Source of the DNA: Arenicellales bacterium
Lineage (GTDB): Bacteria > Pseudomonadota > Gammaproteobacteria > Arenicellales > JAHEKD01
Reading direction: 5' to 3'
DNA: 64,000 bases
Assembly: GCA_028284225.1 (NCBI GenBank)
Contig: JANQSD010000005.1
Coordinates: forward strand, 62,001 to 126,000
The position numbers were made by a program, and so were the translations under genes. Positions 1-64,000 of the stretch are shown here, piece by piece. The notes beneath the pieces were generated by a model. That model searched no databases. It saw only the letters and a program-made list of their open reading frames with translations, and was not told the DNA's origin. How positions within the stretch are numbered: position 1 is the stretch's first letter; every line of letters begins with the position of its first letter.

Positions 1-69
1 ATCAAATAAATGAAAAGTATTAAATTACTTCCTGTTTTTGCAGGCTCAGGTTTCGATTTCGTATTAATA

Positions 70-1272
70 CTATTTTAGCTCTTCACAGGCTGTTCGTATT
101 CTTTGGTAAGCTTTATCAAGCTGCTCATCAGAGGTGGCGAATGACAGACGAAAGTAGGGATCATATTCGAAAGCAGTTCCCGGCACGACAGCAACTTTAT
201 GATGTTCGAGTAAATATTGCACAAAGTCAGTACTGGACTCTAGTTTGTTCCCATCAGGGTTTTTTTTGCCGATGACTCCTGCACAACTCACATAAAGATA
301 AAATGCACCTTCACAGGCTGATACCTCTAATCCCGGTGCTTTGCTTAATTCCGTGACTAATTTGTCTCGTCTTGCCTGATAAATACTGACCTGCTGCCTA
401 ATGTGATGTTGATCACCAGCTAGTGCGGCAACAGCAGCAACCTGACTGATGGCACAAGGATTTCCGGTAGCTTGCGACATGATCTGTCGAATTGCTTTCA
501 TTAATTTTGCAGGCCCACCCGCATAGCCAATACGCCAACCGGTCATGGCATGGGCTTTGGATAGGCCGTTGATTGTAATTGTTCGATTCATCAGTTTTGG
601 CTCAATTTGTGCAATGTTGAAAAATTCACGATCATCGAACAACAGTTTTTCATAGATATCGTCAGCCACTATCCATATGTTTGGGTGTTCCAGCAATACG
701 TCGGCCAGGGCTCGTAGTTCCTGTGCCGTATACACCGCTCCAGTGGGATTAGAAGGAGAATTTAAGATAATCGCTTTAGTTTGCCGGGTGATCGCATGGT
801 CCAGATCCAAGGGCCTGAGTTTAAAATTATTTTTCGCAGATCCCTTAATAAAGACCGGATATGCCTCGCACAATTGCACCATGCCAGGGTGTGAGGGCCA
901 GCATGGTGTGGGTATGATTACTTCATTATCGCGGTCCAGTATTGCCATTAAAGTATGGGCAAGGAGCGGTTTAGCACCGCTATCTACTATGATTTCGTCC
1001 AGCTTGAACTCAAGTTGATTATCATTTTTGAATTTAGCCTGGATGGCTCTTTTTAGTGTTGAAGTGCCGTCTACAGGTGTGTATTTGGTAATACCCTGAT
1101 CAATCGCCTGTTTAGCCTGTTCACAGACATGATCGGCTGTCGCAAAGTCTGGCTCACCTGAGGATAAATCAGCAATATCTTCGCCTTGTTCCTTTAATTC
1201 TGCTGCCAGGGCAAATATTTGGGCGATTTTTGATGGTTTAAACTGATTCAGTCTTTGGCTTAAATCCGGCAA
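70..1272 (-). CDS. pyridoxal-phosphate-dependent class I/II aminotransferase (aspartate aminotransferase-like)
   Basis: PLP lysine context 'NGLSKAHAMTGWRIGY', 'NSPSNPTGAVY'; TTG start preceded by a GGAG-like SD. Confidence 0.9.
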   Translation of the reverse strand: MPDLSQRLNQFKPSKIAQIFALAAELKEQGEDIADLSSGEPDFATADHVCEQAKQAIDQGITKYTPVDGTSTLKRAIQAKFKNDNQLEFKLDEIIVDSGAKPLLAHTLMAILDRDNEVIIPTPCWPSHPGMVQLCEAYPVFIKGSAKNNFKLRPLDLDHAITRQTKAIILNSPSNPTGAVYTAQELRALADVLLEHPNIWIVADDIYEKLLFDDREFFNIAQIEPKLMNRTITINGLSKAHAMTGWRIGYAGGPAKLMKAIRQIMSQATGNPCAISQVAAVAALAGDQHHIRQQVSIYQARRDKLVTELSKAPGLEVSACEGAFYLYVSCAGVIGKKNPDGNKLESSTDFVQYLLEHHKVAVVPGTAFEYDPYFRLSFATSDEQLDKAYQRIRTACEELK

Positions 1273-1386
1273 GATACGGGTCTCCGTTTATGGATAGTGC
1301 CAATTATTTAACAATTTTCGCTAAATATCATCAAAAATTCAGTATGCTTTGCTATAACCTAGGGTCTGTCAGCTAAGAGATATGTT

Positions 1387-1872
1387 ATGCACATAATAAG
1401 ACTTATTTGCTTATTTTTTATGTTAATAGCCCAATCGGTCATGGCCGAAACCGCTTTAAATGAATTTCTGAGTCTGCACAATCAAGAACGGGATGCTTTG
1501 GAAGTTCCTGAGCTTGAATGGTCAGATGAATTGCAAGCCAGTGCTCAGCAACTTGTTAATAATGCAGTATTTTTAGACGTATTAGAACGCAGTGACAGTG
1601 GATACGGTCAAAATAGCTGGTCAGGTGAACATAATAGTCTGACATTCGAGGAGATTTTTGCGTTGTGGAGTACGGGCAAAGCTTACTTTCTGGCCGATAA
1701 ACCGGTACCACAAAACTGTAGTGCGGATTGGGAACAGTGTGAAAGTTACAGCCAGATTGTCTGGTCTGAGACGACGCATATCGGTTGTGCAGCCGCAACG
1801 TCAGCAGAAAAAGACTATATTGTTTGCCATTATAGCCCGGCTGGAAACATTCAAGATCAAACCGCATATTAG
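1387..1872 (+). CDS. secreted CAP/SCP-PR1 domain protein
   Basis: signal peptide; 'FLSLHNQERDALEVPELEWSDELQASAQ', 'HYSPAGNIQ'. Confidence 0.85.
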   Translation: MHIIRLICLFFMLIAQSVMAETALNEFLSLHNQERDALEVPELEWSDELQASAQQLVNNAVFLDVLERSDSGYGQNSWSGEHNSLTFEEIFALWSTGKAYFLADKPVPQNCSADWEQCESYSQIVWSETTHIGCAAATSAEKDYIVCHYSPAGNIQDQTAY

Positions 1873-1891
1873 GGTCAACGCGGACAACCCA

Positions 1892-2629
1892 TTGGACGAT
1901 CAGCAGTTACTCAGGTTTAATCGGCAAATATTATTGCCACAAATAGATATAGGCGGACAACAAAAGTTGGCGCAATCCAAGGTCACAGTAGTTGGCCTTG
2001 GAGGTTTGGGTTGTCCGGCTGCCATGTATTTAGCAGCTGCAGGTGTGGGTGAGTTAACCTTAATTGATCATGATGTCATTGAACTCACTAATTTGCAGCG
2101 CCAACTCGCCTATACAGAGCAAGATATAGGGCAGCCAAAAGTTAAGGCTATGGCAGGTTTAATTTCCAGGCTTAATCCTGCAAGTCGCGTGACCACTATC
2201 GAACAAAAGTTTGATGCCCAATTAAATGACCTAAAAGTTCTGGCGACAGATGTGTTGATTGATGCCACTGATAATCTGCAATCACGTAAAAGCATTAATC
2301 AATACAGTTTTCAGCATGGTATTCCCTTAGTTTTTGCATCGGCTATACGTATGGAAGGGCAATTGACCGTATTTAACCCAGGTCGGACCGACAGCCCTTG
2401 TTTTGAATGTGTGTTTGGTCATGTTGAACTTAATGAAACATGTAGTGAAAGTGGAATTTTAGGCAGTGTTGTAGGCATTATGGGCCTGATTCAGGCAACG
2501 GAGACAATCAAAATACTGCTGGATATCGGTGAATCTCCGGTAGGGCAGTTGCAGATTTATGATGCTCTGTGCTCACAATGGCAGACGATTAAAATCACTA
2601 AGCGGCCAGATTGTTCGGTTTGTGGTTAA
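1892..2629 (+). CDS. HesA/MoeB/ThiF-family adenylyltransferase (MoeB-like)
   Basis: 'LLRFNRQILLPQIDIGGQQKL', 'VVGLGGLGCPAAMYLAAAGVG', CxxC pairs 'CFEC'/'CSVC'; TTG 1892 is the likely start, because the ORF-track start at 1658 overlaps the CAP gene out of frame. Confidence 0.8.
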   Translation: MDDQQLLRFNRQILLPQIDIGGQQKLAQSKVTVVGLGGLGCPAAMYLAAAGVGELTLIDHDVIELTNLQRQLAYTEQDIGQPKVKAMAGLISRLNPASRVTTIEQKFDAQLNDLKVLATDVLIDATDNLQSRKSINQYSFQHGIPLVFASAIRMEGQLTVFNPGRTDSPCFECVFGHVELNETCSESGILGSVVGIMGLIQATETIKILLDIGESPVGQLQIYDALCSQWQTIKITKRPDCSVCG

Positions 2630-3823
2630 GTGGTGGTAGTCGGGACAGGTGATTTTTATAGCCGGCTGCCCACATTTGACCATTTTAATTCTTTAGCAAG
2701 CATCGATAATTTTACCCCCGCACCAGATGACTGGTGGGTTGTAATTACCGATGTTGTGGGTTCGACTAAAGCGGTAGATCAAGGGCGCTATAAAGAAGTA
2801 AATATGGCCGGTGCCAGTTGCATCACAGCGGTGTTAAATGCAAGTAAAGGTGTCGACATTCCTTTTGTTTTTGGCGGTGACGGTGCCACTATATTGATAC
2901 CGGAGCCGCTTTTGAGCAATGTCAGGACGGCCCTCATCAATACACGGGGATTGGTGCGTAGGGAATTCGGTATTGATCTTCGCATTGGACTGGTTGCCAT
3001 AGATGAATTGCGGCTGGCAAATAAAGATGTGCTGGTCGGCAAATTCGAACTTTCACCTAATAATGCTGTAGCCATGTTTTCCGGTGGAGGAGTAGAGCTT
3101 GCTGATAAGTTGATAAAACAAGATCAAAACTGTGAGCAATATGCTGTTGCAGATGTTGAAAGTGTTGATATGCCTGATCTGAGTGGGCTCTCTTGTCGCT
3201 GGCAACCGTTACAATCACAACATGGTCAAATGACTTGCTTATTAATTCAAGTTCTGGATCAAAATATTAAGCATCGTCATCAAATATTTAGCCAGGTTTT
3301 GAGCGAGCTAAGCCGGATTTTAGGTGAGGACTTACGACCGCCAGCACCGGTTACCGAAAATACTCTGCGTTTTAAGTGGCCCATGCAGGGCTTAAAAATT
3401 GAAGCCAGACTAACTCGTGGTCGTCAATCATTCTTTGGTCGATATGTGTATCTGCTGTATCAAAGTTTCATCCAGTCTGTTCTGGAACGTTTTAATCTAA
3501 AAGCAGGACACTATGATGCACCTCAATATCGCCGGGAAATAAAGACCAATGCCGATTACCGCCGTTTTGATGATGCCTTAAGACTGGTGCTGGATTGCAG
3601 TGAATCACAGCTTCAAGAAATTAGAAGTTATCTGAATAACGCTTATCAGTCCGGCATGATTGCCTATGGAGTGCATTGTACCGAGCAAGCACAAATGACC
3701 TGCCTGGTTTTTTCGCTTGAACACAGCGAACATATTCACTTTGTTGACGGTACCGAAGGAGGATTCTGGGCAGCAGCCCAGCAATATAAAAAACAATTAT
3801 CCCAGAATGTGCAAACCTATTAA
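2630..3823 (+). CDS. DUF3095-family protein, class III nucleotidyl cyclase-like N-terminal half
   Basis: 'WVVITDVVGSTKAVDQGRYKEVN' and 'FVFGGDGATILIP'; GTG start abutting the upstream stop. Confidence 0.75.
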   Translation: MVVVGTGDFYSRLPTFDHFNSLASIDNFTPAPDDWWVVITDVVGSTKAVDQGRYKEVNMAGASCITAVLNASKGVDIPFVFGGDGATILIPEPLLSNVRTALINTRGLVRREFGIDLRIGLVAIDELRLANKDVLVGKFELSPNNAVAMFSGGGVELADKLIKQDQNCEQYAVADVESVDMPDLSGLSCRWQPLQSQHGQMTCLLIQVLDQNIKHRHQIFSQVLSELSRILGEDLRPPAPVTENTLRFKWPMQGLKIEARLTRGRQSFFGRYVYLLYQSFIQSVLERFNLKAGHYDAPQYRREIKTNADYRRFDDALRLVLDCSESQLQEIRSYLNNAYQSGMIAYGVHCTEQAQMTCLVFSLEHSEHIHFVDGTEGGFWAAAQQYKKQLSQNVQTY

Positions 3824-3898
3824 TAACCTGTTGTTTTGTGATTTCAATATCAGCTAGACTGGTTATCAAGTAACTATATCAGGTTCGATCGAAGGCTA

Positions 3899-5062
3899 AT
3901 GGCTCAACAGCGAAGATTTGTTCAGCAGGAATTTGAACAGCGTACACAACGCCTTCAAGCCGCCATGCGCGAGTATAAGCTTGATGCGGTGGTATTAACG
4001 ACTGAGCCACATGTGCGTTATTATTCCGGTTTTTTCACTCAATTTTGGCAAAGCCCTACGCGCCCCTGGTTTCTTGTTATACCACTTGATGGCAAGCCAA
4101 TTGCTGTAATTCCACAAATTGGTGTCAGTGGTATGCAGGATACCTGGTTGGATGATATTCGCAGCTGGGCTGCGCCTGATCCGGATGACGACGGGGTATC
4201 ATTGTTAGCATCAGCTTGTAATGGGTTACCTCAACGTTTCGGACAAATCGGATTCACTTTGGGCCTGCAATCAACACTACGTATGCCGGTTGATGATTTT
4301 AAAACTCTGATCGACAATCTTACGGGTACAGAGATTGTCGATATAGCGTTGTTGATGCATAAGTTGTTGAGCATTAAGTCGGAGCTTGAAATCGAGAAAA
4401 TACGCCATGTCTGTGAAATTACTGCGGACGGATTTAATGCATTGCCGGCATTAATTCAGGCCGGTGAGTCCCAGCGCCAGATCTGTAAAAAACTTCGCAT
4501 TGATTTACTGAACAGGGGTGCAGATGATACACCTTACATGATCGCCGGATCAGGTCCAGGTGGCTATGATTCAATTATTATGGGGCCGACGGATAATATT
4601 GTGACAAACGGTGATGTATTAATCATCGATACGGGTACCGTCATCGATGGTTATTTTAGTGATTTTGATCGCAACTATGGTTTCGGCAAGGTTAATGATA
4701 ATGTCATGCAAGCTTATCGGACTGTATATAATGCTACCGAAGCCGGCTTACAGATAGCCCGGCCCGGTGTCACACTGGCAGTACTTTTTCAGGCCATGTG
4801 GAAGGTGCTCGAAGCCGGTGGAGCACAGCCCAGTGATGTTGGCCGTATGGGCCATGGCTTAGGCATGCAACTGACTGAATGGCCATCAATAACTGCATCG
4901 GACAGCACAGTCATTGAACCCGGCATGGTGCTGACTTTAGAACCGGCTATGAGTTTCGCAGTAGGTAAGCAGATGGTGCATGAGGAAAATATTGCTATCA
5001 CAGAATCGGGCTGTGAATTGTTAAGCAAACGTGCCTGGCCAGAAATGCCGATAATCAACTAG
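3899..5062 (+). CDS. M24-family metallopeptidase / Xaa-Pro dipeptidase-like
   Basis: creatinase-type N domain plus 'IDTGTVIDGYFSDFDRNYG', 'GHGLGMQLTEWPSI', 'LTLEPAM'. Confidence 0.88.
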   Translation: MAQQRRFVQQEFEQRTQRLQAAMREYKLDAVVLTTEPHVRYYSGFFTQFWQSPTRPWFLVIPLDGKPIAVIPQIGVSGMQDTWLDDIRSWAAPDPDDDGVSLLASACNGLPQRFGQIGFTLGLQSTLRMPVDDFKTLIDNLTGTEIVDIALLMHKLLSIKSELEIEKIRHVCEITADGFNALPALIQAGESQRQICKKLRIDLLNRGADDTPYMIAGSGPGGYDSIIMGPTDNIVTNGDVLIIDTGTVIDGYFSDFDRNYGFGKVNDNVMQAYRTVYNATEAGLQIARPGVTLAVLFQAMWKVLEAGGAQPSDVGRMGHGLGMQLTEWPSITASDSTVIEPGMVLTLEPAMSFAVGKQMVHEENIAITESGCELLSKRAWPEMPIIN

Positions 5063-5071
5063 GATATTTAG

Positions 5072-6277
5072 ATGGTGGAATTTGCAAACGTATTTGACAC
5101 AACACAAATAAAACATACAGCTAATCAAAATAGACTACAGCCGTGTGCTTACCCACAACTATTGCAAGAGACTTTGGGTCATTCCAGCATAGATTGTGCC
5201 ATAACTGAAATAACACAATGGCCGAATTATGAACCCACGCCTTTACATGCCTTGCAAGATTTAGCCGCTGCAGTTGGAGTGGGTATGATTCATTACAAAG
5301 ATGAGTCGCATCGGTTCGGTTTAGGCAGCTTCAAAGCGTTGGGAGGTGCTTATTCAGTATTATGTTTGCTGCAACAGCAACTAAGCAAACGTATCAATCA
5401 CCCCGTCAGCTTTGCAGAAATTCGCAGTGGTCAATATGCTGATATTGTCGAAAGCATAACCGTGACGACGGCAACTGATGGTAATCATGGCCGTTCGGTA
5501 GCCTGGGGGGCGCAGCAGTTTGGTTGTCGATGTGTCATTTTTATTCATGCAGAAGTCAGTGAATACCGACAGCAAGCAATGCAGGCCTATGGTGCTGAGG
5601 TCATCCGTATAGAGGGTAACTATGATGAATCTGTTCATCTGGCGGCTCAGTCGGCAGCGGAAAATGGCTGGTTTGTGATCTCCGATACGTCTTATGAAGG
5701 TTATACAGAACCGCCTCGAAATGTCATGTCGGGTTATTGTGTAATGATGAAAGAAGTATTAGACCAGCTTCAGGGGCAACCACCGCTGACCCATGTGTTT
5801 ATTCAAGGGGGTGTTGGCGGCCTAGCGGCAGCCGTAACGGCATATTTATGGCAGCAGTTGGGTCAAGCGATGCCCAAAGTTGTTATTGTCGAACCTGAAC
5901 TGGCTGATTGTTTGTATCAAAGTGCCGTCAATCGAGAGCCGACAATTGTTGAGATACAAGAAGAAACACTTATGGCAGGTTTATCATGTGGTGAAGTGTC
6001 TATGCTGGGCTGGAAAATCCTAGAGCCGGGAGCCAGCGATTTTTTAACCATCAACGAAGATATTGTCGCAGCAAGTATGCAGTTATTAGCACAACGCTCT
6101 GAACCTGTGGTTGCAGGGGAATCTGCCATCGCGGGGTTGGCCGCATTGATCGCATGTTCCAAGCAGAGGCCAATGTTTGAGTTGTTAGAATTAGATGCGT
6201 CCAGTCAGGTTCTGTTGCTCGGCACTGAAGGCGCAACTGACCCGATGATTTATCAACAACTGATTGATTCAGATTAA
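5072..6277 (+). CDS. diaminopropionate ammonia-lyase-like PLP enzyme
   Basis: 'YKDESHRFGLGSFKALGG', 'TATDGNHGRSVAWGAQ', 'IQGGVGGLAAA'. Confidence 0.85.
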   Translation: MVEFANVFDTTQIKHTANQNRLQPCAYPQLLQETLGHSSIDCAITEITQWPNYEPTPLHALQDLAAAVGVGMIHYKDESHRFGLGSFKALGGAYSVLCLLQQQLSKRINHPVSFAEIRSGQYADIVESITVTTATDGNHGRSVAWGAQQFGCRCVIFIHAEVSEYRQQAMQAYGAEVIRIEGNYDESVHLAAQSAAENGWFVISDTSYEGYTEPPRNVMSGYCVMMKEVLDQLQGQPPLTHVFIQGGVGGLAAAVTAYLWQQLGQAMPKVVIVEPELADCLYQSAVNREPTIVEIQEETLMAGLSCGEVSMLGWKILEPGASDFLTINEDIVAASMQLLAQRSEPVVAGESAIAGLAALIACSKQRPMFELLELDASSQVLLLGTEGATDPMIYQQLIDSD

Positions 6278-6352
6278 AGCAAAGCGTTTGCCATGTTATT
6301 GAAAAATAATTAGGGTTAAAATCTGGTCTAATGATTAAACGATCATAATTGT

Positions 6353-7540
6353 ATGCAAGACACCAAAAAATCATTTATTAGAGAATTCTTCAAACTTGAA
6401 TCAGCGGGTGGGATTCTGTTAATGTTTACAGCGCTATTGGCTGTAATTTGTGCAAATTCACCACTGAATCAGTATTACGTATTACTGCTTGATACACCTG
6501 TTGAGGTGAGAGTCGGAGCGCTGGAAATTGCTAAGCCGCTGCTGCTTTGGATTAATGACGGTTTGATGGCAATTTTCTTTCTTTTGGTAGGCCTTGAGTT
6601 AAAACGTGAATTAATTGAAGGTGAATTATCCGATAAGCGTAATGTAATTCTTCCTGCTGTTGCTGCAGTAGGTGGCATGGCTGCACCCGCGCTTATTTAT
6701 ACCTATTTCAATATTAACGATCCTGTGGCCATGAAAGGTTGGGCCATCCCGGCCGCCACAGATATTGCTTTTGCACTGGGTATACTGTCCCTGCTAGGCA
6801 GCCGCGTACCGCTTTCGTTAAAAGTTTTTCTGACCTCGGTGGCTATTTTTGATGACTTGGGTGCTATTGTTATTATTGCGATTTTCTATACAGCCAATAT
6901 TTCATTTAAGGCGTTATTGGTTGTGGTTGTTTGTATTGCAGCTTTATATTTTTTAAATCGTCGCAATGAAGACTCCAAGAGCCTTTATTTCCTGATTGGA
7001 GCAATCATGTGGATAGCGATGCTGAAATCAGGTGTTCATGCCACACTGACAGGTGTTATTCTGGGCATGTCGATCCCGCTTTATTCGAACAAGGACAAAA
7101 ATTATTCGCCGCTTAAATCCTTGGAGCACGATCTACACAAATTAGTGGCGTTTTTCGTGTTGCCTGTATTTGCTTTTGCCAATGCAGGGCTTAATTTATC
7201 AGGCATCAGTCTCGAACAGGTGCTGCACCCCGTGCCGGTCGGTATTGCTCTGGGTTTATTTTTGGGCAAACAAATCGGTGTATTTGGCTTGTGCTGGGTT
7301 GCAGTAAAACTCAGGTTTGTCAGTTTGCCCAAAGATATGAACTGGTTATCGCTTTATGGCACATCATTATTATGCGGAATCGGATTCACCATGAGTTTGT
7401 TTATAGGTTCACTTGCCTTTGGGCAGACAAATGTCAATCTGCTTTTCGATGAACGTTTGGGTATTATCGTTGGTTCACTTATTTCCGGATTTATGGGTTA
7501 TATGGTGTTACGTTTCTCGATAAAATCGACAAATCAATAA
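6353..7540 (+). CDS. nhaA: Na+/H+ antiporter NhaA
   Basis: 'FFLLVGLELKRELIEGEL', 'GWAIPAATDIAFALGILSLLG', 'LCGIGFTMSLFIGSLAF'. Confidence 0.97.
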   Translation: MQDTKKSFIREFFKLESAGGILLMFTALLAVICANSPLNQYYVLLLDTPVEVRVGALEIAKPLLLWINDGLMAIFFLLVGLELKRELIEGELSDKRNVILPAVAAVGGMAAPALIYTYFNINDPVAMKGWAIPAATDIAFALGILSLLGSRVPLSLKVFLTSVAIFDDLGAIVIIAIFYTANISFKALLVVVVCIAALYFLNRRNEDSKSLYFLIGAIMWIAMLKSGVHATLTGVILGMSIPLYSNKDKNYSPLKSLEHDLHKLVAFFVLPVFAFANAGLNLSGISLEQVLHPVPVGIALGLFLGKQIGVFGLCWVAVKLRFVSLPKDMNWLSLYGTSLLCGIGFTMSLFIGSLAFGQTNVNLLFDERLGIIVGSLISGFMGYMVLRFSIKSTNQ

Positions 7541-7571
7541 CTTAAAGTATAAGGTTCACAGTTAACCCTGC

Positions 7572-8558
7572 TTATCTATTGCCAATATTGATATCACCAA
7601 TGGCGTTTGAGATTAAATCTTCAAAAGTCACTATGCCGATGGTTTTTCTATCGTTGTCTGCAACCAGCATCATACGATCCTTGCGATCAAGGATGTAAGG
7701 TAATACCTGTTCCAACGTTTGATCTTGTTTAATATAAAGCGCTGGGCGTGTAATCATTTCTATTGATTGGTCTGCAAAACCGGGTTCCAGTAGCACTCTA
7801 TTAGTGATTGTGGCGATACCAATTAATTTCTCCTTGCTGCTTTCATAGACGGGGAAACGTCGATGTCCGGTTTCAAGTGTTTGTTTAATCAGATCACGTA
7901 TTGAAGCTTGTTTATTGAAAGCGATCAATTCAGATGTTGGTATCATTATTTCACTGACCTTTGTGTCAGAGAATTTTAATACCTGACGAAGTTGGCCTTG
8001 ATTCAAACTACCAAGAGAACCGCTTTGTTCAGCCAGTTGAACAACGGCGGATAATTGATCACGTGATACAAACAAGCCCTGTTCAGGTTTTCCTCCTGCA
8101 AGACGTGCAGCCCAGCTTGCGATGCGTGAAAATACAAAAATGATTGGCCAGAGAAGTTTGGAAATTAGCCACAGCGGATAGATCAATATCGGCGTGAGTA
8201 CATCCGATTTTTCCTGAAAAATACTTTTAGGAACAATTTCACCTAAAATTAAAAACAGGGGTGTAAATAGGATAAATGCCCATAAGTCACCTTGCTTACC
8301 GAGTAATTGCACCATCATCAAGGTACCGATAGTGGTTAAGGCGATAGTAGTAATATTGGTGCCGATCAAGGTGGTGCTTAATAATTCATCAGGCCGTTCA
8401 AAGGCTTTTAATACTAATTTGGCACCCTTGTGGCCGCTCTTAGCTAATTTTTTCAGTCTGATTTTATCGGCATTAACCAGAGCAATTTCAGAGCCGGAAA
8501 ATAGTCCCTTTAGGATTAACAGGATGATCATCAAGGGGATGCCAACTAGCAGGCTCAT
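7572..8558 (-). CDS. CNNM/DUF21 transmembrane + CBS domain protein
   Basis: 'LFSGSEIALVNADKIRLKKLAKSGHKGA', CBS pair. Confidence 0.88.
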   Translation of the reverse strand: MSLLVGIPLMIILLILKGLFSGSEIALVNADKIRLKKLAKSGHKGAKLVLKAFERPDELLSTTLIGTNITTIALTTIGTLMMVQLLGKQGDLWAFILFTPLFLILGEIVPKSIFQEKSDVLTPILIYPLWLISKLLWPIIFVFSRIASWAARLAGGKPEQGLFVSRDQLSAVVQLAEQSGSLGSLNQGQLRQVLKFSDTKVSEIMIPTSELIAFNKQASIRDLIKQTLETGHRRFPVYESSKEKLIGIATITNRVLLEPGFADQSIEMITRPALYIKQDQTLEQVLPYILDRKDRMMLVADNDRKTIGIVTFEDLISNAIGDINIGNR

Positions 8559-9931
8559 GATGACTCGCCTTCTTCATCAAGATAGTCCTCAGTATCGGTG
8601 AGTAACACTGGTCCTGAAGTCATTTCGACCTGGTCAATGCGATGTCCCTTCATTTTGATTACTTCTGCATTAACTCCAGAAAGTTCGACCTTGTCACCAA
8701 CTGTTGGCAAACGATCAAGTTGCTGGAAAATCAAACCACCAATCGTTGTCATGCGTGAGTGCTCAAGATCGGTATGCATAATGTCGTTAACACGCTCAAG
8801 GTTCATTTGTCCAGAAACACGGAACCGGCCAGGTTCAATCTCATCAAATGATTGTTCGGTATGATCCTTGCTGGCGATTGCTCCGACGAAATAACGTAAA
8901 ACCTGTCTTAGAGTGACAAAACCGTCAACACTGCCCCACTCATTAAATATCAGTGCAGCGGTAGAATTTTCACGCCTGAATAAATCCAGCATTTCATGAA
9001 TAGTCTTGGTTTCAGGTACGGCAACCACTGGCCTTAGTAGTGACTTGGCATCAACTTGATCGAGATCAGCATTCTCCAGGATCAATGCAGCGATATCATT
9101 AGTATTGACCATGCCAACAATGTTATCCGGATGGCCCTGGTAAGCCGGGAAACGGGTGCGACGATAACGGCGAAGTTTTTCAACCAATTTAGGTAAAGGT
9201 TGATCAATATCCAGAAAAATCAGCCGCGGCCTTGGAATCATGACTTCTACTACTTCGGCGTCTTTGGCTTCCAGCAGATTATCAATAATGACTCGCTCAA
9301 TTGCGCTTAGCTCACCCTGCTCATTAGCCTCCTCAAGCAAAGTCCTGATTTCATCTGCACCCAGCAAGTTTTCTTGTTTAGGTTGTTCACCTATAAAAAG
9401 TGAAGTCAATGAATTGGCGATCATCATGACGATGCTACGCAAAGGTCTGATTAACTTGATCCAAAAATTTATCGGTGCGGAAATGACATCGGAGGACATT
9501 TTGTAAGTATTCGTGACAGCGATAGTTTTTGGGGTGATCTCACCAAACATCAGCAATAGCGGAAACATGATAATAATATTGATCCAGCCGGCGGTATCAG
9601 GATCGCCATAAAGCGCGAGTAAAATACCGGCCAGATTCACGGTAGCGGCAATATTAACCAACTCATTGCCGCATAAAATAGAAACGATTAAAACACGCGG
9701 GTAATCCAGCAGCTTGTGCAGATTATCAGATTGCGGATGATTTTCATCCCGTAGTCGTTGGAAGTCCAGTGTCGAGAGTGAAAACAACGCCGTTTCGGAC
9801 ATAGAGAAAAAAGCAGATAGACCGAATAACATACACTGTAGCACCAGCCTGAAAATAATGACTGGATCTGCTAATAAGCTTGTATCAAAAAGTAACCAGT
9901 CAAACATGAAGCCTCTCCACCTGTGCGCCAT
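8555..9931 (-). CDS. CNNM/DUF21 + CBS + CorC/HlyC domain protein
   Basis: 'FFSMSETALFSLSTLDFQRL', 'EVMIPRPRLIFLDIDQPLPKLVEKL'; 4-nt overlap with the downstream paralogue. Confidence 0.9.
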   Translation of the reverse strand: MAHRWRGFMFDWLLFDTSLLADPVIIFRLVLQCMLFGLSAFFSMSETALFSLSTLDFQRLRDENHPQSDNLHKLLDYPRVLIVSILCGNELVNIAATVNLAGILLALYGDPDTAGWINIIIMFPLLLMFGEITPKTIAVTNTYKMSSDVISAPINFWIKLIRPLRSIVMMIANSLTSLFIGEQPKQENLLGADEIRTLLEEANEQGELSAIERVIIDNLLEAKDAEVVEVMIPRPRLIFLDIDQPLPKLVEKLRRYRRTRFPAYQGHPDNIVGMVNTNDIAALILENADLDQVDAKSLLRPVVAVPETKTIHEMLDLFRRENSTAALIFNEWGSVDGFVTLRQVLRYFVGAIASKDHTEQSFDEIEPGRFRVSGQMNLERVNDIMHTDLEHSRMTTIGGLIFQQLDRLPTVGDKVELSGVNAEVIKMKGHRIDQVEMTSGPVLLTDTEDYLDEEGESS

Positions 9932-9979
9932 TATAACTTTGTCTGGGAAAGCTTTAAAAAATATTTTAATAGTGAACTA

Positions 9980-10010
9980 TAGGGTCGGTTGCCATTGGCA
10001 ACCGACCCTA
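9980..10010. repeat. perfect 14-bp inverted repeat with 3-nt loop
   Basis: TAGGGTCGGTTGCC-ATT-GGCAACCGACCCTA between divergent genes, no T-tract. Confidence 0.9.
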
Positions 10011-10053
10011 AGCCTCTGTAAAATAGCCGTCCCTTGAAATTCTATTAATTTAA

Positions 10054-10638
10054 ATGGCAGCAACACCTTCGACAATGTTGGAATTAGGCACTAAAGCCCC
10101 GGGTTTTGATTTGCCCAATCTGAATAAACACACTGGTGCGCCCTGGATTACTGAACAGGATTATCATCATCAGCCGTTACTGGTTGCTTTTATCTGCAAT
10201 CATTGCCCTTATGTGGTTTTGATCATTGAAAAATTCGCTCAACTGGCTTTAAAGTGGCAACAGCAGGGCATTAATGTTGTGGCAATCAGCAGCAATGATG
10301 TTGAGCACTATCCGGCTGATGCACCAGAGAAAATGACTGAATTGGCAAAGCAACATCAGTTTGAATTTCCGTATTTGTATGACCAAAGTCAAGAAGTGGC
10401 AAAAGCTTATCGAGCCGCTTGCACTCCGGATTTCTTTTTATTCGATTGTAACCACCAGCTGGTTTATCGTGGTCAATTTGATCAAGCTAGGCCGGGTAAT
10501 GGCAAGATCGTGACAGGAGAAGATTTGGATAATGCAATTCAAGCCTTGATGAGCGGTGAACCAATCAGCGAGCCGCAAATTCCAAGTGTGGGTTGTAACA
10601 TTAAATGGAAAGCCGGTAACCAACCGGATTATTTTTGA
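10054..10638 (+). CDS. thioredoxin-fold AhpC/TSA-like redoxin
   Basis: 'LGTKAPGFDLPNLN', 'FICNHCPYV', 'RAACTPDFFLFD'. Confidence 0.87.
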   Translation: MAATPSTMLELGTKAPGFDLPNLNKHTGAPWITEQDYHHQPLLVAFICNHCPYVVLIIEKFAQLALKWQQQGINVVAISSNDVEHYPADAPEKMTELAKQHQFEFPYLYDQSQEVAKAYRAACTPDFFLFDCNHQLVYRGQFDQARPGNGKIVTGEDLDNAIQALMSGEPISEPQIPSVGCNIKWKAGNQPDYF

Positions 10639-10659
10639 TACTGTGGATTAGATGTTTAC

Positions 10660-11658
10660 ATGACAGTCAGTGAAGAGCAAATTAAGGCAGCATTAACCAG
10701 GACGATTAATCAGGTCGATTTCGAACCGGCAGACACGATTCACCATGGCAAAGTTCGGGATAGTTTTTTAATAAATAAAAAACGAGCCATAGTGGTATCG
10801 GATCGGGTCAGTGCGTTTGATTTTATTCTTGGCACAATTCCTTATAAAGGGGCGGTTTTAAATCAAATTGCAGCATGGTGGTTTAATCAACTGGATCGGT
10901 TGGATATTAACCATCATCTGATTTCAACACCGCATCCCAATGTTTCTATTGTTAAAAATGCCACTGTGATTCCCATTGAAATCATTGTTCGCGGTTACTT
11001 GACCGGCACGACCAAAACATCTTCCTGGTACGCATATGAACATCTTGATCGTAAAATCTGCGGCATTGAGATGCCCGAAGGCATGCAGAAAAATCAACAA
11101 TTCGACGATTATCTGGTGACACCGACCACCAAGCCGGAACAAGGTCATGATGAAGGTATTTCCAAACAACAGATTCTGGCGCAAGGTCTGCTAAAGCCAT
11201 TTTGCAACGATATGTGTTTAAACGAGGAAGAGATTTGGCAACAAATCGAATCCACCGCGTTAAAGTTATTTGCCTATGGGCAAAAAGTGGCTAAAAAACA
11301 TGGTTTGATTCTGGTTGATACCAAGTATGAAATGGGTGTTGATGATGATGGTGAATTGATGCTGATTGATGAAGTCCATACTCCGGATTCCTCGCGTTAC
11401 TGGATTAAGCGAAGCTATAAAGTCAGATTCGAGCAAGGTCTGGAGCCCGAATCTCTGGACAAAGAATTCGTTCGCCGTATGATCGTTGACGCTGGTTATG
11501 ATGTCGACAGCGATGAAAATCCATCAAAATACCTAAGTGATGATCTTCGCATTAGTGCCAGCCAACGCTATATTGAGTTATACGAAAAAATGACAGGCGA
11601 AGAGTTTGATGCGAACTCGATAGAATTGATCGAAGATGTATTATTGCAAGTTAGTTAA
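10660..11658 (+). CDS. purC: phosphoribosylaminoimidazole-succinocarboxamide synthase
   Basis: 'HHGKVRDSFLI', 'IPIEIIVRGYLTGTTKTSSW', 'LVDTKYEMGVDDDGELMLIDEVHTPDSSRYW'. Confidence 0.95.
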   Translation: MTVSEEQIKAALTRTINQVDFEPADTIHHGKVRDSFLINKKRAIVVSDRVSAFDFILGTIPYKGAVLNQIAAWWFNQLDRLDINHHLISTPHPNVSIVKNATVIPIEIIVRGYLTGTTKTSSWYAYEHLDRKICGIEMPEGMQKNQQFDDYLVTPTTKPEQGHDEGISKQQILAQGLLKPFCNDMCLNEEEIWQQIESTALKLFAYGQKVAKKHGLILVDTKYEMGVDDDGELMLIDEVHTPDSSRYWIKRSYKVRFEQGLEPESLDKEFVRRMIVDAGYDVDSDENPSKYLSDDLRISASQRYIELYEKMTGEEFDANSIELIEDVLLQVS

Positions 11659-11775
11659 AAATAATTAGCATCTTTCTGATTTCTTAGGTGAGAAGATAAC
11701 AAGAGGCAAGTTTTTATATTATCTAGCAAAATTTTGATTACAATAAATCAATAAATAACTATCAGAACTCAGGTA

Positions 11776-12705
11776 GTGTCGGCCACTTATCATATTAATA
11801 GATCAAGGAATCTGACTGAGATATTGGATGCTCATGGATGGGCTGAAGCAAGCCCGCTGGATCACGCGGACTTTGGAATGTGGTGTGCCTATAACACTCA
11901 AATGAGAACCGCTGCTTGCCAGTTATTCGATAATCGCATTACTAGCATTCTGGATGACAAACTGAGGATGTTTGATCTGTTGTCTGAATTCAATCAGCAG
12001 AATCTGACGTTGCAAGTCTTTTCCGAACTTTCTGACTACCTGCATTATCTTGAATCAACGGGCTCGGAGGTTTTTTGCTTTTTAAAAACAACACTGGGGG
12101 CAGGTGGTTCTGGTGTTTACATGTTTAACAACTTGTGGGAACTAATTCACAAATTATTAGAATTAAAGGGTTCCACAGATTCAATGATTATTCAACAAGG
12201 CATTCATGATGTTGCCTTAATCGATGACAGAAAATTCAAAATCAGGACTTATGTTCTAGTTACAAACGATTGGCAGATTTATAGCTATAAAGATTCATTG
12301 GTGGTGGTCCATAAGGACCTATATTCACCTGAATCATCATCCGCGGATGTTCAATTATCTCCTAATTGCGGAAACACTGCCATTTTGCTTAGTGAAGTAC
12401 CAAATCTTTCAGGGGTAACTTCACAAATTCAAAACATTGTTGTTAAGACAATTGATTGCTTAAAACGAAAAACTGCTGTGATGACTAATACTGGAAGCTA
12501 TCATTTGTTTGGATATGATTTCATATGTAATGCAAATCTTGAAACCTTTCTCATTGAGGTAAATGGTTTTCCGAATACTGAACGAACAGATTCAATAGGG
12601 CGATCTCTGTCACAACGGATGATGATGGATTTAAAAGGCCTAATTATAGATCCTGCTATCTTCGGCTTGAATCCAAAATCAGGTGGATTTATTAAGCTTA
12701 ATTAA
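11776..12705 (+). CDS. tubulin-tyrosine-ligase-like / ATP-grasp protein
   Basis: 'FCFLKTTLGAGGSGVYMF', 'KFKIRTYVLVTNDWQIYSYKDSLV', 'FGYDFICNANLETFLIEVNGFPN'; GTG start. Confidence 0.65.
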   Translation: MSATYHINRSRNLTEILDAHGWAEASPLDHADFGMWCAYNTQMRTAACQLFDNRITSILDDKLRMFDLLSEFNQQNLTLQVFSELSDYLHYLESTGSEVFCFLKTTLGAGGSGVYMFNNLWELIHKLLELKGSTDSMIIQQGIHDVALIDDRKFKIRTYVLVTNDWQIYSYKDSLVVVHKDLYSPESSSADVQLSPNCGNTAILLSEVPNLSGVTSQIQNIVVKTIDCLKRKTAVMTNTGSYHLFGYDFICNANLETFLIEVNGFPNTERTDSIGRSLSQRMMMDLKGLIIDPAIFGLNPKSGGFIKLN

Positions 12706-12825
12706 GTTGACACCTTGTTCCGCATCTTTTAAGTTTGATATTGACTATCACTAATTTATCGAAGTAACATCTTCTAGTGGGAAATTAAAATTTGAAACTT
12801 TTACCGTTTAATTGAGGGACTACCG

Positions 12826-13146
12826 ATGTCAACAAAGGAAAACAGTACGAATCTAGAATCTGACCACCAACACACTCGTCGGAAAATCGTTAAATCAGCC
12901 TGGTTAAGTCCGATTGTATTAAGCATTAATTTACCTACTCATGCACAAACAAGTGCCACGACTGTTAGCCCAACAACGACGGTGGCCCCAATGACGACGG
13001 CGGCTCCAGCAACGACGATGGCTCCAACAACCCCAGCTCCAACGACGATGGCCCCGACAACCCCAGCTCCGACAACTCCAGCTCCGACAACTCCAGCTCC
13101 GACTCCTCAACCGGAACCCACACCACAACCGGAACCTATACCGTAA
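12826..13146 (+). CDS. small exported protein: Tat-like leader followed by Thr/Pro/Ala repeats
   Basis: 'TRRKIVKSAWLSPIVLSINLPTHAQTS' then 'TTxAP/APTTP' repeats and 'PQPEPTPQPEPIP'. Confidence 0.65.
   Translation: MSTKENSTNLESDHQHTRRKIVKSAWLSPIVLSINLPTHAQTSATTVSPTTTVAPMTTAAPATTMAPTTPAPTTMAPTTPAPTTPAPTTPAPTPQPEPTPQPEPIP
12955..13104 (+). repeat. low-complexity coding repeat, including 15-nt tandem units GCTCCGACAACTCCA
   Basis: read directly; best units 13066-13104. Confidence 0.85.
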
Positions 13147-13264
13147 CCGTGGTTTAAATCCGATATAATCGCATTGGCACAAGAATCTGTTTTTACCTTA
13201 ATGGATCAGACTGTTTGCTATGACATTGAGCTATCTGTTAGGGTATCTTTACCAGTTTTTTAGT

Positions 13265-14368
13265 TCATAAATAAACTGCCACTGGTTCTCCTAAAGATTC
13301 GTAATCCGGTTCCACACCCAGCCCTGGTGTGTCTGAAGCATATAATTTTCCATTCTCAGTTTTAGGTCCTGGGGTTCCTGTGCGTTCAACATTGTAGTTG
13401 TGTAGATCGGTAGTGTTGTAAAGAAACTCTGGTGGTGTAGATGCTGCAAAATGCGAAAGTGCAGCAGTTGTGATTTCACCTCCCCAGGTGTCTTCTGCTA
13501 CAACACAAAGGCCGTTGCTGATGAGGAAATCACGTACCCGACAAGCCTTTGATAGACCACCAAGGTTTGAGATTTTAAGGCAAACAACATCGGCGGCTTT
13601 ATCGTGGACAATACGTTGAGCAACTTTTATATCTGTCACGGACTCATCTAATTTCATTGATAAATTCGTATGAGTACGAACATGCAGGCATTCTTCGTAT
13701 GTTGAACAGGGTTGCTCAATCATCACGGCAAGGTCACTCACTGCACGCACGACCTTGATAGCCTCGTTAACTGTCCACCCCTGGTTGGCATCGGCGTAGG
13801 CATTTTCACCGGGTTTAAGCAGTGACATGGCAGTGCGAATTCGTTTGATATCAGTTACAGCATCGCCTCCGACTTTAATCTGAAAATGCCGATAACCTGC
13901 TTTTCGATGTTGCTCCATCTCGATCTGTGTTTGCTCTATAGATTTTTGCGGCACGACTCGATACATGGCGGCACCGTCAGTCAGTTTGCCTCCCATAAGC
14001 ATCCAGCCTGGTAGTCCCGTTGCTTTGCCTAATATGTCCCAGCATGCGGCATCAAAAGCAGATTTGGCGTATCCGTGGCCTCGTATAGTATTGTCCATCA
14101 AGCGTTCAATATACGATAGTTGACGTGGGTCCTCTCCAATAAGCTTTGGGCCTAATAGCCTGGCAGCAGCTTCGGTGCCTTCGCTATGCGCATCCATGTA
14201 GTTGTCACCACAAGGGCAAAACTCGCCGGTGCCGGAAATACCGCTGTCAGTTTCGATAGTAACAACAGTTGATTTGCCGACCTCGATGACGTTCCCACGC
14301 CCCCAGGCGTAGCGTCCGCCTACATACGTCAAATCTTTGCGATAAATAGAAATCTTAGTAATTTTCAT
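13265..14368 (-). CDS. mandelate racemase/muconate lactonizing enzyme family (candidate hydroxyproline-betaine epimerase or cis-3-hydroxyproline dehydratase-type)
   Basis: 'FQIKVGG', 'YADANQGW', 'MIEQPC', 'MKLDESV', 'VCLKISNLGGLS'. Confidence 0.85.
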   Translation of the reverse strand: MKITKISIYRKDLTYVGGRYAWGRGNVIEVGKSTVVTIETDSGISGTGEFCPCGDNYMDAHSEGTEAAARLLGPKLIGEDPRQLSYIERLMDNTIRGHGYAKSAFDAACWDILGKATGLPGWMLMGGKLTDGAAMYRVVPQKSIEQTQIEMEQHRKAGYRHFQIKVGGDAVTDIKRIRTAMSLLKPGENAYADANQGWTVNEAIKVVRAVSDLAVMIEQPCSTYEECLHVRTHTNLSMKLDESVTDIKVAQRIVHDKAADVVCLKISNLGGLSKACRVRDFLISNGLCVVAEDTWGGEITTAALSHFAASTPPEFLYNTTDLHNYNVERTGTPGPKTENGKLYASDTPGLGVEPDYESLGEPVAVYL

Positions 14369-15474
14369 ACTGTGACTACAATATTGCCGGTATGTTGTTT
14401 GGCCATAAACGCTTCTTGTGCTTTAGCCAGTTCTTTAAGCGGGAATGATTTGGCCAGCATCGGTTTTAGATGGCCGGTTTCTATTAATCTAACTAACCGG
14501 CCAAACGTTCCCGGGGGTACGATTGTTGCGCCGGTCATTTGTAAATCTTTATAGATCAACTGACGCAAATCAAATTCAACTGTTGGGCCGGCGATAGCGC
14601 CTGAGGATGAATAACGCCCACCCTGGCGTAGTGCATTAATCAATGACATAAACATACTTCCACCAACCACATCCAGGCCAACATCAACTGGCCCCTTCGC
14701 AGCTTCTCGAATTGCAGCTTCTAAATCAGCTTCATTACGATCAATGACTACCGATGCACCAAGTTCCAACAATCCGTCGGTTTTATTGTTTGAAGCAATG
14801 GCAATAACTTTGGCACCGCGCAGTTTACACAACTGAATAGCGGCTGAGCCTACGCCGCCTGATGCGCCTGTAATAGCGACTATTTCGCCAGGTTGTAAGC
14901 CGGTACGTGCGACTAGGTTTTCGGCAGTGATATAAGCACAAGGGAAAGTAGCCAGTTGTGCGTCGGATAAATCTGATTCGATTTTCAAGGCGTTCTGAGT
15001 GCGAACTTTGGTGTATTGTGCATAACCACCGTCACATTCAGACCCGAAAAAACCTGATTGATCAGGGTCGCACCAATCACCGAAGCCTAGCAACCAGGGG
15101 TCAATAATGACGCGCTCACCGACTCGTGTGTTATCTACACCTTCACCCACTGCGACGATTCGTCCAGCGACATCGGCACCCTGAATTCGAGGAAATGTCA
15201 GTCTGGTGTTACCCCAACTGGCTTCGCTTTCATCGGCCGTATCATAACCTGCTTTACCGCCTTCATCAGTAATGCCATCTTTGACACTTTTGGAATACCA
15301 AGCGGTGCGTGTATTGATATCGGTATTATTCAATCCGCAGGCACCTACTGCGATTAAGACCTCGCCACGATCAGGCAGGGGTGTTGGGTAATCTTCACGG
15401 TATTCAAGCTTATCCAAACCGCCATGACCGGTCAGTACAACAGCTTTCATGCTGTCGGGTATTTCTGTAGTCAT
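14365..15474 (-). CDS. zinc-binding alcohol dehydrogenase / quinone oxidoreductase family
   Basis: 'GACGLNNTDINTR', 'ITGASGGVGSAAIQLCKLRGAKVIAIAS'; 4-nt overlap with downstream gene. Confidence 0.88.
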   Translation of the reverse strand: MTTEIPDSMKAVVLTGHGGLDKLEYREDYPTPLPDRGEVLIAVGACGLNNTDINTRTAWYSKSVKDGITDEGGKAGYDTADESEASWGNTRLTFPRIQGADVAGRIVAVGEGVDNTRVGERVIIDPWLLGFGDWCDPDQSGFFGSECDGGYAQYTKVRTQNALKIESDLSDAQLATFPCAYITAENLVARTGLQPGEIVAITGASGGVGSAAIQLCKLRGAKVIAIASNNKTDGLLELGASVVIDRNEADLEAAIREAAKGPVDVGLDVVGGSMFMSLINALRQGGRYSSSGAIAGPTVEFDLRQLIYKDLQMTGATIVPPGTFGRLVRLIETGHLKPMLAKSFPLKELAKAQEAFMAKQHTGNIVVTV

Positions 15475-15502
15475 TACTTGTTCCTACTGTGTTAATGTGC
15501 TG

Positions 15503-15532
15503 ATTCTAGCGGTGAAATTAACGCTTGGACAA
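15503..15532 (-). promoter_or_regulatory. predicted sigma70 promoter of the ADH-MR/MLE pair
   Basis: minus strand TTGTCC-N18-TAGAAT. Confidence 0.55.
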
Positions 15533-15664
15533 TGCGATTTTAAAGTTTAGTAAATTCAAATTTAAACTTCTAGATTGATCACCTTTAATCTGTTGAAAAA
15601 TACATTAGGTGATTGATAAATGATTTAAACTAAATGAACATTAGAAGCCATTTGAGGTCTGATC

Positions 15665-16312
15665 ATGTTAAACATGGATATGACACAGCGGGTTGTGATT
15701 AATACTAATGAACTTGACTGGCAAGCTAGCCCTGCTGCAGGTGTATTACGCAAGCCTTTAGCACGTGAAGCAGCGGAACACGGACATGCCACCAGCATCG
15801 TTCAATATGAACCCGGTAGCTCATTTAAAACTCATCAACATCCCTTCGGTGAAGAAATTCTAGTTCTTGATGGTGTGTTTTCAGATGAATCCGGCGATTA
15901 TCATCAGGGAAATTATTTTCGTAATCCCCCGGGCTCCAGTCATGCACCATCTAGTGCATCTGGTTGCCTTTTGTTGGTAAAACTTCATCAATTCCAGGCT
16001 GAAGATACCACCCATGTTTGCATCGATACTAAAACCGCCGAGTGGTTACCCGGGCAAGGTGGATTACAAGTGATACCATTGCATCAATTCGGTACCGAGA
16101 GTGTGGCTCTGGTTAAGTGGCCGGCTCAAGAACGATTCAAGCCGCATACACACGTCGGTGGGGAAGAAATCTTTGTTCTAAAGGGAGAGTTTCGAGATGA
16201 ACACGGGCATTATCCCGCCGGAACCTGGATTCGCAGTCCACACATGAGCAAGCATCACCCTTATGTTGAGTACGAGACAATCATCTGGGTTAAAACAGGT
16301 CATCTGACCTAA
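15665..16312 (+). CDS. bicupin, ChrR-like cupin protein
   Basis: two cupin cores 'FKTHQHPFGEEILVLDGVFSDESGDY' and 'FKPHTHVGGEEIFVLKGEFRDEHGHYPAGTW'. Confidence 0.85.
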   Translation: MLNMDMTQRVVINTNELDWQASPAAGVLRKPLAREAAEHGHATSIVQYEPGSSFKTHQHPFGEEILVLDGVFSDESGDYHQGNYFRNPPGSSHAPSSASGCLLLVKLHQFQAEDTTHVCIDTKTAEWLPGQGGLQVIPLHQFGTESVALVKWPAQERFKPHTHVGGEEIFVLKGEFRDEHGHYPAGTWIRSPHMSKHHPYVEYETIIWVKTGHLT

Positions 16313-16343
16313 CAATCATAAATTTGGCGAAAAATTCTTTATT

Positions 16344-17987
16344 CTACTTCTGAAAATGGAAACTCACTTGTTGTGCAGGCAATTGTTCTCGGTCTAGGAT
16401 GTAATCTGCCGCTCGTTCAGCAATCATCTGCACCGGCGCATTAAGATTTCCACTGACAATATCAGGCATCACTGATGCATCTATGACATGCAAGCCATCT
16501 AGTCCATGCACACGCAGTTGTCCATCAACCACTGCATCTTCATCAGTTCCCATGCGACAAGTACCACAAGGATGATAATCTGTTGATGCGGTTGTGCGTA
16601 TCCAGGCCTCTATATCCTTCTCTGACTTAACCTCAGGCGTTGGCTCCAGGCGTCTACCTCGATACGCATCAAACGCTGGTTGGTGCAGAATCTCCTGCAT
16701 TTTGTCAAAACCTTCTTTTAATTCCTTAAGGTCGTATGGATCAGACAAGTAGTTAAAATGCGCGGCGGGTCGATCATTCGGATCAGCAGAATGCAGTTTA
16801 ATTTCTCCACGACTGCGTGGCCGCAACTGGTCAACATTAAGCTGAAAGCCCTGAAACAGTATTAACTTGCGACCCTCATATTGATTATAAACAGGCGTGA
16901 AATGGTATTGTAGATTGGGATAATCCACCTCATCATTGCCAAATACCAATCCGCCCATTTCCCATACATTTGATGCGCCTATCCCTTTGCGTGTTAGCAG
17001 CCATTCCAAGCCGACCATCAACTTGCGATGGGGTTGGGTGAGTTTATGCAGAGTGATATCTTGAGTACAGGCAAAGCCCGTGTCGATACTGAGGTGATCT
17101 TGCAAGTTCTGTCCCACACCGGGTAAGTGATGTTGCAGGTCGATATCCATACTACGTAGATAATCTGCATCACCAATTCCTGAGAGCATTAGTAATTGTG
17201 GGGTCTTGATTGCACCGCAACTAACAATGACTGACTGAGTTGCCCGTATTTGTTGTATTTTCCCTTTGTGTTCAAATTCAATGCCCGTAGCACGGTCATT
17301 ATCAATTAGAATTCGCCGTACTAATGTATGAGTTTTTAACTCGACCCTTGGTCGTTTTAAAGCAGGGCGCAGGTGTGCTGTGGCAGCGCTACAACGAAAA
17401 CCGTTTTTAGTGGTGCTGTCGAATCGGGCAATGCCCTGTGGTTTATAGCCATTGAGATCTTCTGAAGTCCCTTGCCCTGATTGTTGGCCGGCTTGAATCA
17501 ATGCGTCATATAAAGGGTTCTGCAACTTACCTTTGGTAACGCCTAGAGGCCCGCAGTCACCTCGCCAGGTATCAGCACCACGATCAGAAGATTCACAACG
17601 CTTGAAATAGGGCAGACATTGGGCATAAGTCCAGTTTGGCAGATTATGTTGCTTGGCCCAGCGGTCATAGTCCAGCGGATGGCCGCGCATGTAAACCATT
17701 GAATTAATCGATGAGGAACCGCCAATTATTTTACCCCGGGGGAGGTCTATCAGGCGGTTATCACAATCCGGTTCCGGTTCACTGAAATAATTCCAGTTAA
17801 TTGAAGGGTCTTTATAGACGTTGTATACCCCGGCGGGAATATGCACCAGCAGTTTATGGTCCATCGGTCCGGCTTCCAGTACTAATACTGAATATTTTCC
17901 GTCCTCAGATAGACGATTGGCCATCACACAGCCGGCGGAACCGGCACCGAGAATGATGAAATCATATTCTGTAGTCTGGGTGGGCAT
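16344..17987 (-). CDS. GMC oxidoreductase, choline dehydrogenase-like
   Basis: 'DFIILGAGSAGCVMANRLSEDG', 'GKIIGGSSSINSMVYMRGHPLDYDRWA', 'YHPCGTCRMG'. Confidence 0.92.
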   Translation of the reverse strand: MPTQTTEYDFIILGAGSAGCVMANRLSEDGKYSVLVLEAGPMDHKLLVHIPAGVYNVYKDPSINWNYFSEPEPDCDNRLIDLPRGKIIGGSSSINSMVYMRGHPLDYDRWAKQHNLPNWTYAQCLPYFKRCESSDRGADTWRGDCGPLGVTKGKLQNPLYDALIQAGQQSGQGTSEDLNGYKPQGIARFDSTTKNGFRCSAATAHLRPALKRPRVELKTHTLVRRILIDNDRATGIEFEHKGKIQQIRATQSVIVSCGAIKTPQLLMLSGIGDADYLRSMDIDLQHHLPGVGQNLQDHLSIDTGFACTQDITLHKLTQPHRKLMVGLEWLLTRKGIGASNVWEMGGLVFGNDEVDYPNLQYHFTPVYNQYEGRKLILFQGFQLNVDQLRPRSRGEIKLHSADPNDRPAAHFNYLSDPYDLKELKEGFDKMQEILHQPAFDAYRGRRLEPTPEVKSEKDIEAWIRTTASTDYHPCGTCRMGTDEDAVVDGQLRVHGLDGLHVIDASVMPDIVSGNLNAPVQMIAERAADYILDREQLPAQQVSFHFQK

Positions 17988-17994
17988 AGCGATG

Positions 17995-18024
17995 ATTCTA
18001 ACGGTGAAATGATCAATCGGGCAA
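17995..18024 (-). promoter_or_regulatory. predicted sigma70 promoter of the GMC gene
   Basis: minus strand TTGCCC-N18-TAGAAT; spacer resembles that at 15509-15526. Confidence 0.55.
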
Positions 18025-18032
18025 TGTGCTTC

Positions 18033-18061
18033 GTGTACTTAAAATATGAATTTAAGTACAC
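18033..18061. promoter_or_regulatory. candidate operator, perfect 11-bp inverted repeat
   Basis: GTGTACTTAAA-ATATGAA-TTTAAGTACAC. Confidence 0.6.
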
Positions 18062-18092
18062 TTACTGGAATTCACAACGTTTAATATGTTAT

Positions 18093-18566
18093 ATGCAAAG
18101 CCCGATCAGAACATCAACTCAAATCGTCAAACCCGAGTGGTGTGACTATAACGGCCATATGAATGTGGCTTATTACACCCTGGCCTTTGAAAACGCCGCT
18201 TTCGAAGCGCAAGAAGTCATTGATTTTGGTGAGCGCTATGTCAAAGAGGATCAAAAAAGTATTTTTACCACCAAAGCCACATACAGCTTTCTGCAGGAAA
18301 TGAATCAGGATGAACCGCTGTATATTGATTACTGGATTATGGATTACGCGCCCAAATTAATTCACGTATTGATGGAAATGTATCATGCCGAAAAAGGATT
18401 CATGGCAGCACACACCGAACAAATGATGGTTAATATTGACATGCGTGAACGGCGGTCTGCAGTTATCACTGACGATAAACAGGCTATATTGGAGCAATAC
18501 AAATCAGCCGCACAGGCTCATGAATTCCCTAAAGGTATTGGCGATGCGATAGGGATTAAAAGGTAA
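18093..18566 (+). CDS. acyl-CoA thioesterase-like hotdog protein (betainyl-CoA thioesterase type possible)
   Basis: 'VKPEWCDYNGHMNVAYYTLAFENA'; start moved in frame from 18009 to MQSPIRTS. Confidence 0.8.
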   Translation: MQSPIRTSTQIVKPEWCDYNGHMNVAYYTLAFENAAFEAQEVIDFGERYVKEDQKSIFTTKATYSFLQEMNQDEPLYIDYWIMDYAPKLIHVLMEMYHAEKGFMAAHTEQMMVNIDMRERRSAVITDDKQAILEQYKSAAQAHEFPKGIGDAIGIKR

Positions 18567-18581
18567 CTAGCAAGAGAATTA

Positions 18582-18616
18582 TTGACACGAAAATAGTGCA
18601 ACACTAAAATAGTGTT
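18582..18616 (+). promoter_or_regulatory. vapBC promoter/operator
   Basis: TTGACA-N17-TAAAAT with two 16-bp tandem units ACACgAAAATAGTGca / ACACtAAAATAGTGtt. Confidence 0.75.
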
Positions 18617-18844
18617 ATGAATGTTACCATTACAGTATCTGAAGAAGTAGCCCGCTGGGCCAAGATTTGGGCAGCCGAACACAATAGTAGTGTTTCCAAG
18701 CTTGTGGGTGAGTTATTGACCGAGCGTATGAATGAGGAAGTGAATTATCAAGCCTCAATGAAACGTTATTTTTCTAAAGAATCATCAAATTTACGCGAAT
18801 CGACTGCGCCTTATCCCAAACGTGACGATTTGTATGATCGATGA
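18617..18844 (+). CDS. VapB-like ribbon-helix-helix antitoxin
   Basis: 'MNVTITVSEEVARWAKIWAAEHNSSVSKLVGELL'; ATGA overlap with the PIN gene. Confidence 0.75.
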   Translation: MNVTITVSEEVARWAKIWAAEHNSSVSKLVGELLTERMNEEVNYQASMKRYFSKESSNLRESTAPYPKRDDLYDR

Positions 18845-19272
18845 AATATTTCGTCGATACCAACTTACTGGTTTATGCCAGGGATTTAGCCGAACCTGAT
18901 AAAAATTTAATTGCCCAACGTTGGTTAAAGCAACTCTGGTCTGACCGCAGTGGTTACTTGAGCTTTCAAGTATTGCAAGAATATTATGTGACTGTTACTC
19001 AAAAACTCAGACCCGGGTTATCGCTAGCCGATGCGCGGGATGATATTACTGCCTTGCAGGCATGGCGCCCATTGTCAATAGATGAGAAAACAATACAAGC
19101 GGCCTGGCGAATTCAGGATAAATTCGGCTTTTCGTTCTGGGATTGTTTGATTGTAGCGGCCGCACAGTTGTTGTCTTGTGATTTTTTGTTGAGCGAAGAC
19201 CTACAGCGCCAGCAATCTATAGATGGATTAGTGATATTGAATCCTTTTTTAGCACCGATTCCAAATGATTAG
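18841..19272 (+). CDS. VapC-like PIN-domain toxin
   Basis: 'YFVDTNLLVYARD', 'FGFSFWDCLIVAAAQ'. Confidence 0.87.
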   Translation: MKYFVDTNLLVYARDLAEPDKNLIAQRWLKQLWSDRSGYLSFQVLQEYYVTVTQKLRPGLSLADARDDITALQAWRPLSIDEKTIQAAWRIQDKFGFSFWDCLIVAAAQLLSCDFLLSEDLQRQQSIDGLVILNPFLAPIPND

Positions 19273-21665
19273 GCTTTTAATCTTTCGTTGTTAGGATCAT
19301 AAGGTACGGTCGGCAAGATTTTTGCTAGTATTTTTTCGCCCAACAATGAAACGTAAAACCCGGTTTCTGATTCTAAGACCTCAGGTTTGAGGAAAGCTAT
19401 CGCAAGGCTTTTACCAACTGTATGCCCATACGCAGCGGAAGTAATTGAGCCGGCTAATTTATCATTTACAAAAACGGCTTCACCGATCAGGCATTCACAC
19501 GATTCGTTTTGTAATTCCATTAGCACACATTGGCTGGATTGTTGTCGATCTATCAAGGCTTGTTTGCCAACAAAATCTTTATCCAATTTGGCGAAATGCA
19601 TCAAATCGATTTCTCTATGGGTGACATCATTCGCTAGTTCATGTCCACCACGATAGAATTTTTCCATGCGCAGGCTGTCAATGGCTTTGGAACCAAATGC
19701 ACCAATGTCAGAAGCTTGCCCGGCCTGCCAAAGTGCTTGCCATAGTTCACCAAGACGGTCATTCGGTGCGTGTAATTCCCAGGCCAGTTCACCTGTAAAA
19801 GATAAACGTAGTGCAACTACTGGAATGCCGGCAACAATGATTTCACGTGCCTGTAACCACGGAAAAGACGGGCTGGATAAATCGGCATCGGTTAGTTGAG
19901 AGAGCACTTTGCGTGATCGTGGCCCTGCTACAGTCAAAATACCGATTTCATCAGTTCGATTGATTAACTCAATTTTTTCGCTGCCACGTTGATGAGTAGT
20001 TAACCAGTCCCACACTCTTCGTTCAGAGGGTGCACCGGTGACAAAATAAAAATGATTTTTGTTAAGTTTGGCAATAGTGGCCTCACCTTCAATGGTACCT
20101 CTATTATTTAATAACAATGTTAGGCAAGTACCACCGATCTTTTTGGGTATACGATTGGCACAGACTCGATTTAAAAATGTCTCAGCGCCATCGCCGCTGA
20201 TTTCAAACTTAGCAAACGCTGAGAAATCTCCTAACCCCACTCGCTCACGAACGGCCTTGCATTCTCTGGCAACTTGTTCATGCACACTTGTGCGCCGCCA
20301 GCCCAAAGGCTCCGGTGCATAAACCCGCGGTCGCTCCCAGCCACCGGCTTCTTCAAACAAAGCGCCCAATGCATGGGTTTGTTCATAAGCACCAGAGGTT
20401 TTAATATTGCGCAGGGTTTTGCGCTGATGCTGGGGATAAGGCATAGCCTGTCGCAAAGTATAGTCTTCGGTGGAGCGAACACGTGAGAACTCGGCATCTG
20501 CCCAGACGCCAAAACGTCTGGAGTCAAAAGCACGTGTGGAAATATCCGCACTGCCATGGACCATCCATTGAGCCAATGTCTGTCCAGCACCAGGCCCCCA
20601 GGCAATTCCAACGGTAGCGCCGCAAGCTAACCAGTAATTTTTTAGTCCCGGTGCAGGGCCGAGTAGCATGGCACCATCGGGTGTGTAAGTAATGCCACCA
20701 TTGACAATGCGCTTGATACCCCGATTCATTAAACCAGGACAGCGTTCAAAGCAGTTTTCCAGCCAGGGCATAATGTTTTCCAGGTTAGGCTCGAATAACT
20801 CATTTTCTGATTCCCAGGGGCAACCCTCAAGCCAGACAGACTGTGGGTCTTGTTTGTCATATAGGCCGATTAAAGCTGAATTTTGTTCGCGTCGTAAGTA
20901 ACCACAAAAATAATCGTCACGGGTAACCGGAATTTCATCAGACATCGCTTCGAATTCAGGCACATTATCGGTGACGACATAATGATGCAGCATGGTCGTA
21001 ATAGGTAAATCCAGACCGCTGAATGAGCCGATCTGGCGGGCATGATAACCACCGGCATTGACCACATGTTCACATCGAACAATGCCATTTTCAGTAGTAA
21101 CTTGCCACTCACCATTGGCCAACTGTCTTACATCCGTGACGCGATCATGGCGAATAACCTCCGCTCCAAGTTGCCGGGCACCTTTTGCCATAGCCTGGCA
21201 AGTACCGGAAGGATCAACGTGGCCATCATCAGGGGTGTACAGGGCTGCCAGCACACCGGCAGTTTCAATATCATAAAGTGGATTAAGTTCGGCAACTTCA
21301 CAAGGGCTGATAATGTGGACTTCCTGTCCGCGAGCCAAAATGGTGTCATACAAGTGTTTAATCCAGTCGAGATGATCGTTAGATGTTGCTACTCGCAGAG
21401 AGCCACAACCATGCCAACTCACGTTGACTTCGGTTTGTTGTTCGATCGTTTTATAAAGATCAACAGCGTAGTCGTGCAGGCTGCCCAATGAATAACCACC
21501 GACCATGCGGCTGACCAGCCCTGCTGCATGCCAGGTTGCGCCGGAGGTGAGTTCTGCTTTTTCAATTAGCACACAATCAGTCCAGCCTGCTTTGGCAAGA
21601 TGATAGAGCACAGCGCAGCCCATGTTGCCACCGCCTATGACTACGACTCTGTAGTGTGGTTTCAA
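19269..21665 (-). CDS. FAD-dependent oxidoreductase with GcvT domain (dimethylglycine/sarcosine dehydrogenase-like)
   Basis: 'VVVIGGGNMGCAVLYHLAKAGW', 'ELTSGATWHAAG', C-terminal aminomethyltransferase-like region. Confidence 0.88.
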   Translation of the reverse strand: MKPHYRVVVIGGGNMGCAVLYHLAKAGWTDCVLIEKAELTSGATWHAAGLVSRMVGGYSLGSLHDYAVDLYKTIEQQTEVNVSWHGCGSLRVATSNDHLDWIKHLYDTILARGQEVHIISPCEVAELNPLYDIETAGVLAALYTPDDGHVDPSGTCQAMAKGARQLGAEVIRHDRVTDVRQLANGEWQVTTENGIVRCEHVVNAGGYHARQIGSFSGLDLPITTMLHHYVVTDNVPEFEAMSDEIPVTRDDYFCGYLRREQNSALIGLYDKQDPQSVWLEGCPWESENELFEPNLENIMPWLENCFERCPGLMNRGIKRIVNGGITYTPDGAMLLGPAPGLKNYWLACGATVGIAWGPGAGQTLAQWMVHGSADISTRAFDSRRFGVWADAEFSRVRSTEDYTLRQAMPYPQHQRKTLRNIKTSGAYEQTHALGALFEEAGGWERPRVYAPEPLGWRRTSVHEQVARECKAVRERVGLGDFSAFAKFEISGDGAETFLNRVCANRIPKKIGGTCLTLLLNNRGTIEGEATIAKLNKNHFYFVTGAPSERRVWDWLTTHQRGSEKIELINRTDEIGILTVAGPRSRKVLSQLTDADLSSPSFPWLQAREIIVAGIPVVALRLSFTGELAWELHAPNDRLGELWQALWQAGQASDIGAFGSKAIDSLRMEKFYRGGHELANDVTHREIDLMHFAKLDKDFVGKQALIDRQQSSQCVLMELQNESCECLIGEAVFVNDKLAGSITSAAYGHTVGKSLAIAFLKPEVLESETGFYVSLLGEKILAKILPTVPYDPNNERLKA

Positions 21666-21681
21666 AATGCTGCCTTACTAT

Positions 21682-21807
21682 TGTCATCCTGAGCTGCTTC
21701 AGCAGCGTGAGGATCTATTAAATCCTGTTCGGGCTTAAATCGAAATCTTGGTTTCATTAAAGGTTATAGCCTGGACATAAGGATCCCTCGACAGGCTCGG
21801 GATGACA
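21682..21807. repeat. intergenic repeat R1 with terminal inverted repeats
   Basis: TGTCATCCTGAGC ... GCTCGGGATGACA. Confidence 0.75.
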
Positions 21808-21822
21808 GAACGGTAGTGTCAT

Positions 21823-22443
21823 CTACGGCCGCAACGAAATCGGTGTATTCGCCCACACCACAACAGCTTCTACCTCGCCTGGATTACGGAAAGTATGGGG
21901 GATGTCACTGGGGAAGGAAAAACTGTCACCTTTTTTCAAGCGGAATGTTTTCTCACCAAGGGCAATTTCGATTTCACCATCAAGAATCAAGCCTGCTTCT
22001 TCGCCTTGATGAGTGTAAAGATCATCACCTGAATTTCCACCCGGCGCATAACGCGAAATGCCCATAGCAAGTTGACCGTCCAGGGTGGCGGATAGCAAAT
22101 GGTCTTCCATACCCAGGTAATCTGTGGTGGATAATTCACTGTAAGTCAGTCGTCGCCTGCGATTGACCCGGACGATGTAAGGGCGCTCATCAGCGGGGAC
22201 GGGTCCGTCATTTTGGAAAAACCAGCCAATTGGTGCTTCTAGGGCTTCGGCGATATCTTGCATGGCTGTCAGTGAAGGTCTGGCCTGACCACGTTCCACT
22301 TTGCTTAAAAAACTCACTGAGCGACCGCATTTTTGCGATAATTCTGATAATGTCAGATTATGAGCCTTGCGTAACTGACGGATTTCATCCCCAAGTTTAT
22401 TGGCTTGTTTAGGACTATTTTCTATGGTAGATTCGATTTTCAT
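21823..22443 (-). CDS. XRE-family HTH + cupin transcriptional regulator
   Basis: 'LGDEIRQLRKAHNLTLSELSQKCGRSVSFLSKVERGQARPSL' plus C-terminal cupin. Confidence 0.92.
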   Translation of the reverse strand: MKIESTIENSPKQANKLGDEIRQLRKAHNLTLSELSQKCGRSVSFLSKVERGQARPSLTAMQDIAEALEAPIGWFFQNDGPVPADERPYIVRVNRRRRLTYSELSTTDYLGMEDHLLSATLDGQLAMGISRYAPGGNSGDDLYTHQGEEAGLILDGEIEIALGEKTFRLKKGDSFSFPSDIPHTFRNPGEVEAVVVWANTPISLRP

Positions 22444-22469
22444 GAAAATTATAATAGCATAATTTTCAT
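22442..22469. promoter_or_regulatory. candidate autoregulatory operator
   Basis: ATGAAAATTAT-AATAGC-ATAATTTTCAT, overlapping the regulator start codon. Confidence 0.7.
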
Positions 22470-22506
22470 AATGGTAAATACTAGGCCGTAATTTATTTCA
22501 CAGAGT

Positions 22507-23739
22507 ATGAATATTTCACATCCGGATTTTCTGGTCACCAATGACGATTGGAGCGATTTGTCCAGGATTCGCCCGTTGCCGCAGATTGATTTTCAATGCT
22601 TGCATCAATATCGGCTTGGCCGGATTCGTAACGAATTGAAAAAAGCGGGCGCTGCAATGTGTATGCTGGTCAGTCCGGTTAGTTTGCGCTATGCCGCTGA
22701 TTACCGTTGTTATGGTTTATTTCAGGCACATATTCCGACCAGCTACGTGTTCGTGCCGTTGGACGGCCCGGTATGTCTGTACAATGCTTATGATCCGAAT
22801 TCCCTGGCCGATGAGGTCAGATCGGGCCGGCCCATTTCATTTTTTGATGGTGGCTTTACGCTCAATGATGGTGCCGACAAATTGGCCCAGGACATTGTTG
22901 ATTATTTGAATGAGATCGGCACCGACAACCGTCGTGTAGCCGTTGAATACGTCAACCCAAGCGTGACCCAGGCATTAGAAAAAAAGGACCTGGAGGTGAT
23001 CGATGGTGTCAATATTTCAGAGCATGCCAAAGTCATTAAGTCTGAAGATGAATTGGAATGTATACGTTGGGCTATAGCGGTTGCCGAGTTAGGCATCAGC
23101 AAACTTAAACAGGCTATACAACCTGGTGTGAGTGAAGTTCAACTTTGGGGATTACTCAACTATGCCAATCTCGCTAACGACGGCGACTGGCATGATGGGC
23201 GAATGTTGGCTTCGGGGCCAAGAATCAACCCCTGGTTGCAAGAAGCGTCGATGCGCAAAATTGAATCCGGTGATCTGGTCGGTTTTGATACCGATATGAT
23301 TGGGCCATTTGGATATTTTGCCGATATTTCCCGCACCATGCACTGCGGGCCGGACAAGCCCACCAAACGGCAAAAAGAGCTGTATCAAATTGCTTACGAC
23401 GAGGTGCATCATAATATGGCCTTGCTTAAGTCGGGGTTGAAGTTCAGTGAATTTCAGCAACAGTCATATCGAACCGATGAGCAGTATCATGAAAATGTAT
23501 ACCCCTGTATTTTGCATGCAGTGGGTATGAGCGACGAATACCCGCGTGTTAATCCTGTTTTCAAAGGCCCTAATCCTTATGATGGTGTGTTTGAGGCGGG
23601 TATGGTGGTGTGTATTGAAAGCTACGTCGGTGCAGTGGGTGAGCGTGACGGTGTCAAACTGGAGCAACAGGTTTTGATCACCGACAGCGGATATGAATTA
23701 TTGACCACGTATCCTTTTGAAGAAAACTTGCTGGATTGA
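22507..23739 (+). CDS. M24-superfamily protein resembling DddP (DMSP lyase) / DoeA-type hydrolases
   Basis: 'GRMLASGPRINPWLQE', 'VGFDTDMIGPFGYFADISRTM', 'ILHAVGMSDEYP', 'VCIESYVG', 'VKLEQQVLIT'. Confidence 0.75.
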   Translation: MNISHPDFLVTNDDWSDLSRIRPLPQIDFQCLHQYRLGRIRNELKKAGAAMCMLVSPVSLRYAADYRCYGLFQAHIPTSYVFVPLDGPVCLYNAYDPNSLADEVRSGRPISFFDGGFTLNDGADKLAQDIVDYLNEIGTDNRRVAVEYVNPSVTQALEKKDLEVIDGVNISEHAKVIKSEDELECIRWAIAVAELGISKLKQAIQPGVSEVQLWGLLNYANLANDGDWHDGRMLASGPRINPWLQEASMRKIESGDLVGFDTDMIGPFGYFADISRTMHCGPDKPTKRQKELYQIAYDEVHHNMALLKSGLKFSEFQQQSYRTDEQYHENVYPCILHAVGMSDEYPRVNPVFKGPNPYDGVFEAGMVVCIESYVGAVGERDGVKLEQQVLITDSGYELLTTYPFEENLLD

Positions 23740-23753
23740 AGATAGGGGCCGTA

Positions 23754-24941
23754 ATGACTGTAAACACCGCTCAATTTAATTCTGTTTATGTCGACAAAGT
23801 TAAGCATTTACTTGGCGAACAAGGTTTTGAGCTAACTTTTGCTGACATCGAAGATGCCAGTGGTCTACCGAATGCGGCTTATTGGTCAGACGACTGGTTA
23901 AAGTTAGAGCAAGAACGTGTGTTTCAGCGATCTTGGGTATTTGCAGGTGCAGCAGCAGAAATTCCTAATGCTGGCGACATGAAAACCGTTGAAATAGGCG
24001 GTGCACCGCTGATTATAGTGCGAGGTAGCGATAATCAAATACGCGCTTTACATAATGTTTGTCGTCATCGCGGTGCAAAACTAATCACTGAGCCGTGCCG
24101 GAAATCGGTGCTTACCTGTCCTTATCACCGCTGGAGTTATGGTTTGGATGGCAAAATCATTTCACGCCCGCATTTTTTTGGCCCTGATCAGCATGATGTG
24201 ATTAAAGGTGGAGGTGGACCTAAACTCGATTTGGTTGAAGCACGTTGTGAGAACTGGAATGGATGCTTATTTGTAAATGTCTCAGGTGATGTAGAACCAT
24301 TAGAAGATTGGCTGGCCCCTATGCTGGCTCGGACCCAAAACTATGATTTTTCATCGATTCGCTGGGCAGGTAAACTTGACTTTGAGATCGAGGCCAACTG
24401 GAAGCTGGTTTATGAAAACTACATGGAAGGCTACCATGTGTTCGCAGTGCATCCACGATTGCTTAAATTCGCCCCCATGAATGTGCGCTGGTCAGGTGAA
24501 TGGACCAAACATGTTTTTTATAACGACTATATTTTCCCCGAGGTTGAAGAAGGGCGTGGTGAAGGGTTGCCCGGTTATCCCCATCTTCCGGAAGAAGATG
24601 CCAAACGTGGTTTATGGTTTTTGTGTTTTCCCCATTTTGCTGCCGAAGTTTATCCGGATCAATTTACCTTGTTAGTGTCCTATCCGGTTGCGCCGAATAA
24701 GACTCGTGAAGAACTGCACGTATTCCTGATTGGCGAAGCGGCGACCGCTGATGAGTACAAAGAACCGCGGGAAGCATTAATCAAAATGTGGGACGACTTG
24801 AACAAAGAGGATATCGGCATGTTGGAATTGTTACAACAAGGCCGTTTATCACCGGCCTATGATGGCGGTCGTTTGTCTCCACACTGGGAGGGTCCAACCC
24901 ATCAATTTGGCCGCCGAATTGTGGAGAAAATAATCACATAG
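23754..24941 (+). CDS. Rieske-type oxygenase, alpha subunit
   Basis: 'CRHRGAKL' and 'CPYHRWSYGLDG' Rieske ligands; 'ENYMEGYHVFAVHP'; ATG 23754 preferred over TTG 23736. Confidence 0.9.
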   Translation: MTVNTAQFNSVYVDKVKHLLGEQGFELTFADIEDASGLPNAAYWSDDWLKLEQERVFQRSWVFAGAAAEIPNAGDMKTVEIGGAPLIIVRGSDNQIRALHNVCRHRGAKLITEPCRKSVLTCPYHRWSYGLDGKIISRPHFFGPDQHDVIKGGGGPKLDLVEARCENWNGCLFVNVSGDVEPLEDWLAPMLARTQNYDFSSIRWAGKLDFEIEANWKLVYENYMEGYHVFAVHPRLLKFAPMNVRWSGEWTKHVFYNDYIFPEVEEGRGEGLPGYPHLPEEDAKRGLWFLCFPHFAAEVYPDQFTLLVSYPVAPNKTREELHVFLIGEAATADEYKEPREALIKMWDDLNKEDIGMLELLQQGRLSPAYDGGRLSPHWEGPTHQFGRRIVEKIIT

Positions 24942-25050
24942 CCCAAAATTGATTTTTTCGATTGTTACAATCTAAAAATTGATCTTTATAACTCAGCATT
25001 GAGCTTTTATTATCAATTTCGCAGAAATATAACCAATCAAAAATTATTCT

Positions 25051-25632
25051 ATGAATGCGAAATTTGTGTCAAGCCTGACTAGATTGCTAATGGATACCGG
25101 CGACATCAAAGGTACAGTTGAAAAAATTGCCTTGTGATCATTACGTCTGCGTCATCATCTTGGCGCATTGCATACCATTCCCTATGGCGAAATTTCGCGC
25201 TTAACCAATGACTCACGTGACTGGGTGATCATGAAACTGCGCTTTCAAGTGCCGCATGATATTGATATCAACAAAGTCAAAAAATTGTTCAAAAAACTTG
25301 GGCAAGAATTACTGGCGCATCCTGAGCTGGGTGAAGATTTTATCCAGCCCTTCAAGAGCCAGGGTGTGCTTGAAGTTGATGAAATCGGTATGGTGATTCG
25401 TGACAAATTCATGTGTAAACCTGGCAAGCAGTTTATCATCCGTAAGGAAATTTATGTCCAGGTTAAACGTATTTTTGAAGAAAACGGCATCGAGTTCGCC
25501 AAACGTCGAGTGGAGGTGCAAATACCGGAAGGTACATCTCAAGAACAAGCCGATGCGATTACCGCAGCCGCAACCGAACTGGCCGATAAACCACTTGGTG
25601 CAGATCCGGCTGCAGCTAAGGCTCCAACCTGA
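25051..25632 (+). pseudogene. MscS-type mechanosensitive channel remnant, N-terminally truncated with in-frame TGA
   Basis: 'DTGDIKGTVEKIAL*SLRLRHHLGALHTIPYGEISRLTNDSRDWVIMKLRFQV'; TGA at 25135-25137. Confidence 0.8.
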
Positions 25633-25667
25633 GGTAAACTAAGAACAGTTTAAAAAGAGTGTGAATA

Positions 25668-26087
25668 ATGTCGACCCATTAAGGCCAATGTTTGTGCGGA
25701 AACCTGAAGTATAGTTTTGAAGGTGAGCCGATAAATGCAGTTTTTTGTTATTGCCATGATTGTCAGATACAGACAGGTTCTGATAAATGGTTCGGTTTGT
25801 GGGTGCCTGTGGAAAAATTTCAATTTACTGGTGGTGAGCCATCAACCTATACGCGCCCAGGGAGCTCCGGGAAACCGGTACATTATAAATTTTGTGCTGA
25901 TTGCGGTACGACTTTGTGTTCGGAAATTACGGCAGGCAATTTTTACACCGTAGGCACTGCAACCTTAAATGATAATAATATCTTTATGCCCAAGATGGGG
26001 ATTTTTACAGCTTCAGCACCGAAATGGGCAGTTTTCTCGCAGGACATACCCAATTATGAGCATTTTCCCAAAAGTACTAGCGGCTGA
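25668..26087 (+). pseudogene. GFA-family (glutathione-dependent formaldehyde-activating-like) protein with early nonsense codon
   Basis: 'MSTH*GQCLCGNLKYSFEGEP'; TAA at 25680-25682. Confidence 0.7.
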
Positions 26088-26161
26088 GGTGATGCCATCG
26101 ATTTAGCTAGATCTTGATAAAATGATAAGCTAGCTAAAATATCATTTAAAGGCGTTGTCCT

Positions 26162-26581
26162 ATGTCTGATTACAATGTTAAGGGAAGCTGCCTTTGTGGC
26201 AAGGTGCGTTATGAAATCACTGATCACAGAGGTGTGTTTCAATATTGCCATTGTTCGCGCTGCCGCAAGTTCACCGGCAGTGCCCATGCTTCAAATCTGT
26301 TTGTAAAACTGCAAGACTTTAAATGGACTTCAGGTGAAGCCTATATCGGTCGATATGAGCCTGATGATACTAAGTATTTTGCCACCTCATTTTGCAAAAA
26401 CTGTGGTTCGTCGTTGCCATGGCTGGAGAAAAGCGGTCGAACTATGATCGTTGGAGCAGGTACCCTGGATGATGACCCCGGTTTCAAACCACAGTGGAAC
26501 ATCTTTGTCGCTTCAAAAGCGCCTTGGCATCAAGCCACATCAGACTTGCCGGAGTTTGATGAGTTACCGATAAAGAGGTAA
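26162..26581 (+). CDS. GFA-family protein (intact)
   Basis: 'GSCLCGKVRYEI', 'CHCSRCRKFTGSAHA', 'FCKNCGSSLP'. Confidence 0.88.
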   Translation: MSDYNVKGSCLCGKVRYEITDHRGVFQYCHCSRCRKFTGSAHASNLFVKLQDFKWTSGEAYIGRYEPDDTKYFATSFCKNCGSSLPWLEKSGRTMIVGAGTLDDDPGFKPQWNIFVASKAPWHQATSDLPEFDELPIKR

Positions 26582-26606
26582 TGTGATTTTTTGAAACCCC
26601 ACCTAG

Positions 26607-26671
26607 CCTCCCCTGACAGGGGAGGAACTGTTTTTTTAGAGCCCACGTTATTCTCCCCCTTTCAGGGGGAG
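26607..26671. repeat. G/C-rich paired-hairpin intergenic repeat; first hairpin is terminator-like
   Basis: CCTCCCCT-GAC-AGGGGAGG (T7 downstream) and CTCCCCCT-TTC-AGGGGGAG. Confidence 0.8.
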
Positions 26672-26744
26672 TTAGAGGGGGTAATATGATTATGCTGGTT
26701 ATAAGCTATTAGATATAATTTTCTCAAAATAAAAGTTGATATTT

Positions 26745-27131
26745 ATGAACCCAAAAATATTCATTATTGTAATGTTTCTGCTCACTCTAACCGCCTGCGT
26801 GCAATCACGAACCATGGTCCAACACAGGGCAACAGATAATGCAATGAATTGCACTGAAACCGCACAACGTATCGGTGAGCTGGATGCAATAAAAAAATTA
26901 ACACTCAAAGAAAAGAACAGTAAAAACGTGATAGCAGGTGTTCTATTTTTTCCAGCTATAAGCGGTAATCAAACTAATGCCCAGGATACTATTAATGCGG
27001 TTAATAAACGGAAACAAGTGCTTGGTGATCTTTATCAGGCCAATGAGTGTGTGACCGATATACCGGTTTATTCGATTGAACAAATCAAACGCAGGATTGA
27101 TAACAATCAAGTATTGGAATTACAGCAGTAA
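26745..27131 (+). CDS. small predicted lipoprotein
   Basis: N-terminal hydrophobic segment with lipobox 'LTAC'. Confidence 0.6.
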   Translation: MNPKIFIIVMFLLTLTACVQSRTMVQHRATDNAMNCTETAQRIGELDAIKKLTLKEKNSKNVIAGVLFFPAISGNQTNAQDTINAVNKRKQVLGDLYQANECVTDIPVYSIEQIKRRIDNNQVLELQQ

Positions 27132-27132
27132 T

Positions 27133-27600
27133 TTATGCTTTGGGTGGCTCATCACCCAGTATATAGCGAGGGCCCGGGCCATGTTTTTGGGCCTGGTCGT
27201 CAGGGTTATAAAGGGCACAGGCTTGTAATGAGAGACAGCCACAGCCGATGCACTGGTCTAATTTTTCTCGCATACGTACTAATAACTCTATACGCTGGTC
27301 CAATTCATTTTTGAAGCCCTTGCTTATTTGGGTCCAGTCTTTTTTTGTCGGTGCTCGTCTATCTGATAATTTCTCAAGCTGGTGACGAATCTGCTCAAGT
27401 GAAAATCCAAGTTGTTGTGCAATCATGATAAACGACAAGCGGCGAATGTCGGCACGCCGGAATAGGCGCTGCCCGCCGGCATTGCGAATTGGGTACACCA
27501 AACCCTCAGATTCATAATATCGAATCGCGGAAACTGATAATCCTGTTCGTTCGGCTACCTTTCCAATGGCTAAAAAACCTGTGTTTGCTCGATTTTTCAT
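27133..27600 (-). CDS. soxR: redox-sensitive MerR-family activator SoxR
   Basis: MerR HTH plus [2Fe-2S] motif 'CIGCGCLSLQAC'. Confidence 0.93.
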   Translation of the reverse strand: MKNRANTGFLAIGKVAERTGLSVSAIRYYESEGLVYPIRNAGGQRLFRRADIRRLSFIMIAQQLGFSLEQIRHQLEKLSDRRAPTKKDWTQISKGFKNELDQRIELLVRMREKLDQCIGCGCLSLQACALYNPDDQAQKHGPGPRYILGDEPPKA

Positions 27601-27615
27601 AGTTAAAATTTTTTC

Positions 27616-27646
27616 TTGACCTCAAGTTAACTTTAGCTTTTATCAT
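27616..27646 (+). promoter_or_regulatory. SoxR-type promoter with sox box
   Basis: TTGACC-N19-TATCAT; CCTCAAGTTAACTTTAGC at 27620-27637. Confidence 0.8.
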
Positions 27647-27682
27647 TACCCACAGTCAATCTGATTTTGAAGAGGAATTATC

Positions 27683-28060
27683 ATGAGTAAACTGGAACAC
27701 GTAAATCTGACTGTTAGTGATCCGCTTAAGACAGCTGCCATGCTAGAGCAAGTATTCGACTGGAAAATTCGTTGGCAGGGCCCGTCAACAATGGGCGGTT
27801 ACAGCGTCCATATTGGTAATGATCAGGATTATATTGCTCTGTATGGTGTGGATGCAGAAAGTTCTCCATTAAATCATGATCAGCGTGTTGAAGGTGGTTT
27901 CAACCATGTTGGTATTGTGGTGGAAGATTTAGATTTAATTGAGAGAAAAGTTGAGCAAACAGGATTACATGTGCATTCTCATTATGACTATGAACCGGGG
28001 CGGCGTTTTTATTTTAACGATGAAGACGGTGTTGAATACGAAGTCGTGAGTTATGCCTGA
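27683..28060 (+). CDS. VOC/glyoxalase-like protein
   Basis: 'LEHVNLTVSDPLKTAAMLEQVF', 'GFNHVGIVVEDLD', 'DEDGVEYEVVSY'. Confidence 0.87.
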   Translation: MSKLEHVNLTVSDPLKTAAMLEQVFDWKIRWQGPSTMGGYSVHIGNDQDYIALYGVDAESSPLNHDQRVEGGFNHVGIVVEDLDLIERKVEQTGLHVHSHYDYEPGRRFYFNDEDGVEYEVVSYA

Positions 28061-28967
28061 CATGAATTCCTATCAACAGGATAATAAGAAACATGTATTG
28101 ATTCTGGGTGCCACAGGGTTTATTGGCAGTGCAGTAGCAACAGAATTAGTAAATCGAGGGCATCATGTTACAGGTCTTGCGCGGTCTGAGGATTCAGCAC
28201 AAAAGTTGACTGCTACGGGTATCAATGTTTTAAAAGGTGATATTCGTGAACCTGAAGTTTGGCTAGATCGTGTAGAAGATTTTGATGCAGTAATTCAAAC
28301 GGCAATCACCTGGTCAGATGATATGGCCGAAGTCGACGAGCATTTGATTCGCTCACTGATCAACGTCCTTACGTCATGTCAGCAAGAAAAAACTTTGATT
28401 TATACCGGCGGCTGCTGGGCGTATGGGAATACCGGATCAATTCCAGCAACAGAAAATAGTTCCTATGACCCGACACCGGAATTTTCCTGGATGGTTGATC
28501 TTGCAAAAGAAGTGGGTTCGGAAAAAAATCTGCGCTGGATGATGATTCACCCGGCGATGGTGTACGAGGGTGGCGCAGGTGTGTTGGATAGAATGATAGA
28601 TGACGCCAAAAGCTCCAGGCGGATACGGATTGTGGGAGATAAACAAACCTGTTGGACCATGGTTCATCGTCAAGATATTGCTAGCCTTTATGCTTTGGCA
28701 CTCGAGCACGGTCAAACCGGGTATCACTATAACGGTGCGGGGATTGAAACTATTAACTTAAGCCTGATTGCCAGTGCGTTAGCCAAAAAATTTAACATCC
28801 CAGATCAACCTGAATATTTAACGGTCGAGCAGGCAATACCACAATGGGGTAATTTAGCTCGTGGTTATAGGTTAAGTCAGGCAATGAGTTCGGGAAAAGC
28901 CATTGCGCAATTAGGCTGGCGGCCTAAGCATATAGATATACTGCGCGATATTGATGATCAAATATAG
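28053..28967 (+). CDS. NAD-dependent epimerase/dehydratase family protein
   Basis: 'VLILGATGFIGSAVATELVNRGHHVTGLARS'. Confidence 0.87.
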   Translation: MPDMNSYQQDNKKHVLILGATGFIGSAVATELVNRGHHVTGLARSEDSAQKLTATGINVLKGDIREPEVWLDRVEDFDAVIQTAITWSDDMAEVDEHLIRSLINVLTSCQQEKTLIYTGGCWAYGNTGSIPATENSSYDPTPEFSWMVDLAKEVGSEKNLRWMMIHPAMVYEGGAGVLDRMIDDAKSSRRIRIVGDKQTCWTMVHRQDIASLYALALEHGQTGYHYNGAGIETINLSLIASALAKKFNIPDQPEYLTVEQAIPQWGNLARGYRLSQAMSSGKAIAQLGWRPKHIDILRDIDDQI

Positions 28968-29045
28968 GGGGTTTCAGTTATTGACGTTTATTATGCAAAT
29001 CTATAAGGCTATATGTGCTGCATCTTAACTAAAGAACCTTTTATG

Positions 29046-30530
29046 TCATGTCATGTTGGGCTGAGCTAAGAAACTATCAGCACGGTTCAGGTGATTTTGT
29101 AACTTTTGTTTATCCATTTTATCAGCCATAGCACACATCATTGTCCAGCGTGGATTAGTTCTAAGCCGGTTTTTATTGTGCCAAATCCAGGACCAGTAAA
29201 GACCATCCCAGATATCACACCACTCATTTGTTTGGTTATAGCCCATTTTTTTCAGGTAAGCTGAGCCGGAAAAATAAGGTTTTGTAGTAATCAATCCACC
29301 GTCCGCATGCTGGCTCATGGCGTAGACATTAGGAACCATGACCCAATCATATGCATCGACAAACATGCTCATAAACCAGCGGTAAATCTCGTCAGGATCA
29401 ATGCGGCACAGAAACATAAAACCACCCAGTACCATTAACCGCTCGATATGATGACAGTAACCCGTTTTTAACACGCGTTTAATCACATCATCTATGGGTT
29501 TAATGCTTGTAGTGCCGGTATAGAAACTGTCCGGCATTTTATGTGTATGTTGCCAATGGTTGGAGGTACGCATTGTGATGCCTATATGATTATAAGTGGC
29601 GCGCATAAATTCACGCCAGCCGATAATTTGGCGAATAAAGCCCTCAAGGCTATTTATGGGAATTGAGTGGTTGTCAGCATGATCAAGCGCTGACTTAATG
29701 ACCTGCATTGGTGTCAGCAAGCCAATATTTAACATGGGTGTTAAAACGCTGTGATAAAGCCAGTTTTTTTCCGGCACCAGGGCATCTTCATAGGGACCGA
29801 ATAGTTCGAATCGATCTTGCAAGAAACATTGCAGCCAATCCTGAGCCTGTGCATGCGTGACCGGATAGTAAAAGTCATCGGTTTGACCCCAGGCATTTTT
29901 AAAGGTTTTATTAACATAGATCACTGCCTCGGCTATGAATTTGTTGGTTGCTGGAAACTTTAATTCAGGAATTAAATTACGTTGATTTATCGGTATCTTT
30001 TTTCGGTTATCACCGTCAAAGCTCCATTTCCCACCCTGCGGTTGATTTCCATCGATAAGAATATCCAGGCGCCTGCGTTGATACTTATAAAAGTCGGCCA
30101 TCAACCATCTTTTTTTGTTTTTTAAATAATTCCTGTTTAGTTCATCGCTATTAATAAATAGTTGTGTATCCAGCCACTGTATAGTAACGGAGTATCTGCT
30201 CGCGAGTCGTTTAATGCGTTTATTTAAAGCCCAATCACATGGGTCCATGACTATCAGCTGTTTAGTACTTATGCTTGCAAAAAAAGCATCCAGGTTATTA
30301 GCTGACCACTCTATATATTCAGTGTGGTGGCCTTGCTGATGTAGCCATTCGTGAAAATATCGCATGCTGGCGCGGTGCAGAACTAATTTTTGCCGATGAA
30401 AATTAAGTGGATATTTTTCGTCGAAAAAAAATAAACTGTCCTCTATTAAAGTAACTTTATCAGGTCGAAGAGCTAGACCTGCGTGCTGTTTAAACAGTTG
30501 GTGTGGAAAAATTAATAAGGTTTTTTTCAT
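29046..30530 (-). CDS. cryptochrome/photolyase family protein (FeS-BCP-like, apparently without the cluster loop)
   Basis: 'MKKTLLIFPHQLF', 'PINSLEGFIRQIIGWREFMRATY', 'NVYAMSQHADGGLITTKPYFSGSAYLKKMGY'; start moved to MKKTLL. Confidence 0.88.
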   Translation of the reverse strand: MKKTLLIFPHQLFKQHAGLALRPDKVTLIEDSLFFFDEKYPLNFHRQKLVLHRASMRYFHEWLHQQGHHTEYIEWSANNLDAFFASISTKQLIVMDPCDWALNKRIKRLASRYSVTIQWLDTQLFINSDELNRNYLKNKKRWLMADFYKYQRRRLDILIDGNQPQGGKWSFDGDNRKKIPINQRNLIPELKFPATNKFIAEAVIYVNKTFKNAWGQTDDFYYPVTHAQAQDWLQCFLQDRFELFGPYEDALVPEKNWLYHSVLTPMLNIGLLTPMQVIKSALDHADNHSIPINSLEGFIRQIIGWREFMRATYNHIGITMRTSNHWQHTHKMPDSFYTGTTSIKPIDDVIKRVLKTGYCHHIERLMVLGGFMFLCRIDPDEIYRWFMSMFVDAYDWVMVPNVYAMSQHADGGLITTKPYFSGSAYLKKMGYNQTNEWCDIWDGLYWSWIWHNKNRLRTNPRWTMMCAMADKMDKQKLQNHLNRADSFLAQPNMT

Positions 30531-30687
30531 CAAGCTTAAACTTTTCGAGACTATATTTAATGGGATTACCAAAAAAGACCTGTAACTATTGCCCTTGATC
30601 TCTTAATGTATTATCAAGCTCAATCAGACTCTGTATCAAAAGACGTAGATCTTTTGTGAACCAAACAATGCTTTGCATGAGACTTTT

Positions 30688-31425
30688 CTACCAGGGAATG
30701 GTTTTATTATCCCAGTCTTTAAAACTACCAGAGTCACTTTTGTTTAGATGACAAATAACATTGTATAGATAGCGGCTGGTTTTTTCTGGATCAAACAATT
30801 TTTCATCAGGAACATTGCCCTGAAAAGGTTTTGATAGGTTGGTATCTGTGGTTCCTGGATGTAGTAGGCTAACAATTAAATTCGGATTAGTTCGTTTTAA
30901 CTCTATTGCCAAGGTTTTAAAAAACATATTTAATGCCGCCTTGCTGGCCCGATAACTATACCAACCTCCCAAACGATTGTCGTCAATACTCCCGACTCGA
31001 GCGGAAACGGCGGCAAGAACTGACAATCCGTTTTTTGGCATAAGGGGTGAGAAGTGTTTAGCAATAAGTATTGGCACAATTGAGTTGGCGTTAAATAGTT
31101 CGGCTAATGCATCAGCATTGATTTTAGACAATCGTTTTTCCGGTTGAATATGATCATTGTGAAGCAATCCAGTGGCAATAAAAACCAGATCAAGGTCAAC
31201 TTGGCTTATCTGCACTGATAATTGTTTTAATGTTGTTTCCGAGTAATCCGGTAGCTTGACGGGCTTGATCACATCCGAGTTTTCAAATGCCAGACCGGAT
31301 TTGCGAGATATTGCGTAGACTGATTGAAATTTTCCCTGTGAGGCCAATAGCTTGACCATGGCAGAACCAATTCCACCACTGGCGCCAAACACCATGGCTG
31401 TGCAGTCGGTTTTAAAGTCTGGCAT
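30688..31425 (-). CDS. SDR-family oxidoreductase (C-factor-like)
   Basis: 'MVFGASGGIGSAMVKLLA', 'YSYRASKAALNMF'. Confidence 0.87.
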   Translation of the reverse strand: MPDFKTDCTAMVFGASGGIGSAMVKLLASQGKFQSVYAISRKSGLAFENSDVIKPVKLPDYSETTLKQLSVQISQVDLDLVFIATGLLHNDHIQPEKRLSKINADALAELFNANSIVPILIAKHFSPLMPKNGLSVLAAVSARVGSIDDNRLGGWYSYRASKAALNMFFKTLAIELKRTNPNLIVSLLHPGTTDTNLSKPFQGNVPDEKLFDPEKTSRYLYNVICHLNKSDSGSFKDWDNKTIPW

Positions 31426-31642
31426 TGTGAAATCATTACAGTTAATTTTGGAACACAGATTAGCTGTAGAGATGTCAAAAAAGCGTGAAAATATCGGTTG
31501 ATTCAGTAATTTAAATATTTAACTATCAGAATAGTTTGTTTAATTGTTTCGCTGTTAATCAAAATCAATTATTTTCCTACCCACTATAGACACAGGCAAG
31601 CTTGAAAAAATCAATAATGAAGCTGTTTTTGTTTAGAGCCTT

Positions 31643-32551
31643 TTAACCCATTAAATTGAATAAAGTTGAGGACGCCATTTCTCGAATGTGATGTACAGCG
31701 GGGTGTTTAATGCGCCGCTCTGCAGTAATCGCAAAAAACTGTTCTTTTACTGCTTGTGTGCGGCCAATCACCTCGACTTTGTACTGCTTGAGAATTTCCT
31801 TTTCAATTACATCGGGCGCACAGAATATTCCCTTCCCCTCTTGTCCGAATACTTTTAGTAGGGCGCTGTCGGCAAATTCACCCACAATATAGGGCGTTAT
31901 ACCTTGTTCATCAAACCACTGATCGATCGCTCGCCTGAGCACTGTATCTAAGGTTGGCAACAAAAACGGTTGGCGATTCAAAGAAGACGGAAAGTTTGTC
32001 TTGAGCTTGGTTGCTAATCGTTTATCAGCAAACAATGTTATCCCGCATGAACCCAATAAATGGTTGTAAGCTTTAATATTTAAAGTCGGATTGATTTGTC
32101 GGTCAGCTAATATTAAATCCAGCTTATGTGCCGCTAAGTCTGTTAACAGTGATTCAAACTTGTCTTCCTGGCAGACAATTCGAATGTCCTTGGAAAGCTG
32201 GAAGGCCGGGTCTAATAATCGATATACGATGAGTTTGGGCATCACTTCCGTGATCCCCACCTTGAACTGTATTTGCCTTTGATGTTGATCGTTACTGATG
32301 AAATTTTCCAGCTCCAAACCTAATAAAAAAATACTCTCGGCATATTCATGAGTAATCTTTCCTATTTCAGTCAATACCAGTTGACGACCAGATTTTTTAA
32401 ACAATTTGACATCCAGCATATCTTCAAGTGTATTAATTTGAGCGCTCAGTGTCGGGGGGGTTAAGTGCAGAATTTGACTGGCTTTAGCAATACTGCCTTC
32501 CTTGGCTATGACCCAGAAATAGTATAGATGCTTGTAATTTAATCGACTCAT
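31643..32551 (-). CDS. LysR-family regulator, NhaR-like
   Basis: 'MSRLNYKHLYYFWVIAKEGSIAKASQILHLTPPTLSAQI'. Confidence 0.85.
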   Translation of the reverse strand: MSRLNYKHLYYFWVIAKEGSIAKASQILHLTPPTLSAQINTLEDMLDVKLFKKSGRQLVLTEIGKITHEYAESIFLLGLELENFISNDQHQRQIQFKVGITEVMPKLIVYRLLDPAFQLSKDIRIVCQEDKFESLLTDLAAHKLDLILADRQINPTLNIKAYNHLLGSCGITLFADKRLATKLKTNFPSSLNRQPFLLPTLDTVLRRAIDQWFDEQGITPYIVGEFADSALLKVFGQEGKGIFCAPDVIEKEILKQYKVEVIGRTQAVKEQFFAITAERRIKHPAVHHIREMASSTLFNLMG

Positions 32552-32555
32552 AATG

Positions 32556-32572
32556 ATTAGATTATATCTAAT
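32556..32572. promoter_or_regulatory. candidate operator between nhaR-like gene and hpf
   Basis: ATTAGAT-TAT-ATCTAAT. Confidence 0.5.
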
Positions 32573-32649
32573 AATAAGTTAAAAACATTCGAATTTTAAT
32601 TTTTATCTTGTCTATCTAAAATCATATTAATTTCAAATCACAGGTAAAT

Positions 32650-32991
32650 ATGATGGACACAGTAATACAAACACAGGGCTTCAAATTAACGCCTGCATTG
32701 GAACAATACACCCGTTCACGAATTCGAAAGGCTTTAGCCTGCTGTGCAGATAATATTGAGCGTGTCGTTGTCCGTTTGAAAGACATAAATGGTCCCAAAG
32801 GTGGCGTAGATAAACACTGTAGTGTGGAAATAAAACTGTCACGCAGACCTATATTGGTTATTTCTAAGGCGAGCGGCGATATGTATCACTCGGTACAGCA
32901 AACCACAAAAAAAGCGGCCCGAACAGCACTGCGCCAACTCAAACGCAGGCGTGTTTTGCGTTTAAAGCGCAACCTAAAGGTGAAGGATTAA
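32650..32991 (+). CDS. ribosome hibernation / HPF-like (RaiA family) protein
   Basis: 'IQTQGFKLTPALEQYTRSRIRKAL', 'SVEIKLSRRPILVISKASGDMYHSV'. Confidence 0.82.
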   Translation: MMDTVIQTQGFKLTPALEQYTRSRIRKALACCADNIERVVVRLKDINGPKGGVDKHCSVEIKLSRRPILVISKASGDMYHSVQQTTKKAARTALRQLKRRRVLRLKRNLKVKD

Positions 32992-33029
32992 ATCAGTTAA
33001 ATGAACTTTTTACTCTAAGGAGATTAAAT

Positions 33030-33695
33030 ATGGAAAATATCAAACAAATTGATCATGGAATCGGAAATGAATCGATTCTTCAACACAAAGTCTTACAAAA
33101 CACCTATGCGCTGTTGTCCATGACATTATTGTTTAGTGGCGTTGTCGCTAGTATATCGATGGTGATGAATCTGCCTCACCCCGGTATTATTTTGACACTG
33201 CTGGGTTATTTCGGTCTGCTCTATTTAACAGCCGCTAACCGAAATTCAGCAACCGGAATAGTTTGTGTTTTCGCACTTACCGGCTTTATGGGGTATACCC
33301 TGGGACCTGTAATCAGTGCTTATCTAAGTTTGCCTAATGGACCTCTGGTAGTGGCTAAAGCACTGATTACAACCGGGATAATCTTTATCGCATTATCAGC
33401 ATATGTACTCATCACGCGTAAAAATTTGTCCTTCATGGGTGGTTTTTTAATGGCTGGAATACTTATTGCTTTTATTGGAGCAATTGCAGCGTTGATATTC
33501 AATATTCCGGCTCTGAGCCTGGCCATATCAGCAGTTTTTGTGTTGTTGATGTCCGGCCTGATTTTATATGAGACCAGCAACATTATTCATGGTGGAGAAA
33601 CGAATTACATCATGGCAACGGTCAGCTTATTTGTGGCGATTTATAACTTATTTAGCAGCTTGTTGATGCTGCTTGGGTTTTCATCGCAAGAGTAA
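33030..33695 (+). CDS. Bax inhibitor-1/YccA-family membrane protein
   Basis: 'LQNTYALLSMTLLFSGVVA', multi-TM, 'YETSNIIHGGETNYIMATVSLFVAIYNLF'. Confidence 0.92.
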   Translation: MENIKQIDHGIGNESILQHKVLQNTYALLSMTLLFSGVVASISMVMNLPHPGIILTLLGYFGLLYLTAANRNSATGIVCVFALTGFMGYTLGPVISAYLSLPNGPLVVAKALITTGIIFIALSAYVLITRKNLSFMGGFLMAGILIAFIGAIAALIFNIPALSLAISAVFVLLMSGLILYETSNIIHGGETNYIMATVSLFVAIYNLFSSLLMLLGFSSQE

Positions 33696-33726
33696 CGTTT
33701 ACATTAACTAAATCGAGGATATTGAA

Positions 33727-34053
33727 ATGACAACTGAAACTTTTATCGACCTACGAAAACGTCGTGATACCGGCTTACTTAGGCAAGCAGTAGACAAGGC
33801 CAAAGCAGGTGCTACGGCCATACGTCATCATCGCTACTATCGTAAGGCATTATGCAGCCCATCCCGGGTATATAAAACGCCTTATGATGTGTTGAATGAT
33901 GAGTCTATGACGACCAGTGAAAAGCAACAGATTCTACTTTCTTGGCGATCAGAAGCATTTTTACTCCAGGTCGCTGAATCTGAAGGCTTTGAGGGCGGTG
34001 AACCTTGCCTGGCTGATGATATCGAAATCTGTCTAGATCTATTGCGTTATTAA
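33727..34053 (+). CDS. conserved hypothetical small protein
   Basis: intact ORF within co-directional operon. Confidence 0.65.
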   Translation: MTTETFIDLRKRRDTGLLRQAVDKAKAGATAIRHHRYYRKALCSPSRVYKTPYDVLNDESMTTSEKQQILLSWRSEAFLLQVAESEGFEGGEPCLADDIEICLDLLRY

Positions 34054-34080
34054 CCATTTGTTTAAATTGAGGTAACTACC

Positions 34081-34800
34081 ATGAACTTCCAAAATCTTTT
34101 TGATCAAGTACTGGGTGGTGGTTCATCCACCGACTCACAACCCGATCAGCAAAATTCATCGAGTCCATTGAATTCCATTAAGTCAGCAATTCCTGGTGGG
34201 CTTGCCGGCGGCGCGGCAGCAGGCGGGATGATGGCCTTATTGATGGGTAACAAATCAGCCCGGAAAATGGCAGGTAAAGCTGCTAAGTATGGCGGCACCG
34301 CGTTATTAGGTGGTCTGGCTTATAAAGCCTATCATAATTGGCAACAGAATCAGTCGCCTCAACAGACACAACCCGTGACTGCTGAAGACATTGAGCAGGC
34401 TCAAGCTGTAATCCCCCAGCATCTTGATTCAAATGAGTCCTCACTGCATTTAACATTAATTAAGTCAATGATTGCAGCAGCAAAAGCGGATGGTCACATT
34501 GATCCGACTGAACAACAGCATATCTTTGATGCGGTTGAAAAAATGCAAATCAATGCTGATGAAAAAGCCATTGTTTTTGATAGCCTGCGCCAATCTATCA
34601 GTATTGAGGAGATTGCCCATGCAGTCACATCAGTTGAACATAAGGCTGAGGTGTATTTGGCCGGTTATATGGCTATAGACCCCGATCATCCAGCTGAAGT
34701 AGCTCACTTAAATGAGCTGGCTGTCGCACTTCAATTAGACCCTGAATTTGTTGCTCATCTTGAGCAACAGGTGGAAACAGGTATTGCGGCGACTGCATAA
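34081..34800 (+). CDS. DUF533/YebE-like TerB-fold membrane protein
   Basis: 'GGAAAGGMMALLMGNKSARKMAGKAAKYGGTALLGGLAYKAY', 'KADGHIDPTEQQ'. Confidence 0.87.
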   Translation: MNFQNLFDQVLGGGSSTDSQPDQQNSSSPLNSIKSAIPGGLAGGAAAGGMMALLMGNKSARKMAGKAAKYGGTALLGGLAYKAYHNWQQNQSPQQTQPVTAEDIEQAQAVIPQHLDSNESSLHLTLIKSMIAAAKADGHIDPTEQQHIFDAVEKMQINADEKAIVFDSLRQSISIEEIAHAVTSVEHKAEVYLAGYMAIDPDHPAEVAHLNELAVALQLDPEFVAHLEQQVETGIAATA

Positions 34801-34831
34801 AACTAGCCTCAGAAATTTGACATTTTCAATT

Positions 34832-34867
34832 AATAGGCCTTTGATTGATTTTACAGGCCTATTTTTT
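34832..34867 (+). terminator. Rho-independent terminator of the hpf operon
   Basis: AATAGGCCT ... AGGCCTATT followed by T-run. Confidence 0.75.
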
Positions 34868-35027
34868 AACTCACAATTTCTTTAATTTTGTCAATTCAAC
34901 CTATCGGATCATTTCAATGCAGGATACGGTCAATTTTGATATTCAGTATTTTAGAGAAGTTAGTTAGATTTTATCGAACCCTGAATTCTGGGTTATCAGA
35001 TTAAGTCTCCGCTTTTACAAATAAAAG

Positions 35028-35549
35028 TTAGTGTTCGGATTGCTGTCGAATCTTTTTGATTTCTTTAGGCTCTATACCTAGTGACTCTAGAAAGTCCTGG
35101 TGTGCTTCCGGCATGTTACGTTCGAATTCAACATGCCATTGGTGCATATCATCGTCCGACAATCCAGCTGCTCGTAATAGTTCCACCCACGTTTCTTTGG
35201 TTAGCGTTCGGCTTTTTCGGTGTGGCGAATCATTTTCCAGCAATTTAATAATTATCTTCTGTTGTTCACGTAATTGGGAAATTTCTGAATTTAACGTGCT
35301 TAAACGTTGCTCTAGAATTGTGGTCGACTGGTTAGTTTTTGAGTCTAATAATTGTTTGATTTGCTTAAGTGAGACGCCAGTTTCACGGTAATTAAGAATA
35401 AGATTAAGCCTGGATAAATCGGCATCACTGTAAAGTCGATAATTTGATTCGCTTCTACCGCTGGGACTTAAAATTCCTTTGCGGTCATAATAAAGCAAGG
35501 TACTGCGTGAAAGTCCGCTACGTTTGCTCAATTCGCCAATCGTGTACAT
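35028..35549 (-). CDS. MerR-family transcriptional regulator
   Basis: 'MYTIGELSKRSGLSRSTLLYYDRKGIL'. Confidence 0.87.
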   Translation of the reverse strand: MYTIGELSKRSGLSRSTLLYYDRKGILSPSGRSESNYRLYSDADLSRLNLILNYRETGVSLKQIKQLLDSKTNQSTTILEQRLSTLNSEISQLREQQKIIIKLLENDSPHRKSRTLTKETWVELLRAAGLSDDDMHQWHVEFERNMPEAHQDFLESLGIEPKEIKKIRQQSEH

Positions 35550-35555
35550 CGTTTA

Positions 35556-35957
35556 TTAGGCCAATTTAATCAGATCGGGTTGTCTATAGTTTAGCCTAGC
35601 GGTGGCAGAACGCAGCAAGGACGCTGAATAAAATTGGCGCAGAACATCTTGTGCATGATTAACCAGATCATCGTTGTTTGCTAAAAAAGCAGTGAACGAT
35701 GCATTGTTCTGACTAATAACTCGTGAATGAATTAACCGCACCAGAAATTCAGTGATAGTGCGATGGAATTTATCATTTGCCCCCAGGCTCATCGCATAAG
35801 ACTGAATTCCTGTACAGATTTTTTCAACTGCAGTTTCGAGATCATATTGCTGTAGATATAACCAACACAATCTTAAATGCCCGACATGATTGAAGTGTAT
35901 TGGATCTAAGCTCCGGGCTTCAAATTGCTGCACAAATTCATCATCAGATAATTGCAT
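35556..35957 (-). CDS. conserved hypothetical protein
   Basis: intact ORF 6 nt upstream of the merR-type gene. Confidence 0.6.
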   Translation of the reverse strand: MQLSDDEFVQQFEARSLDPIHFNHVGHLRLCWLYLQQYDLETAVEKICTGIQSYAMSLGANDKFHRTITEFLVRLIHSRVISQNNASFTAFLANNDDLVNHAQDVLRQFYSASLLRSATARLNYRQPDLIKLA

Positions 35958-36024
35958 GATTGTTCAACATTCGATTAAGGGATAGCAACTATGAACTATG
36001 AAGCGATAGTCAGGTCAAGGGTCC

Positions 36025-36168
36025 TGTCATCCTCAGAAGCATACCGACAAGGGACCTTCAAGCACTGTTCGTGTATTTCATAAAGTGGCTATCCATGGAG
36101 ATTCCTCGACTAGCTCGGAATGACATATGACCTATCATCCCGAGCTACGAAGTAGCGTGAGGATCTCC
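36025..36168. repeat. intergenic repeat R2 (one TIR unit plus an extra half unit)
   Basis: TGTCATCCTCAGAAGC...CTCGGAATGACA then TCATCCCGAGC..GCGTGAGGATCTCC. Confidence 0.65.
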
Positions 36169-36258
36169 ATCAGATTGTTTGGACATTAGTTTATAAGTTT
36201 TATCCTTAGTCTCTGAAGTTTGACAGTGAATAAATTTAATCTTCCCTTATTAAATCGA

Positions 36259-36723
36259 TTAACCAACAGCTAATCGCATCTCTACCTTATTGGCTTTAAA
36301 TCCCACTTTCTCGTAACTTTTGATCGCATTCAAATTATCAGCATAAACATCCAATTGAATTTCATCAATATCGCGTTTCTTACACCAGTCAATCAAATGG
36401 TTAACGATAAGTTTAGCTATTCCCTGGCCCCGGTATTGCGGATCAACATACATAAAACCTAGATAACCATGTTTTTCATGATTAAAAAAAGTGCTGGAAT
36501 TTTTTATTTTCGCATAACCGCATGCTATCGGTATGTTCTTATCTTCAACGATAATGAGTTCTGAGTCCGGATTCGATATCAGGTCGACAATATCATAGTA
36601 ATGTATCTTCCCGTCCTTGATTCGCTCAATAAATGGACGTTCTGCTTCGATTACACCTTGTTCGAATTCTTTTAATTTTTCCAGATCGCTAATATTTGCT
36701 GATCGTACAATGTACATGTTCAA
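36259..36723 (-). CDS. GNAT-family N-acetyltransferase
   Basis: 'LGFMYVDPQYRGQGIAKLIVNHLI', 'LNAIKSYEKVGF'. Confidence 0.9.
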   Translation of the reverse strand: MNMYIVRSANISDLEKLKEFEQGVIEAERPFIERIKDGKIHYYDIVDLISNPDSELIIVEDKNIPIACGYAKIKNSSTFFNHEKHGYLGFMYVDPQYRGQGIAKLIVNHLIDWCKKRDIDEIQLDVYADNLNAIKSYEKVGFKANKVEMRLAVG

Positions 36724-36739
36724 GTCTTCACCTCATTGC

Positions 36740-37498
36740 TCAAGCTTTCAATGTTTCCGTATTACCATCCACACTGATGGTTTGGCCGGAGATACGCCTG
36801 CCGGCAGGTGAGCAGAGAAAATACGCAGTTTCTGCTATATCTTCTGGATCGATAAAGGTATTTAAGGAAACTTGTGAGGTATAACCATCGCGTATGGTTT
36901 GTTCATCAATTCCCGTAGTTTTGGATTGTGCTGCGATGACGCGATCCATTCGATCTCCGGATAATGAACCGGGACAAATGCAATTTACTCGAATGTTATG
37001 TTCGCCCAGTTCCATTGCCATGGTTTTGGTCAGGCCAACCACACCCCATTTGGCGGTGGCATAAGGTGAACGCAGAGGATAGCCCATCCATCCGGCTGTT
37101 GAGGAAATATTAATTATACTGGCCGTTTGATTTTGTTTAAGTCTGGGAATGGCAAGTTTTGAACAGAGGAAATAACTATCTAAATCAACTGCTAACGTAC
37201 GTCGCCAATCTTCGTATTCAACATGCTCCAATAATGCTGTCGGGCCTGCTATACCGACGTTGTTGATTAAAACATCCAATCCATTCAGTTCACGGTCCAC
37301 ATCTGCAAATAAGGCTTCAACCTGATCCGGCTTTGATGTATCGGTTTGTGAAGCAGTCAAATTTGAATGATGATCTTGAATCGTATCAAGGGCGTTTGTA
37401 TCGACATCACAGACATGTACTCTGGCACCAGCATCTAAAAATCTATTCGCAATTGCCAGACCTAATCCGGATGCACCGGCAGAAATTAGAACCTTCAT
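36740..37498 (-). CDS. SDR-family oxidoreductase
   Basis: 'SAGASGLGLAIANRFLDAGARVHVCD', 'YATAKWGVVGLTKTMAMELGEHNIRVNCICPG'. Confidence 0.9.
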   Translation of the reverse strand: MKVLISAGASGLGLAIANRFLDAGARVHVCDVDTNALDTIQDHHSNLTASQTDTSKPDQVEALFADVDRELNGLDVLINNVGIAGPTALLEHVEYEDWRRTLAVDLDSYFLCSKLAIPRLKQNQTASIINISSTAGWMGYPLRSPYATAKWGVVGLTKTMAMELGEHNIRVNCICPGSLSGDRMDRVIAAQSKTTGIDEQTIRDGYTSQVSLNTFIDPEDIAETAYFLCSPAGRRISGQTISVDGNTETLKA

Positions 37499-37614
37499 GT
37501 TTTTATCTTGAGGTAAATTTAATCGGATTGTAGGGCAAATGTTCGAAACTGTGAATCTAACTTTATGATCAGGTTACACTAGGCCCATCAATTAATAGCA
37601 TTGAAGGAGTGACT

Positions 37615-38397
37615 ATGCGCTGCCACGAAGTAGATTACGAGATTTTTGGCGATGACATGCAGATCGTAGAAGTAGAACTTGATCCACAAGAAACAGTGAT
37701 TGCTGAGGCCGGAGCCATGAACTATATGGAAGAGGGTATCGGTTTCGAAACTAAAATGGGTGATGGCTCAAAACCATCTGGCGGCATCATGGATGCACTA
37801 ATGAATGTCGGTAAGCGTGTGTTAACCGGGGAATCGATTTTCATGACCCACTTTACTAATGATGGTGAGGGTAAAAAACGAGTTTCTTTTGCTGCGCCCT
37901 ATCCGGGAAAAATCATAGCCTTAGATATGGCTGAGCTTGGTGAAGAGTTGGTTTGTCAAAAGGATGCATTTCTATGTGCTGCCTTTGGTACGTCCTTACA
38001 GATTGCATTTCAACGCAAGCTGGGTGTCGGCTTTTTCGGCGGAGAGGGCTTTATACTGCAGAAATTAGAAGGTGACGGTAAAGCCTTTATTCATATCGGT
38101 GGCACGGTAATCAAACGTGAGCTTAAAGGAGAAACTTTACGTGTGGATACGGGTTGCCTGGCTGCGTTTACTAGCGGTATCGACTACGATATAGAACGAG
38201 CAGGAAATCTTAAGTCTATGGTGTTTGGCGGTGAAGGACTATTCCTGGCCACGTTGCGTGGTACCGGTACGGTCTATTTGCAAAGCCTGCCTTTCTCGCG
38301 TCTGGCGAATCGAGTCATTCAAGCCGGCGGTTTTGGTGGTTCCAAGGGTGAAGGCTCGGTACTTGGGGGCCTGGGTGACATGTTTGGGGATAGTTAG
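37615..38397 (+). CDS. TIGR00266/AIM24-family protein
   Basis: '[17 protein letters not shown]', '[22 protein letters not shown]'. Confidence 0.87.
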
Positions 38398-38424
38398 CTA
38401 TAAAAGTGGTATGTAATGGAGCGC

Positions 38425-39675
38425 TTAATCTATAGCATTGGCGGCGCTGACAACAGCATGCAACAACACATTTGCGCCAGCTGTGGCCCACTGCGGCAAG
38501 ATTTTTTCTTCCTCGTTATGAGAGAGTCCGCCGACACAGGGGCAAAATAACATCGCTGTCGGTACAACCCTGGCAATATAGCAGGCATCATGGCCAGCAC
38601 CGGATATCATTTCCCGATAGTTGTAGTTAAGTTTTTGTGTGGCTTGGCGTAAATAATCCACATTAGAGTCATTAAATTTTACCGGCTCAAATGCACTCAC
38701 TTGTTGAATAGTGAGATGAAGGCCAAGCTCTTTACAGATTGTTTGAGATTGTGCATTGAAATTTGCAGTCATTAAATCAATAACTTCCTGAGTCGGATGA
38801 CGGAAATCAACACTAAATGTCACTTCCCCCGGAATGGTGTTGCGCGAGTTAGGACTGGAATGAATATATCCAACTGTACCCACAGCATCAGGTCCGTGAT
38901 CCAGCGCGATTTGTTTGACGGTAGTAATCATCTGTGCAGCTGCGGCCAAGGCATCCTTACGCATCGGCATTGGTGTAGAACCGGAATGGCTTTCTTTACC
39001 TTGAACACTCACATCGAGCCAGAGAAATCCCTGCCCGTGGGTGACAATGCCAATATCAAGGTTCTCGGCCTCAAGAATCGGGCCTTGTTCGATATGAAAT
39101 TCATAATAAGCATGTAACGGATATTTGCCGACAGGTTCTGAGCCGTTAAAACCAATTCGCTGTAGCTCTTCACCAAATGAATGGCCGTCAAAGTCGATTC
39201 GGCGTTTGGCCCAATCTTTAGTATATACACCAGCAAATACACCGGAGCTGAGCATAGGTGGTGCAAATCTGGCACCTTCTTCATTGGTCCAGTTTATGAT
39301 TACAATGGGTCGCCGGGTAGTAATGTTCTGCTCGTTCATTGATCTTACGATTTCCAACCCTGTCAATACACCCAGGACACCGTCGTATTTCCCTCCCGTC
39401 GGTTGAGTGTCAAGGTGACTGCCAATGGCTATAGGTGCCAAGCTGGGCTCGCTACCTGCTCGCAGTGCAAACATATTGCCCATGGAATCAACCGTCACAG
39501 TCATGCCTGCCTGTTGACACCAGTTAGCAAAAAGCTGTCGCCCTTTACGGTCTTCATCAGTTAAGGTTTGGCGATTGCAACCACCTTTAGCAGTTGCGCC
39601 GATCTGAGCCATTTCTTCCAGGCTATGCCAAAGACGCTGACCATTAGTTTTTATATCATCGTTGAGTTGGCTCAT
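38425..39675 (-). CDS. M20-family Zn-dependent amidohydrolase (N-carbamoyl-amino acid hydrolase / allantoate amidohydrolase type)
   Basis: 'IGSHLDTQPTGGKYDGVLGVLTGLE', 'NEEGARF', 'FHIEQGPILE', 'MISGAGHDACYIA'. Confidence 0.9.
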   Translation of the reverse strand: MSQLNDDIKTNGQRLWHSLEEMAQIGATAKGGCNRQTLTDEDRKGRQLFANWCQQAGMTVTVDSMGNMFALRAGSEPSLAPIAIGSHLDTQPTGGKYDGVLGVLTGLEIVRSMNEQNITTRRPIVIINWTNEEGARFAPPMLSSGVFAGVYTKDWAKRRIDFDGHSFGEELQRIGFNGSEPVGKYPLHAYYEFHIEQGPILEAENLDIGIVTHGQGFLWLDVSVQGKESHSGSTPMPMRKDALAAAAQMITTVKQIALDHGPDAVGTVGYIHSSPNSRNTIPGEVTFSVDFRHPTQEVIDLMTANFNAQSQTICKELGLHLTIQQVSAFEPVKFNDSNVDYLRQATQKLNYNYREMISGAGHDACYIARVVPTAMLFCPCVGGLSHNEEEKILPQWATAGANVLLHAVVSAANAID

Positions 39676-39902
39676 AGGTTTTGATCTATCGGTTGGTTGT
39701 AGTTATCGCTTGCTGACTCAGGCAATATCTTAAGAGCAAATTAAATCAACATGACCATCAGCGCTATGAAATTCACTCAGGATCATGTGATTGTTAAAAA
39801 TACACTTTATCAGGATTTGTTTGGGTTTTTAAGCAGCAATGGTTAATCTGTTCAAGATTTTCGCTGATTTGTGGCGCCACTAATACTAAACTTGGGCACA
39901 TT

Positions 39903-40814
39903 ATGAAACTTAACCCACCAAGCACAGGTTTTGCTTCAACCGCGGTATTTTTGTCAGCATCGCTGTGGGGGTTGTACTGGATACCCTTGCGTTATCTTGA
40001 AGGTAAAGGTGTTGACGGATTTTGGGCTATCGCCATGTTGAATTTTCCAGCTGCACTGGTTTTGGCATTGACCATGACCAGGCAATTCACGCAACAACGA
40101 AATCATTTAAATCACGCGATTTTGATAGGACTTTTTACAGGTTTGGGTATTGCGCTTTATACAGCTGGGCTGATTTATTCTTCCGTTGTCAGGGCCACGC
40201 TTTTATTTTATTTAACGCCGGTATGGGGCACTTTGATTGGGTTATTTTGGTTAAGCGAAAAGACCACCTGGCAACGTTGGACTGCGATTGTATTAGGTTT
40301 AATGGGGTTATTATTGCTAGTCTCCGGTGGCGGTTCAGTCCCTTTAAATATTGGTGATATTTTTGGCTTTCTTTCGGGTGTATTTTGGGCGTTGGGCGCG
40401 TCCATGATCAAGCGTTTTGATGAAGTACCGCTAACACTTATGACTATGTTTCAGTTTTTCTTTACTGCACTGACAGCAATCTTGGTGGGTTATCTCACTC
40501 GTACTGTGCCGTTGCCGAATTTAGAGCTAATAAAGGATTATCTGCCGATGACTGTTTTAGTTTCAATTTTGATAATCCTGCCGAGTGTCTGGGTTGTATT
40601 CTGGGCGCAAAAATTTCTGTTTCCCGGGCGTGTAGGTTTGTTAATGATGTCTGAAGTGTTAGTAGCCGTATTGACCGCCAGCATTTTCTTGCCGGAAGAA
40701 AAAATGGCGATGCTTGAGTGGGTGGGAGCGGTGTTGATTATTGGTGCTTGTTTGGTTGAAGTCTTTTTAGCCCGCAACCATAGTCTTAATACGAAATCTG
40801 TACGCGGTGGATAA
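39903..40814 (+). CDS. EamA/DMT-family transporter
   Basis: ten-TM pattern with two EamA halves. Confidence 0.87.
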   Translation: MKLNPPSTGFASTAVFLSASLWGLYWIPLRYLEGKGVDGFWAIAMLNFPAALVLALTMTRQFTQQRNHLNHAILIGLFTGLGIALYTAGLIYSSVVRATLLFYLTPVWGTLIGLFWLSEKTTWQRWTAIVLGLMGLLLLVSGGGSVPLNIGDIFGFLSGVFWALGASMIKRFDEVPLTLMTMFQFFFTALTAILVGYLTRTVPLPNLELIKDYLPMTVLVSILIILPSVWVVFWAQKFLFPGRVGLLMMSEVLVAVLTASIFLPEEKMAMLEWVGAVLIIGACLVEVFLARNHSLNTKSVRGG

Positions 40815-40841
40815 ATTAGGGATGATTGGAAGGAACTCACA

Positions 40842-41684
40842 ATGAAATTACTTAGATTTGGTCCAAGAGGCCATGAAAAGCCCGGGATTATTGATAATAA
40901 CGGCGGTGTGCGTGATTTATCGGCACATATAGATGACATCACGGGTGCCACTATCAATGATGTGGAATTGGCAAAGATTGCACAAATTGATCCTGAAAGT
41001 TTGCCTAAGGTTGAAGCTTGTCGATACGGCCCTTGTGTAGGTGGCGTTGGCAAGTTTATCTGTATCGGCCTAAACTATTCTGACCATGCTGCTGAAGCGG
41101 ATATGATTGTTCCAAGTGAGCCAATAGTATTTGCCAAAGCGACTTCAGCAATTTGCGGCCCCAACGATAATATTGAAATTCCACCAGGTGCCAGTACAAC
41201 GGATTGGGAAATAGAGTTGGGGGTTGTGATCGGCAAACATGCCAAATACGTTGATGAGATTGAAGCTTTAGATTATGTAGCCGGATATTGTGTTGTTAAC
41301 GATGTTTCTGAGCGTGATTTCCAGATCAACCGAGAAGGTCAATGGATCAAAGGAAAGTCGGCAGATACGTTTGGGCCAATTGGTCCTTGGTTGGTAACGC
41401 GCGATGAGGTGCCTGATCCACAAAATTTAACTATGTATCTCGATGTAAACGGCAAGCGTATGCAAACTGGTTCGACAGTTACGATGATTTACGGCGTTGC
41501 GTATATCGTTTCATATCTGTCGAATTTCATGAGCCTTCAGCCGGGTGATATTATTGCAACAGGTACTCCGCCCGGTGTTGGACTAGGCAAAAAACCTTTC
41601 CCTGTTTATCTTAAGCCCGGTGACACCGTTGAGTTAAGTATTGAAGGTTTAGGGCAACAAAATCAAAATGTTGTTAAGGGTTAG
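40842..41684 (+). CDS. fumarylacetoacetate hydrolase-family protein
   Basis: 'FICIGLNYSDHAAEADM', 'DWEIELGVVIGKHAK', 'GDIIATGTPPGVG'. Confidence 0.92.
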   Translation: MKLLRFGPRGHEKPGIIDNNGGVRDLSAHIDDITGATINDVELAKIAQIDPESLPKVEACRYGPCVGGVGKFICIGLNYSDHAAEADMIVPSEPIVFAKATSAICGPNDNIEIPPGASTTDWEIELGVVIGKHAKYVDEIEALDYVAGYCVVNDVSERDFQINREGQWIKGKSADTFGPIGPWLVTRDEVPDPQNLTMYLDVNGKRMQTGSTVTMIYGVAYIVSYLSNFMSLQPGDIIATGTPPGVGLGKKPFPVYLKPGDTVELSIEGLGQQNQNVVKG

Positions 41685-41699
41685 AGAAGACAGGCTATG

Positions 41700-41842
41700 T
41701 AGAACCTATCTCAAAATGCCTGCGCTTGTTAATACGTCGTTAAACGCTCGCTCAAAATGCTCATTTACCTTAAGTAAACTGCGCTTTTTTGCTCATCTTT
41801 GCCTCGTCTGAACAGCGCTCGACTATTTTGAGGTAGGTTCTA
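41700..41842. mobile_element. 143-bp MITE-like element, copy A
   Basis: TIRs TAGAACCTATCTCAAAAT ... ATTTTGAGGTAGGTTCTA (17/18 complementary). Confidence 0.85.
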
Positions 41843-41856
41843 GTTAGTCTAGAGGA

Positions 41857-42975
41857 CTAGTGATTTAAATAATCACGAAAAACATTCAATCCTTCATCGA
41901 TATTTTTACGGCCGAAACCAATTCGGAATCTGTCTTGAGGTGCCTTAAGTAATTCAGATCGGTAAATTTTTGGCGGTAACAATAAGATGCCGGTTTTTTC
42001 CACTAACTGCTCACAAAACTCATTTGTATCGAGCAGGCCTTTGTAGCGGGGGTAGCCCACACAGCCGCCGTCAGGTCGAGACCATTCAAACAAATCTGGG
42101 AACTCTGCAAAAAATGAAGTTAGTTTCTCTGCGTTACGATTAACAAGATCGCGATTTCGCCCTAAGATTTTTTCTTTGGCCTTAAGTGCAATAATGGCTA
42201 GCCGCTCGCTTGGAGCAGAATTACAAATAGACAGATAATGTTTATAACGTTCCATCCTTTGCAGGACTTCACTGTCCTTGCACATAATCCAACCGATTCT
42301 GAGCCCGGATAACCCATAGGCTTTGGACATGACATTCAGCGAAAGCCCTTTCTCATAAACATCGGCAACTTGAGGCAAGCGTATTGAATCGTCTCGCTCA
42401 ACCAGGCGATAAACTTCATCGCTGAATAAATAAATGCCGTGTTTGCGACAAAGCTCAACAAGCGCATTGAAGCGGCTTTGCTCGAGTATTGCACCAGTCG
42501 GGTTATTAGGAAAATTAATTGAAATCAGTTTTGTATTTGGCTGAATCAAGCTTTCTAGTTGGTCTATATCTAAAGACCAATTATCGTTTTCATTCAGGGG
42601 TATGCCCGATACTTCGCAGATTTGCAGCGGGACGGTCTCTGCTGCTTGATAATTGGGGACGGCAATGATTGCATGATCGTCTTTATTGAGCAGTGTGCGC
42701 ATAGCGATATAAACGCCTTCCTCGGCGCCGGCAAAACACAATATGTTAGAAGCTATAGCTGTATCATAAGTTCCGGCAATTTGTTCACGTAACTGTGGGT
42801 GGCCATAAGTTTCGGTGTAACCCAGCCATTGTTGCTCGAACGCTTCTCTATCTTCAGCTGAGGCTAGCGCCAAAAGCTCGGATACAGAAAGGCTTTCTAT
42901 ATCCGAGGCTGTCATGTGGTATTTAGCAGTAAATTCCCATTTGGAAAAATACACTTCAAGGGCAAAATTACGCAT
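41857..42975 (-). CDS. class I/II PLP-dependent aminotransferase
   Basis: 'NFPNNPTGAIL', 'VMSKAYGLSGLRIGW'. Confidence 0.9.
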   Translation of the reverse strand: MRNFALEVYFSKWEFTAKYHMTASDIESLSVSELLALASAEDREAFEQQWLGYTETYGHPQLREQIAGTYDTAIASNILCFAGAEEGVYIAMRTLLNKDDHAIIAVPNYQAAETVPLQICEVSGIPLNENDNWSLDIDQLESLIQPNTKLISINFPNNPTGAILEQSRFNALVELCRKHGIYLFSDEVYRLVERDDSIRLPQVADVYEKGLSLNVMSKAYGLSGLRIGWIMCKDSEVLQRMERYKHYLSICNSAPSERLAIIALKAKEKILGRNRDLVNRNAEKLTSFFAEFPDLFEWSRPDGGCVGYPRYKGLLDTNEFCEQLVEKTGILLLPPKIYRSELLKAPQDRFRIGFGRKNIDEGLNVFRDYLNH

Positions 42976-42986
42976 TAGTTTGATCC

Positions 42987-44447
42987 TTATCGTCGTAGTG
43001 CTTTTTTATAGTCAAGTTCAGCTGGGTCAGCGATTACAGCGCCAAGTGCTTTAACTAAAAAGATTTGTTCTGAAATACTCTCAAAATCATTCCTGAAATG
43101 TACTGAGCTCTTCAGCACTATGATTTTTTGTTCAATCGGTTCTATCCTGAGATGCCGCAAAATAGACCGATCGGCCACTTGCACTTTTTTTGAGCTGACG
43201 ATCACTTTAATACCCTGGATATCGAGCAGCGCCATTAATCCAAGTTGCATGCGAGCACCAAAGTACATGGGGCCAGTGCCGACAAATTGTCCATCACCCA
43301 GGGCAAGTACTTTTGCCTGTGTAGCCAAGGGCGAATGACCGGGCATGCCGGATTTATCACCAAGTTCAATTTCTATAGTCGAATTTAATCCCGCGTGATG
43401 TGCCGATGCAGCTGTATCAGGGTCGGCTATGGTTGCAACAACAGCTCCATTCGCAGCTTGAGTGATTAACTCACGCAAGATCCCCGTTGTATCACCGGTG
43501 CCGCCACCACCGGGGTTATCCTGAGTATCGGCTAAAGTGACGGGTTTAGGCGCATTTTCACTAACTATAATAGCCTGGCTGACAGCATGTTGAGGTGTGA
43601 GTATGTCGCCTTTGAAATTATTTTTGTTAGTTTGAATCCAGTTCAGCATTTGTGAACAAGCATCATCGGCGGCTGATTGCGATTGTCCATAAGCCACAAC
43701 TGCCGGCCCAACATCTTCAAAGTCAGATAAATGAAAACCAACTGCTATAGCGGCCGCATAAACGTCGTTGCCGATGATTTTATCCAAACCTGCATAGATC
43801 GAAGCAGTGGGTTCCATCCAGGTATAACCCCAGTTCAATGGAATTAAAAAATCGGTTTTAAGTATGGATTTGAACCAGTGCTCACCATTCATTAATTGCA
43901 GCAGATGGCGGGCCGTACGGGCGCCGGTTTCACCCATGTCTATGTGTGGATAAGTACGGAAGATATCTATCACTGTCGCAAGTTCTACCATTGCCTCAGT
44001 GACATTGGCATGCATGTCGAGGCTAACGGCAATGGGCAGATCATTACCGACCAGGTTACGAATCCGCTTTAGAATTTCGCTTTCGCCATCGTCATAGGTC
44101 TGAGTGACCATAGCACCGTGCAAATCAAGGTAAATTCCATCCAGCGGCATTTGTGATTTAATCTGATCGAGTAACTGTTTGCTAATACGCTCAAATGCAT
44201 CGTCGGTAACATACGAGGAAGGCGGCGCTGCGCACCATAAAAGGGGAATTATCTCATGCCGGGTGTTTGCTAATTCTTCCAGGGCGCCGGTAATTGGTAG
44301 ATGAACGCCATCCACAGCCTTAAACATTTCATCGCCGACCGCTAATCCCGGCCATTCATCGGCTTCGACAAAGGCAGCATAGGTAGCAAGTTGTGGCGCA
44401 AACGTGTTGGTTTCGTGTTGCCAACCACCGACTGCGATGCATGCCAT
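42987..44447 (-). CDS. M81-family metallopeptidase (MlrC-like)
   Basis: 'IAVGGWQHETNTFAP', 'GIYLDLHGAMVT', 'ADTQDNPGGGGTGDTTGILREL'. Confidence 0.92.
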   Translation of the reverse strand: MACIAVGGWQHETNTFAPQLATYAAFVEADEWPGLAVGDEMFKAVDGVHLPITGALEELANTRHEIIPLLWCAAPPSSYVTDDAFERISKQLLDQIKSQMPLDGIYLDLHGAMVTQTYDDGESEILKRIRNLVGNDLPIAVSLDMHANVTEAMVELATVIDIFRTYPHIDMGETGARTARHLLQLMNGEHWFKSILKTDFLIPLNWGYTWMEPTASIYAGLDKIIGNDVYAAAIAVGFHLSDFEDVGPAVVAYGQSQSAADDACSQMLNWIQTNKNNFKGDILTPQHAVSQAIIVSENAPKPVTLADTQDNPGGGGTGDTTGILRELITQAANGAVVATIADPDTAASAHHAGLNSTIEIELGDKSGMPGHSPLATQAKVLALGDGQFVGTGPMYFGARMQLGLMALLDIQGIKVIVSSKKVQVADRSILRHLRIEPIEQKIIVLKSSVHFRNDFESISEQIFLVKALGAVIADPAELDYKKALRR

Positions 44448-44646
44448 GATAGGGTTCCTTTATCAGTGTGACAGCCGCTAGTATACTGCGCCAGGTAGCT
44501 AAGATTAAATAGATATCATGTGGTTACCGTTTATCTGATTTTTACATTTAGGCAGGATTGCATTTCTGACTGCCTTTTGCTTCTGTCAAAATGCTGTAAT
44601 CAGATATAATCTGCGCCGTTTCCATAAAAACTAGTAAACAACTGGC

Positions 44647-45864
44647 ATGGCTTTAGCAGATAAAAATCCACTCTGGCGCCCACCCAAACATCATCAGGAC
44701 TTGCCCAAGTCGCATGATCATGTTCACTGGATGGAGTTATTTTATGATTTGATTCATGTGGTGATGATTTTTTTATTAGGCAACTATTTGTCTCATCATC
44801 ATGACATAGCGGGTTTTATCGCGTTTGTAATGCTATTCGTCGCGATGTGGTTAGCCTGGGGAGAGTCTTCTGTATACAACTCTTTATATGTGAGTACAGA
44901 CTGGTTTTATCGCTTATGCACCGCGTTTCAAACCCTCTCGGTGATGTTTATGGCGGCATCAATCCCCTCAATCGAACCCTCTTTAAGTGATCCGGGCAAA
45001 GGCTTTTCTTACTTTGCTGCCGCATATGGCATGAATCGATTGATCCTGGGATTGATGTATTTTCGTACTGTTAAATCTAAAGTAGAACATACAAGTTTAG
45101 GGCATGAGCAGGCATTACGTTTCTTTTTGCTCGGCATATTGTTTTTAATCGCTGCATTTTTACCAGGGTCGACGGGTGTTATAGTATTTATCGCAGGAGT
45201 GGTAATCACTCAACTTTTTTACTTTATACCTAACCTGACCATCATGCGCCTGGAGCGATTTGTGCCGCGCATGGGTCATTTCACTGAGCGGTTCGCACTG
45301 CTGTTATTAATCGTGAACGGTGAAGGGTTCTTCAAGCTGGTGGTGACCTTGTCAGAAAAAGGCATCTACAAAGTGGGACCTGAGGTTTTATTTAATGTCG
45401 CCTTTGGGGGGCTGGCTGTATTCGCGCTAACTTGGATTTATTTCGACTTTGTGGGTAACTACAAAATTCGCAAGGGTAATCGCTATTTGTACATGATTTG
45501 GTCTGGACATATGCTGTTAATGCTTGCCGCTGTGATGATTGGTGTGGCACTGGCCGGTGAAGTTTATGTGGGATTTATGGACCCCTTTCCTGTTTATTAC
45601 GGTACTCTGGGTTGCCTGGGCTTGGCGCTTTATTTATTCAGCATCTTTATTATTCAATGCAGTGTAGAACCTCAAGTTGCTCATCGCTTTGCTAACCCCA
45701 AGGTGCTGTTTTCCGCTATTGGGTTGTCATTACTGTGTTTCGCAACATTTCGTTATATGCCTTCAATATTTGGCAATTTACTTTGGGCGAGTGCGATTAT
45801 TCTGGTATTGCCGATCCAAATCTTTAGAGCTTACGTAGTTTTATCACGCGAAGAGCGGAGTTAA
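44647..45864 (+). CDS. LtrA-family low-temperature-requirement membrane protein
   Basis: 'HWMELFYDLIHVVMIFLLGNYLSHHHD', multi-TM. Confidence 0.8.
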   Translation: MALADKNPLWRPPKHHQDLPKSHDHVHWMELFYDLIHVVMIFLLGNYLSHHHDIAGFIAFVMLFVAMWLAWGESSVYNSLYVSTDWFYRLCTAFQTLSVMFMAASIPSIEPSLSDPGKGFSYFAAAYGMNRLILGLMYFRTVKSKVEHTSLGHEQALRFFLLGILFLIAAFLPGSTGVIVFIAGVVITQLFYFIPNLTIMRLERFVPRMGHFTERFALLLLIVNGEGFFKLVVTLSEKGIYKVGPEVLFNVAFGGLAVFALTWIYFDFVGNYKIRKGNRYLYMIWSGHMLLMLAAVMIGVALAGEVYVGFMDPFPVYYGTLGCLGLALYLFSIFIIQCSVEPQVAHRFANPKVLFSAIGLSLLCFATFRYMPSIFGNLLWASAIILVLPIQIFRAYVVLSREERS

Positions 45865-45905
45865 CCCAAGTCTTTTGGCCTATGCTAGAAAACTATTGAT
45901 TTGCT

Positions 45906-46454
45906 TTACATCGCTAAGACTTGCTCTGTGTTCACTACAGTTGCGAATTCTCCGTGTAAATTGCTTAACGTCATGGAGTGGGCTTGTTCAGCACTGTGTT
46001 CCACACCATCCGGGCCTGTTGCCGCATAGGCCCATACAGCGTCACAAACATAGTAGGTTTCAAAACCAAGATTTCCGGCCGAACGCGTTGTCGATTCAGC
46101 GCAATGATTAGCTGTGGCGCCACAAATAACTAGTCTGTCTACTTGGTCATTACGCAAATCATCTTCCAGAGAAGTGCCTATAAACCCGCTGGTGACATGT
46201 TTGATGACAACTTGCTCATTTTCAACCGGTGCGGCAAAAGGTTGGACAGCCGACCCTGGGGCATCGGCGTTAAACGGATCATCCTTATCCAGTGCGTGAT
46301 GGTGAATATGAACGACTTTGTCGCCGTTCTGGCGGAATTTGTCGAGTAGCTTTGCCACATTTTGCTCGGCTTGCGGACAGGAACGGATGGCACCGTTTTC
46401 ATCATCGTGAACAAAAGCCATTTGTACATCAATAACTAAAAGTGCGGTATTCAT
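45906..46454 (-). CDS. isochorismatase-family cysteine hydrolase
   Basis: 'TALLVIDVQMAFV', 'RLVICGATANHCAESTTRSAGNLGFETYYVCDAVWA'. Confidence 0.92.
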   Translation of the reverse strand: MNTALLVIDVQMAFVHDDENGAIRSCPQAEQNVAKLLDKFRQNGDKVVHIHHHALDKDDPFNADAPGSAVQPFAAPVENEQVVIKHVTSGFIGTSLEDDLRNDQVDRLVICGATANHCAESTTRSAGNLGFETYYVCDAVWAYAATGPDGVEHSAEQAHSMTLSNLHGEFATVVNTEQVLAM

Positions 46455-47323
46455 TTTCTTTTCTCCTGTTTATAAGCGTTGCGTCGAGTTAATATTTTTT
46501 CAACGCGGTTACCGTAAATTCGAATATTAATATCATCGCTAATGACCTTCCCAGGTTGTTCATCGTAGGTAAGAATAGCGGTAATCCGTGGCTGATTTCC
46601 CTCAACCTTTGTTACACCATGCAAAGAATAGCCACCACGAAACAAAGTAAAGGCACCAGCACCGCGACTGAATGTTTTTGCCTGTGACACATCGCCAGAT
46701 AATAATCGATCAACGGCAGTGCGATCTTCTGAGTCATCAGTGCGTGAATTCGGTAGAAAAGTAAATTCTCCTCCACTTTGTGCTGCCTGTAACAACAGCG
46801 TCACCGTACATTCAGTCGTATCATAATGCCAGGCGTGCCAACTTTCAGGTTGCAATGCCACTATATTCAAGGCCTGAAATTCATCGGCACAGCGATAAAG
46901 AACAGGCTTTTTTTGCACTCGGCGAACAAAATCGGTTAAAACCTCAGATTGGTAAAGTTGCTGGATTAGTGTATCAGTGGGAATCTGATCATCTGCCAGT
47001 TGCAAGGCATGATGAATAAACTCTTGGCGCCGCGGATCTCCCTCTGGTACGGATTCGTCTATATCACCTTGATAAATGGTGCGTTTAATGGTCAAGCTTT
47101 CAGCCGTGGGCAGCAATTGATTGGCTTCGGTTGATAGCGCCGCCAATGCCTCAGTTCGGATAAAACCATCGAAATTACACCAGCCGTTTTCCTCCATTTG
47201 TGCCTGGCAGTCCGCCAGGAATTCAGCACCTTCTCCTTGATCGAGATCGACTATTGGAAAACGCTCCAGATCGACAAGGTTCAGTGCCATATCTGCATAC
47301 TGGGTGAACGAATTACCTCTCAT
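46451..47323 (-). CDS. 2-oxoglutarate/Fe(II)-dependent oxygenase (BesD/HalD-like architecture with HxD triad)
   Basis: 'WHAWHYDTTECTVTLLLQAAQSGGEFTFLP', 'SLHGVTKVEGNQPRITAILTYD'. Confidence 0.75.
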   Translation of the reverse strand: MRGNSFTQYADMALNLVDLERFPIVDLDQGEGAEFLADCQAQMEENGWCNFDGFIRTEALAALSTEANQLLPTAESLTIKRTIYQGDIDESVPEGDPRRQEFIHHALQLADDQIPTDTLIQQLYQSEVLTDFVRRVQKKPVLYRCADEFQALNIVALQPESWHAWHYDTTECTVTLLLQAAQSGGEFTFLPNSRTDDSEDRTAVDRLLSGDVSQAKTFSRGAGAFTLFRGGYSLHGVTKVEGNQPRITAILTYDEQPGKVISDDINIRIYGNRVEKILTRRNAYKQEKRK

Positions 47324-47471
47324 AACTAATCCTCTTGTAAAACCTTGTTTTGCTATTCACTCATCATCGAGATAATAGACCTTATTTAGACAAATCAGTT
47401 TACAGCTAGAATTTGAATAATAAAAACGAAATAATAATAGCTCAAGAACATAAATTATTTATGGATAAGTC

Positions 47472-48356
47472 ATGTATAGAAATCTTAATTTAAATTGGTT
47501 GCGCACATTTGAAGCGGCGGCCAGGCATTTAAGTTTTACAGCGGCAAGTAAGGAATTAGGTTTGACCCAAACCGCTGTCAGTCTGCAAATTAAATCACTT
47601 GAAACTAAACTAGGTCAGGATTTATTTGTTCGTCGACCCAAGAGTCTGAAACTGACAGAAATTGGTAAGGCGTATTTACCCGGCGTACGTGAGTCTCTTT
47701 TTGCACTAAACCTCTCCACCAACGGATTATTTGGACCGGATCAGTCCACAACAATTATCGTCCGGGGTTCAATGGCATTTATCGTTTGGTTGGCATCCAG
47801 AGTAGGTGACTTTCATGGTCAGTATCCGAATGTGGGAATCAAGTTCGTGACCACAATCTGGATGGATTCATTAGATACGCAACCCGTTGATATAGATGTT
47901 ATTCTTGCGCCAATAGATAGAGCAAGTAATCACTTAGAAAAATTATCTGATGAATTTTTGGTCCCGATCTGCGGGCCAAAAACATCTCAAGGCATCGACT
48001 CAGTCAATGATTTAGGCAATATTCAGCCTATCCATATCCTCGGCTATGATGATCATTGGTCTCGGTACTTAGCACGATTTGGTCTGCAACATGATGTTCG
48101 TTGCACCCGGCTGCAGGTGGATACGTTTACCGCGGCCTGCGAACTGGTTGCATGTGAATTAGGTGGAGCTATTGTTCTTGAGCGGTTTGCAACCAATGCC
48201 ATAAAAACCGGTCGACTGATAAAAATTGTCGGTGAGCGAGTGCCGTTAAAACAATCACACTATCTGGTTAATGCTGAAGCAAAAATAGATATTAATCCAA
48301 TGACTGAGGCATTCAAGGCCTGGCTACACATACAATTTGTCGAAAAAGAATTATAA
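47472..48356 (+). CDS. LysR-family regulator (GcvA-like)
   Basis: 'LNWLRTFEAAARHLSFTAASKELGLTQTAVSLQIKSLE'. Confidence 0.92.
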   Translation: MYRNLNLNWLRTFEAAARHLSFTAASKELGLTQTAVSLQIKSLETKLGQDLFVRRPKSLKLTEIGKAYLPGVRESLFALNLSTNGLFGPDQSTTIIVRGSMAFIVWLASRVGDFHGQYPNVGIKFVTTIWMDSLDTQPVDIDVILAPIDRASNHLEKLSDEFLVPICGPKTSQGIDSVNDLGNIQPIHILGYDDHWSRYLARFGLQHDVRCTRLQVDTFTAACELVACELGGAIVLERFATNAIKTGRLIKIVGERVPLKQSHYLVNAEAKIDINPMTEAFKAWLHIQFVEKEL

Positions 48357-48485
48357 AAAGCAATTGATTTGTATTAATTGTGTAACTGGTTTAACCTATA
48401 GTTGATTTACAAAAAAGAGATTTACCAATGCGTCTTCGTTAATTAATTGAAAAACACATTTTGATTAATAAAAACGGAGATAGGT

Positions 48486-49559
48486 ATGTCTACCAAAAAG
48501 TCCGATGCGTTTCCGCATCACCCTAAAGATGTTAGTACTGAATGGTTAACACATCGTCTTAAAGCTAAACACTTATTGAATACCGGATTTATAGAGTTCA
48601 TAGAGGTAAAACCCTTAGGCGGGGTTTATCTCGCTCAATCTGCGATTGTAGATTTAACTTATTCAAAAACAGCATCAGGTATAAAACCTTCAAGTATTTT
48701 CATAAAGATCGCTCGCCCTGATGTTCAGTTCGGCAATGTGACGGCAGGTGAAGTCGAGTTTTTCCAAAACCTTAAACCTCCTGCGCATCTTCCGATTGCA
48801 CCCTGTCTGGATATTTGTGTTGACGAAGATTCCGGTTTCAGCTGTTTGTTGATACAGGATTTGAGCCAGACACATACACAACATAGCTGGCCGTTGCCGG
48901 CTACAGTTGATGAATGTCATGCTGTGCTCAGAGCATTAGCACAGATACATGCATTCTGGTGGAATGCACAGGAGTTACCTTCATTGGAAGAGAGAAGCTT
49001 ATTTCAAGTCCGGCAAAAAAATATATTTACGCAACTGCAAAAGCTATTGCCCAAATTTCTGCAGTTCATCGGTGATCGGCTGAGTTCTGAGCGCCAACAA
49101 ATTATGCTCAAAGTTTGTGATTGCTTGCCTGAGCTGATGTCGAAGCGGATACTGCAGACCCAATCAACAACATTGATTCACGGAGATGCCCATTTCTGGA
49201 ATGTCATGTTACCTAAAAATCCGCAAACTCATGGCCCGTTATTCATAGATTGGGAAGAGTGGACCTGCGGTATTACGGGTTATGATCTGGCCTATATGAT
49301 TGCACTGCAGTGGCACAGCGATCGGCGCAAACACCATGAGATGTTGTTACTAGAATCGTATTACCAGGAATTAATCAAAAAGCCAGGCGTTAACTATAGT
49401 TTTGATGAATTGATCCATGATTACAAATTAGGCTGCTTGAGAAATTTTATTATTCCAGCTTTTCACCTGGAAATGGGTATCGAACCCTATATCTGGTGGC
49501 CTTTGTTGGAACGCCTGTATTTAGCCTATGAGGATTTGGAGTGTGAGAAGCTAATCTAG
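48486..49559 (+). CDS. APH / ecdysteroid-kinase-like phosphotransferase
   Basis: 'LIHGDAHFWNVMLPKN', 'PLFIDWEEWTCGITGYDLAYMI'. Confidence 0.82.
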   Translation: MSTKKSDAFPHHPKDVSTEWLTHRLKAKHLLNTGFIEFIEVKPLGGVYLAQSAIVDLTYSKTASGIKPSSIFIKIARPDVQFGNVTAGEVEFFQNLKPPAHLPIAPCLDICVDEDSGFSCLLIQDLSQTHTQHSWPLPATVDECHAVLRALAQIHAFWWNAQELPSLEERSLFQVRQKNIFTQLQKLLPKFLQFIGDRLSSERQQIMLKVCDCLPELMSKRILQTQSTTLIHGDAHFWNVMLPKNPQTHGPLFIDWEEWTCGITGYDLAYMIALQWHSDRRKHHEMLLLESYYQELIKKPGVNYSFDELIHDYKLGCLRNFIIPAFHLEMGIEPYIWWPLLERLYLAYEDLECEKLI

Positions 49560-49615
49560 ATCGTTAAGTTGATTAAAGGGAGTTGAACTACACTTATTGG
49601 ACAAAGGAAATAATA

Positions 49616-49643
49616 TTGACAATATATACTCTGTACATACAAT
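49616..49643 (+). promoter_or_regulatory. promoter of the TA operon
   Basis: TTGACA-N16-TACAAT. Confidence 0.7.
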
Positions 49644-49649
49644 ATAGTA

Positions 49650-49940
49650 ATGAAGCGTATAACATGGAATGTTGACAAAGCAAAAGTGTTATCAAACGAT
49701 TTAAACCGTGGCAAGGTGAGTTTCGAAGAATGTGTGATTGCAATCGAGGAAGGACGAGTATTGGATGATATTCCAAATCCAGTACAAAGTTATATTCATC
49801 AACGCATGCTCATACTTGAAATTAATGCTTATGCGTATGTTGTACCTTATGTTGAAACTGACGATGAAATATTTTTGAAAACGGTTTTTCCTTCTCGTAA
49901 GCACACAGCTATTTACTTGAGCGAATCTAATAATGAGTAA
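49650..49940 (+). CDS. putative BrnT/DUF4258-like toxin
   Basis: 'ITWNVDKAKVLSNDLNRGKVSFEECVIAIEEGRVLDDI', 'LKTVFPSRKHTAIYL'; overlaps the downstream antitoxin. Confidence 0.6.
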   Translation: MKRITWNVDKAKVLSNDLNRGKVSFEECVIAIEEGRVLDDIPNPVQSYIHQRMLILEINAYAYVVPYVETDDEIFLKTVFPSRKHTAIYLSESNNE

Positions 49941-50229
49941 TAAACCTAAAGTTAAACAATTTCTTGATAATGAGGAAAAGGAGCTTATTAAAGCTATAGA
50001 ATCGGATGATTACAAACCAGGAGATAGTCATCTCACGGAAAAACGTGCTCAAGAATTAAGTAATATTGCCCGCGCCACGATCAATGAAGAACGCACAAGA
50101 ATTTCATTGCGAGTACCTAAATCAGATTTAGCCCGTCTTAAGGCACGTGCTTTACGAGAAGGTATTCCATACCAAACTTTAATCAACTCTATCCTTCATC
50201 AAGCTTCGAAAGAAAGTTCCTCGAACTAA
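49933..50229 (+). CDS. CopG/BrnA-like ribbon-helix-helix antitoxin
   Basis: 'TRISLRVPKSDLARLKARALREGIPYQTLINSILHQ'. Confidence 0.72.
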   Translation: MSNKPKVKQFLDNEEKELIKAIESDDYKPGDSHLTEKRAQELSNIARATINEERTRISLRVPKSDLARLKARALREGIPYQTLINSILHQASKESSSN

Positions 50230-50251
50230 GCTCTGTAAAGATCAACTGACT

Positions 50252-51454
50252 CTAAGAGTAAATTATTTGTTTAGCACAATCCTCAATAATATCGGCTATA
50301 GCAGCACAATCTTCCAGGCTGAAGGTCAAGGGAATGCGCATGTCGCAAAGGGTCTTTAAAACTTGTTTGGTCTTGGGCAGGTCAGGTTGAGACTGTATAT
50401 ATTGCCAGCTGTCATAGCGGCTGGTGAAGCCTTTGGGTTGATCTGAGCCAAACCATTTTATTTCGACACCACGCTTGGCGCATTCATTAATAAATTCAAC
50501 GACCTCTACGTCGTCATCTACATCCAGGAAAAACTGAAACGAACTGGCGACAAAGTGCTCATGTTCTAAGCGCACGGGTACGGTAATGCCACTGGCATTT
50601 TTCAGTTTATCAGCCAGAACATGATAACGGTCATTCCAGCGTTTGCAGTTTGCATCCAGTTGCTTAAGTTGTGCCCTTAAGATAGCAGCGCGTAAGTTAT
50701 CCATACGGCCGCTGTAATTTGGAGTGTGCAGTTTGACTGAGTCAAACACGTCATTACTTGGTCGACATAGGTGTTTTTCATAAAGCATATATGAGCCTGA
50801 GTGGATAACAGCCCTGGCCATAATTTCGGCGTCATCTGTGGTTAAAAAACCGCCTTCGCCGGAATTTAAATGTTTATATGTTTGTGTACTGAAACAAGCG
50901 ATTTTGCCGAAATTGCCGCTTTTGGTACTTTTCCAGCTTGCTCCCATGGTATGAGCACAGTCCTCTATCAGCATCAAACCATGTTGCTCACAGATACTCG
51001 TAATGGCGTTCATGTCAGCGATATGGCCACGCATATGTGAAAGCATCAAAAATCTGGCACCGGACGATTTGGCCTTGCTCTCTAGATCTTTAAGATCAAT
51101 GGTCAGATCAGCTTCGGTATCGATTAAAACAGGTTTGCCGCCGGCATTGTGAATGGCTCCCGGGACGGGTGCCAGAGTGAATGCATTGGTCAAAACTGGT
51201 TCACCGGCCTTGAGGCCGACGCATCGCAAGGAAATGTGTAAGGCATAGCCGCCTGAGGTGCAGGCCAGGCAATACTTGGCGTCCTGATAGTCAGCGAATT
51301 CTTGCTCTAATAACGAAGCTTGTGATGTTTCACCTTCAGCGACGTTATAACGGTGCAGGCGGCCGCCTTGCATGACGTTAACTGCATTTTCAATGGCTTC
51401 GGGTGATAGGGGTTCTTGTTGGGTGAATGGTTTTCTAAAGCGCCTAGAACCCAT
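50252..51454 (-). CDS. DegT/DnrJ/EryC1-family PLP aminotransferase
   Basis: 'CLACTSGGYALHISLRCVG', 'IEDCAHTMGASW', 'FSTQTYKHLNSGEGGF'. Confidence 0.92.
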   Translation of the reverse strand: MGSRRFRKPFTQQEPLSPEAIENAVNVMQGGRLHRYNVAEGETSQASLLEQEFADYQDAKYCLACTSGGYALHISLRCVGLKAGEPVLTNAFTLAPVPGAIHNAGGKPVLIDTEADLTIDLKDLESKAKSSGARFLMLSHMRGHIADMNAITSICEQHGLMLIEDCAHTMGASWKSTKSGNFGKIACFSTQTYKHLNSGEGGFLTTDDAEIMARAVIHSGSYMLYEKHLCRPSNDVFDSVKLHTPNYSGRMDNLRAAILRAQLKQLDANCKRWNDRYHVLADKLKNASGITVPVRLEHEHFVASSFQFFLDVDDDVEVVEFINECAKRGVEIKWFGSDQPKGFTSRYDSWQYIQSQPDLPKTKQVLKTLCDMRIPLTFSLEDCAAIADIIEDCAKQIIYS

Positions 51455-51587
51455 CTTAAAATGCCTGCGCTGGTTGATACATCGTTAAAAGCTCACTCAA
51501 AATGCTCATTTACCTCAAGTAAACTGCGCTTTTTCGCTCGCTTTTGCCTTGTCTAAACTGCGCTCGACTATTTTAAGATAGATTCTA
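51445..51587. mobile_element. 143-bp MITE-like element, copy B
   Basis: TIRs TAGAACCCATCTTAAAAT ... ATTTTAAGATAGATTCTA; roughly 125/143 identical by eye to copy A, same orientation. Confidence 0.87.
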
Positions 51588-52892
51588 GTCATAGCGGGTT
51601 TGATCATAAACCTCAAAATCCCACTGCTCATCCGGATAATATTTTCTTAAGCGCCAATCACAAGCTCGAGCGTGTGCTTCCATACCTTCGATACGCGAGA
51701 TACGTGAAGCTGCAGCACTAAAGACCTTATTAGCACTTTCATCCAATTCTTGATAAGTAAGAATTTTCAAAAATTTATGTGCATTTAAACCGCCAGAATA
51801 ACGGGCAGCACGTTTAGTCGGTAAAATGTGATTAGTCCCCGAGCATTTATCACCATGGGTAACAGTGCTGCCTTCGCCTAAGAACAGTGAGCCGTAGTTG
51901 TTGAGATTCTGTTTGTACCACTCATCATCTTCTGTAATTACTTGTAAATGTTCGGCCGCATATTTATCCGATACCTTTACGACTTCATCACGACTATCAC
52001 AAACAATAATTTCGCCATAATTATCCCAGGCTTCTAAAGCAACAGAATTTTCAGGTAAATCAGCACAGACTTTAGGCGTAAGTTCGGCAACCTTGTTTGC
52101 CAGAGCGTCAGATTCAGTAAATAACCACACCGGAGAAGTTGTCCCATGTTCAGCCTGAGAAGCAAGATCTACCGCAATGGTCATAGGGTCGGCTGAATCA
52201 TCAGCGATAATCGCAGATTCAGTAGGGCCGGCAAACACATCAATACCAACATGACCGAACAAAATCCGCTTGGCTTCGGCGACAAAAGCATTACCGGGAC
52301 CGACAATGATGTCAGCTTCTTGCCCAGTAAAAAGGCCATAAGCCATTGCTGCGACGGCTTGAACACCGCCTAATTCAAAAATCACATCCGCACCGGCCAG
52401 ATCCATAGCATAAGCGACCGCAGGATCAATGGCATCTCCACGTGGTGGAGAGCAAGCTACGATATGTTCAACACCGGCAACTTTTGCGGTGGTCACACTC
52501 ATTACGGCAGAGGCTGCATGAGCATAGCGGCCACCAGGCACATAACAACCGGCACATTGAACGGGCAAAACGCGTTGACCGAGTTTGACGCCCGGATAAG
52601 GCTCTATTTCGAATTCATTGACGCTAGCCAACTGGGCCTGAGCAAATCGCTTTACTTGCTCATGAGCGAATTCGATATCGTCTTTCTGTGATTGAGGAAC
52701 GGAGGAAATCAGTGACTGCTTTTTTTCATCCGATAAGATGACATTACCTTGCCAGCCATCCAGCTTTTTGGCGTATTCTAAGACCGCCTTTTCGCCATTT
52801 TGCTTGATTTCAGCCAGCATCGTCTCAACGATGCCGGCAATTTTCTTATCCTGCTCCTCGGTGCTCTTGCCGGGTGCTTTAATATGTTTCAT
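51585..52892 (-). CDS. histidinol-dehydrogenase-family enzyme, HpsN (sulfopropanediol dehydrogenase)-like
   Basis: 'AGCYVPGGRYAHAASAVMSVTTAKVAGV', 'VGPGNAFVAEAKRILFGHVGIDVFAGPTES', 'GTNHILPTKRAARYSGGL'. Confidence 0.85.
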   Translation of the reverse strand: MKHIKAPGKSTEEQDKKIAGIVETMLAEIKQNGEKAVLEYAKKLDGWQGNVILSDEKKQSLISSVPQSQKDDIEFAHEQVKRFAQAQLASVNEFEIEPYPGVKLGQRVLPVQCAGCYVPGGRYAHAASAVMSVTTAKVAGVEHIVACSPPRGDAIDPAVAYAMDLAGADVIFELGGVQAVAAMAYGLFTGQEADIIVGPGNAFVAEAKRILFGHVGIDVFAGPTESAIIADDSADPMTIAVDLASQAEHGTTSPVWLFTESDALANKVAELTPKVCADLPENSVALEAWDNYGEIIVCDSRDEVVKVSDKYAAEHLQVITEDDEWYKQNLNNYGSLFLGEGSTVTHGDKCSGTNHILPTKRAARYSGGLNAHKFLKILTYQELDESANKVFSAAASRISRIEGMEAHARACDWRLRKYYPDEQWDFEVYDQTRYD

Positions 52893-53381
52893 CTAGCCAT
52901 TAACAGGAATAACAAGGGTTGGAACCTCTGAACGACGCAGAACCCGTTTGGCGATGCTGCCAAGGAATGTATGGCTGACTCCTTGAGCATGACCGCCCAA
53001 TACAATCAAATCACAGCCCAGCTTTTTTGCTTGAGTGAGAATCGCATCAGCAGGATAAGCCTCCATAACTTCGACACTTTTAACCAGATCACGCAAAGAT
53101 TTATCTTCATCAGCTACTGCAGACCAGAATTTATCTTGATTGTTCTCAAGCTGTTTTTTCGCAGCTCCAGTACGATTATGTAATGCATCATCGCGTTGTT
53201 TATCGTCCATGATGAACATCATTAATGTCGTTTTTGCTTGATCAGATAACTCTTCCACCACATGCAAAACATGGATTTCAGCTCCGCTTTGTTTAGCTAG
53301 GCTGACTGCATGGCGAAATGCATTTGTCGAATTCGCCGATAAATCGGTGGCATAAAGTATTTTTTTAAAACTTGGCAACAT
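52893..53381 (-). CDS. universal stress protein family (TRAP-associated)
   Basis: 'ILYATDLSANSTNAFRHAVSLAKQSGAEIHVLHV', 'DLIVLGGHAQG'. Confidence 0.9.
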   Translation of the reverse strand: MLPSFKKILYATDLSANSTNAFRHAVSLAKQSGAEIHVLHVVEELSDQAKTTLMMFIMDDKQRDDALHNRTGAAKKQLENNQDKFWSAVADEDKSLRDLVKSVEVMEAYPADAILTQAKKLGCDLIVLGGHAQGVSHTFLGSIAKRVLRRSEVPTLVIPVNG

Positions 53382-53406
53382 AACGTTAACCTCTTGAATC
53401 GTTCAA

Positions 53407-54747
53407 TTAATAGCCAAATAGGCTAGGCAGCCATAATGACAATTTAGGGAAGAATGCGATGATAAAAATCGCAATGACATTTATTGCTGCAAATGGCAAT
53501 GCGCGAACTGAAATCTCTTCAATCGATATCTTGGAAATACCTGAAGCGATAAACAAATTCTCACCTAATGGAGGTGTTTGAAAGCCGATGCCTAATGCAC
53601 ATACCATGACTACGCCAAAGTGAGTCGGATCAATGCCAACTGTATAGGCCACGGGTAACATAACCGGTGCTAGGATCAAGATTGTCGCCAGGGTTTCCAT
53701 AAACATACCAACAAAAAGCAAGAAAAAGATGAACATGGCCCAGATCAGGTAAATGTTCTCCGTTAAGCTCAACATTGACTCTGCAATAATAGCGGGGATT
53801 TGGTTTTCAACCAGAATTCGGCCAAAAACAGTTGCTGTGAATAAGATTAACAAAACCCGTCCGGTTAACCAGGTGGTAGTTTCTAAAGCACGATTCAGGG
53901 CTTTTGCATCCAGTTCGTTATAGACAAACTTACCGACGATGAGAGTGTAAAAGATAGCTACGATAGCGGCTTCAGTCGGGGTAAAGAAACCAGAATAGAT
54001 ACCACCTAGAATAACGATTGGTGCCATCAAAGCCCATATACTGCGCCATGCCTCACAAAAAACGTTTCTTAATGACCATCCTTCAGATGAACCTGTATAT
54101 CCTCGCTTTTTACAGGAAACATAGTTTGCGATTAACAGGCTTATTGCAATGATGAAAGCGGGCAGAAAACCTGCTAAAAATAATTTGGATATAGAGACAC
54201 TGGCAAATTCTCCATGCTTAGCGACTGCTTCAGGAGGAGGTACTAAACCCAGCGCAGCGATACCAAAGATAACCATCGGAATAGATGGAGGAATTACAAT
54301 ACCCAGACTACCCGATGATGCAGTTACTGCTGAAGCAAAGCCTTTATCATATCCACGCTGGATCATTGCCGGAATCATCAACATGCCCACCGCAGCAGTC
54401 GTTGCTGGGCCTGAGCCTGAGATTGCCCCAAAGAACAAACAACCCATGACAGTTGCAGCAGAAATGCCGCCAGTAAATGGACCAGCCATACTTTCAGCCA
54501 CATTAATCAGTCGTCTGGACAATCCTGCAGCTTCCATCAATGCGCCTGCCAGTATAAAAGCAGGTAACGCCATCAATGGAAATGAACCGACTGATGTAAA
54601 TGCGATTTGAACCAGTTTTATTGGGTTTTCACCCAGATACATATAAGAAAATAGCGACGATACACCCAAAGCTACGGTAATTGGTGCACCAATTAATAAT
54701 AGGCCTAAAAAGGAGCCAAATAATACTAAAACGATTGAACCTTCCAT
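53407..54747 (-). CDS. dctM: TRAP transporter large permease (DctM)
   Basis: 'GAISGSGPATTAAVGMLMIPAMIQRGYDKGFASAVTASSGSLGIVIPPSIPMVIFG'. Confidence 0.95.
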   Translation of the reverse strand: MEGSIVLVLFGSFLGLLLIGAPITVALGVSSLFSYMYLGENPIKLVQIAFTSVGSFPLMALPAFILAGALMEAAGLSRRLINVAESMAGPFTGGISAATVMGCLFFGAISGSGPATTAAVGMLMIPAMIQRGYDKGFASAVTASSGSLGIVIPPSIPMVIFGIAALGLVPPPEAVAKHGEFASVSISKLFLAGFLPAFIIAISLLIANYVSCKKRGYTGSSEGWSLRNVFCEAWRSIWALMAPIVILGGIYSGFFTPTEAAIVAIFYTLIVGKFVYNELDAKALNRALETTTWLTGRVLLILFTATVFGRILVENQIPAIIAESMLSLTENIYLIWAMFIFFLLFVGMFMETLATILILAPVMLPVAYTVGIDPTHFGVVMVCALGIGFQTPPLGENLFIASGISKISIEEISVRALPFAAINVIAIFIIAFFPKLSLWLPSLFGY

Positions 54748-54758
54748 AATTTTTCTCC

Positions 54759-55301
54759 CTAGTGACCTTTGTGTTCTTCCATGTCGTGCTCGATTTCTTC
54801 CAGATCAACTTTATCTGGATCCCGAACATCTACACCCTTAACTAACCTTAAGTAATTGACTTGAATAATACGAAATGTCATTAACGCAAAGGCGATGGGA
54901 AGAATTATATAAACCCATTTCATTTCTATCCCCAAGGTTTGTGACTTCCAGAATTTATTCATTTTGTTAAAGACAAAGTCAAATGCGAGATAGAAGAAAT
55001 ACACGTTGAAGAAGATCCAGAACAAATCCGCAATGCCCTCAATGATATCGACGGCTCGTTTTGACAGAAATTTGAACTGAAAAGTAACCCTGTTATGCGC
55101 ACTCATTTTGGCGGCATAACTGGCGCCCAGAAATACAAACCACACAAACATATAGGTGGAGAGTTCTTCAATCCAGGAAATGGATTGTCCAAAAATTTCT
55201 CGTGAAATAATTTGAGTGAAAAGCAAACAAACGAAAGTCGCCAATAGTATTCGGCAGATATAACTTTCGATATTATTTAGAATATTCAGGAATTTAGCCA
55301 T
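54759..55301 (-). CDS. dctQ: TRAP transporter small permease (DctQ)
   Basis: four-TM; 'QIISREIFGQSISWIEELSTYMFVWFVFLGASYAAK'. Confidence 0.92.
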   Translation of the reverse strand: MAKFLNILNNIESYICRILLATFVCLLFTQIISREIFGQSISWIEELSTYMFVWFVFLGASYAAKMSAHNRVTFQFKFLSKRAVDIIEGIADLFWIFFNVYFFYLAFDFVFNKMNKFWKSQTLGIEMKWVYIILPIAFALMTFRIIQVNYLRLVKGVDVRDPDKVDLEEIEHDMEEHKGH

Positions 55302-55324
55302 AATTCCTCCCTATTGTGAAATGA

Positions 55325-55349
55325 AGAGGTGTGCAAAACGCACACCTCT
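55325..55349 (-). promoter_or_regulatory. intercistronic stem-loop between dctP and dctQ
   Basis: AGAGGTGTGC-AAAAC-GCACACCTCT, perfect 10-bp stem, no T-tract on the minus strand. Confidence 0.75.
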
Positions 55350-55377
55350 GTTTATGAACTGAATTTAAATGTGTTAA

Positions 55378-56376
55378 TTACTGAACCGGATCACGTCCTA
55401 GCGCAGTCAAAACACTATTTAATTTGTCAACACCACCAATGCTATCGTAGTATTTAGGCCATACACCTTCAGTTGCTAACTTGATGAACTCTGCTTCATC
55501 GTTAGCTGGGTCTTGGATTTCCATGCCTTTAGCAATCAAGTCTTCTTTGATGGCCGCTTCGCTATCGCGAAGATGTTGAGCACTGTGCAAGGTTGCGGCT
55601 TTACCAGCGGCAAGAATTGTCGCTTGGTCTTCCTCAGATAAATCTTGGAACAGCGACTCAGAAACCATTAGCGGCTCAAGCGAGAAAATGTAACGAATAT
55701 TGGTAACGTAATCTTGTACTTCATAAAACTTCATGGAGTGAACAGTCAAATAAGGATTGTCTTGTCCATCAACTACTTTTTGTTGTAAGCCTGTTAAGGT
55801 TTCAGACCAAGCCATTGGCGTAGGGTCAATTCCCCAAGCTTTATAGGTATCGATCATGATCTCATTTTTAGGCACACGAATAACAAGACCTTGCAGATCT
55901 TCTACAGTGGAAACCGGCTTTTTGGAATTGGTCAGTACACGAAAACCTGTGTATGTCCAGCCAATGATACGTACACCTGCGTCGCGGATTGTATTTGCGA
56001 CCAGTTCTTCGCCAACAGGGCCTTGGGTTAGTTTTTCAGCATCTTCCAGGCTTAAGATCACGTATGGAAGTGTAAATACACCCACCGTTGGTGAAAAAGG
56101 CGTTACGTTGTTGATCGCAACTAAGGTCATATCAAGTACGCCGATGGCGGCATCATTTACAGTGTCTTGCTCTGAGCCTAATTGGCCATTAACAAACAAT
56201 TCTGCTGTATGATCAGAGTTGGCTTCAAGTTCTTCGACAAACTTAACGCCCATTGCATGTTGTGCACTGCCGGCTGCATCGCCGACTGCTATTTTGAAAT
56301 TCTTAGCATAAACGGCAGTACTGGCGATAGCCATTGAGCCTGCTAATACGGTAACTAAAGAAAGTTTTTTTAACAT
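55378..56376 (-). CDS. dctP: TRAP transporter solute-binding protein (DctP)
   Basis: signal peptide; 'GFRVLTNSKKPVSTVEDLQGLVIRVP', 'QKVVDGQDNP'. Confidence 0.94.
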   Translation of the reverse strand: MLKKLSLVTVLAGSMAIASTAVYAKNFKIAVGDAAGSAQHAMGVKFVEELEANSDHTAELFVNGQLGSEQDTVNDAAIGVLDMTLVAINNVTPFSPTVGVFTLPYVILSLEDAEKLTQGPVGEELVANTIRDAGVRIIGWTYTGFRVLTNSKKPVSTVEDLQGLVIRVPKNEIMIDTYKAWGIDPTPMAWSETLTGLQQKVVDGQDNPYLTVHSMKFYEVQDYVTNIRYIFSLEPLMVSESLFQDLSEEDQATILAAGKAATLHSAQHLRDSEAAIKEDLIAKGMEIQDPANDEAEFIKLATEGVWPKYYDSIGGVDKLNSVLTALGRDPVQ

Positions 56377-56521
56377 AACGAAAGGTACTCCTTCTGTGTG
56401 TTAGTTTTGTTTACGAAAAATCAAGGTCATAAAACTATAAAAACCTCGCTTTTTATCCCACGACTGACTGATAATACAGTCGTTTTAAGGTGTTTAAAAG
56501 CCCGGTAGGTTAAAATAGCTA

Positions 56522-56538
56522 TATACGTCTTACGTATA
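56522..56538. promoter_or_regulatory. candidate MocR operator
   Basis: TATACGT-CTT-ACGTATA. Confidence 0.55.
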
Positions 56539-56605
56539 GAAGCAGGTTATAAGCATCGCGTGTTTAAAAATAGACCCAAATTTCAAAACCTAAGAGTGCC
56601 AGATT

Positions 56606-58081
56606 TTGACACGTGATTCGTTGTTCTATTTTGATGAGAATGCATCAGGCAGTCTACGCTCGCAGCTTCGTGAACTCATTGTTAATGCTATTTTAAATGG
56701 CTATTTGCCCCCCGGTAGCCCACTTCCGTCCAGTCGCATGTTAGCTAAGCAGCTGGGGATTTCCCGCAACACCGTCATCCTTACCTTCCAATCACTGGTC
56801 GATGATGGTTATTTGGTTTCGCGGGAACGTAGCGGGCATTATGTAAATGATAACAATGCCTGGCAAACCCAAATTGGGAAGAAACCCCAAGCTGTGACAA
56901 ATCAGATTAAGTGGGTTGACCATATACTACCTGCTCCGACCGAGCTTCAACATACATTAAAACCTCAAAATTGGCGCGAATATCCATATCCGTTTATTCA
57001 TGGCCAATTCGATCCTGATTTGTTTCCGCAGGCAGGTTGGAATGAATGCGTGCGCGAATCAATGGCAACAGATTCCGTCTACCAGTGGGCCGGTGATCAA
57101 TTCGACCGGGATGACCCAGAGTTAATCAATCAAATTCGAACACGTTTGTTGCCAAGAAGGGGAATCTGGGCACAAGAAGAGCAAATACTGGTTACCAGCG
57201 GCACTCAACATGCACATTATTTAATAACTCAATTGTTGGTAAATTCAAACACAACGGTAGGCATGGAAGAGCCGGGGTATTTTGATGCCCGTAACATACT
57301 GCAATTAGGAAATCCAAAGATTGTCGCGCTTGATGTCGATCATAAGGGACTAAAAATCAATGATACGCTGAATCAATGTAATCTGATTTACACAACACCC
57401 AGTCATCATTCCCCAACTACAGTTAATATGCCAATTTCGAGAAGAAAAAAGTTGCTGAAAAAGGCTTCTGAGTATGATTTAGTCATCACTGAAGATGGTT
57501 ATGAAGCTGAAAATAAGTTTACCGGCAAGCCTTTGCCGGCTTTAAAGAGCCTGGATGAAGATAACAGGGTTTTGTTTATTGGTACTTTTTCAAAAACACT
57601 GGCACCTGGGTTACGCTTGGGCTATTTGGTTGGGCCACAAGAATTTATTCAGCAAGCTCGCGCGTTAAGGCGGATTATGATGCGCTACATGCCTGCCAAT
57701 AACCAGCATATCGTCGCCATGTTCATTAAAAGGGGGTATCACGATGCTTTAATACATCGCATGCATAGAGAGTATAAAAAGCGCTGGCGATTGATGAAAA
57801 AAGCGATCGATAAACATTTGGGAGCGCTGGTAACTTATACAAGTGTTGGTGGTTCGTCTTTTTGGATTAAAGGGCCACGCTGGCTTGATGCGGATGAATT
57901 AGAAACTCAAGCTGCAAAGTTCGGTATTCTAATTGAAAGAGGTTCAGTGTTTTTTATGAAGCCGCAAAAATATAATAATCACTTTCGGCTTGGTTTCTCA
58001 TCAATTGCGAAAAATGATATTGAACCCGGCATCAAAACACTTGCACAAGTAATCAGCGAGATGAAAAATCACAGAGGTTAA
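56606..58081 (+). CDS. MocR-type regulator (GntR wHTH + aminotransferase fold)
   Basis: 'GYLPPGSPLPSSRMLAKQLGISRNTVI' plus aminotransferase domain 'GTFSKTLAPGLRLGYLVGP'; TTG start. Confidence 0.92.
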   Translation: MTRDSLFYFDENASGSLRSQLRELIVNAILNGYLPPGSPLPSSRMLAKQLGISRNTVILTFQSLVDDGYLVSRERSGHYVNDNNAWQTQIGKKPQAVTNQIKWVDHILPAPTELQHTLKPQNWREYPYPFIHGQFDPDLFPQAGWNECVRESMATDSVYQWAGDQFDRDDPELINQIRTRLLPRRGIWAQEEQILVTSGTQHAHYLITQLLVNSNTTVGMEEPGYFDARNILQLGNPKIVALDVDHKGLKINDTLNQCNLIYTTPSHHSPTTVNMPISRRKKLLKKASEYDLVITEDGYEAENKFTGKPLPALKSLDEDNRVLFIGTFSKTLAPGLRLGYLVGPQEFIQQARALRRIMMRYMPANNQHIVAMFIKRGYHDALIHRMHREYKKRWRLMKKAIDKHLGALVTYTSVGGSSFWIKGPRWLDADELETQAAKFGILIERGSVFFMKPQKYNNHFRLGFSSIAKNDIEPGIKTLAQVISEMKNHRG

Positions 58082-58104
58082 CTACAGCAAAAACGGGAAG
58101 TTTT

Positions 58105-58857
58105 ATGATTGACCTAAGTCACCAAGATAATATCGCGATTATCAAAATGAATCGTCTACCTGCCAATGCGATCGATGCAGATTTTTTAATCCAGCTTGGA
58201 GAGACATTAAAAGCGCAAATAGAATCAGAATCAACAGCCATTATTTTGACGGGTACGAGTAATATTTTTTCTGCCGGTGTGGATTTGGTTAAGCTGTTAA
58301 AAGGCGGTACAGACTATATTCGCGAATTCCTGCTCAATCTCCAGCAGATGCTTGATACGTTGTTTTTTTGTCCCAAGCCGGTCGTGGCTGCGATTAACGG
58401 TCATGCCATTGCTGGAGGTTGTGTAATAGCTTGTTGTGCCGATAACCGCATAATGGTTAATGGTAAAGGCAGAATCGGGGTGCCTGAATTACGGGTTGGG
58501 GTACCGTTTCCAGTTATTATCATGGAGTTAATGCGAGCCAAGGTTAACAGCGCTTGTTTTGAAGAAATCATGCTTGAAGGCGCGACTTATTCTTGTCAAG
58601 ACGCTTTGCAAAGAGGGCTTGTAGACCAAATTGTTGAGCAAGATTCACTGATGGATACGGCGTTAAAATCAGCCCAATCATTGGCTTCAATCAGGCCGGA
58701 AATCTATGCGTTGACTAAATTACAAATTCGACAGTCGGTACGCGAAGCGATTGATGCACACGACAAATTACATGGTGATGAGATTAAAACACTATGGGAA
58801 TCGGCTGAAACCCAACAGGCGATAAAAGACTACATGGAAAAAACCTTCAAGAAATGA
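58105..58857 (+). CDS. enoyl-CoA hydratase/isomerase family
   Basis: 'NIFSAGVDLVKLLKGG', 'KPVVAAINGHAIAGGCVIACCAD'. Confidence 0.92.
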   Translation: MIDLSHQDNIAIIKMNRLPANAIDADFLIQLGETLKAQIESESTAIILTGTSNIFSAGVDLVKLLKGGTDYIREFLLNLQQMLDTLFFCPKPVVAAINGHAIAGGCVIACCADNRIMVNGKGRIGVPELRVGVPFPVIIMELMRAKVNSACFEEIMLEGATYSCQDALQRGLVDQIVEQDSLMDTALKSAQSLASIRPEIYALTKLQIRQSVREAIDAHDKLHGDEIKTLWESAETQQAIKDYMEKTFKK

Positions 58858-58890
58858 CAGAAAGGGTAACTTTCAACAACTATTCATTTC

Positions 58891-58968
58891 TGTCATCCTG
58901 AGCTGTCCCTACCTTCGTGAGGACAGGCTACGAAGCGTGAGGATCTCCCAATCGCTGTTCGGGCTTTA
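58891..58968. repeat. intergenic repeat R3 of the TGTCATCCTGAGC family
   Basis: TGTCATCCTGAGCT..GAAGCGTGAGGATCT..GCTGTTCGGGCTT, shared with R1. Confidence 0.7.
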
Positions 58969-58974
58969 AAAAAA

Positions 58975-60060
58975 CTAACTAATTGCAGGCGGAATCAAAA
59001 CAAAATTTCCCACGTGTTTTTTCTCTAAAAATTCCTGTTGTGCCTGAACAATTTGATCTAAGGGAAAAGTTTTGGCCAGCAGCGGCTTGATTTCACCGCG
59101 TTCAATATATGAAATCAGATTAGGAAATACCGGCTCATCCCAGGCCGTGCAACCAATCAGATTAATATCTTTTAAATAAAAATCGCGCATATCCAGGTTC
59201 ACAATCGGACCGGCAATAGCGCCCGAGGATGCATAGCGGCCACCACGCTTTAATACTTTTAACATAGCAGGGAAATTGGGGCCGGCTACATTGTCAATCA
59301 CCACATCAACAGATTTTTCACCTAGCTCGGCGATAATATCATCGTCGCGAGACAATATCTGATCAGCGCCTATATTTTTAATGGCCCCGAATTTTGACTT
59401 ACTGGCAATGGCGGTGACTTTGGCACCACGACGTTTAACCAGCTGAATCGTTGCCGAGCCAACCCCGCCGGAAGCACCCGTGATTAACACATGGTCATGT
59501 TCATTGACTTGTGCCCGATGGACCATATTTTCAGAAGTGCCATAGGCACAAGGTATAGTCGCCAGCTCAGCATCGCTCCAGTCGCAGTCAACAGGGAAAA
59601 CTTCAGCGGCCGGCACTTTCACATACTGGGCAAAAGCACCATCAAAATCAGAGGCCATCCAGATATTCTCCAATGAATCAAAGCCGTCAGCGCGCATACA
59701 AGCCCGCACTAATACTCGCTGATTGATCAAAGCTTGATCATCACTCGATTCAACCTTAACCACACGACCACAACAATCTGTACCCTGGATAAACGGAAAA
59801 GGGGTGGCTTTATTCCAGCCGCCATCGGTTTTGTGAGTGGCCTGCTGTTGCTGTTCATCTGAAGTCGATTCAGTGCTGCTCTCAACTGTTGACGAATACC
59901 AGCCCAGGCGGGTATTAATTTCTGTGTTATTTACCCCTGCAGCTAATACATTAATAAGTACCTCACCCTGTTCTAATGTTGGAACAGGCATTTCTTTATA
60001 GACCAGCTTGTCATATCCGCCGTTGCCGGTGGTGACCACGGCCATCATTGTTGTAGTCAT
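58975..60060 (-). CDS. zinc-binding alcohol dehydrogenase / quinone oxidoreductase family
   Basis: 'AAGVNNTEINTRLGWYSSTVE', 'ITGASGGVGSATIQLVKRRGAKVTAIAS'; start moved to MTTTMMAVV. Confidence 0.88.
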   Translation of the reverse strand: MTTTMMAVVTTGNGGYDKLVYKEMPVPTLEQGEVLINVLAAGVNNTEINTRLGWYSSTVESSTESTSDEQQQQATHKTDGGWNKATPFPFIQGTDCCGRVVKVESSDDQALINQRVLVRACMRADGFDSLENIWMASDFDGAFAQYVKVPAAEVFPVDCDWSDAELATIPCAYGTSENMVHRAQVNEHDHVLITGASGGVGSATIQLVKRRGAKVTAIASKSKFGAIKNIGADQILSRDDDIIAELGEKSVDVVIDNVAGPNFPAMLKVLKRGGRYASSGAIAGPIVNLDMRDFYLKDINLIGCTAWDEPVFPNLISYIERGEIKPLLAKTFPLDQIVQAQQEFLEKKHVGNFVLIPPAIS

Positions 60061-60719
60061 GACAACACCACATAAGCCCAATAGTGCGCTGGGCTATCGT
60101 CAGTGTAAGGCCGGTCTTTATCGACATTGAGTAATTTGATTTTGTTATCCTTTTCGAGTTGATCGCTGACTTGCTGATAATTGGTTGAATCATAATAGGC
60201 GAGTCGGGTACTGACCAAAATCAAACCGCCTGATCGAGTCATGTCAATTAGCTGATTTAATGCTTCAGGATCCACATGACCGGGGGTAAACACGCCCACA
60301 CTCATACTGACATCATAGCGGTCTCTCCAATCAGGATTGATAGGCTGATTGATATCAATATCAGCGGTCAGTTCGTTATAAATGTCGAGCTTATCTGCTT
60401 GTTGTACCATCTCTAAAGAAATATCGCAGCCGTCAACGTTGCTATAGCCATGGTCAGCCAGTTTTTTCCCCATCAAGCCGGTTCCGCAACCAATATCCAT
60501 AATGCGAATAGATTTATCATTTACGTCGACAGTTAAATACTCTGAGTCAGGTAAACGGGTAAATAAATCATATGTGCTTTGACAAGCTGAGTAGTGAATG
60601 CCTGATGTATCCTTATCATAATTTTCAGCCCAGTCAGCATAAAACTCCTTGATGGCTTGCTCATCACCGTCTAGCTGAAAAGCTTCTTTAACCCTAGGAT
60701 GGCGTTTGTCGTTGCTCAT
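60057..60719 (-). CDS. class I SAM-dependent methyltransferase
   Basis: 'YADWAENYDKDT', 'IRIMDIGCGTGLMGKKLADHGYSNVDGCDIS'. Confidence 0.9.
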   Translation of the reverse strand: MSNDKRHPRVKEAFQLDGDEQAIKEFYADWAENYDKDTSGIHYSACQSTYDLFTRLPDSEYLTVDVNDKSIRIMDIGCGTGLMGKKLADHGYSNVDGCDISLEMVQQADKLDIYNELTADIDINQPINPDWRDRYDVSMSVGVFTPGHVDPEALNQLIDMTRSGGLILVSTRLAYYDSTNYQQVSDQLEKDNKIKLLNVDKDRPYTDDSPAHYWAYVVLS

Positions 60720-60766
60720 GATATTTCCTCTTTGTTGAAGAAATAATACACGATTTATGAGTGAGT

Positions 60767-61219
60767 TTAGTTCACTTTCTCTGCCCCTTTATAAATGGAT
60801 AAAGGGATAACGTTCCCGTTTTCATCGAATCCCTGAACTACATACGGTTTTGGCTCTCTACCTTGCTCCATACCCAGTGATTCGCCTGGCATGCCGGGCA
60901 CCGCGATGCCTTTGAGATCAGGCTTGGTTTGGAGCAGTTCATCAATGGCCTCAAGTGGTACATGACCTTCCACTACGTATCCATCAACAATTGCAGTATG
61001 GCAAGCGCCGAGATGAGCAGGCAGGCCAAAATTGAGTTTGGTCATATTAAGTTGTTCAGGGTCCTGGTTGTGCACGGTGACTGTATGGCCCGCCTCTTCC
61101 AGGGCATCCACCCATTTTTGACAACAACCGCAGACAGGTGATTTGAATACTTCGAATTCAGCAGCATTCACACCAATACTAATGGCTAAATAAGTCAGCA
61201 GCATAGCTATATTTTTCAT
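60767..61219 (-). CDS. DUF411 periplasmic metal-binding protein
   Basis: 'FEVFKSPVCGCCQKWVDALEEAGHTVTVH', 'LGACHTAIVDGYVVEGHVP'; start may be 61240 or 61219. Confidence 0.9.
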   Translation of the reverse strand: MKNIAMLLTYLAISIGVNAAEFEVFKSPVCGCCQKWVDALEEAGHTVTVHNQDPEQLNMTKLNFGLPAHLGACHTAIVDGYVVEGHVPLEAIDELLQTKPDLKGIAVPGMPGESLGMEQGREPKPYVVQGFDENGNVIPLSIYKGAEKVN

Positions 61220-61234
61220 GTTTATCATTTTAAT

Positions 61235-61374
61235 CAGCAAAAGCTTATTTTACCAACCATACCGGATTGATAATGGCCAGGGTCATGCCAAAAGCCGGAT
61301 ACGCTGTTTGTGGTTACATTTTCAGTATTAACTGAGGGGTGACAGCAATGATGATTTTGTTCAATATTTTCCAT
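61235..61374 (-). pseudogene. possible frameshifted small metal-binding ORF
   Basis: MENIEQNHHCCHPSVNTE | (frame change) | VTTNSVSGFWHDPGHYQSGMVGKISFC*; lies directly after a CadR-type promoter. Confidence 0.35.
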
Positions 61375-61381
61375 AACAGTT

Positions 61382-61412
61382 ATAATAATTGCTGTAATCA
61401 TTACAGGGTCAA
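61382..61412 (-). promoter_or_regulatory. CadR/PbrR-type MerR promoter for the divergent DUF411 operon
   Basis: minus strand TTGACC-CTGTAATGATTACAGCAAT(19)-TATTAT with CTGTAAT-G-ATTACAG palindrome. Confidence 0.75.
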
Positions 61413-61415
61413 GCT

Positions 61416-61817
61416 ATGCGTATCGGTGAATTAGCGAATCAGACGGATACTTCCGTTGAATTGATTCGGTACTATGAAAAAATCGGGCTGTTTCCCAAAC
61501 CGGCCAGAAGTGCCAGTGATCAGCGTATTTATAAAAATGCCCATCTTGAACAGCTTAAAGTTATCCGGCAATTGCGGGCGCTGGACTTTAGCCTCAAAGA
61601 AATTAGTTTATTGTTTGAATATCAAAACAATCCCAGGCAACATACTAAAAAAGAAGTTAAATCTCTGGTCGATAAACACGTCATCAAGCTGGACGAATTA
61701 CTGAAAAACGTCACCACTACACGCGATTATCTTTTGAAACTCAAAGACCGGTGTGATGGCAGTGAAGAATCAGCTGAACATTGTCCAATTCTGGAAGATT
61801 TAGTGATTAAACTTTAA
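61416..61817 (+). CDS. Cd(II)/Pb(II)-responsive MerR-family regulator (CadR/PbrR-like)
   Basis: 'MRIGELANQTDTSVELIRYYEKIGLFPKPARS', C-terminal 'DRCDGSEESAEHCPILEDL'. Confidence 0.87.
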   Translation: MRIGELANQTDTSVELIRYYEKIGLFPKPARSASDQRIYKNAHLEQLKVIRQLRALDFSLKEISLLFEYQNNPRQHTKKEVKSLVDKHVIKLDELLKNVTTTRDYLLKLKDRCDGSEESAEHCPILEDLVIKL

Positions 61818-63209
61818 ATGACAGAAATTTACTATCAATCAGCTTGTGAGCAAATTCAGGCGATTCGCAATAAACAGGTTTCTTGCAAAGAACTAGTCAT
61901 TGCACATCTGGATCGGATTCAAAAAGTTAATTCCCGGCTTAATGCTGTAGTGACATTAGATGCTGAACATGCGCTTGATGCAGCGATTGAAGCTGACAGG
62001 GCAATTGCACGAGGCAAAGATTTGGGGCGGTTGTATGGTGTACCCATGACAATCAAGGATTCAATCGATACTAAAGAGTTAGTATCAACCTGGGGCACAA
62101 TCGGCAGAAAACATTTCAAACCGAAAGCAGATGCAACCGTGGTTAAGCGAGTCAAGCATGCCGGTGCGATTATTTTAGGTAAAACCAATACACCTGAATT
62201 AACCCTTGGTATCCAAATGACCAATGATGTATGTGGGCCTACGTTCAATCCATATGATCCGACCAAGTCACCTGGAGGCAGCAGTGGTGGGGCGGCAGCG
62301 ATTCTGGCTGCCGGTGGAGCTGCGTTAGAACTGGGCAGTGACACCGGTGGCAGTATTCGCGAACCGGCTAATTACTGTGGGCTTTGTGGTATTAAACCGA
62401 CCTTTGGCCGTGTGCCGCGAACCGGCCATGCCGGGCCATGGGAGTTGGATATATGGGATCAATTGACCCAAATTGGGCCAATGGCACGTACTGTAGATGA
62501 TCTTGAACTACTGCTGAGTATTGTTCATGGTGAGGATGCTGTAGATCCCTATGCCGTTACAAGGCCACTGGCAAATAGCGGTGATACCAGACTTGAAGAT
62601 TTACGCGTTGCTTTCTATACGGAAGCTGGGGTTTTACAACCGATTGTTCAGATTCGACAAGCTGTTTTGGAAGCCGCAAAGGTCTTACAGCAAAAATGTG
62701 GGGCAGTGAAAGAAGATTACCCGCTGGTTTTGCAGAAAACGTCAGATTTGTATATTCGTTATACCCATTCTTATCTTGAAATGTTTCTTGAAAAAACGTT
62801 GGGCCATTGCGGAACGAAAGAACCGGCACCGAACTTAAAAGGTCTTTTAGACCTAGTAAAACGTTCGAGCCAAAATTCATCCAATGAAGTGCTGCTTGAG
62901 CATAATGACTTTCGTGCACAAATGGGTGCATTTATGCAGGATTACGATATTATTATTTGCCCGGCGAGTGTCTCGACGGCCGCTGCCCATTGTGATCAAG
63001 CTACAGAATACGATCACAAGACCTGGTTTAATTTATATGCCTATAATTTAACAGGCTGGCCTGCAGCGGTTATTCCAGCAGGTATTACAGATGAGGGGTT
63101 GCCGTATGGCATTCAGATGGTCGGCAAACCCTGGCGTGAGGATGTGGTGTTGGCAGTTGCTAGATTTCTGGAGCAACATTTCGGTGGGTTTTCACCACCC
63201 GAACTATGA
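61818..63209 (+). CDS. amidase signature-family amidase
   Basis: 'GVPMTIKDSIDTKELVSTWGT', 'KSPGGSSGGAAAILAAGGAALELGSDTGGSIREPA'. Confidence 0.94.
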   Translation: MTEIYYQSACEQIQAIRNKQVSCKELVIAHLDRIQKVNSRLNAVVTLDAEHALDAAIEADRAIARGKDLGRLYGVPMTIKDSIDTKELVSTWGTIGRKHFKPKADATVVKRVKHAGAIILGKTNTPELTLGIQMTNDVCGPTFNPYDPTKSPGGSSGGAAAILAAGGAALELGSDTGGSIREPANYCGLCGIKPTFGRVPRTGHAGPWELDIWDQLTQIGPMARTVDDLELLLSIVHGEDAVDPYAVTRPLANSGDTRLEDLRVAFYTEAGVLQPIVQIRQAVLEAAKVLQQKCGAVKEDYPLVLQKTSDLYIRYTHSYLEMFLEKTLGHCGTKEPAPNLKGLLDLVKRSSQNSSNEVLLEHNDFRAQMGAFMQDYDIIICPASVSTAAAHCDQATEYDHKTWFNLYAYNLTGWPAAVIPAGITDEGLPYGIQMVGKPWREDVVLAVARFLEQHFGGFSPPEL

Positions 63210-63216
63210 CCATGAC

Positions 63217-64000
63217 TTAGACAACATGTATGATGCTGCTCATACCACTGACTTGATGCTCAAGCACATGGCAATGGAACATCCAGTCTCCGGGATTATC
63301 CGCTACAAAAGCGATTTCAACTGATTCATTCGACCAGACCATGACAGTATCCTGCCAGGTCTGAAAAGGATCAGGTTGACCATTACGACTTAGCACCCTA
63401 AAGGCATGACCGTGCAAGTGCATAGGATGGTCGAAGACGCTATTATTAGTCAAGATTAGCTTGCAGGTTTGACCGCGTTTTAACGTCATTATGGGTTCCA
63501 TTGAGTGGCCAACGCCTACTCGCTCGTTCATGGCCCACATCATGCCTTGTGCAGCAAGCTCTCGTATTGATTGCCACTGATCATTAATTTTAGCTCGTCT
63601 CATACCACCCATAGCACCGCCTGCCAGTTCAATATGCTGCTTAACGGCATTGTTTAGATCTGGCTCGGGCATGGAATTAGCTGCCAGTGCAATGGCTGAG
63701 TCCAAAGGTTCAGTACGAATTGCAGGTTTATCAGAATAAGACAGTTTGAATACCTCAGGGCGTTCGTTCCCATAAGCCTGATCGTTAACTATGATTTGAG
63801 TGTTGGGCTCTGCCATCATATCGATTACCAAATCCATGCGCATGGCTGCTGCAAGAATAACCAATCCGTCGTCCGGTTGATGGGGTGAAACCGGGTGTCC
63901 GTCGATTGCAATAACCCGGGCATCAATTGAGGAGAAGTCCAGAACAAACGTTCTGGCATTAGACGCATTGATTAATCTTATTCTTAAACGTTCACCACTA
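63217..64000 (-). CDS. multicopper oxidase, C-terminal part (truncated by window edge)
   Basis: 'HPMHLHGHAFRV', 'HCHVLEHQVSGM'; the frame stays open upstream to the edge ('SGERLRIRLINASNARTFVLDFSS'), so the ORF-track start at 63864 is internal. Confidence 0.92.
   Translation of the reverse strand, partial: SGERLRIRLINASNARTFVLDFSSIDARVIAIDGHPVSPHQPDDGLVILAAAMRMDLVIDMMAEPNTQIIVNDQAYGNERPEVFKLSYSDKPAIRTEPLDSAIALAANSMPEPDLNNAVKQHIELAGGAMGGMRRAKINDQWQSIRELAAQGMMWAMNERVGVGHSMEPIMTLKRGQTCKLILTNNSVFDHPMHLHGHAFRVLSRNGQPDPFQTWQDTVMVWSNESVEIAFVADNPGDWMFHCHVLEHQVSGMSSIIHVV

Follow-up and report, generated by a model that had tools for sequence, protein, structure and literature searches.

The window, a stretch of DNA of 64,000 nucleotides, contains on its forward strand a gene for an ATP-grasp ligase of the tubulin-tyrosine-ligase (TTL) type, followed by a gene for a small protein with a Tat-type leader. 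The pairing of a TTL with a leader-bearing protein is well supported. We propose, with a probability of about 0.6, that the two genes form an enzyme-substrate pair, in which the ligase adds an amino acid to a carboxylate of the leader-marked protein before its export. The analysis established membership of the enzyme in the TTL family, its intact catalytic residues, membership of the small protein in a family of leaders, and non-random adjacency of such genes in two TTL lineages. The lack of an RRE in the window TTL, a mature tail with just two Glu and the C-terminus, the rarity of the pair, and the dispersal of leader genes mostly away from any TTL count against the enzyme-substrate reading.

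The ligase and the small protein

The TTL gene (309 aa, GTG start) occupies positions 11776–12705, and the gene of the proposed substrate (106 aa, ATG start) positions 12826–13146. A sequence-only reading of this DNA had placed both open reading frames at these positions and the gap between them at about 120 nt; it measures 120 nt. The GTG start is supported in that it aligns with the ATG start of a homologous TTL from genome G064, and the small-protein gene has a counterpart after that TTL. Both genes are real. The TTGACA-like element noted earlier in the gap is present at 12707–12712, just 3' of the TTL stop codon, but no scored promoter includes it, and the number of promoter-like sites matches the chance expectation (5 found versus 4.6 expected). 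No relatives were found on phages, plasmids or viral contigs, and a PADLOC search for a defence system gave no match.

The TTL-type assignment made from the letters of the first gene is borne out by profile and structure databases. The protein scores 78.2 bits against PF03133 (curated cut-off 20.1, E 8.1e-22) and matches by sequence solved TTL structures in the PDB (E 1.5e-11); no other PF03133 gene was found in the window genome of 4.09 Mb. The ATP and metal residues are conserved, most of them being aligned directly to TTL. These are K62 (11959–11961), which we take to be the counterpart of a TTL ATP-pocket Lys and which is invariant in all 21 aligned bacterial TTL rows; the invariant ATP-grasp Lys K104 (12085–12087); R157 (12244–12246), conserved with Gln in one full-length row, G301; D248 (12517–12519), at the metal-ligand position of FGYDF that aligns with FGFDF of TTL; and the metal-ligand motif E261-V-N263 (12556–12564) in IEVNG, aligned with the same string of TTL. 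Complete rows show no variation at D248, E261 and N263. Given the conservation of these residues, the enzyme looks active. AlphaFold models of it have a mean pLDDT of 34–36 (single sequence and two-row alignment). Pfam searches found no RRE/PqqD domain in the window TTL or in the gene pair. Many PF03133 matches of ~310–340 aa were left out, because their alignment is confined to the final ~30 positions of the profile and they resemble ATP-grasp enzymes of other kinds. The PF03133 match in loci L045 and L047 was rejected as a D-Ala-D-Ala-ligase-like gene adjoining murB- and ftsQ-like genes.

The small protein has the Tat-like leader and the Thr/Pro tract ending in PQPEPTPQPEPIP, as described previously. 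Its Tat features, read in the protein sequence, are the twin arginine R18-R19 (12877–12882), also covered by the leader profile, and a predicted signal-peptidase site between THA and Q in LPTHAQ (12931–12948), which corresponds to the family motif LPAHAQ(T). Between them lies the leader motif W26-x-x-P29 (12901–12912), whose W and P do not vary in leader alignment A3. A profile built from only four leaders, those of G007, G301 and G022, recovers the window leader with E 1.7e-5 among 4354 ORFs. Hence chance does not account for this leader, and its membership in the family is not circular, as the profile comes from other genomes only. The predicted mature tail of 66 aa (12946–13143) is composed of 33% Thr and 30% Pro and contains two Glu but neither Asp nor Lys; the DNA underneath the tract consists of 15-, 18- and 30-bp tandem repeats. 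Both Glu, E97 and E103, are in the PQPEPTPQPEPIP end (13105–13143) and, together with the C-terminus, are the only acceptor carboxylates of the predicted mature tail.

The ATP-grasp fold and a Thr-rich tail with Glu near its end had suggested graspetide logic, in which intramolecular esters would link Thr hydroxyls to the two tail Glu with loss of water. However, the window enzyme matches TTL rather than graspetide or RimK-type ligase models (an NCBIfam search to E 10 matched no graspetide ATP-grasp model), and Lys is absent from the mature tail, which has just the two Glu. Reading the small protein by eye revealed neither a known graspetide leader or core motif nor a Thr/Ser/Lys–Glu/Asp spacing. 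Further, no common Thr/Glu spacing is seen among the partners of other TTL branches, which are longer proteins or carry EAEG repeats. We consider the formation of such esters highly improbable.

Recurrence of the pairing in other genomes

The pair had been put forward as a candidate modification system, with its conservation as the check, and the adjacency does recur beside TTLs of other genomes. A close homologue of the window TTL was found once more among 109 genomes of the order, in G064 (39% identity), so that the pair is rare (2/109) and this set, group A, numbers two. The G064 TTL begins with the same YHINRSR block as the window TTL, and 61 nt after its stop codon there is a gene of 170 aa (L022 2216–2728) whose product has a TTxAP / PEPTPAPEP tail behind the leader RRTTLKVAAWTTPSILAVSLPAHGQ. 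When 84,980 species genomes were scanned by pattern, only the G064 contig (L033, an uncultured Arenicella MAG) was returned.

Group B comprises TTLs of 361–367 aa from G022 and G007 of the same order and G301 of another order of the same class. They adjoin genes with the leader RRxxLK...WxxPVVESVVLPAHAQT, and the consensus for TTL-neighbour genes is RRxxLK...WxxPVVxSVxLPAHAQT. The TTL and leader genes are convergent in G022 and G007 and lie on the same strand in G301; in G007, three leader genes are located within ~6 kb of the TTL. The group B leader proteins (228–258 aa) are not Thr/Pro tails, and therefore the leader is the feature common to groups A and B. Thus a Thr/Pro-rich neighbour accompanies the TTL homologue in G064 but not those in G022, G007 and G301. 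A leader gene adjoins the TTL in 5/5 genomes, which under random gene order has a chance of ~9e-13 (a post hoc figure from rounded counts, with gene numbers estimated from genome size), because leaders number only 2 to ~20 per genome.

Group C TTLs (617–914 aa as called) carry a PqqD-like domain after the TTL domain; this domain exceeds the Pfam cut-off in L131 (E 9.2e-7) and scores lower in others. In each of the 25 loci examined, which come from G262, G372, G467, G595, G850 and, for a further 20, from the family of G850, a small protein with an RR/RQ leader and an EAEG/EGEG tail is encoded downstream of the TTL in the same orientation. Loci with the EAEG-tail protein are L048, L049, L050, L121, L122 and L131–L150. 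The distance from the TTL to the small protein is at most ~135 nt in 18 loci and ~530–680 nt in five, and in G262 and G372 there is one intervening gene. Some (EAEG)n tails end in GY. These tails resemble those of tubulin, and also the Glu-Gly repeats that TTLL5 glutamylates in RPGR (PMC13052805). In G068, a Glu-rich exported-looking protein is convergent with the TTL. Such a small neighbour was found in 0/6 of the group D TTLs, which are presumably Legionella-like.

In the TTL tree, groups A, C and D are well supported and group B nearly so; B clusters with C. A single clade of A and B was rejected (p-AU 0.0024), and hence the pairing spans separate TTL lineages. Alternatively, the adjacency might be incidental, the TTL-like enzyme ligating small molecules and the Tat protein being an independent mucin-like surface protein, perhaps O-glycosylated. 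The 120-nt gap allows separate transcription, group D TTLs have no such neighbour, Thr/Pro linkers occur in unrelated leader proteins of the window genome, and elsewhere PqqD-fused glycosyltransferases come after leader genes. Nevertheless, adjacency in all five genomes (~1e-12 by chance) and in 25/25 loci of the PqqD/RRE-fused branch makes incidental placement very unlikely.

Proposed reaction and relation to known systems

TTL enzymes are known for the eukaryotic tubulin code, and eukaryotic TTL/TTLL enzymes ligate amino acids onto tubulin tails. By the enzyme-substrate reading, the TTL-type ligase would act in the cytoplasm on the small leader protein and, with ATP, would activate a substrate carboxylate (the side chain of a PEP-motif Glu or the C-terminus) as an acyl phosphate. 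One or more free amino acids would then be joined to the activated carboxylate of the tail. The leader would mark the substrate and subsequently route it through the Tat pathway, and the signal peptidase cut would leave the modified Thr/Pro tail outside the cytoplasm. ATP-dependent ligation must be cytoplasmic and therefore fits a Tat-routed substrate. We infer that the neighbouring protein is the substrate, that the reaction is an amino-acid addition and that modification precedes export.

Eukaryotic TTL/TTLL enzymes (PF03133; TTLL5 acting on RPGR) have the same family and catalytic residues as the window enzyme, and their acceptors, like the proposed bacterial ones, are tails of low complexity that bear Glu, a likeness that is clearest for the EAEG branch. 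In contrast to tubulin, the proposed substrates are exported bacterial Tat-leader proteins, and the window enzyme, with its presumed chemistry, is compact (309 aa) and lacks the microtubule-binding parts. RRE/PqqD-guided RiPP systems (lasso peptides, PQQ) likewise have a leader-bearing ribosomal substrate beside a modifying enzyme; a sister TTL branch has a PqqD-like domain, and the substrate leader is conserved, as captured by the profile. Unlike in these systems, the window enzyme has no RRE in cis, the leader is also a Tat signal, and the mature product would be a Thr/Pro tail instead of a small cyclic peptide. Microviridin-type graspetides share the arrangement of an ATP-grasp ligase beside a short precursor, but the window enzyme belongs to a different ATP-grasp family and its neighbour has no known leader or core motif. 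RimK, the polyglutamylase of S6, is a bacterial ATP-grasp enzyme ligating amino acids to a protein tail, but of a different family with no match to the window TTL, and S6 is not exported.

Our search of the open-access literature yielded TTL relatives only in general ATP-grasp surveys; no bacterial TTL role, no account of the pairing and no paper with both "tubulin tyrosine ligase" and "PqqD" were found there. The combination of a TTL with an exported leader protein suggests a largely undescribed way to modify proteins before export. The recurring pairing gives a directly testable function of a bacterial TTL. It also bears on the origin of the enzymes of tail glutamylation and tyrosination, one branch having both an RRE-like domain and Glu repeats like those of tubulin tails.

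Leaders outside the pair and PqqD-linked enzymes

The leader profile detected dispersed copies in the window genome (7), G064 (2), G022 (~14), G007 (~20) and G301 (3), and no copies in G060. Most members of the family have no TTL neighbour. The window genome has seven leader genes and one TTL, which one leader gene adjoins; hence the leader does not require a TTL. These numbers, along with the motif common to the leaders and the cluster of three leader genes within ~6 kb of the G007 TTL, speak for a TTL that acts on every exported protein of the cell with such a leader, or on the leader as such, the neighbour being one substrate among several. However, G010 has leaders and no TTL of this kind, and the adjoining of the window TTL by a single leader gene also argues against so broad an action, which we consider unlikely.

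Thr/Pro richness was rejected as the conserved feature, because group B partners lack the tract and leader proteins without a TTL share it. The conserved feature of the partners is the leader (or the Glu-rich tail), and the Thr/Pro tract is a common linker in the window genome. TSATT... linkers followed by further sequence occur in several of its other leader proteins, the window protein being the domain-less version. Two of these proteins (L084 8258–9172, L088 8326–9108) combine Thr-rich linkers with an S74 endosialidase-chaperone domain at the C-terminus. Leader genes were also observed directly downstream of large CSLREA-type-like surface proteins (L086 7016–9467, L088 5483–9108).

Immediately after a leader gene, three genomes have a gene for a PqqD-fused glycosyltransferase (L091 1–2899, L099 4618–7401, L181 4154–7228). 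RRE-glycosyltransferase fusions were noted in the RRE-Finder paper (PMC7470986). In G016, an A-like N-terminal half of a TTL is fused to PqqD (E 4.8e-8 for the TTL part, 7.9e-9 for PqqD), and PqqD occurs in the window genome both as stand-alone genes and in a fusion with HprK. Taken together, the G016 fusion, the leader-adjacent PqqD-glycosyltransferases and the PqqD genes of the window genome suggest that the leader, besides being a Tat signal, may be recognized as a tag by modifying enzymes of the cytoplasm. The W/Y-x-x-P core of the leader resembles, in our view, the YxxP motif of lasso leaders that is read by RRE proteins. The leader motif provides a handle for mining further RRE-guided modification of exported proteins. 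We give even odds to a wider generalization: leader-marked exported proteins would be widespread, with tails modified in the cytoplasm before export by TTL-type ligases (PqqD-fused glycosyltransferases forming related systems); this would be the bacterial equivalent of modifying tubulin tails, and the two genes of the window its minimal form.

The enzymes next to LPAHAQ leaders in L091, L099 and L181 are PqqD-fused GT2/GT25 and GT7 proteins; G007 and G016 encode further PqqD-fused GT10/GT4, GT90 and sulfotransferase proteins. Beside the PqqD-TTL fusion of G016 (L034 148–7783) there are NRPS-like and asparagine-synthetase-like genes, and the fusion gene is cut short next to a transposase gene. 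In the window genome, a trio of nucleotidyltransferase-like, PqqD and HprK-like genes (L202 5300–8486) contains a possible trans-acting RRE.
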